NCBI GenBank assembly: GCA_002224055.1
Contig: AZLU01000112.1
Location: 66,714-130,713 of the forward strand
Direction: 5' to 3'
Origin: Pezizomycotina sp. ARF18
Lineage: Eukaryota > Ascomycota
DNA: 64,000 nt
Shown: piece by piece, positions 1 through 64,000 of the stretch
Layout of the letters: every line of letters starts with the position of its first letter
How positions within the stretch are numbered: position 1 is the stretch's first letter
The notes under the pieces: model-generated
What the model saw: the letters and a program-made list of their open reading frames with translations, nothing else
Databases searched by the model: none
Told to the model about the DNA's origin: nothing
Position numbers and translations under genes: made by a program

Positions 1-1088
1 GTCGGAACGTCAACCGCCGACGCCGTCTTTATATCGACGAAAGAAGGAGAGAAAGACCGGAACGATGATCCTGTGGTTCACTCGTTTCAAGTGTCGAAGC
101 CGTCCTCTAAAGATGCTGAATTCGAAGTATTCAGGATGTACGAGATACTGCAAGGTCCTGATGGTAGTATTGTACCAGGTGCCGTAGCATTCGCCGGACG
201 AGAACGGGAGTTGGAGATATGGAAGTGTACCTCCAAGGAAGGAAACAAATGGGAGAGAACATTCATCGCGAAGAACGTCAAGAACGACGAACTCAATAGA
301 ACCGTATCCGTCTGGGTTACAGACCTAGAGTTCCTCCCTTCTTCAAAGGAGGGAAGTTTCAAAATCGTCATCGTTTCGAAATACTCTACATCCGCGTGTA
401 CGATACGTCTGTATCACGCAGACCAATCTTGAATATTCCAAAGGCAGTACCATCGCCTATCCACTCACTGTGCCTCTCCCCACTCCCACGAATGACGAAA
501 ACGCCAAATATCATAATAAGCTGCGGCAACGGCGACATTCTGCTGTACTCCCTCTCGGAAAAGAGGAGCGTGGGTAAATACCGCACGGAGTCTACGGGTA
601 TAATCAGCCACACGAAGATCAGCAGGAATCGAAAACAGTGACGATGAGGGCGGGACGTGGGTGCTCTCCGCCGTCGGCGCGGACCGGTACGTTCGCGCGT
701 GGGACTTTAAGACGCGGAAGCTGTTGTCGAGGGTGTGGAGCAAGACCCGGGGCACGGGAATCGGTGCGCTGTGCTCGAGTTGTACGCTCGAGGAACCGGA
801 TTTGAAGCCGTTACTTGCTCCGGTTGATGCGGTAAAGCCATGAAGGGACAGCAGCGGAAGGCACTTACGTTCGGCGAGGAACAGGATGAGAATGATGAGG
901 ATGATGAAGATGATGAAGACGATGAGGATGAGGAGCTGTGGGATGCGATGGACGATGCCGATAGTGGTAGCGGTAGCGACGATGAAAGTGCCAGTGAAGA
1001 CGAAGACGATGATCAGAGTGACATCGACAGCGACGACTTCAGCGAAGAAAGCGACGAGATGATCGAGGAACCCCTTCGAAGAATCTGA
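1..1088 (+). CDS. NSA1: Ribosome biogenesis protein NSA1 (WDR74 family), 5' truncated
   Basis: This is the 3' portion of a WD-repeat protein of the Nsa1/WDR74 family, a nucleolar factor of pre-60S particle maturation. The reading frame is open from the window edge, so the N-terminus lies outside. Diagnostic stretches are the AKNVKND...WVTDLEFLP block (about 270-340), RRPILNIP (about 420-445), a DRYVRAWDF WD-type strand followed by TRKLLSRVWSK (about 685-740), and a very acidic D/E/S-rich tail containing ELWDAMDD (about 890-1070). The protein is continuous only after frame jumps near 420, 630 and 835; these look like single-base sequencing indels. A 23-base A tract starts at 1161, just after the stop. 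Family assignment comes from remembered Nsa1 motifs and the acidic tail; a different nucleolar WD protein is possible but less likely. Confidence 0.75.
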
Positions 1089-3835
1089 AGAGCAAAAAGG
1101 ACAACAAGAGGGCAGCGGTGTTCGCGCGGTAACAAGTCGAAACGGATAAAAACTTGAATGAAAAAAAAAAAAAAAAAAAAAAACGAGAATGACAGAAAAG
1201 GGGACATTCAAGAAGGCGATCCAGGGGGCGGCTGCTAGACTTTTGCAAAGATGTTAAACGTGATGATATGTGATTATGCATGGCTTCACGATGACAGCTG
1301 AGTCTTTTTTGTACACTATATTTCTTTTCATATTATATTCCTTAATTTCTTCATCTTGATGTTCACGGAATAGATATCTTAAACAATGGTATACTATAGT
1401 ACCAGAATTCATTTCTCATGTTCATCTATCACGGAGGCCGCCGGACCCTGCTTCAGAGAATGGCAACACAGAATTTCTTCATCGCCACGTAGGTCAAAAA
1501 GACTATCACCATACCAAATGTGTGTTCTCGGACTCTATGTCATATTCTCGTTGTATTGTTATTCCGACTATTATTATTTTTTTTTACATCAATATTACAA
1601 CAAACTCGGTTCATGTATATTGTCTAGGCGCCTAAGGCCCCATGGCATGGTAGGACACGTACACAAAGGAGGAACATATACATTGTTGCTCATACCCATA
1701 GTTTTGCAGGGGGTGAAAATATAATTTGATAAAAATCAAAGGGCTGGTATGTAAAAGGTTCCAGATCACGATAATTGCGAAGCGTGAGGCCTGCGGCACT
1801 TTCGTATTCGTGGCCATTCAATCAGACCGAGCCCTGGACCCTAAGCTCTTCCAATAGGACTTTTCCTCGGCGGACTCCGTTGGCCAGCCAGCTGTCGATT
1901 ACATTGAATCACGGAGGGAGAGAAAGGGTACCTTAAGTAAAGAAAAAGGGAAAAAGAGGAGTAATCATATTGAATCAAAAGGAATCAAGGAAATTAGTAT
2001 ATGCTCTATGTCTCGGGTCAGTTAGTTATAATTAGACCAGAAAAGCAAACGGACCATTCTCTGTATCGATGTCCAGCGGGTTCCCATCCGCTACAAAAGA
2101 AAAAAAAAAAAATTTCTTTTTGAGAAATCTCAATAGTAAAGTAGTAGTTTGCATATTCTCCACCTTTTCTACTACTTAACCATCATAAGACGGTAGTAGC
2201 CGCCGATGGGTAAAAAACAAGCACAAAAGTATATACCTTTCATGGATCGAATGATGTATGGTAGTTAAATAATAATATTATTATAATTAAAACGTAAGTA
2301 ATAAAAGGCTTTAATGAGGGGTATCGATCCACGGTACAAATTTGTTTCCCGTTAATTGATTAGAGAGCTGCTAGGCTGCGAGCATATCTCCACAAAATGA
2401 TCAGAATGATAAAGTGAAAATAGTAATCGAAGTGCGATAGATGAACGGAAAATGATAATTTTGCCATCGACTAAATTTCTCCCCACGTTGTTTCCAGGGT
2501 ATCGGATGACGGAGTAATATCGGATCCCTATTTGAACAAAACGAACTAACAAAAGTTTATTAAACAGAAAAAAAAGAGCTGCGGATCGATTTCGTGAATT
2601 GATTATACCGTGGCAATATGGGGAAACAAAAACCACTTTAGCCAGAAGGAATCCAGCTAGCGCTATGGCGGTGTCCGACTGCGTCCTATCTCCTATAAAG
2701 TTATAACCAGTCAATGATAGATAATTCATCACGAAGGATCAAATGATCTCCACCAAAAAAAAAAAAAAAAAAAAACTATCTAGCGCCACGCTCACCGGCA
2801 GTAAGATAGCTTCAATTAAGAGTGAAAAACCAAACATGTTAATCCGTTCAAACAACTGCCGATGCCTGACAGACAATCCTTCAGGCTAGGTTCCCCCCCA
2901 CCATAACAGTAACGCGTATGTTTACTATATCCATAGCGAAGGAAGCATTGTTATTCGTTGATCGAAACAACTTTGGAAATTTGATAATGGGCAATGCGAG
3001 ACCATTCACCATTTCGCATTACGATAATGAAAAAAAAAAGAATCTGCGATTAAAAACGGATATAGGCTATCCGGAAGTACCTTGCTTGGCATCAGCTCCT
3101 TTGAGCCTGTTAAACCGAGAACGAGGGTCCACGTCGTTCGGCTGGGACTGCGGAATACTAAACGAAAAACAAACAAAAAAAAAAAATAAGAAAAAACTTA
3201 AAAGCAAGTTAGCGTTTGTTCTTTGGCCCCGGAAAATTTCGTTCGTTAGGCGGGGCTACCGTGCATGCCTCCAACCAGAACCAGCTTTCACGCAGCTTGA
3301 TAGATGCATGGCACAGCGCCGCCCGGTCGGCAGGGTAGCTCATTCGCCAGACGGCTGCTTTCTGCACCTTTGTTCACTGCCCGTCGGCATCGTTTGAGCA
3401 TCAATGGGGGAATAGAGTCGACATTCTTTGGGTAAAGTTTCTCGATTCAGCCCTGGCACTTATTTAGGATAAGGTCAGGGGAAGATCGAAGTCTCGACTG
3501 GACCCGCGGAAGCTAGCACGTTATTTAGCGTGCAAGCAGGGTGGCCATGGAATCCACCGACGAGCTAAAAAAGCTAAAATAAAGATACCAAGGTACCTGG
3601 AGCAAATGGACACTCAAAACTTTCACTAGTTTTAAGGGTGCGTAAAGGGTGCGGTACCTGTCAGCGCTCTCGCATCTGATTTCCCAATATAGACTTGTAT
3701 AGGGAAAATCTTTCTCGCTCCCCATTTGCTTCTTTTGCGCTTGTCCATACCCTCTACTTCCGCGGGTTGCCTGATCGACCGTTAGCCATGATGCAGATAT
3801 AACACAGCGTCTCCGGTAGGCGATTTTCAATGCAT

Positions 3836-3884
3836 GGGGGTTTTTTTTTTTTTTTTTTTTTTTTTTTGGGGGGGGGGGGGGGGG
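3836..3884. repeat. G5-T27-G17 compound homopolymer
   Basis: Five G, then 27 T (3841-3867), then 17 G (3868-3884) in immediate succession. Such a junction of two long pure tracts is unusual. It may be partly a read or assembly artefact. Confidence 0.9.
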
Positions 3885-5378
3885 TTGATGTATGTATGTA
3901 TCGTCCTCGAGGCCCTCCCTCGTGCACAGACATTAATGTAGCAACGCAACGTCTCCTGCTGAGAAAAAAATTTGTTCTAAAAAAGAAAGAAAAGAAAGAA
4001 AGAAAGAGAAAAAAAAAAAAAAAAAAACGGGAAGAAGGAAAAGGGAAGGTAAGGCCGTCATGTCTGTCATGTTTAGAATATGTGACGCCTTGGGCTTTGG
4101 CTTTTGCTTAAGGCCGGTAGATGCAGAAAATTCTTTTTTCCCCCAGAAGCAAATCGTAACCGAGTCGCGACAAGGAGGAAAAGAAAACCATGAGCTCTCC
4201 TGCAGTCTCCTACCAAGGGTTCTTTTTTCTTCCTCTTTTGTCTCCTTAGAAAAAGAAATTACAAAATTTTTTTTAAAAAAAAAAGAATTAAAATGCTCAT
4301 CTCATATTCTTTTATCTCATACGTATACATGTATATTATATTTAAAATTTTTAAATCGCTATATCAATGATGACTTTCGATCTTCCAAGACAAAAAAAAA
4401 AAAAAAAATGTACCCCCACTCAGAGCATATCTCGAAAGACGGACTACTGCAGGGGAAAAATACAATAAATAAAATAGATTTGGTGGGAAGAAGAATGGAA
4501 AGGGAAGGAAATGGGGAAGGAACTACTTTACCAGCTTTTTTAATGTTTCTTTTTTATTCTTTGAACTCTCTGTCTCAGACCCGCCGACGGCCGCCTTCGT
4601 CCGGTAGGAAGGAGAGGATTGTTTCATTACGGGGGGCCGGGGATTGTTCTCTCCATAGTTTAGCGAGGATCATAGAAGGACTCCATTTTGGCTATGGCCT
4701 GCATGCATGTCTCTCCGTTTGGTCTTTAAGTCGCTGAGGAGCGGTGGATCCTATCCATTTCATGAGCAATGGGGTTTTGGAAGAGGTGATAATCATCCCT
4801 TCAATGTCGTAAAGCTCGTATAGAAGAATTATTTGTGAGTAAAAAAGAACGATTCTGTATTTTCTTTTGACGCTGCGCGATGGTCGGACAAAAGTTGGTA
4901 GAAGATGGTTTCGTTGAGGAGAGTTGGAAAGTAAGTAACGATAGAAAGATAGAAAATAAAATAAAAAAATCCCCATTAAAAAAATAAATAAATAAAATAA
5001 ATAGGAAAAATATAATATAATAATATAAATAAGTAAATAATATAAATAAGTAAATAATATAAAATATTTTTCTGGCAAGAAGCGTCGTTGAATCACATCG
5101 GACATTTGCCCTAGCAAGACAACGCAAGTGAAAGAATGAGTAAAGTAATACAAATACATTTATTTCGTAGTCACTTATACATATTATCGGTGTAATCATG
5201 GCGTAATATAGTACTAGTAGTAGTGTGATAATATGTATGAGCAATAACTACAATGATAATAATATAATTGTGTACTGATAATGTACTAAAAAGAGATCGT
5301 ATGGAGTCTCTCATGCTTTAAGTCCGTTAATAGAGAAAATCTTCAGCATCATTTGTATATACATATGTAAAGAAATCA

Positions 5379-5420
5379 AAAGAAAGAAAGAAAGAAAGAA
5401 TGAATGAATGAATGAATGAA
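5379..5420. repeat. Compound tetranucleotide microsatellite (AGAA)n(TGAA)n
   Basis: About five AGAA units are followed directly by five TGAA units. It lies in AT-rich intergenic DNA about 560 bp downstream of the Zn2Cys6 gene's stop codon. Confidence 0.9.
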
Positions 5421-5978
5421 AGGGAAAAGATTAAAGAAAGGGCAGGAATATTCAAACTAATTCCACTGCTCATATTCGTGATTCATTACAGCCGAGTAGA
5501 ATAATATACACACACTCATTCCTTGATGCTTTCTAGTCTTCCCTAAGTATGTACATGAAATTAGGGATAATAGATCAGCCTGCGAATCGTTCCCGAAACC
5601 ACCTGATGCAATTATTACTATACATGCTAGAGAGACAAAAAAAAATCAGCGCTTCCCGGGGAAAACAACAAAAACAGACGGTACTTTGATGGCTATAACG
5701 CCGAAAAAAAAAAAGCAGGAGAAGAAAATCGACATAGCGAGCCCAAAAAAAAAAAGAAAGCGAAGGAATATGAAAAGACATGTTATGAATACATTAAATA
5801 AAAAAGGATGAAATAAGATGAAATAATAACTATTATCATTATTTATTACGGCAAGAATATGAAATATCGCAGACATCTCGTTCGCCTTGTGCTTTCTTTT
5901 TAATATACGTAACATCATAAGGAGGGATAAAAGGATCGTGTGCGTTATTATAAGTCGTAGGTTGAAAATTAAAAAGTG

Positions 5979-8900
5979 TTAATTGGTTGCCTTCATTGGA
6001 TCATATCCTCCGGCGCCCAATCCGCCAGTTGCGATGTTGTCAATTCGTCGAGTTGCGATACAGTAATATCCATCTTGAAGAGTGGAGAAGTCAGGCTGAG
6101 AAAGGTACCTGCCTGGTGCGCTAGTGACTGCAAGGACGTGTGCTCCCCCATATGCTGCTTCGAGTTCAAGTAAGGGGTCGTCAAAATTTTGGTAGCTCAT
6201 TTCGGATATAGGGACTGTTTTCCCCATAGCGATTCTAAAGGTTGAGTTGATCCTGGTATAGTTTGCCAGCGCGTGGCTTTGCTCTTGTGTGGAAGTTGGC
6301 TGAAGCTAGACTCATTCATAATTGATTGCAGGCGCATGGTGTCGATGGAGCCGTAGTGATTGGTAAAAAAGTCGCCGGAGTAAATGATGTCTGTTAGGCC
6401 AGCCGCGGGGAAAGGTTTGTGGTTGATTTGATTTTTGCTAGGCCGGAGGAGTCGACCTTCCAGGAGCTAAGTTCGGACAGCTGCCAAAATCGCCAATATC
6501 AGTTTCATCGCGAATGTCTTCGCCTTTAACTTGATTCAACGCAACCCGTATCCTGTTGATCTGAGCGCAGACCACAAGGTGAAGTTGGTGGAAGGGATCC
6601 CAAAAAAGGCCGATAGACTCCAGCAACTCAGCCGCAATACGTAGCCCGCGGTGGGCATTCCAAAGACGGATGACCTCAGGAGTGTGGTCGCGTATCCGTC
6701 CTTGTCGATGTGTCTGAAAGAAGATGGGCAGCCCATCTGGCCACAACATCCGTGGCCATGAGTATTGCCGGCCCTAAGAATGGAGACGAGTCATTTCGGG
6801 AAATTCGCCAGCTTTGATGAGGCGTCTCTTGCGTTTTTCACATTCGTTAACGATACTGATGATCTTGTAGGCGTGGCAGTAGCATTCCCTGAGGTGTGCG
6901 GTAATAGTAGCCTTGTCTTCGTTACCTGTAAGCCTGACATAGCGGTGAAGGAGGAGGAGGCAAGCGTGGTATGCGACGTTCATTAAAATGAAGGTATCCG
7001 CCGTTGAATTTTTTCCATGTACTGAAAGTCAAGATTCTCGCTCGAAAATCTATATCTCCCCGGAAGATCGTCGTACCATTCGTTACACTCGTGAGAAACC
7101 TTGAAAATGTTGAAGCATTAAGCTTCAGGTTAATTGGTCTGTTAGGATTTTCAGCGCCATCTTTGGGCTCGAAAAAAGGACAGCGATGTTTCCCCATATT
7201 CTGATGATCCGGATTAAATGTGCAGTTGTCCCAAGAAGCTGGGGGTTCGCTCTTGGCTCTTGATCGGCTCTTATTAGTAATTCTGTCTGGACCGGAATAC
7301 CATGCTCGAAAAACTCTTCGCCGCACGGTAAATGCACGAATGCATTCTCTTCTTTTACCTGGTACGGGTTGCGATATAATTCGCAGTTGAAACGGTATCT
7401 CTAAAGACACAGTAATATTAGCATTAAGAGAGCCAAAAGAATAAATAAAATAGAAGTGAAAGGAAAGAAAGAAGAGGAGATGGGGGAGCTTGATAATATG
7501 GTATCTTACATCAAGAAGGAAGTTACCCCAGTAGGTTCGCCGACGGGCTTCCGCTCTTATGGCAGTTCTGGATCGGGTGTAACTATCTTCAGCCCCTGGG
7601 CTGTACATTATAAGAGTATCGTCCTCCTCGTTGAGCCGTAAAGCATGGCTCATTTGAATCGCCATGGAACCAAACATCCACGACTTTCTTGGCACCTAAG
7701 CCAAAGTAATGAAGGGAAAGCATCATGAGCCCTTGTACGGTTTCGATTTCTAGGTTGTCAAAGTTCTCCATGGCTAATTGTGTTGCGTGGTCTTGCAAGA
7801 CTTTTGCTGCTTCTGTATCTCTGAGCTCTTCGGAAAAGCGACAGCTCGTGGCGCAAAGGGATAATAATAAAAAAGGTGGAACGCTTTCGATTTCGGCAAA
7901 AAAGGTTTTTTTGTGAAGGAAGGAATACGACTGAGAGTAAAGGTGTTTAAAGAAGAGGCTACACAGGTGTTCGATTACAGGTTGGTTGGGTAAGGCGGCA
8001 TGCCTGGCATTGTCTGACAGTGAGCGTCGGATCCCAAAGCCTGGCTGAGACTTTTCTCGAAAAGCTCTAAATGATTCGAGATCAAAAATCAGGGATTCTC
8101 GCCACCTTGCTTCGAGTTTCTGGGGTTCGTACTTGCACCTAAGTCGCTTTCAGTCACGTAAGAGGGCCCGGAGCCTCCGGAAGTCCTCCTCGGTCTTTCC
8201 AGTGAACTTGTTCTCGAGAGCGATCCTTCGTGACCACCTGGAATTTGGAGTTGTCCTTTGCCTACAGTAGCGTTAGCATATTGGTTTTGAGCCTTTCGGC
8301 GGCGGCCTATTTTGTTGGAGCTGCTATCGCTACTGGGATTGGTCGACGCACGTCTCTGTCCTTTACTCTTCCTTGGTTTTTGGCTTTATATTTTGGAATG
8401 TGTATGAAGATTCGTTAGCGATCTGGACTGAAAACGGATTTCGCTCTTTCTATTTATAAAATTTACCTTGTTTCCACCCTGCAAGTATTTTTCAGCGTAG
8501 CAGATTTTAAGCAGTTCAAACAGGGACCGCCATCCTTGTTTACTAGACACTTAATTTTCTTCGTCTGCAGGTTAAGCATGCCACAGGAAGCCTTTGCCTT
8601 GCCTTTCCGGCCTTTGTAAGCCCCCATTCAGGGTTAACAGTGATCCCGTCCACTTCCTTCGGTAGCTCTGGCTCGTACGCTTGGCGCCCATGTCCACCTC
8701 AAAGGAACGGCCACGTCTGATCGCGGAAGTTGAACATCCTGCGATACCATGTTCCTCGTAGCGTAGTTCGTAGTCCAGCTCGAAGTCGCAGAAAAGTTAT
8801 TATTATGGTAGGCCGTCATGTCCGTCGAAGAGGACCGGCTGAAGTCATAGGGCGAAGCCTCCATAGTATCAGTCCATGACCTCCGCGGACCACCTCGTTC

Positions 8901-9335
8901 GTGAGGGGGCATGGAGAATGGATGGTGATAGTTATTTTGGCCGTGGAAGGCCATATTTGAGCCTATAGCAGTATGGCCAGGGACGTAGCCCTCTGAAGAG
9001 ACGGGAGGATTCCCGTCAGCGAAATCTCCCAGATTTCGGTCGTATGAGTCCTGAAAAACTACTTGTGATTTAGGAGAATGGGGTTGCTGTTGCTGGAGCC
9101 GAGGGTCGAGATTAAAGTTGGACTGCTGGAGGTTGAAGTGTCTCAACTCTGGGTCGCTCCTGCTATGTACTACAGAGGCGGGACCGTGATGGATGTAACG
9201 AGACTGGAGCCCTTCGTGAGGATAACCCGAGTCCGAGTCAAAACGGGAGGGTGAGTGAGTGCTCTCACCTGGTGGAGAGGCCGTATGGCTTTTGGCCAAA
9301 TCATCATCGTAATGATGAGAAGATCGATTTGGCTC
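5979..9335 (-). CDS. Zn2Cys6 transcription factor with fungal_trans domain
   Basis: A fungal-specific transcription factor, read on the minus strand. The N-terminal part (about 9330-8640) is Q/N/S/P-rich and disordered. Then comes EWGLTKAGKARQRLPVA followed by a binuclear zinc cluster, CLTCRRRKLKC then PCLNC and a final Cys (8481-8578). It fits C-x2-C-x6-C-x8-C-x2-C-x9-C once one missing A in the third-Cys region is allowed for. An S-rich linker follows. The middle homology domain (about 8030-6500) shows PVIEHL...YSFLHKKTFF, MSHALRLNEED, ARRRTYWGNFLLD, a GT-AG intron at 7401-7509, then DRYRFNCELYRNP and LPCGEEFFEHG. The C-terminus ends GGYDPMKATN. Several frame jumps interrupt it. The first exon was not found: an in-frame stop lies just upstream and an acceptor near 9335 suggests an intron there. 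The target genes cannot be told from sequence. Confidence 0.8.
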
Positions 9336-10352
9336 CTCTAACCGACCGAAAAGTTAGGGGCCGTAAATAAGTGGTTCGGCATATAACCACTTTGCATATT
9401 TGTGAATCAAGAATAACTGCCGAAGCGGCAAAATAGGTAACCAATCCTTAACTAGTAAGAAAAATAAAATAAATAATAATAATAATAAAATCAAATAAGG
9501 GCTGAAACTTGAAATTAAAATAAATAAAAAAAAAATTAAAAAAGTAAATCCCTAAGGTAATAAGATTTTTTTTATAACTACCGGGAAACGAACGAAAAAT
9601 AAAGTAGCAAAATTTTATATGGGGAATATTTCAGAAGATGAGGAGAAAAAAAAAAAATCCCCTTGAACACTAAACTTTGACTGATATGGTGTCAAAAGGA
9701 AAACCAAGGAAAAAAGGAAGAAAAAAAACTTGTTAGTCGACTTTCTTTCTTATCTTTTTTTTTCAATATGTATATACTTAATAATGATAAACTGTATGGT
9801 GTGGTCCTTTCTTTTTTTGCTGCAAGTGGGTGTGGTGGTGTAGGGTTATATGTGTATGTATGTATGTGGGTGTCTGGCTGGATATTTGACGAATCATGAG
9901 AGGGACGCTTACCAGCTTTATAAGTTCAAAGAAAAAGAAAAAGAAGTAGAATACCTTATTCACAAGGCAAAAGGTGAAGGCTCTGATATATCAAGATAAC
10001 GAGGAAAAAGTCGTTCGACTATACCTTGCAATATATGGTTGCATCTAAATTTGGAGACAAGGGAAGTTGTGAATTCTCTAGATATTCCCAAAACTGAAGT
10101 AGTCGAATATTTCTCCTCCTGGGTCTCTGCAGGGGCAAAGCTATGCGTGTCTAAAGTTGAATAAATATAAAATAGCTTAGAGATAGAAGGAAGAAGACGA
10201 AGAAGCAGAGGAAGAAAGTGAAATAACGGTTTCGTTTATAAGATATTAAAGTGGAGATAAACAAGAAGTGGGAAGATTCGAGGGTCGGAGTAGGATTTCT
10301 TTGCGATCTTGTCGACTTTAACCACCCAAAAGTTGAACTAGAGGTTGAGAGA

Positions 10353-10354
<2 letters not shown>

Positions 10355-10399
<45 letters not shown>
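10355..10399. repeat. T32-A13 homopolymer junction
   Basis: Thirty-two T (10355-10386) run directly into thirteen A (10387-10399). This makes a perfect T/A inverted repeat of at least 13 bp per arm. It lies about 1 kb upstream of the Zn2Cys6 gene, which is transcribed away from it. Confidence 0.9.
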
Positions 10400-11530
10400 T
10401 TATAATAATAATAGATAACAATAATTATTATATAATAACAATAATACCAGTTTAACAGCCGTAGACTGTCACGAAGTCTTGACTGATCAACGTCGCCGTG
10501 GTAGGAATACGTTATAAAACGGACGGTAGTTCCGAAGCGGTAGTAGAAAAGTAGCAATACTTATAGAGGGGGGGTTTTTTTATCTAAATACTGAGACTTA
10601 GAGTAAAAAAAAAAGAAAAAGTAATTCCACGATTCGTATTTTTCGCAACGAGGAACTCTTTATTTTGTATACTAGGGAATCTAAATGTCTTTATTGTGGT
10701 CCTAGGTGACTTGAAATGATGTCCTTAAAGGAAAGAAGCACCGAATCTCTTGCGTCGACAAGATTTAGGACTAGCCCAAAGATTTCCGGTAAGGTGGAGG
10801 TGTCAAGACCCTAGTAGGATGATAGAGATTCCGTAAGCATATAACTCCAAAAACACGTAGGTTTTTCCTATTTGTGTACACGTGAATGTGACATGTACAT
10901 ATAGGGGAAATTCTCCTAGACCTCTTCAAGCTAATTGCACGACTTGCTTGAGAGCCGTCAGGGGCATAGATGGGTAGGTTAAGTACCTTGAAACGTGGTT
11001 ACCTGTCTCCAAGTATGAACGGATTAAGGTAACCCAGGTGCTATTGTACCTCAATGCCGAATAATGTCAGGTAGCGCTCAGTTCCTAATATGCTTCCTTG
11101 ATTTTAAATGATACTCTGTATAATGCTCAGCGCTAGTATCAGATCTGTTGGTTTCGAGCGTCGTGGAAGATGAGCTGGCAATAAGGGGCTCTGCCTAATA
11201 TGACCCCGAATTCGGTCTAATGGAGCCAGTGTGCTAGTATGAGGAGGCGTTGCTGGTCGGTCTGTGATATTGAGGACGATTCCGGGTTGTTATAAGATAT
11301 CGATCTGCTCTGCGAGTCTTCTTGAAGGTGCTGTATGAAAACGTGGGAGACAACGAAAAAAAGCCACTAGTGTGACAAAGTAACTTCTAGAAAGCGACCT
11401 AAGTACTGAAGTATTGTGACGACCAACGCCAGTGGAGCCAGGGAAGAGGTAAAGTAAAAGGAACGACAAGGCTCAACTGGTATACTGTCTTATTTTCCTT
11501 TTATTCCTAGATTCTTTGAGCACATCTTTT

Positions 11531-11578
11531 CTCTTTCTTTCTTTCTTTCTTTCTTTCTTTTCTTTCTTTCTTTTCCTT
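11531..11578. repeat. (CTTT)n polypyrimidine microsatellite
   Basis: Slightly interrupted CTTT repeats, continuing into further C/T-rich sequence to about 11600. Confidence 0.85.
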
Positions 11579-14500
11579 TCCCTCGACTTTCTTTTTTTTT
11601 CTATTCTTTATTCTCCCCTTATTAATTGATATATATTATTATATCATATATTATTTATATTTCTTATTATTTATTTATTAAAATAATTATTTATTATTAT
11701 TATTATTAATATTATTATCTGCTTTTTTTTTTTTTTTTGTGAGAGGAAAAAGAAATATATAGTGATAAAAAGCAAGAAAATGAATATAAAGAAAAAAAAA
11801 AAAGACGATTATTAGAAAAAAAAGGGAAAACTAAGTTCCTGTTTGAATATGTATACCCTGTGGTCACGGATCTGACGATCTAAAATAATAATAATCCTTT
11901 CCTCTGTGGATCCAAATATAACTCGATTGTCATTCCGTGGCCTTCGAACCATGGCAGAACTTCAAAGGTTTCCAAGTATGGCAGACCGAACCGTAAAGTA
12001 TTATTTCGCCTGGGATAGATTATCTATATTGGCATTATCGATTGATACGAGGTACGAATGCGAACCCTCATGGTGCAACCATTCTTATAAAACTCCGGGT
12101 GGTTGGGAATAGTGACTTTTTAAGCTCCGATCGAACCGTCGCGAAGGTACCAAGTCATTTGACGGAGCAGTCCTCATCTTTTTCTTTTATTTGCTTTTTT
12201 TCGTGTAGGTCTGTCCTGGGGTCCGTTCTGGGGATTGCAGGAAAGGAAATAGTATATTTCTTTTTTCTGATTTGTTAACCTTTTGAATAAATATTATTTT
12301 ATTGGTATTTGATTTACCCTGGGGAAAAAGCAAAAAAAAATAAAATAAGGGCTAAAAGAAGCAAGCCATGCACGATTCAAAATATCGACAGTGAAAGTTC
12401 TGTATATAGTATGAAGAGTATGAAGAGATGTCAGTGCCAGGTGGTGGTGATGCATTGTATAGGGTAAATCTCATCAACTATATAAATTTTCTAATAGTAT
12501 AAGCGTGCGTGCGTGGTGGTGCGTACAAAGTAGAGGTGTGAAGGTGTGGGGGTAACCAAAAAAAAAAAAAAAAAACCTTAGCAGGCTTTACCCCTGGTGT
12601 GTCGCGAAATAGAGAAGTGACGTCTAAACTGTGATATTATTCTGTATTATTCTTTTTGATTCAAGAGGAACGAGAGGGTGAAAGAAGCAGAAAAAAGAAA
12701 AGAAAAGGAAAAGGAATATAGGAACGCGAATCAAGATGGTGTGAAAAAGAGTTTCTTTTTTCCTCGTGGGAGGGAATATAAAAGATACATTTGTCAGGGA
12801 GAGTTCTTTGGAAGGATTTAGCTTGAAGGAGCTGCTGAACTTACTCGATAATAGCTTCCTCTGCTATTGCAGAAAGGTGATTTGATCGCTTTCGTTATTG
12901 TTATTCATTCGTTCCGTTGGTTATTCAAGTACAACGTAATGAGGTCTCATGCAGATCCGCGGATTACCCAAACAGGTCAAGGGCAGAAGCTGAAGAAGAA
13001 ACAGAACCACACCACGCACCTAAAATATAAGGGACAACAAAAGTTAAGGTACATTGAGCGGAACGGGGTACGTACCCTTGGATTGCTTGAATGCATTGTT
13101 ACTGTAGAGGACTCCGTTGCCGTATTACATCTAAACGTTACTTTTCACGGTAAAACGGCTCGCAGGCTCCCGACACACTACACCGTTCTGCTGGGAATTT
13201 GGTTTTTCTGTTAGCCACCGACCCACCGATAGCGACGGGCTTGTCAGATGCCCCGTTTCCCATCCCTCTGCTCGATTGGATAGATTAAAATCTCCCGGAG
13301 GACTGTGCGAGCTGAGAAACGAGGGTAGGGCAGGGCCCCATTCCCTTACCGTTTTATCCGGGGAAATAAAACAAAAGATAATACCCTAAAAGGATCTCAA
13401 ACATAAAGGTTAGATTTGACAACTTTCGGCTCACTCCCAAGAGTTATTTGACTGGCTGACACTAGATATACTGCATACCTCATACACACAACCAATCTGC
13501 GGGAGACGATCTTGTATTTGACGCAAATCTGGAACTTTGGGTTCTTACAGTCTTAGATCTCGCTTTCCATTTCTCGAAATACCTAATAAAGGCAAATGAA
13601 TATAAACAAATGTCAATGGTGATTAGCGGAGTTTCATATATTATTTTTGCAGCAAATAGCATGATCGCGGGATTGGCCGATAGCTCACCAATTTGACCTA
13701 TATTTTCAAAACTTCATTAAGTAGCCCAAAGGCATTAACAGGAGCTTCAAGTTCCTGGGCAATTATTTAACAATAACCTATGAATAGTCCCCAGTAGGAC
13801 GGAGATATAGTGTCCGCGGAAGTCCAGAAATATTGATAATAAGGATTACCTCTGTGCGTCTGGAAATTACCACGGACGTAATATAAATTCCACGAGATTA
13901 TACTACTGTGAAGCCTTAGCGAGTTGAACCAGCTTCCTCTTTCAAACACTCACCTAGAAAAAAATAGAGAAAAATTAAGCGTGAAAGCAACACTATAAGA
14001 TCTCTCGCTTGTAGTAGCCAGATCCGGTGTATACTTCGCGAATCTTGTATCTTCTCCCTTTAGGTAGCAGTACGAGGAGAACGATTGATTCGTACCGCTA
14101 ACGACCGAAGGATACGTCGCTTTGGTCCGAGGAACACCACGCGCAAAAGGACAAAGTAGCAACGGAGGGCCGCGGAGACGAGAGCAACATCTGGGTTTTC
14201 TGGAAAAATAAACTACAGCCTAGCCGTATAATTAACAAGCCTGCTCTGATTCGTGCTTTATTGCTTTTCTCGTTTTGTCGTATCGAAAACCTCTATTGGG
14301 ATTTCCGGCTGAACGACTGAACGGAAAAATAATAATCTTAAAAAGGAAAAAAAAAAAAAAAAAATAGAATAAAAAAATAAAGTGAATACCAAGTAATAAC
14401 AAACACACTTTCTTTCTTCGTTCCCCACACTTGAAAGCTAATTCCTCTAACGAAATTCGGATTAAACCCGAACCGGCGGTTTCTTAATTCCGTATAGTAA

Positions 14501-16824
14501 ATGGCAAAAATTCGAGACGACAGTAAGGAAAAAACAATCCCATCGTCGTTTAACGGGTACGAAATCTCAAGTTCACGACACGTGTTCATTTCGGAATTCA
14601 AAGGAAAATAAGATGAAGTAAAATAAAAATCGAAAGCAATAAGAAACAAGCTTGTTTCAGCCCCCTCTTCTTTTCGAGCCTTTCCTGATCGGATTTAGTT
14701 GATTCGGGGTTTCCGGCGATTTCGTGATAGACAGGAAGAAAAGGGAGATATCAAGATATCAAAACGAAACAAAATGAGCAAGAGCCGTACTCATCTAGCT
14801 TCGTAGTAGTGACCTCTCCACTCTCAGTGCGATCCTTGGTCATTACCTGAAAAGCTCATCTGCCACATTCCGGCTCCACAAACCAGAAGTGTCGAGTTCG
14901 AGGCCATCCTTCTGCGGACGGAATCACTGGTTCTACCATTTGGTCGCAACTGCTGTGGTAAAGGCGAAGCTGAATCTCCAGGCGAGATTGAGAAGAAGAA
15001 GAACGCCATCTCGCCTCTGAAGCGAGCTAGAGCGAGGCCAAGGTGATAAGCGGGATGCGTTGTGACGAGTCCATCCTTGGATATGCAAATGTACTCCCCT
15101 GCGTGGGGAATATACTGCATACCAGCACATGGTAGAGCTCAGCGTATATCGAGCCCCCTGGTGGGTCCCGAACGGGAATAGGAACATCCTTAGTGGACGC
15201 AGTCCTCGCAAGATTACACCTGCCAGAGCAAGGCGACGGGACTGCTACAGGAACCGCCGCAGGAACACCTACAATAGAAGAGCCGAATGGGGTCGATCAG
15301 CCAGGTTCTTCAAGACCGATAGCAGAAAATCTAAATACGACAATATCGGTGGCAGTAATGAGAAGAAAATCAGGTGGAGACCTACACGAGAAGTCCTGGC
15401 CATTGTAGCCGTGGATCATGATCAGAATACAGCTAACGGACAGAAGATTTTTACGAGAGATGCGGGTTTAAGGAGGTTGGGTTTGACTAGACGCGTGGGC
15501 TGGAAGTTTGGGAGATGGTAAGTCCTCCAAACTGCGAGAAAATAATAGAAACATACGATAGGAAGAAAAAAAAATTTTTTTTGAACCCCCAAGCTTTTCA
15601 ACCAGCGCATTTTCAATATCAAGTCGCAATGAAAGGAAGCAAAAGGAGGTACAACTCGTAACGAACTGACGAAACGATCCTTCCGTGAGGGAAAAAAGGA
15701 TTGACGTTTGGTACATGTAAGCAAGCATAAATCAAGACTACGTACCTGCATCCCAGAACTTTCCATGATAGAGCATTTGATCATGAATACAGACTTCCTT
15801 TTCTCCGATCCAAAACTCACGATTGACATCACATTCTTTTTTTTTATTCTTTCTTTTCTTTTTATAAGGCCCAAGAGAAGGGTCCACATCTCGGTATTCC
15901 CTGAGGTTCTGAAGAAGCTCTTGGAAAAATAGAAATAAAATAAAATTAATAATCGTTAATTCCATCAAGTGCCGCTTTTACAGCAGAACTTAATCACGCA
16001 TCGTAATGCATTGTCGAATGAGATCCTTACCATCATGTGTGGGTCGGAAAGTTCCCGTGTAGTGTTGATATTGAAGTGTTATCACATTACCAAAGCTGTC
16101 ACCTGTTCTCGCATTAAAAAAAATAGGAAAAACGAAGAAAAGCCTTGTAAGTATGGTTTATCATTTATCGTATTTGTATAGTTTGACAGAGGACTCCCGG
16201 CTGTCTTTCATCTCGGATATACGTAATTGATGATGCAAGAGAAGCTAGAAGGAAGAGAACGAAAAGGAATAAAATATCCGCGATCTAATAGAAAGAATGG
16301 TTTAGAGAACTAGAATGTATACGTAAAATACGAGGGAGAGCTCGTTCCCGCACAAAGGAAGTTTTTTTTTTTTTTTTTTTTTCTGGTATGGAGTGCTTTG
16401 AGCGGTTGATATGTAGGAATTGAGTAGGTGGTGACGGTGGTATACAGGGTCCTCACAAATTTAAATCCGTGGGAACACGAGAAATAAAAAAAGAAAAAAG
16501 AGAAATAAAAGTGAAAGTGCATAGGGATATCCAAAAGGGACACGTTCCGTTAAAAGAGCGAGATCTGATCGAATAAGATTAGATTAGATTAGATTAGATA
16601 ATTAACGTGATAGGGCTAAAAACCCTCCAACGGCTTTTAAACCCACACCAGAGTTTTTTTCTTCTCCTCCTAATTCTGTCTTGGCATTATCACACTACCA
16701 AGACCAATTTTAACATCACGAAAAATCCCTTCTTCTTACTTACTCACCTTAACGAAATCGACAACCCATCATCGACCTCGACCCGAATATATAAAGGGAT
16801 ATCTTCACAATAAACAAAAAAAAA

Positions 16825-18228
16825 ATGGTATCGATAGTAGACATTGGATTGTTTCAGCCGTATTGACTTGAGTTACGAGGACTAACGAACGTGTAATCTG
16901 GTTTGTGCTTTTTATCATAGACTTCTCTCGCAAATATCTCAGTCTTCTCGGCTGAGGGCAAATCCGAGTCGACCTTGCCCCTCCCCGACGTCTTCAAGTC
17001 GCCAATCCGTCCCGATGTCGTTCAGGCGATTCACACCGGAATGGCGAAGAACAGGCGTCAGGCTTACGCCGTGAGCGAGAAAGCCGGTCACCAGACTAGC
17101 GCTGAGTCTTGGGGAACTGGTACGTTTGACTTGGATTCTGGACATTTCTGTGGAGTGCTACTGGGGGAGAGTATTGGGGAAGAAATAGGCATTATCACGA
17201 GTTGAAGATACTGACCGGGGGGAAATTTTTTTTTTGTGTGTGAACAGGTCGTGCCGTCGCTCGTATTCTCGTGTCTCCGGAGGAGGTACCCACCGTGCCG
17301 GTCAGGCTGCCTTTGGTAACCAGTGCCGTTCCGGTCGTATGTTCGCTCCTACCAAGGTCTGGAGGCGCTGGCACGTCAAGCTCAACCTCAACCAGAAGTA
17401 CGTGCAGATTCCAATTCAATCCTTAAAAAGTCACTTGAAGAGAATTCCCAACTAAAACAACTTCCTTTATTTTACAGGCGTTTCGCTACCGCTTCTGCTC
17501 TTGCGCTTCCGCATCCCTCCCGCTTGTCCTCTCCCGTGGACACCGCGTCTCGAGCACCCCATCCATCCCTCGTCACTCCTCCTCCTCCCTCCCGTCGCTG
17601 ACCAAGACCCGCGCCGCCGCTGCGCTGTTCAAGGCCGTCGGCGCCTACGATGACATTGTTAAGGTCCACAAGTCCCGCAAGCTGCGTGCCGGTAAGGGCA
17701 AGCTCCGTGGACGCAGGGCACCGCCAGCGCCGTGGCCCTCTCTTCATCTTCGATGCTGCTGAGGACGGCAAGACCCTCGTCAAGGCTTTAGGAACGTCCC
17801 CGGAGTCGAAACCTGCTCTGTCCAGGCCCTGAACCTCCTCCAGCTCGCCCCTGGTGGTCACCTCGGCCGCTTCATCATCTGGTCGTCCAACGCCTTCAAG
17901 GCCCTCGACAAGGTCTACGGCACCACCACCACCCCTCGGAGCTCAAGAAGGATTTCGTCCTCCCGTCGACGTTCGTCACCAACGCCGATATTGGCAGGCT
18001 GATCAACTCTTCCGAAATCCAGAACGTCGTCCGCGCCGTCAAGGGTACGTCGAGGACAAAGAGGGCCGGAGGCCTGAAGAAGAACCCGCTGAAGAACAGG
18101 CAGGTCATGCTGAGGTGAACCCTTACGCCAAGGGCTACGCCTCTGCCAAACTGGGACATCAGAAGTTCAAGGAGGGCAAGCCACAGCGTGCAGGAGAGGC
18201 ATTCACCAATCTCCGTAAGGAAGATTGA
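16825..18228 (+). CDS. RPL4: 60S ribosomal protein L4 (uL4)
   Basis: uL4 is a structural protein of the large ribosomal subunit that lines the exit tunnel. The match is unmistakable: [93 protein letters not shown] and the tail [17 protein letters not shown]. Proposed exons: ATG alone (16825-16827), 16921-17119, 17248-17397 and 17478-18228, with introns 16828-16920 (CTAAC branch site), 17120-17247 and 17398-17477. At least six one-base frame errors occur, near 17267, 17504, 17715, 17789, 17934 and 18115, usually a lost base in a 2-3 base run. An AATAAA lies at 18480. The start is inferred from the ATG|GTATCG junction; the first few residues are less certain than the rest. Confidence 0.95.
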
Positions 18229-18945
18229 AGTTGGATGTTCTTTTTTCTGTCTGCATTTGGTGTTCTCTTGTCTTTTTTCAAAAATGCTTTTGTTATATCG
18301 GTTTATCTTTTCAAACGGGTGTTATTTCGTTTTTTTCTTCCGTTCATGTTTTACTGGCAAACTAATTGGGGTTCTTCCTTGTATTTCCTACGATAAATTA
18401 TCTTCTCTTCATCCCTTTCAACACGAAACTCGGGTTTATAATCACGAAATCACAACCTTTACTTACTATTACACCACTTAATAAAGCTCAAGGCTAAGGA
18501 ATGAGTTGAGCACCATACAACTTCACTTTGAGAATTATAAATTATGATGATACGAGTGAGACTACGTGACATTCACGTTAATTATAAAATCCAATGAACA
18601 ATTCGTTAAATTAGGTCAAAATTACGTAGGGGATACCCACTGCAAATTTAACAAGTTATGCGGTCGTCAAATGCTACCATTTCTTCAACTAACATGGATG
18701 GTATGGAGCTATGTATAATAACCTTGCTATCTCGGATCAGCAGCTCGATTTCAGCTCGTATCTATAGATAAAGCACGATGAACTTCCCCCCAAAGTGAGG
18801 AGTCGATCTGCAACCTTTTTACGGAATCCGATTACAGGGATGTCCCTTCTTTTTTTTAGCAATCAATTTGCGATCATTTTTGGCTTTCTTAGCACGATGT
18901 ATGTTTTTAAATCATACATGAAATCATCTTACAAAAGTTCAGCAT
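18229..18945. other. Convergent intergenic region RPL4 / reductase
   Basis: AT-rich 3' flank shared by the convergent RPL4 and reductase genes. An AATAAA at 18480-18485 is a plausible RPL4 polyadenylation signal. Nothing else was recognised. Confidence 0.6.
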
Positions 18946-20091
18946 TTAAGCCTTGCTCTCCAGCTTCTTCTCAACTTCAAGTATCCTCTTCGTAGTATCA
19001 ATCACATCCTGTTCGATACCCGTGTACTTCAACCCCAGTATATCTATACTAGGCTTATTATCCGCACCGTAAACACCTCCCTCAGGATAATCCCTCTCCT
19101 CCTTAGACAGTTCCTTAACCAATCCCTTCCCCTTAAGCTCGGGGAACTTCTCGTTTAGAATCCTCGTGATCTGAGGAAGGCTGTAATTCCCCTCCGTAAT
19201 CAAAAACCTTTTCCCGCCGGCTTCGGATACCGTCATCGCCTTCAAATGCGCCAGCGATAAATCGCGGACGTCGACCCACAGCCATACCACGTGAGCCGGC
19301 GCCTTTTCGAGATTACCCCGGATCATGCTGTACTGCCGCAGCGTCGACATGCCGCCGTCGTTCAGGCTCTTCATCGGCTGCATCGGCGGTCCGAGTACGG
19401 CGGGTGGGTTTAACACTACAAGATCAAACTTTGGTTTTACTCTATCCATGAATTTCCCACGCGGCGAGTTCGGCCGCCTTTTTAGAGTAGGAGTAAGCGA
19501 CGGAGCTATTGTCCCGCGGCGCGAGCGCGTCTTCGAGCTCAAATGTCTGCCAATCGTTCGAGGTGTACGTATACCCCGGCCGCGGACCCCCGTTTTTGCC
19601 ATCGTTAATAGACGCGAAGCTGGCCGTTATAACGACACGCTTGACGGACGGCGCGTGCTTGTGTACGGATTCGAGGAGGTACTTGGTTCCTTTTACGGCG
19701 GGCTCGATCAGGTCATTCTTAAAGTCCTTCGCGAAGGCCGTAAAGGGCGATGCGGTGTGTAGGACGTAATCGAAGCCCGTGTGCTTCTGCAGTACGGGAT
19801 CCCACGCCTCTTCGACGAGGAACGTGGGACGACGTCGAATGTTAGCTGCTTGGAGTCGATGGCCGATCGTAGGGATGACGTCCAGGAGATCATTTCCCGG
19901 ACTTTTGCGTCGGAGCGGACGGTGCCGACGACTTCATAGTTTTCCTACCAATTAAAGCGAATTGTTAGACTCATTACTATATTAGAAGGGAATTGTGAAC
20001 ACAGAAATCATACCTTTAGCAGGTCTAGCAGGATCTGTGTAGCGATGTACCCATTGGCACCGGTGAGGAGCACTTTTGGTCCGAAAGCCAT
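18946..20091 (-). CDS. NAD(P)-dependent extended-SDR reductase (GRE2 / dihydroflavonol-4-reductase-like)
   Basis: A cytosolic-type reductase of the extended short-chain dehydrogenase family, related to yeast Gre2 (methylglyoxal/aldehyde reductase). The N-terminus MAFGPKVLLTGANGYIATQ carries the dinucleotide-binding GxxGYIA signature. YVLHTASPF, VKRVVITASFASI and the catalytic YSYSKK (Y-x3-K, about 19480) follow. VVLNPPAVLGPP and DVRDLSLAHLKAM belong to the substrate domain. The C-terminal part DILGLKYTGIEQDVIDT matches the family's usual end, giving about 340 residues, the family's normal size. An intron sits at 19945-20013 (GTATGA...TAG). Frame jumps occur near 19460 and 19830. The gene is convergent with RPL4. 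The substrate is not predictable. Confidence 0.88.
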
Positions 20092-21312
20092 GGCTAATTG
20101 TATTGTTATTTAATTAATTAGAAATTCTCAACGATTCGAGTTTTCCCAAGTAATTGAAGATATCTAAGTTGTCAATTGATTGAAGCTGTTGTGTTGAACG
20201 ATAACGGTCAAATATTCCCCAGGCTAGGAAAGAACCGATTCCTTTTATAAACCTCTTGAAGTTCTCAAACTCTCGTATAATCTAACCAGCGGAACTTCAA
20301 ACCCGCGATCGCAAAAAATCGTCGACGCAAATCAGTAAGATTCAACTGTGACTCTCTGAGCGAATTTTTTTACATTTGATGATTTGATGATTTGAAATAC
20401 GAAGCGAAAAAAGGTGCAAATAACTTTAGAAACCGGAGGTTAGACGAGTTTAAATCCAGAAAAATCCGAGAATTTAAAGTATCTCAATCACTAAATCCAT
20501 AAAGCATTTTTTTTTTTTTTTTTCTCCCACGGCAAGGATGGAATTTTAGCGAGACAATCGACTGTAAGCCTATAGCATTATGGATCATGATTACTTCTCC
20601 TACTAAAGATTACGCTAAGAAGAAAATTGCTTCGAAGACATTCGGATATCGGTTATAGATGACGGCAATTGCAATATTGAGGCCATCCTCCGGAGTTAGC
20701 CCTAAAGCTAGTACAGTCGCCCGGAATATCCCACCGGTCCGCGTTGACAGATTGCTTAAAAAGGCTTACTTATCTGCACCGGCGAATAGGATCGCATCGT
20801 TCACCAACAACTTCCGAGGTGACATGGCGGGGGATATTTAATAACGGATCCATAGTTGAGGTGAATCAATAATGTCTCTGTTAATTGGAACTTGGACCCT
20901 CATGGGCAAGTCCAGATTGAAATTTCCATTCCTATTCCATGTAGATTATGCCCGCCTCCGGAACGTGCGGTTCTTGGAACGACGACGACGACCTTTTGAC
21001 TGGAAATGCGATGTGCTGTGGTTCCAAAGGGACAAATTGCGAAGAACATGGGTATTCTAATAGTAATAACTCAGGATTGGGAGAGAAGCGGAAGAAAATG
21101 ATAGAATACTGTAGAAAAATTCCATTGCAATTGCTACTAGAAACGCTTGTTTATATAAATTTGCTCGTGATTCGATAATAGTTAAAATAAAAAAGGAAAA
21201 GGAAACGAAAGCATAGAATGAAACCTTTGAAACCGCTGACTTGTATGAGTATAATGAAAAGCAAAAAATACCCCTTGAAAATCGCCTTACTCTCTTTTCT
21301 TAAATAAAATTT
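20092..21312. other. Intergenic region between reductase and GW-repeat gene
   Basis: The promoter side of the reductase contains a T16 tract near 20508. Frames around 20659-21060 (+) have no recognisable domain. I see nothing else. Confidence 0.5.
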
Positions 21313-23790
21313 TTACTGCCTGACGAAATATCTGACTCCACCGACTTGTCCGTTCATGTCTCCTGGTGTGTTGTTAACTTGGAAAATTTGGTATTCCCAC
21401 GGAGCGTGAGCGATCTTAGTCCTCTCGTACTCAGCTTGCCGGAAAAGTGCGCCGATATGGTAGGATCATCTCCACCATGAAGAACAGAATTGATATAACC
21501 GAACCCGGATTGGTGCCTGTTGGCCCCTCAACCCGGTGGCACTTTGCGTTGCCCTATTTCCAGCACCCGAGGTGTAACGTACCGGATTCCCGCGTGAGCA
21601 CTAGCCGGTCGCGGTTGCGGTTTCTTCAACGTCTTCCAGATATGGCGATTTCCATGCTCGTCGTAAGTCTCTGTGACGTCGTACTTGTCCCTATCGATGA
21701 GAATGGTCGGCGTACTATGGGAACTTGGCCGCTTGAAATTCGAAGCGCCAACGGGAAGACGACTTGTAATGTTGTTGGGATTGTCGCGCCAGAGCTAAAC
21801 TCCTGACGCTTCTAGCACCAGATAGTCTATCACGTTCCGAAGTTGTTATCTTCTTGTACATTCTCCCATCTGAGCCTCGAATGTACTTAGCATTCATGTC
21901 ATCGGCCTTGAACGTTTGGTACCAGTTACCGCGGATGTCCTGAACAAAGTCCGTCGGCGGGTATCGGCTGGCTGTCCGCAGGAAGAGCAGTCGGACCTGT
22001 AGGAGGAGCAACCAGAGCTACAGGTTGTTAACTGACTTAGGGCGACGGTGCTCGAAGTGTTGGACGGATGGAGCTTCGAAGCTGGCTTTCCGTATTGTTT
22101 TATCGCAGGGCTCTTAGGTTTCTGCTTTGACCCCTTTATCGGTCTTTCCGGATTTGTTTTTCTTGTCTTCACCTCGCTTGGTTAGAATCGCCCCAGCTGT
22201 CATTGTTCGCGGCCGCAGCATCGTTTCCTCCTGAACTCCAACCGTCATTGTTGTTATTATTGTTGTCATTTGCGGCTTGTCCCAACCGTCATTGTTGTCA
22301 TTGTTGTCATTGTTGTTGTCGTTCACGGGCTGTCCCAGCCGTCAGAGTTATTATTATTATTATTATTGTTGTCATTCCCAGAAGCTCCCCAGTTGTTGCC
22401 ATTATTGTTTTTTAGGTCTCCTTTTCTTTACCTTTGCCTTTATTCTTCTCTTTTTTCTGCTGCTTTTATTCGTCTTATTGTTCACATTGTTATTCCTGAG
22501 TTCTTATTATTGTTGTTGTTCGCAGCCGGCGCATCCAACTATTATTAGCGCAGCACCATCGTTCTTTGTTCGCAGACGAATCGCCCCATCCACCACTATT
22601 GTCGTTGTTACCACACTGTTGCCTATCTGAGAAGCACTTCCCCAACCGGCATTGTCGTCGTTGCCACTCCGTTTCCAAGCTGAGAAGCGCCGCCTCCCCA
22701 GCCGTTGTCGCTGCGGCTTATTGGAGCCGCTCTTCTTCGAACCGCTTCCATTCTTGCCTTTATTCAGCTACTTCCCCAGCCGCTTATCGCTCTTCGCTTT
22801 TATTGGAATTGTTTCCCCAGCCATCGTTTTCACTCGATGCAGCAGCGGCCCCGCTATCACCCCAACCACCACTGTTGTTATTATTATTGCCGGTGTCGCC
22901 GCCAGAGTTGCCCAGCCGTCATTATTATCGTTGGAGTTCTTGTTGGCGTCGTCTCCCCGTCCGCCGTTATTATTTCCACCACTTCCTCCATTGTTCCTGG
23001 AGTTGTTGTTGGTTGAATCACCCCATCCTTCATTATCATTAGAGTTATTGCTGTTGTTGTTCGAATCACCCCATGCTCATTATTGTTGGATTATTGCGGT
23101 TGTTGTCGTCGAATTACCCCACCTCCGCCGTTGTTGTCGTTAGAATCACCCCATCCTCCCCCTCCACTATTGTTATTCGCATCATTGCCCCAGCCATCAC
23201 CGGCGTCGCTTTTCGCTTTGTTCGACGAAGTTGCCCCAGCCGCCACCAGAGTTGCTCTTGGCTTTATTCGAAGAGCTACCCCAGCCACCGCCGTTTTTGC
23301 CGCTCTTGTTCGATTTTTATCGCCCCAATCGCCGTTGTTGCTCTTCGCTTTCGTCGACCGGTTACCCATCCGTTGTTGTTGCTGGCTTTGTTATTACCCC
23401 AGCCGCCGTTGTTACTTTTTCAAACCAAGAAAGAAAGACTCAGCTATCCGTTCACACAAGATAGACAATTCAAGGAATACTTTTTGCTTCTTAAGAAAAC
23501 TCGATCACTCACCTCTGCTTATCCGCCCCTCCGTCTTTCGCCTTGATAATGGTGCTCGGCGCGTGGTGAACGACGACAGTGGGGTACTTGCAATCCCTAT
23601 CTTTACAGTGATACTGGTAACCGTGGCGGCACTTGTGGGGGTTATTCTTATCGTCTTTGCTTTTCCCAGGACGATCTTGGTGGGGACCTCGAGACCGTTT
23701 TCACTCCGGGAGCTACCTTGCGGGATTCTCGCCGGACGCCGACGAACCCTTCTTGGGGGCGTCCGCGAACCTGATTATGGGGATGCACAT
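21313..23790 (-). CDS. Uncharacterised Gly/Asn-rich protein with ~20 Gly-Trp (GW/WG) repeats
   Basis: I do not recognise this protein. Its order is as follows. A short N-terminal domain with a Cys/His-rich motif (CRHGYQYHCKDRDC, then KYPTVVVHHAPSTI; about 23630-23530) is followed by a donor site near 23513 (GTGAGT). A long low-complexity region (about 23410-22260) then carries a WG motif every 12-20 residues, in contexts such as NNGGWGNN, SGGGWGN, GGGGWGDS and DGWDS. A conserved-looking C-terminal domain (DFVQDIRGNWYQTFKADD, YIRGSDGRMYKKITTSERD, DEHGNRHIWKTLKKPQPRP) ends in QAEYERTKIAHAPWEYQIF...GGVRYFVRQ at 21313. The shared minus-strand reading sense of all three parts argues for one gene of about 750 residues. 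The N-terminal Met is uncertain, and many frame jumps make the repeat part approximate. Confidence 0.6.
22260..23410 (-). repeat. GW-repeat tract inside the uncharacterised gene
   Basis: About twenty TGG codons flanked by GG-rich codons recur every 35-70 bp, seen on the plus strand as CCCCA/CCCCAGCC. They are separated by Asn/Ser/Asp/Lys-rich spacers, some repeating a K-A-K-S-N-x-G-G motif. Confidence 0.8.
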
Positions 23791-25198
23791 CTTTGGCGAT
23801 TTGCCATTGAGGTGGGGAAACGGTTTGCTGGTGCTTTCTGTGAGACTGAGGTTTGCTGTACGATAGATAGTAAAAGGGATTCAGGGTCGACAATCCTGAG
23901 ACCTGAAGTTCAAGTGCAGTTGCTATCGAAGTGGATAGAGGTAAAGTACTTGAGTAGGTAGTGTTTGTCTTTTTGCAGTTCCTGGTTGTTTGAATATGTG
24001 AAGAGAGTGGAGAGATTCTTTCTACACTGGTAAGGAATTTTAAGATCAAAAAATTGCTTAAATCCTCAAGTGGAAGTATCTGAGTTTTTTTTTTTTTTTT
24101 TTTTTTTTTGGCTTGATCAATTGAAGTCGTAGTAGTACTTGTTTGCCTTGAACGAAATTTCACTACTTACTCACTTAATAATTTAGCTTCCTTCGCGATG
24201 TTTTCTAAGCATGGTATTACAAGTATATATTCTTAAATATAAACTTGTCGCTTCGCCAGTCTTGGTTAACTACATGTCTATATGCCTCTGAAAGCATTTC
24301 GTAAGGAGATACATATAGTGTTTTGGCCCATAGCGGCCTTGGATCACTGCCATGAGTTCTTCTCAGAGACTATTGTTTATAAACCGAATCTATCCAATTT
24401 GTAGAGGAGGTTACGATCGAATATCCTCCAGATTTAGTGCTGTGTAAACTGGAGGTTACATTAACAGCCAGCTAGCCATTTCGTAACAGGGTCAAAGATC
24501 CCTTGACATTTTATTAGAACATCCGCAGAATAACATGCTGCATAGGCGTTTGTGTGGTGCGACTACTCCTCGAGGAGGTAGAACTCATCTAGTAAACGTT
24601 TTTAGCTGATATAAATTCTAACTTATTCGATTTTACCCTAGCTATCATTAGAGAGATAAACGGTCCATATAAGGAGGGCGAATTTACACAATGAAAAGAA
24701 TGGAAGTAGTGAAAAACAAACGCAAACATTGATACATTCAACATCGCTCCTTTCCTTGTATAGTAGTAATGACACTCTCAAGTCTTTCAAAAACCCTATA
24801 TTTGTTCCTTAAAGCACCCGTCTCGTTACACCAGACCGAAAAATGTAATAATCAATTAAAGAGCAGGAAAGACAAAGGGAAGACAAGTAAAAGAACCGCG
24901 AAAAAAATGTCTAATCAACAAAAAGGTGTATATCATGCATGCTACTGTACTAGTATAGTGGCTTTTATTTTTGATGGTTTTTCCCTTTTCTGAATTTTTT
25001 TTGTCTCTTTAATTTCTCTATAATGTTCCCATATATATTTATATAAGTTTGTATCAAAAGGCCTTATACTTCTTCCTTTCGGTTTATCCTAATCCAGAGG
25101 TAATATGCAGTGAACAACAGTAACAGTATTATTATTATTGTTGTTGAGTGTGGAACAGATGAAGAAACCTGACCAGCAATCCAAATAAGCTGCTAAAT
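23791..25198. other. Intergenic region between GW-repeat gene and STE23
   Basis: AT-rich and without a recognisable gene. A T tract of about 23 lies at 24086-24108, upstream of the GW-repeat gene, and an ATT/GTT microsatellite at about 25128-25146 lies in the 3' flank of STE23. Confidence 0.55.
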
Positions 25199-28100
25199 TT
25201 AGCGCGTACTCGAACCGGAACCTGAGGAGGCGGTGGGCATCTCAATAGCCCGCTTTTTCAAAAGCTTCGCCTCAGACTCTTCCATCTCGCTAAGATCCCG
25301 CCGGCTTCGGACCACGGCTCAAGGTCATGGAAGACTTCCAACCGCTAACGTCATCGATGTAGATGCGAGATTTATCGTCCCTAGCAGTCGTAGAATCTCC
25401 TCCATAGCCTTGAGTTGCGGGAGCAGCTGGTCCATAGCTACCTTGCCTTGGTCGACAACGTCCTTGATGCATCGTCTTAACACCCTTCTCTTTGAGATAA
25501 TTGCTAACTTCCTTCGTCAAAGCATCCGTAGAACGGATATCCACGGATCCAAAGCGCTTCTGGACCTCTTCAATGGTGGGAGGCGGCGAAACCGCTGTGC
25601 GAAGAACTGCAAAATGGCTTGGTAGATTTGGTCATCCGCCGAGGTCGCCGGCTCGGAGCTCTTCTTGGCCACTGACTTTGAGATGCACGGAGAGCTTTGC
25701 CGCCGCGGAGACTTGGGAGAAATGTACGTTTCGTAGAACTCCTTCATATCAGTCTGGTGAGGCTCTTGATATTCTCTACGTCATGGTCAATTTGCAGGAA
25801 ATCATACTGCTCGCTGCCACATGCCACCACAGCCTACTTGACTCCTGGTTAAGGTTCTTTAAGCTTTCTAAGAGTTTGGTGAGGACGCTCTGCTTGTGCT
25901 TCTCGAAGGCCTCTTCCGTCATTCCCAGTCAAGGGACAGGAATGCCTCGATTCGCTTCTCAAGGTATTCGCAAGAACGTTCTGACTGAATGAGGACCCTG
26001 TAGCCCATGGTGGTAGACTGCATCAATGTTCCAGTGAAAACGACGTAGCCTAGTTGTTCCTTCGTGCGTAACTGATCGAAAGCGCGCCTGTGATAAAGTA
26101 GAGATTTATGGTAAGGAACGGGATTCCAAGAGCAGCGAATCTACGATAGAACGGATCGAAACAAAGTACTCACTCATGTGTAATCTGGCTCCAAAGCAGA
26201 AGTCGTGCCTTATTTCCCTGTTCTCGTTACTCCCCAGGTGAAGCATATACTCGATTGCATTGTTCACGTTCTTCGTATCCTTGAGGTCCCTCTCGTATGT
26301 GTAGTTAAATCCTTCGGGCAGCAGGACACAGCGACGTAGGAACCACTCAGACCTGGTAGCGTGACAGGCTTCAGAATAGTTTGAATCTGGTGAAGCAAAT
26401 TCAAAGAATCCTAGAATGAGAAAAGACTTAGTTCGTGCTCAGTTTCTGGAGCGGATATATCGATACAAAACATACCTCTTTGTAGAGATTTCCATGAACT
26501 AGTCCTTCGATCTCAAACTTCCTAATCCTGTTCCACAATCTCGAACCTCCTCGACACCAGACAATTTTCTAGCTCGGCAAGAACCTCGTCATTAAGCCAT
26601 TTCTTTTCGCCAGCAGCCACCTCATGAACTCCGGACCATGAGGTACGGAGTACCGAGCTCCCAATTTTTGTAAGCTCGCACGAGCTTCTCCTTTAGAACA
26701 TCCCACCGTCCTCTTTAACCTCTAGCTCCCTCATGGCCTGCAGAACCTTAACAAGTAGAACGGACATCTTGTCATTGTATCCTCCAATCTCGAGATCGAA
26801 GCCAAGCATATTCGGCGCAAGATGGTAATAAAGACCGGCTATTTCGGCATCATAGGAGTATTCGTGTAGTGCATCTTTTACAAGTTCGCAAAACATGCGC
26901 GAAATGGCGTAGTCGCGAGGAGTCGCGTATACTCTTGGAGTTCGCAGCGTGAAATAGACATTCGCTTTTGGAGCCCAGAACGTGTCATCCTTCTTGAACC
27001 AAAGCCGGACATCTGGGCTATTCCTCAGGAGAGCCGGAACCTTCTGCTTAACGGGCACCTCCTTCCGGACAACTTCAAAGTTTGTGGGATGAACGGATTG
27101 GGATGTGGCAGGAAAAGTCCTTCAGGCCCGTCGATTTTGATATCGAAGTTCGGGATCGGCTTGCCCTCGAAAGCGGCCTTGAGCATCTTTATGTCCTCTT
27201 CTGGGATGTCCTCGATGGTATATTCAGTCCCGTACCAGCGCTCCTTGTGTGTCCACTCACGGCCCTCCGGTAGTTCGGGGGTGGTAATTGCCAGGCGGAA
27301 TTTTTCCGGGTGGAAATATTGCAACGCCTCTTGAATGATCGCTGCGTCGAACTTGCGGATTTTATTATCTGACAAGAGGAACTCTCTTGGGAGTTCTTGC
27401 TGCATAGTGTTTGCCATGCCACTTGCGAAGCTGCCCGCGTTGGTGCTCTTCTGCTTGTACTTGAACTCAACCTCGGTCATAGCCATTAACTCTTTGACAA
27501 CCCATTCCTGGGGTGGTGTGTTTCGCAAAATATGGATGTACCTAAAGAGTAGAGCAGTGACTTGTGGAATCTTCTTGATCCCTTGCGTGGTAAGGCGAAT
27601 TGAGACCTGGAAAACACCGCATCCACCACATATACGCATCTGTCCAGCGGAAAGCGACGTGGCAAGCCCTGCAGATCGAAGAACAGATAGGATTGAGCCA
27701 GGGCCTTCATGGCCAATGAGGTGCCCGATATATCGAGACGGTTGTGTGTCATAGAGCGGGTCTTCATCCATGAAGGGAATGTATACGTAAGGGAACGGGT
27801 TTCCATGACTGGTTTTGAGTAGTATTGTTTCTGCAGCGAAGTTAGATTATATTGCACCTTCCAGCACTGGCTAAATGTAAAAATAGGCCTAGGGAACTTA
27901 TTTACCATCAATTCATTACTCGTCAGCGGGTGACCTTCGAAAGCAGGAACAGGCAAGTCTTTGTTCTTGATATCAGAGAATAGTTCTACAACCCATTTCT
28001 CCAGTTCGTCCAGTGATTCTATAGATATGATGACAATAAGAGTTAGCTTTGCTCTTCCAAAAGATCGTATTATTTTTCTTCCTAGATTGATCTTGCAAAA

Positions 28101-29040
28101 TTTCAAGCCGAGGGTACACATATCGGATATAGAGAAAATACATACCTCGACCCAACACAACTAATTTCATTAAATTTCCAGAGTAAAATCGTTCGTGAAA
28201 TTTCACAAATCTTTCCCTTACATCGACGCCTTGGCTTTTAGGCGAGTCCCTGAGGTCTCAAGGTTTCCAGTGCTGAATTTGCTCCATGGATGCTTCGGGT
28301 TACTGAGAGCTTTGCTTAGCTGATAATTCCGGTAAACATCTTGCTGGATGTTCTTCTTGTGCTCAGAATCGACAGCGTTCAGCTCCCTGTCAAGCCGTTG
28401 GGGTCGAACAGAGGTGCAATGAAAAATTGAGAAAAGCGGTCCAGAGCGCCGTACAAGTTTTGGTGACCGATTTCGAAATAATAATTTGTAGATAGGGATG
28501 ATGTATAGGCGTTTGATGAACCGGAGTGATGGGCAAGGTACGCCATATAATCATTCTCACCAGGATACTGTTTAACGTAAGGGAAGATAGAGAATTATTT
28601 CATGTATTAGCATATCTAGTTAACTTTCTGACAATTTTAATGTTGAACGGAAAGGAGAGAACACGTCGTCATCGTCTCCACGAAATTCCACAATCGTGAT
28701 AAGTCTTTCATAACGGCTATGATCTGCCCAAAAAAAAAAAAGGGGGGGGGGGGGAAAGGTGGGGGGAATATATTATACCTTCTCTGTCCCTAAGAACAAA
28801 ACATGCTCAACGGCATGAGCCTGGCCAGGTAATTCTACATCATCACACATGCTGCCAACCTTACGTCCAACGCCGCTGAAGATTTGTCGGTTTGAGCATC
28901 ATGAACTATTAGCACTTCAACCTTATTGGGCAGACGGATGACACGGTATTGTCTGTCATCGAGCAAGGGCTTTTCGAGATCTTCCGTAACAACGACAACA
29001 TTCCCTTCCCGCGGCGGGGAAGCTTTTTCACCGGAGCCAT
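25199..29040 (-). CDS. STE23: Ste23 / insulin-degrading enzyme M16 zinc metallopeptidase
   Basis: A large M16A peptidase; in yeast the homologue processes a-factor, and in animals it is insulin-degrading enzyme. From the N-terminus: [35 protein letters not shown], then the inverted zinc motif HAVEH (H-x-x-E-H, about 28815-28830) in [16 protein letters not shown]. An intron follows at 28568-28778, then [20 protein letters not shown] and TNYYFEIG. Middle and C-terminal parts include [38 protein letters not shown] and [13 protein letters not shown], ending [13 protein letters not shown] at 25199. Several introns and frame jumps interrupt it. The start is uncertain: 29040 is the nearest Met before the conserved block, but that Met is in another frame. 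A 146-codon frame farther upstream (29198-29635) could be a leader exon or chance. Confidence 0.92.
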
Positions 29041-29821
29041 TTTGGAGCTTGAGATAGAGCCAACCGATGCGACGGTAGAAAAGGGCTTCCAGTATTTGAA
29101 TGGCGATGAGCACACGGGAGCTCGAAGGGAACCTGGATTCAAGCAAAAAGGGTACTGTTGGCTGAGCGCGTTGCAGACTCCAGGAACTGGACTAAGGTTA
29201 TGGCGGTAAGAGATTTTGTTTCTGTTTGAAAACAGAGAGCCTCCGCCGTCGATGCCTGTCCTTTGTAATTTCTTTCGCTACCGATACCGTCTTCCCGGAC
29301 AGCGAACTGCTTCTCGAAGGTGTAGCCGCCGCTGCTTTGCCAATTATTCTCGTTTTGATGGAATTATCAAGCTTCTGATTGGGGATGTTTCCGCTTTCCC
29401 GTTCCTCAAGCGAAGGGTAGTGATGAACTCTATCGTTTTCCGAATCCGTGAATGTGATAGCGAGTGGGAAGCGAAGGTCCGGGTTGCCGAGGCCGTAGTG
29501 CAGATGAGCAAGGGCGGAGGTATGGGAGGAAAGAGAAGGAGACGAGGACGGGGATGCTATGAAAGAAGCAGCTACTGTCCTGGGGCTGCCAAGGAAACAG
29601 CGACTGCCGCCGAGGTGGAAAACGGCTTTTGCCAATTTGGAAATCAGACCTCGTGTCAGGAAATCCTTGAGCCGTCGTCGTCGTTTCTCAGGCAGAGAAT
29701 CGCGGTTCTCTTGTTGGCGATGGATGGCGTTGACGTTGTTGTTGCTGGAATGATTCTTATTACTACTATAGCTCCAGGCTGAAAAAATTCGTTGAGGTAA
29801 TGCTAGTTAGTAGTGGGAATA

Positions 29822-29858
<37 letters not shown>
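29822..29858. repeat. (AAT)n microsatellite
   Basis: About twelve uninterrupted AAT units. Confidence 0.95.
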
Positions 29859-30023
29859 GCGTTGTCTTTTATTAAGGTGGGTCGTCGGACTAGACCTTTT
29901 TTCTGGGAGAAGTGACGGTGATTCCTTCCCGAGCTGATAAAAAAGTTTAAAAGCACGACAATTAGGAAAGAAGAAGAATAATAATCAATAATAAAGAGAA
30001 AAAGGAAGACAAAGAATTCAAAC

Positions 30024-30051
30024 CACAACAACAACAACAACAACAACAACA
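30024..30051. repeat. (AAC)n microsatellite
   Basis: About nine CAA/AAC units, followed by AATAATT. Confidence 0.95.
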
Positions 30052-30310
30052 ATAATTATAGACCGAAGAAGAAGAAGAATACGATGGTGACGAGGATGAA
30101 GAGAATAGTAGTAACAACTATTACAAAGATACTAACAATTACAGCAACTGCAGCGATGTACCCTGTCTCGCGTTCCTTCGAGCTTTACAAGGGCTTTCGG
30201 GAATGGAAATAACGACAGCAACAGCACCGGCAACGAAGGGTGGAACGGGTTGGTCGGTGGCAGGTTCTTTCTGACGACGGAAGGGATTCGACGGAATAGG
30301 TGTCGTGTAC

Positions 30311-30311
<1 letters not shown>

Positions 30312-30357
<46 letters not shown>
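30312..30357. repeat. (TTA)n microsatellite
   Basis: About fifteen uninterrupted TTA units. This is the third trinucleotide array within 540 bp. Confidence 0.95.
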
Positions 30358-30358
<1 letters not shown>

Positions 30359-33300
30359 ATGTTCTCGCTGTTATTTGCTTCTTATTTCTTTTCTTCCACT
30401 AACGAAGCCAGCCTGACAGAATGTCTTTTTCTTGTTCTAGTGACGAAGTGAATAATATCGAAGAATTCAAGCCGCAAGGAGCAACCAAGAAGTAGCGGGG
30501 AACAAAAGCGAATTGGCAACAAGAACAAAACAGCAAGGAAGTTAGAAGAGTACTTGGAAGAAATGTCTTAGAAACCAATACCCCGTGAGTAAACCTGTCT
30601 GTCGTCCTTGTTTTTTTTTTTTTTTTTTTTTTTTTTCTTTAGGCTGACAGGCCTGTTTTTGAAGTGGGTTTGATGAGAAAGTTCTCCCCGGCTTGCTTTT
30701 GCAGTAGCTGCTAGCTAGCTAGCGCTTTCCGCGAGATAAATGTTTATTATTGCTTTACTCTTCTAATTAAGCTCGAGTTAGCGACACTAGGTTACTATCG
30801 GATGATCATACGATCGTGAGCGAGGAATTACCAAATTTCCTTAGCGTTGCGGTGGGGAAGCAGAGAGACAAAAATGTAAGAATGGGAAAAAAAAAAAAAA
30901 AAAAAAAAAAAGGGAATAGCAGTATGGGAGAAAAGAGCCTCGGAAAGGGCTAAGACCTTCAGATCAACGATCTACTAGACGGTTCTCCGCTTATGCAACG
31001 CCTCTTATTATCCAGCATTGACCACCTCTGCGAGCTGCGTCTGGATGGGAGGAATTATGGGACGACAGCTGCCATTAAATACTAATTACATCTTTAAAGA
31101 AAAGTTGGGCTTGAAAGGAAAAAGTAGTATCGTCCTAAAAAAATCCTCGTGTTCAGTAGTTCTTTTTCTTTCTTTTCTTTTCTTTTTTTCTCTTTCACTC
31201 TACTCTTCTCTTCGTGAGTCGAGCGCAGCTTTTTTTTGGAAAGTGAGAGAAAGAAAAATCGACAATGATGAAAGCAAAGCGCAGTTGGTTACTAAAAAAG
31301 ATAGCTGCTACATGCTTCATTTCTGCATCAAAGGCGCAGGCTGCAGTTGAACCAAACCACTTCCACCTACAGTTCCAAGTAAATTTAAGCACAAAGAAGG
31401 CAGTGGTGCGGGGTTCCAGTCCATTGGGCGCTAACGTGACAATTGGAGTCTTTTTTTTTTTTTTTTTTCGGAATATTACAGGTTTCCCAGAATTCCGACC
31501 AACCAAAGAAAATCAAGAAAAGAAAGCACAGGCCATGTTTTCATCTGCATTAGGAGACCTGGAAATGGTTTTTCCCACCTCCCCACTTTGCAGGTTCGCT
31601 TCGACAGCCTCAAATATGATCATATCGGAGGCGGCGTGTCGCGTGTGCGTGGAAGCAACGACTCGTCTTCCAAGACGTCTCAAATATGAAGTTTTATTTG
31701 AGCCAGCCCATCTTAAAGCAGCCATCATCTCTGCAACAGCGTTGCACGCAGCATGCTCTTAGGCAAGGGGCTCAAAACTTGGTTACTGCTATTCAGTGCA
31801 GTTTCCTTCTGCTATAGACCACAAGCGTAAAAGAGAGATGGAGGAAATAAAGGTGCTGCATTTGTGTAATGTCCGGTGCGTCTCGTTACGATTATCGCAA
31901 ATGGAGCCGAGCTTATCTACCGGCGAGAAGAAGCTCACCCCGCCTACTACATGCAAGGCGAGGATTCGCTTTGGAATACATCCCGAAGCCGTGGATTAAA
32001 AATTAATTCTTTTTCCTTTTTCCCTTCTCTTTCTTTTTTCCTTTTTTTCGTCTTAAAAAAATATTACTGGTCACTGGGTCTACGTTCTGGAATAACCACC
32101 ATCGATTCGCTCGGTTTTCTTCCTTTCCTTTTTGAGGACAACGATGAGGCCGAGATAGGACGCGAATAACCCGTGCTAATTTATCCCTCGTACTCCGTAC
32201 TTGGAGTCTGATTGAGAGAGCATCGAAACTGAGCACAGAATAACTTGATTTCCAACCTACAAATATGCTTTTCAAACCAACATTGGCTAGCTGAAAAGAA
32301 ATGCTTCCTTGAGGTATTTAGAGTACACTCCCTGTAGATTGTACTGCTTTCCGACCTTCCGCGGGTTTTTTAATTTGATCACTACAGGACAGAATCCTAG
32401 CCAGTGCATTTGCGTTTTGGCTCTGGCATCCGAAGCAATCAAAGGTCTATCATGACAGACAACCGCGCCGAAGCAGAAATAACCCTAGAAATTTAACCCC
32501 CACACCGAGCGTCTCTTGAAATCGTTGCTCCAACTTTGTTTCGCAGCGACAGCCTCGGTGTTTACCAAAGGCTAAGGAGAAGCACTGGAGATAATATGCC
32601 TGCTCCTCGCGGTTATCTGGATTGCTATCAAGTCGACTTTTTTTTTTTTATTAGAAAGTAAATTTCTATGAGGAGGGCCACGACATTACAAGCAATGTTT
32701 GCAAAAAGCTGGGAAACTCTTACCGACATGAAGCTATGTCTCAGACAAGAAAAATGCCGACGATGTACTTTCAGATTTCTCCCTCAATCACAGACTCGCG
32801 ACGTCAATCTACTTTTCAATTTCCACGCGTACTCAAGCAGGCGCAGCCACAGGAATTCGGCGGTGTGCTAGACTTGTTATTTTCGCACCACGGCTATACT
32901 GTCCATCTTCTAGCTTGCTTTCGCATTTTTTCTTGGACTAGCTGCAGATTTTCGTTCGATCTCGCGTGAGACGGAAAACGGATAATCCGAGCCTATTCTC
33001 TCCACATTTTAAGTAGAAGCACTAATTTTAAATCTCTGCATCTACAAAGTACTCAAGTAGATCCTATCACAAAAAGACCCTCCCTTTTTTTCTCTTTTGC
33101 TAAATCGACATGACTTTCTAGATCTTGTTTCAGCTGTTGGATACCTTTTTTATCTAAAAAACAAACTTTTGCGTCAAAATCGATATTCGCATTCCTTTAT
33201 CATTCGTGAGTAAGTTTAGAAAAAGAGGCGTTGCTAACGATTACATGTGAGTTGACGCCGACGTAAGTACAAAAAGAACAAATACCCCCCGCATGACGTT

Positions 33301-34500
33301 TAGAAAAGAATCTTCAGCCGAAGCATTTTTCGCATTCCTTCAGCTGGGGTTTCAATCCTTCCTGTCAAAGCCCCGGGAATTACGTGCTAGATCGGTACGC
33401 CGATGGGTGCCTGATCTATGAATCGGTTAATGTTTAAATCTGAGACCGATATCGCTCTGCTTGCTCGTTTCACATGAAAAAGAATCCTGGAGTTAATGGT
33501 CCACTCAGCTCAGAAATATTTACAACACGGGAGGATCGCGGATGAGGATAACTTCCCCCCACAATTCGTATTTCGGTTCATGATAGCTTTTACAGCTATT
33601 AGCTCCGGAAGTGCTGCAGGGTTAGAAGTTGATTACTAGCTTCTCGATGGCATTCGCGATCGGTTCTTTAGACATAGTTCATTTGATTTTTATTTTAATT
33701 TTTTATTTTAAAATGTATATCACTCATTCGATATTCACTCGATCTGCGAGTTGACAGAGGTTGTGACACTCCGCTTCGACTTCCATCCTGGTAAACGAGA
33801 ACATAAAGAACGGGGAACTTGCCGTAAAGCATCTATACTTCAACATGAGATGCTATTGTCCCGCTTTAATAATCGCTTTTGTGGACAAAGTACAAGTCAT
33901 GCAGTATACTTTAGGTCTATAGAATCAATTGCTATAGGTTACACATCTTGTGCGTCTATCTATGATATAACTTCTACGAGCGCCTCGATGATAACGATTC
34001 GTCGAATCATACAGAAGAATGACATACTTTTCATTTTATTAAAAAATTTCGCCGCGCGAGTGCATATACAATGGCTGCTTTGAATAGAATACTATCTTTC
34101 GTTCAAATTCTTCATCTGCTTAGATTATGCAAAGCCTTGATAGCTACTCCATTCCATGAAGGCTAGACCTTTTTTGAGCAAATTATACAATCATCTTGAC
34201 TACTGCTTTCGAAGCTTTGCATTGAAAAATGTAATCTTTTAGAATTACCTATTACTTTTTTTTGATAGAGACTTTTACTCTCAGTATACCTCTACCGAGC
34301 AACCATTTGCATAAGGTAATGAATGAGGAAGAATGCGACAAACTGAAAAAGAACCAGTAATAGAATACAACGACAGAAAGCGGAAAAACTACTTGTTCAC
34401 CGGGACAAAAAACCTAGAAACCTTAAGGGACCAGAAACAAAAAAAAAAACAAGGCAAAAAGGCAAAAAACATCAAAGGACTTATAGTATTATTTCTTTTT

Positions 34501-35699
34501 CTACCTCTTGAGTCGCTTGCGCCTGGCCTCGTTCTCGTCCTCTTCGCTGTCGCTACCGCTGCCTGACAGTTCAATGTCTACACGCTTTATGCCGGAGTTC
34601 TTGCTGCCGCCGACGCCACCATCGTCGTCTTCCTCGTCTGCGTTTTCTTCGTCGATGTCGACCTCGAGCATCTCGCTCCCGGACTCCGAGCCGTCTTCGT
34701 CGTCACTAGCGTCCGATTGGCCCTCTTCGTTGAGAGCTTCAACTGTAAAAGCAAAATGAAATTGTTAGGAAATGATACTCCCTCTTACTAACCTACAGAA
34801 TCGAAAATACGGAATGCTGTGGAAACTTACTAAAGTACTTAACGGCATTGGGAAGATATCGTCGGCAATAGTGTACGCGAGCTCATCGCCGTGGCTCATC
34901 AGGTCATCGTCTTCCTCCTCCTCCTCATCTTCTTCATCATCGCCGTCGTCTCCGGCGGATCTACCGACGCGGCCCCTCCACGCGAACCAAGAGAAGAAGC
35001 TCGGCTGCGCGCCTCCGCTCCTGTCCGCCAGCGATGGCTTCTTCTTCTTATCCGCAGCAACAGAAGAAGAACTCGCCTTCCCTTTCCCTTTATCCTGACC
35101 GTTCGCACCTTCACCTTCGCTCTTAAATTTCTCCCACGCGCGGTCCGTCTCGCCGTTCGTCAGATCCTTCCCTGTCTTCCACGTAATCTTAACAGGATCC
35201 GATACGATCCCGCTCCACTCGTTCTCGACCACCTTCCAACGGAAACTCTTCGTCAACGTTTCCTCGTCGAACCACTCACCCGCCTTTTCCGAAAAGGTAA
35301 ACGAGATGTCAAAATCGCGCGGCTCCTTTTCGGATGGGGCGTGTTGACGTCGACGTTCTTGAGGTAGTTTAATAACGCGGTATCCTGCGGCGCGACGAAG
35401 GATTCGAATTCGGGCCGTAGGTGTCCAGGATCGTCGGCCAGAAGGTTGGATCGTGGCGGCGATCTCGTGGCGCTTTTTGTACAGCGGTTCTGTGAGCTGG
35501 AATTGTTTTTTCACTGTTGTTTTTGTTAGTAAAGATGAGGTTGAAATGAAGGTGATGGGAGGTTTTGGTCGGTTGTGCGCATACTCAATTCTACCTCAGC
35601 CTTCTCGAATTCGAGCTCGAGATCACCGAGCTTCCCGAGCGCAGCAGCTTGGAGGAAGTCTTCTTCGGATTCGACGAGGTCGGGAGGAGGAGAGGCCAT
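34501..35699 (-). CDS. NAP-family histone chaperone (Vps75/SET-like)
   Basis: A nucleosome-assembly-protein-fold histone chaperone, closest in appearance to Vps75/SET. It starts MASPPPDLVESEEDFLQAA, with the helix LGDLELEFEKAEVE before intron 35514-35584 and KKQFQLTEPLYKKRHEIAA after it. FWPTILDTYGPEFESF and ALLNYLKNVDV are the family's earmuff region. FTFSEKAGEWFDEETLTKSF, SGIVSDPVKITWKTGKDL and SFFSWFAW are the core strands. Intron 34743-34830 follows. The acidic C-terminus (runs of D/E with a basic KR end) is typical of histone chaperones. Yeast Vps75 works with the Rtt109 acetyltransferase; that partnership is family knowledge only. Frame jumps lie near 35430 and 35350. Confidence 0.8.
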
Positions 35700-36319
35700 C
35701 GTGAACTACGTTAATCGAAAAGGTGATACTGCTAGTCCTTTGATAGAAAAAGGCAAAGGAGATGTAAGAGCAACTGGCGATAGGATTTGGCTTAGTAGTA
35801 GAGAGGAAAAAGGTTGTTGGTGAGAGAGGGAAAGGAGAATTTTTTCTTCGGATAAAAAGCTTTTACAGAGTTTGTCTTATAGTTTCGAGCCTGTCCGATG
35901 GGGAAATTTTTCTGAGCAGCCTTGTCCTTTTCCTTTTCCTGGCGGCTTAAAAAAATTGTCGCGCGAACGCAAGAATTACGGCAATAATAATAATAAAAAA
36001 AAAAAAAAAAAGGGCACGCCAATGTCAATTAATGAAGCCAGTCCGATTTGCAATTATTGGATAAGTGGACCTCCACGGATCTTGTAGCATCTTGTCACGG
36101 ATAAATTGCTCCTCAATTGATCGACTGAGATTATTTCCCTTCTTTTTTTAAAGGTATAAAGGTATACTAGTATATTCTTGTTTTATAGATTATTCACAAT
36201 AATGATATTTACGTGGTAATAAGGATTTCCTAGCTCCGAAGGAAAAGAGATAAATGCTGCTGTAAGGACAAAAAAAAAACGGAACGAAACGAAAGGGAAC
36301 ACAAATATATACTGAAGCT
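35700..36319. other. Intergenic region between NAP-type gene and NDUFS6
   Basis: AT-rich; contains A tracts near 35997-36011 and 36270. No gene recognised. Confidence 0.6.
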
Positions 36320-37137
36320 TTAATCTGCTATGGGATAATCAGGATTACTCTTGATTACCTCTTCCTTGTGGTGTAAATTCGCCTACAATTGAAGATGATT
36401 AAACGAATGTAAGCTTTAATCAACCAAGAGTAATATCCTGGGGTAAAGATTTTGCGGGGAGAGGGAAGACATACGTATGGCAGACCGCAGTATCCACAGG
36501 GGACGACCGTAGGCTTATCGACGTTGATGAATATCTTCGGATGACCCAATGGACCGCCACCTATACCCCACACAGTAATTTCCGTTAATATATGACTCCC
36601 CAATGCTTCCTTTTTTCAGTCTTACAAATCTGCTGAACATACCTCCATCGCAAACCGCCACTCTTCCCGGAATGAACCTCACGGGCTGCTCGTGGATGAG
36701 CTCAATAGCTGCCATCGGCCGCGGCTAAACCAAAAAATCAACAACAAAAAAATCCGTCAGCTCTCAAAGCTCCAATGGCTCAAAAACAATTCCTATGGAT
36801 TACGGGAAAATTCCCACCTGCATAGTAAGATCCGTCTGCTCGAACCTAGGCCCGACCATAGCGTCCTTCCTCGCCCTCTGGCTCCTGGACCACGTCAGTG
36901 CCCTGTTCGGCGCCTGGTTACTCCGGATAGCTAGATCCGTTAGGGGTCCTTGGTCCTTGACGTCGACGGGGGTGGACCTGGCTTCGGCTATGGCGGTCGG
37001 CGGTTCCGCGGGCTTCTTCGTCTCGTCGGCATTCGCGGGGGTTGTCGATACGGGACGGAGAACGAGCGGGATGCAGTAGCGAGGGCGGCGGGTGTTACAC
37101 CCCGCGATGGTGTTAGTCTGCCTGCTAGCCGGAGCAT
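36320..37137 (-). CDS. Mitochondrial complex I subunit, NDUFS6 / 13-kDa zinc-finger type
   Basis: A matrix-side subunit of NADH:ubiquinone oxidoreductase carrying the CHCC zinc site. The start at 37137 gives MLRLAGRLTPSRGVTP, an Arg/Ser/Ala-rich, acid-free presequence. Then come PVSTTPANADETKKPAEPP, SQRARKDAMVGPRFEQTDL and, after intron 36725-36817, PMAAIELIHEQPVRFIPGR and VAVCDGG. After intron 36561-36642 comes GHPKIFINVDKPTVVPCGYC, and after intron 36383-36474 ANLHHKEEV. The Cys (VCDGG), His (GHPKIFI) and C-x2-C (CGYC) residues are all present. One frame jump lies near 37040, after the presequence. It is divergent from MPP6 with 329 bp between the starts. Confidence 0.9.
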
Positions 37138-37466
37138 TGTTGTTGCATGTGGGTGTGTGTCGTGATAATGGTTTTTTGGAGGGTTTTTGGTTTTTGGGAA
37201 ATTGTGGAGCTTCCAATTGGTGTAAGGGAATCTCGAAATTGTTCAGGTCAACTGCCAAGAAGAAAAAAAGGGAAAAAGCAAAATGCGCATCACGTGATAT
37301 TTATTAGTCAGCAGTGTTGATTTTTGAGCTTCATCAACGTCTTTCGGCTGAAAGAGAAAATTAAAGGTCCGCTTGCGAAAATTTACTTAACGAATTCCTT
37401 CGACACGATTGCGACAACAAGAAAAACCAGTATCGCGACATCCTGATTGCGCGACAAACAACAATC
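37138..37466. promoter_or_regulatory. Bidirectional promoter NDUFS6 / MPP6
   Basis: A 329-bp spacer between two divergent start codons. It contains one CACGTG palindrome close to its centre. No TATA-like element stands out. Confidence 0.6.
37289..37298. promoter_or_regulatory. Perfect 10-bp palindrome ATCACGTGAT (E-box / Cbf1-type)
   Basis: The site reads the same on both strands and lies 152 bp from the NDUFS6 start and 169 bp from the MPP6 start. CACGTG is the core recognised by bHLH factors such as yeast Cbf1. Function here is inferred from position only. Confidence 0.5.
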
Positions 37467-38408
37467 ATGACGACACAAAATACGGCGCGAACGCCTGTTA
37501 AGGCGTCTTCAAGGCTCCTTACCATGAAAGTACGCTCTCCTTCAATTCAATTTCGGTGATTTCGTTTCAATTGGTATTATATTGTTTTGCGCGCCGAGAC
37601 CCGTTGACTAACCATTCCTCAAAAACAGTTTATGCGCACAGGCTTCCCATCGTCATTACCAAAAAGCAACGGCAACACCCCGCACAAGGTCGACCAAGAA
37701 GCCATAGATTCTGCCATCGCAGAAGAGGAAGCGAAGCGCGAAGCAGCACTGATAGCGTCCGGCGCGGCGGAGGAACGGTGGTACTTGAACTTTGCGACGA
37801 AGGACGATCCGGATTCACCTCCTGGCGAGAAGATCGGGAACGTGAGGGTTATAGTGGATGGGCAGTACTACCGTAGCGGCGACACGAGCGACAGCGACGA
37901 TAGCCAGGAATGAACAAAGGAAGCGGATGGTCGGGAGGATGAGTTTTGGAGGTTGGACTAGGAAAGAGAAGGTAAGGGAATCTTTCTGCATTTTTTTCGT
38001 GGAAATTGTGGATTCTAATTTCGTTTATCGTTTCATCTACAGGCTACGCCAAAGAAACGCAAAGGCGACTTGGATATATCAGAATCAGGTTCCACCGACT
38101 CGGACGCATCATCAAACTCATCATCAGACTCCGACTCCTCCGACGAGGAAGAGAAGAAGCGCAGGAAGAAGAAAGAGAAGCTAAAGAAGAAGAAACAAGC
38201 GGCGGAGAAAGTCCGTAATAACGGTCCCAACGGCAAAGGGAGGGACATGTCGACTGCGCAGCAAAAGCCGAGCCCTGGAGGTTTACGCGGGTTATCCGAA
38301 ATGAAATGTTTCAACTGCGGGAAAACGGGCCACTTCAAATCGGATTGCCTTCAAAAGCCTAAGAAGAACGACAAGCACGATTCTAAAAGGAGGAAGACGA
38401 ATCGATAA
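37467..38408 (+). CDS. Mpp6-like exosome cofactor with C-terminal CCHC zinc knuckle
   Basis: The N-terminus MTTQNTARTPVKASSRLLTM, then KFMRTG after intron 37530-37628, matches the L-x-M-K-F-M signature of the M-phase phosphoprotein 6 family, cofactors of the nuclear exosome. EEEAKREAALIASGAAEERW followed by YLNF mirrors the family's SEEHWYLD, and VGRMSFGGW mirrors YGRMSFRGF. After intron 37972-38042 the protein continues with ATPKKRKGDLDISES, a Ser/Asp tract, a Lys-rich coil and one zinc knuckle, CFNCGKTGHFKSDC (C-x2-C-x4-H-x4-C, about 38310-38350), ending in a basic tail. One frame jump lies near 37912. The stop overlaps an AATAAA (38408-38413). Length is roughly 225 residues. Confidence 0.78.
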
Positions 38409-39058
38409 ATAAAGATTTCCTATATCTCTCTGTTTTTCTTTCTTCTTTTTCTTATTTTCAACGGGTTGGGATTCGGGTCTCTTTTCACAGTATAAAGTGG
38501 CAAAAAATCTTTAGCATTTATTCAAATCACGGCGTTATCTCTTTTCGGACACTAGCACGGGCACTGGGTTCTGAAGAATAGATATCCAATTTCTTCCGGA
38601 CAGTTTAATCAGGATGTACTATATATATTTACTTGCCTTTGTCCTTTTTTATGATCGTTGTACAACATGTTTCCAAAGCCAATCTTCAGCTTTGTTTTAA
38701 ATGAGATCATCGTTATAATTCGTTAGCTTACAAGTTTATTTTGACAGTCAAAAGGACAATATTGACAATGATAAGCCTTATTTTTTCCCGTTTAAAAATA
38801 TTCGTAGAAACGAATACAGTCAACCAAATTTAACTCCAAAGATAGAAATCGCCACGAAGGGAAAATCTAGTAATACAAAGTAGGAACCTGGATCTCCGCT
38901 AAAGAGAAACATAAAGTTGAAAGTTTGTATTTTTCAAGATGAATAATAGATTTTTAAAATCTGCGCCATCCCACGCTTTCCCCTCTTGGGTTCCCATTTA
39001 TAAAAAGAATTAGAATAGAAAAAATTAGGAATTAATACGGGATAAAGAAAGAAAAGGT
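38409..39058. other. Convergent intergenic region MPP6 / CFIm25
   Basis: A shared AT-rich 3' flank. No gene recognised. Confidence 0.6.
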
Positions 39059-40122
<1,064 letters not shown>

Positions 40123-41352
40123 GGCGCCGACTCTGATTTCTTGATAGAGAACGCACAGCTATTGGGCTGTGTCTCTCCTCTAGTATAGGATGTGGAGTTG
40201 GAAGATTCGGGGGAAGAGAAAGAAGACACAGAACTTTGTACCAAAATAATTCTGGCGAGGTGGTGGACCAGCGTGCAGAGAAGAAAGAATTCGGTTAGCG
40301 TGTTGATGAGCGTGCAAAGTGGTGAGAATTTGGAATTTTGCTTGGAGTCACGTGGGAGCTGCTTGGTGAACGTGCGTATTTAAAATATTTAAAAAAAAAA
40401 AAAAATTTTTTTAAAGTAGAAAATTTTTTTTTTCTCACAATTGATTTTTTCGCTGACTAATTTTTTTTTTTAAACAGCACGTACTTTCCACGAGCACAAA
40501 ACATGTACAGTGCTACTCACTCCTGCTAAAGCCTAAACCCCCAAGGCCTAACTAAAGTGTTTGACACGCGTCTTCCTTTTCCTGAATATTTCTAGATCGA
40601 ACTGGCTGCCAAGTCGCAACCAAACTGTCACTTTATAAAAAGCCTCATCTGTTGAATTGCTCTTTTGCGCTGTTTCTTCCTTTCTGCAAGAGATACCGCC
40701 AAAATTTCACGAAGCTCATCTCGAATTGGCAACCAGATGGAGCAATCCCGATAATACCTTCATCCGATCAACATCAACATCAATATCATCATCACCAAAG
40801 AGATAGGCTTGGAAGGTGTTTTGTTTATTTTCTAGCGTCTCTCCGAGGCCTTTTCTGCTGCAGGGCATTTCTCCCAAGAAAATGGGACGAAGCCGGCTAT
40901 AATCAATCGACGTGGGGGGTTTAAGGGGAGGGAGAGAAGAGGGGGAGGGTTGCCCTTGTGGCTGCAGAAGTCCTGCGTCATGTGTTTCCAATTTACAGCT
41001 ATTTGGGAAGAGTTTTCTCTATTTTATTTTCCAGCGATTCAGCCTTAACCAAACGCGACAGTCGGTTTCTGTTGACGCCTTCTCGAAGATTGAGCTCGAT
41101 TCGGAAATGAAATGGCGAAAGGGCAAGGCTATAAGAAGGGGCGAGAAGATCACCTGTTTTTCTCAATTTCCTAGTAGTAGTGTTCACCCTGGAATCTCCT
41201 TTTTATCAAGTCGATACTCATTCCAATGCTTTCGGCTTTCTAGGCTTTGTTCCTACATTTCCAGTTCACTGTTGCTTGCTACAAGCCAGTCAGCTCTTGT
41301 TTTTTTTTTTTTTTTTTTTTTTTTTCATTTTTTCTTGGTATATCTCCCGGCA
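40123..41352. other. Divergent intergenic region CFIm25 / HET gene
   Basis: It holds a GTCACGTGGG E-box (40347-40356, 225 bp upstream of the CFIm25 start), A/T-rich tracts at 40390-40470, an ACGCGT at 40566-40571 and a T26 tract (41300-41325) ending 27 bp before the HET start codon. Frames around 40912-41270 (+) show no domain. Confidence 0.55.
41300..41325. repeat. T26 tract just upstream of HET start codon
   Basis: Twenty-six T end 27 bp before the proposed ATG. Poly(dA:dT) tracts can exclude nucleosomes at promoters; this is inference for this locus. Confidence 0.8.
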
Positions 41353-43608
41353 ATGGAGCATCTTCTGCAACCCTCGAATTCGAGGATTCCAGATATCGCC
41401 GTACCTTTCCTCTGGGGGATAAGTATGACGGTCAAGGCTTTCTCCGGTATCCCGAACGCATGGGCTGGACAGCACGGGTCCAGCAAACCCACCACCAATA
41501 CTTACCTGGCGAAGAAGACGAGGGAAACCTCGAACGTCAATCCGCTTTCATGCAGCAATGGCTCTATTTTGGCCTGCTAACTGAAGTACTCCGTACCTAC
41601 GACGTTGGGATCGACCCCGAACAATTCCTCCGGTTCGAAGATGACGGCGTCTACCTGACGACGAGTAACCTGCGCGCCCACCTAGAAAAGGCCTTGGAGA
41701 ACAACCGAAAGTTCTCCCCCGAAGAGCTGAAGACGCGCTGGTCCGGTGCTATGATGCACTTCGAGAAGGCCGTCAAGTTCGCACGCTGCACTGCTCACGT
41801 CGACGACGTCCACAGCTTGACGTTAACGGAAGACCAGGCGCTAGCCATCACCGTACTGGGTGTGACCTCCAGAGCGCCGTCTACTACATGTCGCAGGACA
41901 TCGCCGGGAACCTCGAAGCCGTCCCGCGCACATTGCCGAGGCGATGCTCGGCTACGAGACGATAACCAGCAGGTTCGTACGCCACAGAATGTTAAGCTTG
42001 GGGTGGCGTGAGCGATATCAAGCTCTTGGAAACGTACCTCGACGCTGGGAGCGCCTACTTTGCCAGTAAGCTTGAGCGCCTGGGTATGCGCCGGACCATT
42101 CGAATTGTTCGGATCGCGCTTGCGTTGCGAACATACAGACGCCGAAAGCTACCAGCGACGCACGTCGAGGAAGGCTGCGACTGCGCTTTCGTGGAAGCGG
42201 ACTCTGCGCGAGTTACGAAGATTCTCCAAGGAGGGGTATACCGGTTGTTCAGCTTAGCATCCAAGCTGATGGTACACCTGCGCTCGTGTGGTAACTTCCT
42301 CTGGACAAGACTACGTTGCCATCTCGCACGTGTGGTCCGATGGTTTGGGTAATCCAGCCGCGAACTCTTTACCCCGATGCCAACTTGTAAGACTTCACGG
42401 CTTAATGAGCGGGCTGCGGAAGTGTGCTCCCGCAAACGTAGATGAAGCCGCGAAACAGCTCGAACCCGTTAGCCTCAATGAAAACTCGCCTACAGGGATT
42501 GTTACGCTGTGGATCGATACGCTTTGTGTCCCTCTGAAAAGCAAGCCAACAGCCTAGCGATGGCGTCGCTGCACAAGACTTACCGAGGCGCGGGTTCCGT
42601 TCTTGTGCTCGACGCTGAGCTGCATCAGGCGTCTATGAAATCCACATGGCAGGAGCTTTGCATACGGATTGCGGTTTCCGGGTGGTCGAAGAGGCTTGCC
42701 TCCCTCGAAGCCGGGTTCGCGACTAAGCATTTATTATTCCAATTCAAAGAAAAGGCCGTTGAGATCAGACGGCTCATCCAGGATAAACGGTCCGAAAGCG
42801 ACGATATACTCCGGTGGAGGTTCAACAGGACCGTCTACCGCTTATTCTCAAATCGAGTACCTAAATACCGCGAGAAACCAGACATACGGACCTAGTCTCT
42901 GCCGGCGACTCTCTCATGTTCCGTAAGGCGTCAAAACCGGAGTTCGAGCCGCTGTGTCTGGCGATGATGATGGGTCTAGATGTAAACAAGTTACTCGCGA
43001 CAGAGTCCGCGGAGGAGAGAATGAAGATATTTTACTGCATGCTACCCGAAATACCGCTGAACATGCTCTTCCTCATGGGTCCCAAACTGGACATCGAAGG
43101 GTACCGCTGGGCACCGAAGTCGCTCATGGATCCGAACTCTAACATCCGAACCCGCTGGCGCGGGAAGCAGCTGACGGGCACTGCTCAGTACAAACCCGAA
43201 ACGAATTGCCTTTCGCTGTCGTTACCAGGCTACGTTATCAAGCTCAATAAAGGGCACTCGGACGTATACTTCTTCGTTAGGGACGGGGAGCAAGGGAAGA
43301 TTATGTTCCTAGTGGACCAGCGGCACGATCAAGCTGCGTGGTCGAAGGTCTCCGAGCTCGAGGAAGTAGTGCTCGTGACAGAGACTTCTGGGCAGCACCG
43401 TAGTGCGTTCCTGGCCTCGGCGGGGGAAGATAGCGACGAAGTGATCCGTGCTCATTACCTGTTCCCCGTCGAAGTCAGCCCGCTGAGCGACGTTGGTAAT
43501 GCGGGCCACATGGACCTGATAATTTCAAGGGCGCTTTGGTATATGTACCAAGAAGCTACCGCCAAGCCAGCGGTGGTGTATCGTCTGAGCATATTTTTCA
43601 TTAAATAA
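41353..43608 (+). CDS. HET-domain (heterokaryon incompatibility) protein
   Basis: A Pezizomycotina-type HET protein, about 750 residues once frame errors are bridged. The start MEHLLQPSNSRIPDIAVPF is followed by GQGFLRYPERMGWTARVQQ. A charged N-terminal region leads to an S/C/H-rich part with HVEEGCDCAFVEAD (about 42160-42200). The HET core is QDYVAISHVWSDGLGNP (about 42302-42355), LWIDTLCVP (about 42510-42536) and MASLHKTYRGAGSVLVLDAE. A C-terminal region of about 230 residues (42916-43608) has no domain that I know. Frame jumps fall near 41415, 41860, 42005, 42100, 42300, 42545 and 42890. HET domains trigger vegetative incompatibility and cell death in some fungi; most family members are uncharacterised. 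No introns are needed. Confidence 0.88.
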
Positions 43609-44084
43609 GAACTTTCAATTTTTCGTGTATTTAATTTCTTCAATTTGATACGTATACCGTGTTACAGATAAAAACATTTTGTGATCCCTTTTTACTTGTT
43701 ATTCCTTGATTCTTATGTAACGCTTCTAGCTGGCATGACTTCTTTTGGAATGCTCGGAGGAAATTGATCACTTGCGTAAAGATTATTGTATCCTAGTTCG
43801 TGTAACTCAGTTCTTAAGCGAAAGTCAAAAGATTCCTTTCAAGGTTTCAGCTTTACGGCGTTGGGCGGGAAAAAATTCTTCCCTAAACTCTCTTTCAAAT
43901 ATCGATCTCCGACGACAGACGACACAAAAGCCAATTATCATACCCCGGCTCCCCTAGACCCAGCTGGATATTACGGTATTATTCGCAACGACCAGCCCGC
44001 CACACATCGAACCCCTGGCCCTATTCTCTAAGCTTTCAAGGGCTATAAGCAGCCGCTCTCGTCTGTAGCGCACGGCGCAAAAAT
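43609..44084. other. Intergenic region HET / methyltransferase
   Basis: No gene recognised; short frames only. Confidence 0.6.
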
Positions 44085-45732
44085 ATGACTACAGCCAGCA
44101 ACTTCACCCTACCGATCCACAGCAGGTTCACCTCAACAGACTCATACGTCGACTCCCTCATCGCCGTAGTCTCCGACCCCTTCTTCCGTACAATCATAGG
44201 CTCCGTGCACATCCTCGACTTCTTCATCGACGAACCCGATCCATACCACAACTTCCTCCCACAAGAATGGCAGGATTACTTCGACGCTACATCCGTCGAA
44301 GAATTTTTAAAAGTGCTATTGAAGAAGAGGAAGAGCTTAAAAATGCTGTTCCGAGGAGCTTGATGGAGTTTTTACAGAATATTAGGGAGCATCAATTGCT
44401 GAGGGGTTTAAACATTCTAGTAATGGTAAGGTGAAGAATGGGGGAAGGGAGGCGGCGCTGGAGTTTAGGAAGATCAAAGCTAGTATTGCTTCGGGAATGT
44501 CGGAGAAGAAGATACATGAGGTACCACGGGGCCCTATCTCGTTCAACTATTCTCATTATTCCGATTTTTTTTTTATTTTTACACGATTTCTAAGTTCTAT
44601 TTCTAATACAGGTGGAGCATTTCTCAGAGTACCTCGGCCGATTAGTCGTGACAGCCGAAACAGCGAAGCAGCTCCGCTCGATGCACCGACGCATTTAGTA
44701 GACTTCGGTTCCGGGCTGTCGTACCTCGCCAGGGTTCTCGCCTGTCCTCCGTACAACCTCGACGTCGTAGCCATCGAGTCGGACATGAAAAGAATCGAAG
44801 CCGGCAGGCTCATCGACCGCAAAGCGAAGCTCCCCTGGAGCTCCGAAGTGACCGAAGACACAGTGCGCTCCGACGAGCACGGCTCGATACAGTACTTCGA
44901 AAAACGTATAAGTGACGGCGACATAAAATCCGTCGTCGCGGGTATCGAAAAGCTCGACTTTTCTTCGTCTCCTGATATAAATACAAATGGTGAAATAGAC
45001 AAGGACGGGAACAAGTCCCTAATGATAATATCCCTCCACTCCTGCGGTAACCTAATCCACCACGCCCTCAACGCCTTCCTATCCACGCCGGAGGCTACAT
45101 CCGTCGCCGTCGTCGGCTGCTGCTACAACCTAATGTCCGAAAAATCGCCTGCTGAAAAAGTCCGCGTCCGCGACCTCCCCTTTAAAGAAACTGGCGATCC
45201 CGACGGGTTCCCGTTATCCTCATTACTAACGCAACACAACGTGACGTTTAATATGGCGGCGAGGATGCTAGCGTGTCAAGCTCCGAACAACTGGACACCG
45301 GACTCAGCGTCCGCGTTCTTCACTCGGCATTTTTACCGAGCTTTGTTGCAGCGGTTACTCGTCGATAAAGGCGTTATTAATCCAGAAACAGATTCCGTTA
45401 TAATCGGTTCATTACGGAAGGGTTGCTATAGTAGTTTCTACGCGTACGTTACGGGTGCAGTAGAAAAAGTAACGAGAGAAAATACGCCGCTTATAGTCGA
45501 CGAGGAGATAAAGAAGAGGCTAGTGGAGAGTAAGCTTGCTTCCGTAACCATAGAAGAGATGGAAGAGTTCGAGGAGAAGTACAAGCATGGAAAAAAGATC
45601 GTTAGCGTCATGTGGACGCTCATGGCGTTCTGCGCGGGTTGCGTGGAGAGCATGATCGTCGTCGACAGGTGGTTGTATCTGAAAGAGAATCCGTTAGTGA
45701 GCGCTGCGAAGGTGGAGACTGTATTTGAGTAA
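44085..45732 (+). CDS. METTL25/RRNAD1-type methyltransferase
   Basis: A class I SAM-dependent methyltransferase resembling METTL25/METTL25B (RRNAD1), whose substrate is poorly known. MTTASNFTLPIHSRFTSTD starts at 44085, followed by HILDFFIDEPDPYHNFLPQE. An N-terminal helical region (EFLQNIREHQLLR) follows, then EKKIHE|VEHFSEYLGRLV across intron 44521-44611. The SAM motif is HLVDFGSGLSYLARVLA (about 44693-44745), followed by VVAIESDMKRIEAGRLID. LHSCGNLIHHALNAFL and the family signature VVGCCYNLMSE (about 45100-45140) come next. The C-terminal part has HFYRALLQRLLVDKGV and TPLIVDEEIKKRLVE. Frame jumps lie near 44320, 44400 and 44690. It is convergent with CDC16. Confidence 0.87.
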
Positions 45733-46309
45733 GTAAAACCTGGGTGCTTGGTGTCCCTTTAGTCGCTTCATAAGGAATGAAATGACCTTTGCTAATTCAT
45801 ACATCTCTCTTTGAAGTTATTCTTTGAGTCCTAGAAATCTAGTCCTTTTTGCCTCAAAACATCGGCAAAGCGATGTATCTTTAGATAAATCTTAGCACAA
45901 GCGCGATATCCATATTGGTTAAAGTATATTTAATTGCAAAATCTTGACAAGTCTGATCGCCACTGGCCTGATCCCACATAAACACATTCGCAATTAAAGC
46001 CAGCATGGCCGGGGCGGAGACATTTCAGACATTGCTTGTCTATTGTCCTGTTGGAAAAAATAGATATATAACTATGTACAATTTTATGATAATGACTAAT
46101 GCAGTATGCCGCTTTTTATTTCTATATCATCAAATTGTTCGTTTTATCAAGTTCCCCCATATAAAGAACGCCGTCGAAGTACAGTAGGTCGTAAAAAAGC
46201 CCCAAGAAAGAGCAATAACAAAAAAACAATCATACCAATGCATGTCTAATTGTGTAGGAAATTGGTAAATATGATACCCCGAGAGGAATAAAAGCAGGCC
46301 AAAGAAATA
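45733..46309. other. Convergent intergenic region methyltransferase / CDC16
   Basis: A shared AT-rich 3' flank; nothing recognised. Confidence 0.6.
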
Positions 46310-48378
46310 TTATAGATCAGGGTCGCTGAGGTCCATAAGGTTACTAGCCTCCCCTATAGCGTCGTTGTCATCGTCGTCCGGTGGCCCACGCTGCCCGAAC
46401 CGTCCAGTAACGTCCCTTAGCTGCTTCCTGCGCCGTGTACCGGATCTGCTACTCCCAACTGTTTCTTGAGACGAAGTAGCCCCATTCCTACGTGAATGAC
46501 CTCTTCCTCCAGTTGTATTTCCAAAGTGCGTGTGTATGGTCCTCTCAACTTCGTCGTCGGACTGGAATACTAGTTCTCCCGTGTCCGTCATAACCGCCGG
46601 CGTGAACTCAACGTGACTCATGGCGTTGAGCGCAGCTTCCAGGAGCTCGTTGGCGAGTGGGTGCTGGGTTGATATTGCGAGGGCCTATTTACTAGGTCAG
46701 TTTTCAAATCGAGAAATATATCATGGACAGGAGATTTGTTACCTCGTGCAAACTCACGACGGCGTCGTAGTTCCTGCCTTCGTTCATGTATATCAAGCCA
46801 ATCGCGCACTTAATGTTGACGTCCGGCGGCCCGCATCGGAGCACCTCTTCGAACTCTGCCTTGGCCTCTTTGTACCTCCCAATCTTTCTATACGCGTGCC
46901 CTAAGTTCGCCCTGGTTGAAACCCAGCTCTTCGGGTCCGCACGACATCAGTGGCCATCTTGAGCGCGCTCGTGAACAGCTTAATCGCTTCCGCCACATGG
47001 TCGTTGTGATAAAATACGACGCCGAGCTCGTTCATCAGCAGCGGGTCCGTCTTACAAAGTTGATACGCACTCTGGAGGTACTCGTCCGCCAGTGTGTAGT
47101 TACCTTGCTGGAGGTTCTGCATGCCCAGGAAGAGTTGCGGAAGATGCGTGCCCTGGAAGAGCCGGGCAGCTGTCGAATACGCCGAAATAGCTTGGTCGTG
47201 TTCCCCCGGCAGCGAAGGTGTGCGCGAAACCAATCCACGCAGGGCCAAAGTGCGGGTCCATTATCGAGGACTTTGAGAAGAATTTGCGAGCGTCGTGCAT
47301 GTTTCCAATAGTGAGATAGTAGCTTCCGACAGCCAACCACGAACACGGCTGTTCCGGGTGATTGTCTGATAGGTCGTGTGCGATGAGGAAGAGCTTATTC
47401 TTCTCGCCGAGCTCGTGCAGGCAGGCAAGGTGGATCGGATATATAGCGAAATTGTACTTATCCTTCTTTAGAAGGGACTCGGTGAGCTCTATGCAGTCAC
47501 GGTATCGGCACTGTGTAAAGTATAGCTCCGCTTGCGCAATTTGTAAGTCTTGGTTATTCGCCAGTGGATACTGATTCGTCAGCGTTGTGATCGCGCTCTG
47601 GAACCTGCCCGCGTTATGGTACTTGGAGAGTCGAGTCGTGTAGAGCATCTTGACGAAATTTGCCGTCGATTCCTGCTGCGCCGGTGGCACATTCGATGCC
47701 ATTGCTCCAAAGTCTAACTCCTCCAAGAATGCCCATTCCTCGTCCGGACTTAATAGGTTGTTACGCATGAGCTGGTCGAAGGCTTCGAAGCATTTGACGT
47801 CGATACGGACGGCTTCTTTGAAGCACTCTTTGGCCCTGTCGTAAGAGTTCTGCTGGGCATATACCAGGCCGCGTAGATAACACATCGCCGCCTCGAACTT
47901 ATCATCGACGGACCTCAATGCCCCCTTTTCCTCGTGTGGTGTGGCGTCGGAGTTGGGTTCTCCTCTCCCAAAGAAACGAGCGCATCTTCATATTTTGACT
48001 GCTTGATGAGCGCGAGGGCGTGGAGGTAACGGCAGGGGGTGATCTTGCAATCATGTCGGTGCTTTCGAGGAAGGTTTGCGTTCTTGTATAGTGGCCGCGG
48101 GAGAAGTGGACTTGAGCGAGGAAGAAGGCGTCGTTCGGATCATCTGAAAAATGAAAATAGACATGTTAATCAGTTGCTAACGCCTTAACCACGAATAGAC
48201 TCAGAGTTAGCGGGTTGCATGACATACCAGTCAGAGCTAGAAGCTTATCCCCTATGTAAATGGCTGAATCGTACTGATGCTTGTTGACAGCATCCTGCCG
48301 CCACTCCCGAAGGAACTTCTCCATAGGGGACAGGAGGCGGACCTCAGCCTGATCGAGGTCTAAAGTATAGTTAGCCAT
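46310..48378 (-). CDS. CDC16: Anaphase-promoting complex subunit Cdc16/Cut9 (APC6), TPR protein
   Basis: A TPR scaffold subunit of the APC/C ubiquitin ligase that drives mitotic exit. It starts MANYTLDLDQAEVRLLSP at 48378. Intron 48144-48227 splits ...GDKLLALTD and DPNDAFFLAQVHFSRGHYT. The TPR array includes AAMCYLRGLVYAQQNSYDRA, PDEEWAFLEELDFGAMAS (the Cut9-type insert), QIAQAELYFTQCRYRDCIEL, SWLAVGSYYLTIGNMHDARK, GPAWIGFAHTFAA, LFLGMQNLQQGNYTLADEY and LLMNELGVVFYHNDHVAEAI. Intron 46685-46742 precedes ALAISTQHPLANELLEAALN. The Arg/Ser-rich tail ends LMDLSDPDL. Frame jumps lie near 46920, 47210 and 47950-48050. It is divergent from MCM5. Confidence 0.93.
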
Positions 48379-49261
48379 TGTACGTGCGAAGATTTATTGT
48401 TGATGTTTGCATGAGTTGTAGGAACTTGGTTGGCGATAGGTGGTTGTCGGGAAGGTCCTCGAACAGTCCGCCAGGAAAAAAAAAATAATAATAATAATAA
48501 ATAAAAGAAATGAGAAGAGGGAGAAGTGCTAGAATTGAATTCTTTGTGGAATTGAGGCTTGAATCGGCTAACTTACATATTCAATTACTATTTTCCCTGG
48601 CAGTGTCGGTACAAAGCCTGCCAATTCAAAAGTCACGATCTAGCCTCGAACAACAAAGCTATAATAATTTACACCGAAGCTGTGCTCCAAGCTCCAAGAG
48701 CAATAATATATCTCAGGTCTGGTTTGTATAAGTAAGTAGTTCTGTGTATAAATAACTAGTCGAGGTTTTTCGAGAAGCCGTCTCGTTGTGTTCGGATCTC
48801 GTGAGGAGCGTGAATGGTGAAGCTTTCGAGTTGTTGGTGTTGTTGTTTTTGTTCGGTGGTTCAGCGTCCTTGCTGGTGCAAGGAAATCAGAAAAGTTCCC
48901 GCGACGACGACTGTGGCTCGTTACGGTTATCTACTAATATAAAAAGCGCCACGCTAAATCCAGCCACTTCCTATTTCTATTTTCACCTCCCTCTTCGAAG
49001 CTTTAAAACCACCTCCCCCTTCTTATTACCCAAAGTGGCAAATTGATTTGGGACCATTTGCAAGAGCTGAACGCGTCTCCTTTGGTGGTCGCGTGAGTTT
49101 TTAGAATTTTTTTTTTTTTTTCTTTTTCCTTTTTTCCCTCCAGGCTAACAATTGTCTACCCAAAGCTCTACCGCCGCTCTTCCCTCTAACGAAACAATCT
49201 ACCGACGAGAGGACAATCACGCTCCACGACTATATACAACTTTATAGAAGAGCTTTGAGCT
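48379..49261. promoter_or_regulatory. Bidirectional promoter CDC16 / MCM5
   Basis: An 883-bp spacer between two divergent cell-cycle genes. It holds an AAT microsatellite near 48485, a T tract near 49110 and an ACGCGT box at 49071. Frames inside it show no domain. Confidence 0.55.
49071..49076. promoter_or_regulatory. MCB-type ACGCGT box upstream of MCM5
   Basis: ACGCGT is the MluI cell-cycle box bound by MBF in yeasts, which drives G1/S genes including replication genes. It lies 186 bp upstream of the MCM5 start codon. Only one copy was seen, and the same hexamer also occurs at 15497 and 40566, so the call is tentative. Confidence 0.4.
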
Positions 49262-51629
49262 ATGGACGGAGCTTCAGTCTACTCACTGGGAGGTATCCTC
49301 TCGCCAGATTATGAGAATCAGGAGGAAAGCCGTGGAGCTATCCAGAAAGCTCTGGCAGACTTCGTCCTCACCTTCAGGATTGGGAATTCGTTCATATACA
49401 GGTAAAAGGGTGAAAATTTTTCATTATCGGTTGATGTTTTCATCATTACTGACAACGACGGCACAGAGACCAACTCCGAGAGAACGTCCTTATAAAACGA
49501 TACTACATCGAAGTCGACATTGCTCACCTGATAAGTTACAACGAAGAGCTCGCACACAGGCTATCGAATGAGCCATCTGAAGTCCTTCCACTGGTAAGAA
49601 CCTTCAATATAGTGAGAATCCTATCAGAAAGCTATTTTTGCTAAAAGAAAATTCCCCGCAGTTCGAAACCGCCGTCAGAGAATGCGCCAAACGCATCGTA
49701 TTTCCCGGCTCCGACGCCGCAAAGTCGCTACCGGAGCACCAAGTCATCCTCTCCTCGACGGCCAGCCAGATTTCGATACGCGAGCTCGGAGCAAACTACA
49801 TCTCGAAGCTCGTCCGCATCCCGGGTATCGTGATCGGCGCGTCGACGCTGTCTTCGAAGGCGACGAAGCTGCATATTATGTGCCGTAATTGCCGCCACAA
49901 CGTCAGTTTACCGATAACGTCAGGCTTCTCGGGCGTTTCGCTTCCCGAGTGTGCGGGCGCGAACGGCAGGCGGGCGAGGATACGGATAAGTGTCCGATGG
50001 ATCCATATATTGTCGTTCACGAGAAGTGCCAGTTTATCGACCAGCAGGTGCTCAAACTCCAGGAGGCTCGGATCAGGTACCCGTCGGAGAACTTCCCGGC
50101 ATATTCTCCTGTCCGCGGACAGGTACCTCACGAACAAAGTCGTTCCGGGATCGCGGGCTTCCGTTATCGGTATATACTCGATCTACGACAGGAAAGGTGG
50201 GAAAGGTCCGGCCTCGGCGGTCGCGGTTCAGAATCCGTACCTGAGGGTCGTTGGGATACAGACGGACGTGGACCATACTACGAAGGGTGCGGCCATGTTT
50301 ACGGAGGAAGAGGAGCAGGAGTTTTTGGAGCTGTCGAGGCACCCCAGGCTCTACGAAATCTTCACGCGCTCGATCGCGCCGTCCATTTACGGTGGCGACG
50401 ACTTGAAGAAAGCGATCGTGTGTTTACTCATGGGTGGTTCGAAGAAGATACTACCCGACGGGATGAAGCTCCGTGGTGACATCAACGTACTGCTGCTTGG
50501 AGACCCCGGAACGGCAAAATCGCAGCTTCTCAAGTTCGTAGAAAAAGTTTCCCCGATCGCAATTTACACGTCCGGTAAAGGTTCCTCCGCGGCCGGTTTG
50601 ACGGCTTCCGTGCAGCGCGATTCGCAGACCAGGGAATTCTACCTCGAAGGCGGAGCAATGGTCCTCGCCGACGGCGGCGTCGTCTGCATCGACGAGTTCG
50701 ACAAGATGCGCGACGAGGACCGTGTCGCGATTCACGAAGCTATGGAACAGCAGACGATATCTATCGCCAAGGCCGGTATCACTACGATCTTGAACTCGAG
50801 GACGTCGGTTCTCGCAGCCGCGAATCCCATATTCGGCCGCTACGACGATATGAAGTCCCCGGGGAGAATATCGACTTCCAGACTACGATTCTGTCCCGTT
50901 TCGATATGATCTTCATCGTCAAAGACGAACACAACGACCAGAAGGACAGGACGATGGCGAGGCACATTATCAACATCCACATGGACCGGAAGCAGGAGCA
51001 AGCCGCAGCCGCCGCTGGCGATATCTCAATCGAGAAGATGAAGCGGTACATCACTTACTGCAAATCGTAAGCTATCTCTAATACCTAACCCTTAACTCCT
51101 ATAGAAATAAGTATATCCTAATTTAAATTTTTCCCACCAGCCGCTGCGCCCCACAGCTCTCCCCGAAGCCGCCGAGCGCCTCTCCTCAAACTTCGTCTCC
51201 ATCCGCTCCGAAGTCCGCGAAGGCGAACTCGACTCCAACGAGCGCTCCTCGATCCCCATTACGGTCCGCCAGCTCGAAGCCATAATCCGCATAACGGAAT
51301 CCCTCGCCAAGCTTTCTTTATCCTCCGTCGCGACGGAAGAGCACGTCGACGAAGCCATGCGCCTGTTCCGCGCGTCGACGATGAACGCCGTCACGCAGGG
51401 TGCCGCAGCCAGCGGTGAACTGATGGAGGAAGTAGGGAAAGTGGAAGCGGAGCTCAGGAGGAGGCTGCCGATAGGGTGGAGCACGAGCCTGGCGACGCTG
51501 AGGAGGGAATTAGTTCAGGGGAAAGGTTACAGCGCGAGCGCGCTGGAGAGGGCACTTATGGTCATGCAGAGGAGGGAGACGATAAGCTTTAGAAATCAGG
51601 GGGCGCAGGTCTTCAGGAGTGGCGTTTGA
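49262..51629 (+). CDS. MCM5: DNA replication licensing factor MCM5
   Basis: A subunit of the MCM2-7 helicase. Exons: 49262-49401, 49467-49593, 49662-51066 and 51141-51629, with introns 49402-49466, 49594-49661 and 51067-51140. The N-terminus is [39 protein letters not shown] follows. Zinc-binding pairs appear as CRNC and later C...C in [15 protein letters not shown]. The AAA+ core has [19 protein letters not shown], Walker A GDPGTAKS (50499-50522), Walker [10 protein letters not shown] (about 50684-50710) and arginine finger SRFD (about 50895-50906). The C-terminus is [17 protein letters not shown]. Frame jumps occur near 49950, 50080, 50120, 50170 and 50860; the first three scramble the zinc region when read naively. 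Length after repair is the usual ~720 residues. Confidence 0.96.
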
Positions 51630-52541
51630 ATTTTGACTTTGGGGAGATTTGTTGTTTTAAATGTCTCTTGTTTATAATATTTGTGGTTTTTTTTTTTTTT
51701 TATAGCATCTTTGTTCTTTTCTCTTGTATGTAATGATTCATTCGGAGGGCTTTCTCGCTGGAATTGGAAAGCAAATTATTTAAACATATAGCTTGTTGAA
51801 ACGCAATATATACATAAGCATTCACTGGTGAACTGGAGGACTCGTTAATTTCAATTCTGCACCTAGCTGAAGCGCTGGGGATGAAGTGAAGCACTTTATT
51901 CCGTGCCTATGTCGTGACCGGATGTAAATTTATTGGTCCTTCTTTGAAGGAATTCAAACCTTGATATTGATATGTGGAGTCTCCGAATTACATCAGGAAG
52001 AGGGTGTTTACATTATTAAAAGGGTTTAAAAAACATTGTATGGAAGAAAAAAGGCCTTAAAACAAAAAAAGAGGTAGCAATTTTTACAGAAGATTGAAAA
52101 ACGTAAGAGCGAGAACAAGAAGACAAAAAAAATAAAAGTAATGTATTAACATGAAAATAGAAAAGGTGTTTTATGTTGTATCATAGAACGGTCCTAGACT
52201 AATTGTATCGCATTAACGGTGGTTTTTTTTAATATTCATGCTTGCCTTTGCTCCGTGAACCCCCAAAAATTTCAAAAAGTAGGAAGAAGCACATGGCTGG
52301 TAAGAAAAAGAACAAAGCACAGGCTTATGCAAGTTAAAATGCGTATAAGAGGAAATGAATTAGAACACCAAAAGACAAAAAGAAGACATTATAGGATGGA
52401 TACCCGAATAATTAGGACAAGTAAAGTAAGTGGTAGTACTGGTGATGCTGAAGAGATTGCATTAATGTTATTTGTTTTCGATGCAATTCAAGCTGATTGA
52501 CATAGTTTACGATCGACGATGAATTCTGGCTGTTCCGAAAC
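51630..52541. other. Convergent intergenic region MCM5 / ELO
   Basis: AT-rich 3' flanks; the frame at 52219-52500 (+) is Lys-rich and has no domain. Confidence 0.55.
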
Positions 52542-53987
52542 CTAAGCCTTTCGCGACCTAGTAACAGGTCCACCGGGACTGGCGCTGCGAGAGGTCGCCT
52601 TTCCATTGCCCACCGAAGAGCCCGAGGTCTTAGCAGTTCCGACAACAGCTGATCCATTCTTACTAAGGCTGGCCAGGGCTTCGTCAGAAAACTTGGGGTC
52701 TAAGCTGATTTTGGAAGTGGAGAGCGACCTCCTGGCGACCTTCTTGCCGTGCGTTTTGTACGTCGCGAGGTAGAAGCTGATGAAAAGCACGAGGTAAGAC
52801 GAAAGGATTCCGCAGCCAGCGAAAGCGGCAAATTCTTCTCCCGCGCACTGTCCGGCGTTCGGGATCCACGGCCAGTACGTCGAAGTAAAGTAGGTGTAGG
52901 AAGCAAAGTAGACGAATCCGAGGTCGATTATGAATTGGGCGATCTGGAGACGGGTGATCCACTCTTTCCACCAAACGCGGATTCCCTAGCGGAGAGGAAG
53001 TAGTACCAGTACCTAAAATTGCGCCAAGCAGGCGGTCAGCAAAACTACTAATGCGATCATTTCCGGAATTTTGAGACTTACATGACGACGTGAACAAAGA
53101 GATTGATGGTAATTGGAACCCATTGCTGCATGGCGGTTATAACGAAACGTCAGAAAGCTAAAGTCATCCAGGAATATTCACAGTCGATGAAGGGTACAGC
53201 TCTTACCACAGAGGTCCATCCGATGAGCTGGGTGTAGCAGAGAAGAGCAGTCGCGCCGTGGTGGTAGCAGTGCAAGAAAGCTTGGGTCGATTAGCATACG
53301 AAGCAAATGATCACCACGCCGACGACGGAGTTAAGGCGCATAACACCGGGCTGCACTTACTTAGAGGCTTCTTCTTGAGAAAGAGGAAAACAGTGTCGAG
53401 GAGTTCAAACTAAACAATCGTGCAAGCTGTTGTGAGCTTTACGGCGTAAATTGATGGAGATCCAAGCTACTAATCACTTACGTATTTAATGAGATAATTC
53501 AACTAGAGCATTTTCGTTAGCTTCTGGGCCAAAGCAGTAAAAGCGCTCAACTTAGGAAAAGAGAAAAAAAAATTTTTTTTTTCATTCTACTTACATAGTA
53601 CAGAGCTACCATCTTTTGGGTCAATGACCCGCATCGCAGATACCGTAGAACAAGCCCTGTCGTATCAGGATCGGGCTGAGCTGCTCAATGAACAGAGCGA
53701 GCAAGAGCCGGAAATCAGAGTCAAGAACACGTTGTGAATCTGGAACAACGCGTTCAGTTTCATTGGACCTTGTCCTCCATGAACTTTCTGCCGCTGAAGA
53801 TGACTACATAGTATGTGGTAATGATTGCTAGTGATGAGGATAGCGTGCTGACTGGTGTTTGCCCTTCTTTGAACTGAAACTCGTGTGCCGGTATCCGACG
53901 ATTTTCTCGAACACCTTATCGAAGATTGCCATAACTCGATACCGAACGGCCTGTCAACCGATGGGAGGGGATGCTTTTCAAATCCAT
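52542..53987 (-). CDS. ELO-family very-long-chain fatty acid elongase
   Basis: An endoplasmic-reticulum 3-ketoacyl-CoA synthase of the ELO/GNS1/SUR4 family. The start [12 protein letters not shown] (53987) runs by a frame jump into DRPFGIEL, then [57 protein letters not shown] and the histidine box [20 protein letters not shown] (about 53210-53280, H-x2-H-H) follow. FVHVVMYWYY and [20 protein letters not shown] come next, then [13 protein letters not shown] before a Ser/Lys-rich cytosolic tail ending TRSRKA. Several introns are implied between 52990 and 53680. Frame jumps are frequent. The product chain length cannot be deduced. Confidence 0.9.
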
Positions 53988-54642
53988 TTCGCCTGAAGAG
54001 ACAACAAAACTGAAAATCAATTGTTCTTCCGAGGTGTCAGTAAAGAATTGAAGGACCCAAATAAGCCTGAGTAAGTTGAATGTGAGATGATGACAGGTCT
54101 CGAGGACAGATGTCAGAAAGCGCAAACAAAAAAATTGACGCCGCAATAACGAAACAAATGCTCTCGCGCAGCCAAACTGATCCCGGAGACCTTCAGAGAC
54201 AGAGAAAGAAAAAGAAAGAGAATCAGAGAAAAAAGGGGGGAAGATACTCTTATTAATGAGGAAGCGGAAAGAAGAAGAAGAAGAAGGCCAATGTATTTTT
54301 CAATAGCTTCTTCACCTGCTGGGGAAAAGAGGAAGAAGCTTACTTAACGCCGGCAAAGAAGGATAGAATAGCAGAGGGAAAAACAGAAAAAGAAAATAAT
54401 AAGAAAAACAATAAAAATTACTTGTCGACGAATTAGGGAACTGCGCGAGATGGACTCCCCAAAGCCTTAAAAAGCCCAAAAAAATCCACGATTAAATTTG
54501 ATGGCGATAATTTCGATAAGATTAAACTGCTATGGTACCGTATCTTGGAAATGAAATCACTCCGTGCCTAGGCAAAAAAAGAGACGAAAGAGCAAGAAAG
54601 ACGCAATTTTGATTCAGAGGTGGTAAAATAGACGAAATTGAG

Positions 54643-54645
<3 letters not shown>

Positions 54646-54678
<33 letters not shown>
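54646..54678. repeat. (AG)n microsatellite
   Basis: About sixteen AG dinucleotides. Confidence 0.95.
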
Positions 54679-54682
<4 letters not shown>

Positions 54683-55294
54683 AGGAGTAAAGTATAGCAG
54701 AGATTCGAGAATAATAATAATGATCCAACGTTCGCCTCTTTTTTTTTTTTTTTTTTTTTTTTTCTTGATGAGCCGGAAATTAGCTCGTTCTGCTCAACGT
54801 CAACCAAATAGCCTTCGAAACACAACCAACCAACAACAGTCAAATCCGGTGATCTCCTCTGTCGCCTTTCCGCAGAATCCGGTCCAAGAGTAAAAAGTGA
54901 GATGATCTCCGTAAGATATCCTGAAAAGATTATGCATCAATGGCCTGTCAATAGCTATATATATATATATGTGTCGGCTATTACCAGAATTATTATAATT
55001 ACCTCTGTTCAACCGTTTATTCATTCATCAATCACGTATACAACTCCATAGTACGTTGTTGACGCCCTTTTTTCGCCTCTGCCTCTTTCTTAATTCAACG
55101 TGTTCTCTCTGGAGTCTGGCGAGTGCTCCCCCTGGTGGCTTTAATAGCCGATACCCGCGGGCCTTACAAAAACAATTTGGCATTTGGGTTTCTTGGGCTT
55201 TCTCGCATGGTTGAAAAAACTGCAGGTTTAATGGAAAAAAAAAAATTTAAAAATTGCCCTTGTCGATGTCTTGCCTGACATGTGAACGTCAATC

Positions 55295-55319
55295 AAAAAA
55301 AAAAAAAAAAAAAAAAAAA
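55295..55319. repeat. A25 tract
   Basis: An uninterrupted run of A in intergenic DNA. Confidence 0.9.
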
Positions 55320-56075
55320 GAAGAGGAACCAATCAACTCCGACGTCGCTCTCATCTCTTTTCGATGCCGCTTAACATGAGGCTGAAACTCCAGAAAACAG
55401 CCTGGAACGTCATGGAGAAATAGAGCTGCTCATTCCGTAAGTCGAATTTACGCTGTTGAGCATGGTCGCACAAGGGATTTCCCAGGAAATATAGTCATTG
55501 CATGCCATGAGTCCCATGACCAATTAAACACTATCGCTGTGCCTTGCCGTATTGCCCGATCACAGATGCATGAGTTCCGTTCGAATCCGCCTAAAATTCG
55601 GTTGTCGGGTACAGAAAATCTTGTGCGCCCACCACCTCCGGAAGGTACCTGCAATATCAATCTAGAGCTTTTTTCCTCCGTCTGTCTCTGCACAGTGAGT
55701 TTCTCTCAATTGCATGGACTAAAGTGATCTCTGTGCTCGTGAAGGTTTAATTTTCATCTCAAGTTAGCGACTTCCATGATTGAATATATATATATACACA
55801 CAGGTAGAGGATATTGTCTACCTTCTTTTCAACAATTGCTCTTTATGCGTACGACTCCCCATAAAAGAATATAATAAGCTTGGTTATATATATATATATA
55901 TATATTTAGAGATATTATATAGAGACCCGAAGAGGAACTGAGTTGTATAATATAATCGTTAATAAGTAGCTGCGGAACTTCGAATTCCAGGTGAATGATA
56001 AGTATCTGTGATACTGTTATCTGTGACGTAGTCTGCATGCAAATTGCGTATTTATAAACTGGAATTTATTTCTTC

Positions 56076-56131
56076 TTTTTTTTTTTTTTTTTTTTTTTTT
56101 TTCTAGAATTTCTTTCTTCTAGAATTTCTAC
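56076..56131. repeat. T27 tract followed by a tandem TTCTAGAATTTCT duplication
   Basis: The T tract (56076-56102) is followed by two copies of TTCTAGAATTTCT at 56101-56113 and 56117-56129. The repeat core TTCTAGAA is itself palindromic and resembles a heat-shock element unit (nTTCnnGAAn). Confidence 0.7.
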
Positions 56132-56146
56132 TACTTGCTGTGATGA

Positions 56147-56230
56147 AACCAATCAATTCTCGTTTAAAGATTTTTTTTTCCCTTACCTCTAAATCACTTA
56201 TAGCAGAATTTTTTCCTGGCAACTTGATTG
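56147..56230. promoter_or_regulatory. Paired CCAAT motifs upstream of COX6
   Basis: CCAAT at about 56147 and its complement ATTGG at about 56226 lie 320-400 bp upstream of the COX6 start. HAP-type CCAAT-binding complexes control respiratory genes in fungi; binding here is inference. Confidence 0.3.
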
Positions 56231-56544
56231 GACAGATTGACCCCCCATCCTACCTCATTGAACATTACTTAAGTATTGAAAGAAGAAAAAATAGAATCAC
56301 ACCACCACCACCATTAGGTAACAGCCACCCGAGAGAGAGAGAGAGAGAGAGAACTCCACAAAGCCTTCACATATTACTATTTTTTCCTACTTATCTCAAC
56401 CTTAACCACTAATCCCGTGAACCGGAAGCTTCAATTTGTCTAACCTTGACTGCAGATCCACCGAACAGAAGCCAGTCCTCACACCTACCGATACCTTTCC
56501 CCTTCTCAAATATCGACACCATCCTCCAATATCAATTGTCCTCA

Positions 56545-57598
56545 ATGGCTTCGTCAGCGATCTTCCGCCTCGGTTCTAGACCAGCCTCCAACCTCATCCG
56601 CTCGTCCATCGCAGCTCCGGCAAGGCCTGGTTTGCGGTACGCCTTACCTTCCGTCACGGCCGCCGGGACTGCTGTCAGGTCCTACTCAGACCACGCCGAA
56701 GAGACGTTCGAGGAGTTTACTGCCAGGTAAGCAAATTGGGGAGAAAGATAAAGGACGGACGTAAACGATTGTTGGAACATCGTTTTCTGGCCTATGGAGC
56801 AAGGCCGATAAGATTCTTGTGGAATACAATTGTGCTTGATAGCCATGTAGACCCTCCAAGGCTACATTGTCAACGTTGCTATTGGCGATAAAAGGGAAAG
56901 GGTTGAAAAGATATCGGATATCATTGGAGGAGATAAATGAACAACATCCAGTCCGTTTGCGATTTCCTGCAGGAGGGATATCCCGAACAAGCATCGTGCA
57001 TCGATGCTGTGTAACAATGTACCAATGGACGAGGGCTTACACGCAACAATTTCATTCTGCAGGTACGAGAAGGAGTTTGACAATGTTCAGGATGTCTTCG
57101 AACTTCAGGTTGGTTACACATGATATATACCCTTTTGGTCCAATTGATGCTACCTCGGTATATCAATACAATCATCCTTTAAGTTATAAAGCTGACTCTT
57201 CGTTTCCTATCTCGAATTATAGCGCAATCTGAACAACGCCTTCGCCTACGATCTCGTCCCGTCTCCTTCCGTTGTCACGGCCGCCCTCAAGGCTGCCAGA
57301 AGAGTCAACGACTTCCCCACGGCTGTCCGCATCTTTGAAGGTATGAGCCAGCCTGGAAATTATATTTACATTATTATCCACGACTTTATCCTATACTACC
57401 TGTGCTTTCTTCTCATTTACTTTCCCCGACGTCCTTTCGCCCTCAATATCTCTTAAATACTAACTTATCTTCAGGTATCAAAGCAAAAGTCGAAAACAAA
57501 TCCCAATACGAACAATATCTTGCCGAACTGGTCCTCTCCGTAAAGAGCTCGGTGTCGACCTTGTAGAGGATCTCTACCCACCAAAATCCTCGCATTAA
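56545..57598 (+). CDS. COX6: Cytochrome c oxidase subunit VI (COX6; mammalian COX5A)
   Basis: A nuclear-encoded subunit of mitochondrial complex IV on the matrix side. The presequence MASSAIFRLGSRPASNLIRS is basic and Ser/Ala-rich. Then SYSDHAEETFEEFTAR is joined over a 336-nt intron (56727-57062) to YEKEFDNVQDVFELQ. Next come RNLNNAFAYDLVPSPSVV, AALKAARRVNDFPTAVRIFE and, after intron 57341-57474, GIKAKVENKSQYEQYLAEL, LGVDLVEDLYPPKSSH. Intron 57109-57222 separates exons 2 and 3. One lost C near 57534 breaks the last exon (reading LVL for LVPLR). The first intron is the longest of this gene and the best place to look for intronic regulation. Length after repair is about 155 residues, normal for the family. 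Confidence 0.95.
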
Positions 57599-58462
57599 GT
57601 ACTCTCGGTTGGATTGTGTTTGCCCTCCCTTCTATGGCCAAAAGGACCTTTTCGTATCTCTCCAAAACCATTTCTTATATGCATAAACGACGCCCAAAAA
57701 CGGATGGAAGAGTGTTTTTCGTGAGTTAAAGAGAGACGGATCTCGCTTGCAACAAACTTTCACATCCAACGCGGTTATAGTCAACGAAATCCCTCTACTT
57801 TAGTATCGCCAACACCTCTTTAAGTTCCCGTATAATTCTCTTTTAGTCTTATTTCGAATTCTTTAGTTCTATAAATGCTGTTTCTTTTTTTTGCCTGCCT
57901 TTTTCTGAGTGTTTGTATATTCTCGTTTCTGTAAATGTCCCCTTTCAACTAAAAACGAAACTATATATAACGTAGAGGAGCAAAGGGGAGGGAAAATGCT
58001 ACCCGCTTGGCGTACAGAGAAGGAAAAACTTATATGACGGGAGGACGATGACGGGCTTTCTACTTCACGGTAGTTATCAGTTATCGCCCGAGGAATGTTG
58101 ATATATCTGAAGCTGGAGTGTAATATATTACAAAAAAAATTATTCTATTAATGAACCAATTTTTCCATGACATACGTAAATAAATTCACGTTATTCCTTA
58201 AAATATGCTGGAAATCCCGCAAGCTACCAGACGATACTTAGTGTCGCCTTCAAGAATTGAATTCTCCGAAAGTGCTGATAAGTAAATCTTCGTAGTTTCC
58301 CAATTTTCACTGTTCTTTTTTTTTTTTTTTTTCCTGCCCGTCGCGATGAATTTCTACATACTATTAATTTTGCCGACCACCTCTAAATTTCTTTTTCTGT
58401 TCCTTCTATACACTTTATTCTACACTGCATCCTTCACAAAGCATTCCCCCAACGGCCTCCGC
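57599..58462. other. Intergenic region COX6 / SRR1-like gene
   Basis: AT-rich; T tract at about 58316-58332. No gene recognised. A frame continuous with the SRR1-like gene extends upstream to 58346 but encodes a hydrophobic F/L run derived from T-rich sequence, so I start that gene at 58463. Confidence 0.55.
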
Positions 58463-59389
58463 ATGGGCGCAAACACACAAACCACAGACCGAGATGGCTG
58501 GATAACCATCAAGCCCAAAACACGAAAAGGCCATCAACAAACCTCCGCCGCCCTCCTCGCCCACTGTGACGAAAACGCCGCTAATGCTAACGCAAGCGCA
58601 ACTCCTACATCCTCCGTCTCAATCGAGAGGCTCTCAGAGCGCTTCTCCAAAGTCTACAACGATTTTAAATCTTCTTCATGTTGCGCGTCCCTACGGGAAA
58701 TATTATCCCGCACGAGTGCGCCGACAAACTGCCGCTGCGTATGTTTAGCCCTTGGCAGCCTCTCCGAAGCGCGCACGAGGGTGGCACCGCTGCACCAGCT
58801 CAGCGCGCTACTTATTATCTCGAAGTCCTAGGTATTGAACGGACGATCGCGTACGATCCCGTTTTTACTGACGTGGATAAGGCGTTGCTGGGGAGGTATA
58901 GTATTACGCCTGTATCCGCAGAGGAGATAAACGGTGGAAAAGAAGGGAGTGTGTTTTTATTCTTGCCGCACGGGAGTTTAAAGTTGAATTACGAGTATAT
59001 GCGACTGAAGCCGGCGGTTTATGTGGGCAATTCGTTTGATATTTATTCCTTACGGTAGGTTGAATGTTCTACGTATACCCTTTTTTTTTTTTTTTTTTTT
59101 TTTTTGAGGGATTTACTAATGCTGATTGAATTTTGTACTGGTTTATAGTATAACGGACGAAGATAGAATCAAAGAGTACCCTCTCTTAGACGATTTTGAG
59201 AAGAGTACTCCGCTGGGGATTTCCGGAGTCCGAGAGCTATCACGATGGCTCGGTGTTAATGATATGGCGATATACTTTAGGAAGGTTGAGAAGAACTTTT
59301 CGAAGAATATCACGGTGGCATCAAATCGGAGGGAAAAAATTATGAGCGCACAGGGCTGGGATAAAAAGCGTCCTTTCTACCTAATGTAG
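58463..59389 (+). CDS. SRR1-domain protein (Ber1-like)
   Basis: SRR1-like proteins are named after Arabidopsis SRR1 (clock and light signalling); yeast Ber1 belongs to the same family and is linked to microtubule function. The biochemical role is unknown. The chosen start gives MGANTQTTDRDGWITIKPKT, the usual opening. The core is RCVCLALGSLSEARTRV and HQLSALLIISKSLG, then IERTIAYDPVFTDVDKALL, SVFLFLPHGSLKLNYEYM and PAVYVGNSFDIYSLR. Intron 59055-59148 contains a long T tract. The end is ITDEDRIKEYPLLDDFEKS and RELSRWLGVNDMAIYFRK. One or more frame jumps lie between 58640 and 58830. An alternative start at 58346 would add a hydrophobic segment. Confidence 0.8.
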
Positions 59390-60503
59390 ATCTGATCTGC
59401 CCGTCGAAGCACCCCAGCGGTACGAGAAAGACCCAAAGCGGTGTCAGGTATCTCAAGGAAGAATTGTGCCTTGCGTCACTTTTCGAAATCAAGTTCTTCA
59501 AAGAGATGGGTCAACGATATGATCCACTTCCGGTGGATCTTATTTCCAGGAAGATTCTCAGCCTTCTCCTGTTTCTGGAACCGGACTTCAAAGTCCTTCA
59601 CAAACGTACATTCCGGGTTTATTTTCACTAACAATACAGCGTCCCAGAGAAATAATGCGCCTGCCGCATCCTTAGAATAATTACGCTTGATAGAAGCTTA
59701 TGACTAGCTAGCTCGCAAGCCTTGAAGCGATTCTTTGCAGATCTGTCCGTAAAGAAAACCTGGTTCGCCTTCCTAACCGAACTCCTCAACGTTAAAACCA
59801 TGATTCATTTTGTCTCAGTGCTTCTTTAGATGAACTGTATTTATAAGCTTCTCAACGGTCGGAGAGACGTCCGTCGCATGCTGCCCTTCTTGCTCCTCGA
59901 AATGCGTATGGTGACAGGTCATTGCAACGTTTTTACCAGCTTGGAAGCTCCACAGAAAAAAAGCTGATAAGAATTTAGCCGACGGCAGTAGCGATAACGA
60001 TTTAAAGCGGGTACAACAACTCGCGACTCTTTTTGAGGAGCTTGCCTTTGTAAATTCCCTGGTAGCTAGCTAGCTAGCTACCTAGAAGTTCGCTGACGAT
60101 CGTCATCGTCGCAAATTCGGTTATACCTGCTAGATTGTGTAATCATTGGATGAATAATTTGAAGTAATTGGTAGAATGATGTAGCGCGCCTTTCTCTTTT
60201 ATAAATTTCAGCCAGGTTCTAGTGGAACCCCAGGCCCCGCAGATATCATGATGCATATGGAACGGTAGCATTCATTACTCCGGAAGTTCTTTTGCATATA
60301 CTGGGGGCCTTTAATTTCCAGCTTGTTGCAAAATATAAAAAGGCTCTGTCTTCGAAATTTATTTATTTATTTCCTATTGCTAACATATCCTCGCTTCATC
60401 TATCAATTCATATTGCTGCCATTTGCATTGTCAACCTCTCGATACCCAAATCGTCGACTTCTATAGAATTTGCAATCGTATAACAACACCATACGTCACC
60501 AAC
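59390..60503. other. Intergenic region SRR1-like / dehydrogenase
   Basis: No gene recognised. A GGTAGCTAGCTAGCTAGCTACC-type palindrome lies at about 60060-60083. Frames near 59441-59680 show no domain. Confidence 0.5.
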
Positions 60504-61888
60504 ATGGCTCCTTACAAGTGTCGCTGGGGAATTCTCGGTAAGTTAGGAAGTGCTCACATACTCGATTGCCTAGAAGGGAACAGCTGGCTAACTGCAACTC
60601 AATTCGTCTCAATATTTCAGGTTGCGGAGGAATCGCGAAATGTAAGGCAACGGCCCCCACTTGCAACCCACCATCCGCACGCTCGATGTTCGCCACAGTT
60701 CGATCGAATTCCCAACTAACACAATTCTTCACGACAAAAAAAAATAGCATTCTCCAAGGACCTCCTCATCGACCCACAGACCCGCGGCGCAGATGACGTC
60801 GTCCACGTAATCCAAGCCGCGGCCTCGTCCACCTCCAAAGACAAAGCCGAGAAATTCCTACGGGAAGTCGGCGCACCCTCCGGCACCACCGCCTACGGCA
60901 GCTACGACGAACTCGTCAGTGACAAAGACGTCGACATAGTGTACATCGCGACCCTCACTCCCACCACTTCCAAAATGCCATGCTCGTATTAAACGCCGGA
61001 AAAGCAGTGCTGTGCGAGAAGCCGTTCACGGTCAACGCGAAACAGCTTGAGATACTTATTAAAGTTGCGAAGGAGAAGAAGTTGTTTCTGATGGAAGCGG
61101 TGTGGACGAGGTTTTTCCCGCTTAGCGTGGAAGTAAGGAAGCATGTTAAGGAGGGGAAGATCGGAGATGTTAAGAGGGTTATTGCGGAGTTGGGTTTAAT
61201 AATGTTATTGAGGATGATTGGGAGGATAGTCACAGGATGATTAATATGGACCTTGCGGGCGGTGCCTTGCTTGATAGTAAGTTTTTCTTGATTTCTCATT
61301 GTTTCCCCTTCCATATTTCTCCTTGTGTGAGATATGGTGCTAACGGCGGCGAATATAGTCGGCCTCTATCCTCTTACATGGGTCTTCCAGATACTATATC
61401 ACATTTCCGAAAACCCGACGAGGCCGCAAGTCACAGGTACGATGCACAAGTACAAGACCGGTGCCGACGAGAACACGATAATGACTGCGACTTCCCAACT
61501 GCTATCGGTGTCGCAATGTGCGGGTTGCGCGTCGGGCACGATCCGGATGAAGAGGGTACTTCCGGCGCCACAGTGCGCATACAGGGCACCCACGGCGAGA
61601 TCCAAGTCCTCGGCCCGCCGTTCAGGCCGACGGGGATAAGGCTGATCCCGAAGAAAGGTAGCGATTGGAAGGTGGAAAAGAAGGATTTCCTGTTCCCTGG
61701 TAATGGTACGGGCATGTACTGGGAAGCGGACGAGAGCGCGAGGCGTTGAGGGATGGAAAATTGGAGTCTTCTATCATGCCGCTGGACGAGAGCTTGGCGG
61801 TTATTGAGGTCATGGATAAGATGAGGAAGATTGGGAACATGCCTTACCCGAAAACATCGAGTCTACTCAGTATCCTCTCAAGTTCTAG
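60504..61888 (+). CDS. Gfo/Idh/MocA-family NAD(P)-dependent dehydrogenase (dihydrodiol/xylose dehydrogenase-like)
   Basis: A two-domain oxidoreductase with an N-terminal Rossmann fold. MAPYKCRWGILG, then CGGIAK after intron 60538-60620, makes the GxGGIA nucleotide motif; intron 60642-60747 precedes FSKDLLIDPQTRG. VDIVYIATPHSHHFQNAMLV is readable after restoring one base near 60954. VLCEKPFTVNAKQLE carries the family's EKP motif with the structural Lys, and EAVWTRFFPL is typical of the dimeric dihydrodiol / D-xylose dehydrogenase subgroup. MINMDLAGGALLD precedes intron 61277-61358, followed by IGLYPLTWVFQ. The end MPYPENIESTQYPLKF is reached by a jump near 61851, with the stop at 61886. Other jumps lie near 61195, 61495 and 61745. 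The substrate is not certain. Confidence 0.88.
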
Positions 61889-62195
61889 ATTTTTAACTTG
61901 AGCTGTGAGGAAGCTTGCAAATGAATACAGGATGCATTATTCCAGATTAGAAATATGTGTAGTAGAGAGCATGCATTTGTCTTCGGGAATATAAGAAGTG
62001 TACGTATCGGAACCCAGAAACTGGAAAGGAAATAGTGAAAGAGCTTCAATTATGGATATCCCACACCATTTTCTATCAAAATAAAACACCCGACGCCTAT
62101 TACTATGCACATGAATAATCGTACTCAGGGAAACATGTTCTGCAATGCCGCCGAATGAACAAACAGCTGAGAACCTCACGTTATGTCACTATCCC
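61889..62195. other. Short convergent intergenic region dehydrogenase / TLG1
   Basis: 307 bp between two converging stop codons; nothing recognised. Confidence 0.6.
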
Positions 62196-63104
62196 TTACA
62201 AAATTAATAATATGACCAGTAGTAAAATAAGAACAAATATCAGCACAGCGATACAACAGCTCGAGTATTTGTCTAAATTCGTGAGAGAATGAGCCAAGTT
62301 AGCGCATACTGTTTATACGAGAAAAGCTAAAACCCAAATAGGAATGAAATCAGCCTTACCTTCGTTCTTCTTTACGAATTCGTTCATCCTTTTAAGCCCC
62401 GCTTTAACTTTCCTTCCACCCGATCGGCTATCCTGTCCGTCTCGTCGAGTATCTCCGCCTGCTCCTCCAGCTCCCGCCCCATAACGTCTGCCTGCGCCCG
62501 CAGATTGCCCACGGTCCTATACACGCTATCTAGCTGCACGTCCTGCTCCCTCATGAGCTGCTGCTGATGCGAATGCTCGAACGCCGTATACGAATCCTCC
62601 TCCGCTTCATTTCCACCATATCCGTCCCCGTTCATCATCGGCGCTTTCCCCTTCGAAGGCGCACCTCCACCACCGCCGGAAACGAAATTGCTTTCTTTAC
62701 CGATTTCTTCTTTCATATCTGCCAGTTCACCCTCCGCTTCCGCAGCCACCGCCGCCGCTTTGCGACTTCTTCGATTTCGAGGCCGAAGCGGTACGGATCG
62801 CGCTCGCATTCGGATACGGCGAGCTGCAGGTCTTCCAGGTCGGACGATAGCTCTTGCAGCGAGGTTTGGAGCTCTTGGCGGGCGGAGGATAGCTCGGGCG
62901 ACGTGGAGGAGCTTGTTAAGGAGCGGATGCGGAGGTAGGAGGAGAAGAGCTGGCGGGTCGAGTTGAGGAGAACATTGGCTTCCCTATTTTTATGTCTTTT
63001 AGAAACGTCATTTCGTGAAGAAGTTTGTGAGCATGGACGGCAGGTGACGCTGCTTACTCTTGGACCTGGATGAAGGGGTCCCCGTCGTTCGTTGAGTTCA
63101 TCAT
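62196..63104 (-). CDS. TLG1: t-SNARE Tlg1 (syntaxin-6/10 type, Qc-SNARE)
   Basis: A Golgi/endosome SNARE. The start MMNSTNDGDPFIQVQE is joined across intron 62984-63057 to EANVLLNSTRQLFSSYLRIR. The N-terminal syntaxin-6 domain shows SPELSSARQELQTSLQELSS, DLEDLQLAVSECERDPYRF and GLEIEEVAKRR. A Gly/Ser linker follows. The SNARE heptad region is REQDVQLDSVYRTVGNLR, VMGRELEEQAEILDETD, with the zero-layer Gln in EEQAEI. Intron 62273-62359 precedes the tail anchor: KYSSCCIAVLIFVLILLLV, then ILLIL and stop, a single C-terminal membrane segment with two Cys at its cytosolic edge (possible palmitoylation). A frame jump lies near 62780. It is convergent with the dehydrogenase. Confidence 0.9.
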
Positions 63105-63903
63105 CTTGAACTAGATACTTGAAACACTCTGTCGCACGCAACCGTCAGGTATGAAGGGACGGGTGTATCGTCAGCGTTGAATCGCAGAGGGCAACGAGAA
63201 GGTTAAAAAGCACCGTGCGGGGAAAGAGGTACATCAGGATAGGAAGCCTATAGAATGTCGTCAGCGTCGATTGATGAAATGTGGAGGATCGAATCTTGGA
63301 AAGTCGACCGTCAGATGACGCGGACAGGAATACCTAAAAAAAGAGTAGAAGAAACAGAACTCGTGAAACTGACCAGAAATCGCATGTGAGAAATATACTA
63401 AGAGCTGTACGTGCTGTATTATTGCACTCCACTTTATATACGGCTGGGAGGCGTCGTGTCCTACTATTTTTGGTATTCGGGGGAATTCTAGACTCCAGCA
63501 GGCGGCGTTTAAGGTAAACTTAATAACACTTCCAAGCTTCCTCAGCCTAAGAGAAGACTTCCGCCTATAGGTATTCAAAAGCTCTCTACCCTTTCACCTT
63601 CACCTTCACCTTCACCTTCTCCTCACTTCATCACGACTTAACTAACTCAATGTCACTACCGCCTTCTTGAGAGTTCATCGTTTTATTTACAGATACCCTG
63701 TTTAGTACCTTTTGCTGTTCTCAAGTTTGGAGGAATTAAGCCCCTGGTTATTTTGCTCTCTCGGTTCCACCATACTTAAAACTTCCTACACCGGTTGCAC
63801 GCTTACGAAATTAGCGCCTCCGTCATTAAAAAAATTCGAACTCTAGTAACAGCTACGCACCTAATAAGCTGGAAACTCTCAAATCTTGCTTGTCCGGTCA
63901 GGA
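63105..63903. other. Upstream region of TLG1
   Basis: No gene recognised. It contains a TTCACC hexanucleotide array (63593-63619). Confidence 0.55.
63593..63619. repeat. (TTCACC)n hexanucleotide repeat
   Basis: Four and a half copies of TTCACC. Confidence 0.9.
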
Positions 63904-64000
63904 ATGGCTTTCAACTATCCGATACTCCGAACGGACTCTTCGTTCTCAGCAGTCCCGAGGACCGTCGAGCAGTCCCGGACCCCACCGCGGACGCCGAGGT
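63904..64000 (+). CDS. Possible 5' end of a gene cut by the window edge
   Basis: An ATG opens a frame to the window edge: MAFNYPILRTDSSFSAVPRT then a Thr/Pro/Arg-rich stretch. GC content rises sharply relative to the flank, as in other coding starts here. It is too short to assign; it may be chance. Confidence 0.3.
   Translation, partial: MAFNYPILRTDSSFSAVPRTVEQSRTPPRTPR

Follow-up and report, generated by a model that had tools for sequence, protein, structure and literature searches.

The minus strand of the analyzed window (the whole 64,000-nucleotide stretch of a contig of Pezizomycotina sp. ARF18, to which all positions refer) carries a locus with its ATG at 23790 and its TAA at 21315-21313 that is best read as a genuine and unusual GW-repeat gene, present in one copy, whose two ends were not recognised. 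These limits bear out the coordinates 21313..23790 of the original prediction. Along the direction of transcription, the following features were distinguished:

23716..23790, minus strand: probable start of the coding sequence, with the ATG at 23790 and 25 open codons (MCIPIIRFADAP...ASGENPAR), followed by frame breaks
23513..23658, minus strand: part of exon 1, containing the Cys/His-rich motif PHKCRHGYQYHCKDRDCKYPT; found once in the genome; codon score 11.8, best of the six frames
23415..23512, minus strand: intron of 98 bases, GTGAGT...AAG, its acceptor chosen by phase and by the absence of a stop
22193..23414, minus strand: GW/WG array in which 23 Trp codons extend from 23401 to 22195, with at least 11 net frame changes
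21751..21972, minus strand: C-terminal piece 1, 74 aa, RYPPTDFVQDIRGNWYQTFKADDMNAKYIRGSDGRMYKK..., with a fold prediction and no sequence match
21531..21794, minus strand: C-terminal piece 2, 88 aa, in another frame than piece 1; found once in the genome, without a family match
21313..21465, minus strand: C-terminal piece 3, 50 aa, SYHIGALFRQAEYERT...GGVRYFVRQ, ending at the TAA; likewise found once in the genome and without a family match

The frame breaks that follow the start piece were placed by the codon model at 23715 and 23666, while C-terminal pieces 1 and 2 overlap by 44 bases, with the frame change lying somewhere within the overlap. Positions 24085-24109 of the window, approximately 300 bases upstream of the gene start, are 25 consecutive T (read as A on the gene strand). 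The host assembly scanned comprises 46.36 Mb in 408 contigs, and fungal-type genes were present in it (e.g. Fungal_trans, Pfam).

The Cys/His-rich motif that had been predicted at the N-terminus is present in the open exon as CRHGYQYHCKDRDC. Four AG acceptors were tried for the intron that follows; two of them leave CRHGYQ in phase with the first Trp codon, and only the chosen one of these two is free of stops. The resulting in-phase 98-base intron, which joins the Cys/His motif to the first Trp, provides support for this gene structure, not proof, the chance of phase agreement alone being one in three. At the other end of the gene, fold prediction lends weak support to a compact C-terminal domain, as had been proposed: piece 1 (74 residues) folded, in a prediction made without an alignment, as four strands plus one helix at a mean pLDDT of 69, but for another C-terminal piece no structure was predicted (pLDDT 54).

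Between these two ends, the 1270 bases of the array (22160-23430) contain 45 TGG triplets, 23 of which were listed as Trp codons on the minus strand, from 23401 to 22195. A possible TGG-to-CGG change at 22957 was left out of this count, and 22 of the 23 codons were picked for carrying TGGGG or GGNTGG. The motif GGNTGGGG, whose count needs no prior choice of Trp codons, occurred 12 times in the array; 1000 shuffles that preserved dinucleotides contained it 0.43 times on average and never more than 3 times. TGGGG and GGNTGG occurred 17 times each (shuffle means of 4.07 and 3.21, and maxima of 11 and 10, respectively). The approximately twenty GW/WG repeats reported earlier for this strand were thus recovered, as 23 Trp codons and a GGNTGGGG count far above that of the shuffles. 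Gly precedes Trp at 17 of the 23 sites, follows it at 17, is found on both sides at 12 and on at least one side at 22, a pattern that arises partly by construction. Consecutive Trp residues are separated by 11 to 19 residues in 19 of the 22 intervals, the shortest measuring at least 32 bases (about 11 residues), and by approximately 26, 37 and 49 residues in the three others; the original prediction had given 12 to 20 residues.

The composition of the tract follows the phase of the Trp codons. At 2 to 4 codons from the 23 listed Trp, a test that uses residues outside the Trp selection, 101 of 138 residues were Gly, Asn, Ser or Asp in the Trp phase, compared to 13 and 17 when either of the alternative phases was read, in agreement with the Gly/Asn/Ser/Asp-rich tract described before. 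When the immediate neighbours were included, the values were 142 of 184 in the Trp phase vs. 18 and 20 of 184. Around the 22 unlisted TGG triplets, the same four residues filled 19 of 132 positions when the phase of the triplet was read and 93 when the phase after it was read, indicating that these triplets are parts of Gly codons. Trp is almost the sole aromatic residue near the repeats, as only one Phe and no Tyr were found among the 184 residues lying up to four codons from it. Variability at the three positions of the codon before Trp was 0.67, 0.68 and 1.69 bits, and of the codon after it 0.43, 1.09 and 1.77 bits, the third position varying and the first and second being conserved in both; these adjoining codons had also helped in picking the Trp, and the third-position contrast was absent at the following codon (1.41, 1.41 and 1.35 bits). 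Reiterated, spaced Trp with Gly neighbours in low-complexity G/S/N/D sequence were therefore found at this locus, and we read the array as a repeat maintained as protein.

Searches for relatives of the gene gave no match that could be taken as one. Pairs of GGNTGGGG separated by 10-40 bases were matched 41 times in the genome (22 forward and 19 reverse), vs. 27 times (12 and 15) for the reversed-pattern control. Five of the 41 matches fall in the GW locus, and elsewhere never more than two were linked; the pattern was strict, and looser arrays would escape it. No paralogue of four gene pieces was detected in the host's own genome, where the sole second match had an E value of 2.01. The Pfam scan of the Cys/His exon, the C-terminal pieces and one array piece returned nothing above the cut-off, its best models (CD36, E 0.21; a conotoxin model, E 0.58) being sub-cut-off matches that were read as chance. 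Likewise, no meaningful match was obtained for four pieces among PDB sequences (one at E 1.6), and no true relative for one piece in prokaryote genomes or for three pieces in IMG/VR. The single IMG/VR match, 52% identical over 21 query residues (E 1e-4, a value for candidate stretches only), was dropped as a chance match: VKDGGADKQ-like letters were common, but the protein lacks the Cys/His motif.

The Trp-bearing frame is not continuous in this draft sequence: Trp codons occur in each of the three frames, and none of these runs through the array. In 11 of the 22 intervals between Trp codons the length is not divisible by three; the remainder is 2 in ten of them, as the loss of one base would give, and 1 in the other. 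Exon 1 likewise carries frame breaks. According to a frame-tolerant codon-usage model trained on other host genes, exon 1 was weakly coding (339 bases, two breaks), and the array and the C-terminal part both scored 0. The codon score of the proposed frame was the best of six in all four open pieces (11.8, 2.1, 3.4 and 4.7), which had been chosen beforehand as open and were scored with a penalty for stops. The model is loose: it scored the strand opposite MCM5 as coding (41.6 vs. 140.0 at the middle penalty), and the break counts it produced for an M16-type peptidase (9 to 13, depending on the penalty) were for that reason not trusted. A gene on the plus strand was also considered, given that the frame 23017-23958 is open there, as is expected opposite a G/N/S/D-rich strand, but it scored 1.5 vs. 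11.8 for the minus strand in the Cys/His exon. Codon usage by itself does not make this rejection firm, since the frame-tolerant scan of 23500-23800 alone favoured the plus strand (3.3 vs. 1.4).

One-base breaks were also observed in conserved genes of the same window, by arithmetic on profile-match coordinates. In the MCM domain of MCM5 (gene at 49581-51626, plus strand), profile position 183 ends and position 184 starts at base 50858 in different frames, and in the middle domain of the M16-type peptidase (25199-28160, minus strand) the match passes from profile position 118 to 125 one base short, near 27050-27066. Such breaks within conserved domains make assembly error likely in the array as well, and gene models derived from this assembly need caution. 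With at least 11 in approximately 1.2 kb, breaks are more closely packed in the array than they are in MCM5, which has 3 over 1884 coding bases; we ascribe the difference to a poor consensus within repeats, gene decay being the alternative.

The explanation we favour, for which we put the chances at about even, is that this fungal gene, present once in the genome, codes for a scaffold inside the cell that works by multivalent Trp docking or self-association. Such a protein would have a short Cys/His head, possibly metal-binding, an intrinsically disordered Gly/Asn/Ser/Asp spacer with approximately 23 evenly spaced Trp, and a tail formed by a small C-terminal domain for which no family was found among the searches run. 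The Trp residues would act as weak, repeated "stickers", docking into pockets of partner proteins or sticking to each other, so that several partner molecules could be gathered by the scaffold into one assembly or granule. The excess of the array motifs over shuffled sequences, the phase-specific composition, the singularity of the locus in the genome under the strict pattern used, the in-phase intron and a start without a signal-peptide-like stretch favour this reading; the broken frames, the null result of the codon model in the array and C-terminal part, and the density of breaks count against it. We infer the disorder of the spacer, the intracellular location and the multivalent docking, and Argonaute is one possible partner among others.

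The same broken frames could mean that the gene has decayed and its protein is no longer made, which would account for the 11 or more net frame changes within approximately 1.2 kb and for the lack of coding signal in the array and C-terminal part. We consider this improbable, given that MCM5 and the M16 peptidase carry one-base breaks in the same window, that 10 of the 11 array breaks have the form expected of single lost bases, and that open flanking pieces, splice signals and a stop are all present. Still further down in probability is a secreted adhesive or cell-wall repeat protein, the structural alternative admitted by the original prediction. Gly-rich repeats do occur in adhesive and cell-wall proteins, but the likely start (MCIPIIRFADAP...) showed no signal-peptide-like core (best Kyte-Doolittle means of 0.33 over 15 residues and 1.82 over 9, measured at a start that could in truth sit in an upstream exon), none of five pieces has a strongly hydrophobic stretch, and the pieces scanned gave no Pfam match above the cut-off; this alternative is accordingly disfavoured. 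A repeat peptide precursor processed by Kex2 was rejected on the absence of a signal-peptide-like start and of regular dibasic sites in the short Trp-phase contexts.

Second in rank, after the intracellular Trp-sticker scaffold, comes an Argonaute-binding GW platform, in which the Trp residues would dock in PIWI pockets and tether small-RNA complexes, as modelled by analogy on GW182, plant NRPE1 and fission-yeast Tas3; we regard it as possible, though doubtful. The number of Trp, their Gly neighbours and their spacing agree with it, and the AGO-hook-like architecture proposed earlier stands to this extent, the Trp/Gly spacing in a G/N/S/D tract matching that of GW platforms, but the link to Argonaute itself is a putative one. 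The host genome contains Argonaute, Dicer and RdRP genes, in line with the frequent occurrence of RNA interference in filamentous ascomycetes noted earlier. At least seven Piwi-domain matches were found (one strong on contig C6, three on C216, two on C193 and a weak one with two stops on C95), the genes on C6 and C216 being well matched, together with at least 19 RdRP matches, grouped into five clusters across four contigs, and at least three Dicer_dimer matches on two contigs. One RdRP match (contig C8, 248174-249712, minus strand, profile positions 1-517 of 582) contains 11 in-frame stops (4 TGA, 5 TAG and 2 TAA), the highest count among the 19 RdRP matches listed, and represents either a decayed paralogue, read-through introns or a bad stretch of the assembly. 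Two RdRP-type clusters on the minus strand of contig C195 (31859-33331 and 37049-38716), lying within approximately 4 kb of each other, are possibly a tandem pair.

Against an Argonaute platform, the Pfam Ago_hook profile (PF10427) had no match in the genome at E values up to 10, a result that is to be read without a positive control, since control genomes had no match either, and with regard to the frame breaks of the array, which would lower any match. In addition, the host Argonautes differ at four pocket positions of Caenorhabditis elegans ALG-1. Joint mutation of these positions (P733, F802, K803 and E838) is reported to leave the GW182 partners of ALG-1 unbound (PMC5147811). With positions set relative to the DVTHP and YRDG motifs, in human numbering, their equivalents were K, R, L and Y in the Argonaute on C6, and K (read before a frame break), S, L and Y in that on C216, vs. 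K, S, L and Y in Neurospora QDE-2 and P, Q, K and E in Arabidopsis AGO10. At the equivalent of human R688, which we take to be the third-pocket position, H was found in the C6 Argonaute and R in the C216 one. The residues of the animal-type pockets 1 and 2 were thus absent from both readable host Argonautes (C6 and C216, to which the comparison was confined, the Piwi matches on C193 and C95 lying outside it), and judging from these residues docking of the animal type in pockets 1 and 2 appears unlikely.

Fungal Argonautes may nonetheless hold GW proteins in other ways. In a 2025 survey, their GW sites are described as "remarkably variable", the third pocket is reported to show conservation in fungi, other, unknown sites are considered possible, and GW proteins are reported as binding fungal Argonautes (PMC12477606). 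A tether of filamentous ascomycetes with about 23 Trp, whose Argonaute partner would lack the animal-type pockets 1 and 2 and be bound by numerous weak interactions at the third pocket or at another one, is conceivable, although we think it rather unlikely.

Long reiterated WG/GW tracts are typical of the plant NRPE1 and SPT5-like platforms, and the array resembles them in this respect, but the open pieces of the protein that were scanned with Pfam contain no polymerase or SPT5 domain. Tas3, a component of the fission-yeast RITS complex that works with Argonaute and binds Ago1 through a GW-type motif, provides a fungal precedent, although it has few GW motifs compared to the 23 Trp of the array. 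A further precedent is Gwo1 of Cryptococcus, reported to form a P-body complex with Ago1 (PMC6643885); the likeness to both proteins, as fungal proteins that work with Argonaute, was drawn by description only. With GW182/TNRC6, whose sites are reported to consist of at least two Trp with ten or more residues between them (PMC9262622), the protein shares many Trp, Gly neighbours, a G/S/N/D-rich sequence and distances of approximately ten or more residues. It differs from them in that its open pieces (Cys/His exon, one array piece and C-terminal pieces, scanned with Pfam) have no RRM, UBA or other TNRC6 domain, in that its Cys/His motif and C-terminal pieces match nothing, and in that the Argonautes of its host lack the pocket residues checked.

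Judged by titles and the beginnings of abstracts, full-text searches of an open-licence library brought up no paper on a GW-repeat Argonaute partner from filamentous ascomycetes, an absence that applies to these searches and does not prove that none has been published. If the protein is not an Argonaute partner, it would represent a Trp-spacer design serving another purpose, and a warning against calling Argonaute-binders by GW repeats alone. If it is one, it would be a missing piece of the silencing machinery of filamentous ascomycetes, and would offer a natural test of how GW docking evolves without the conserved animal pockets.
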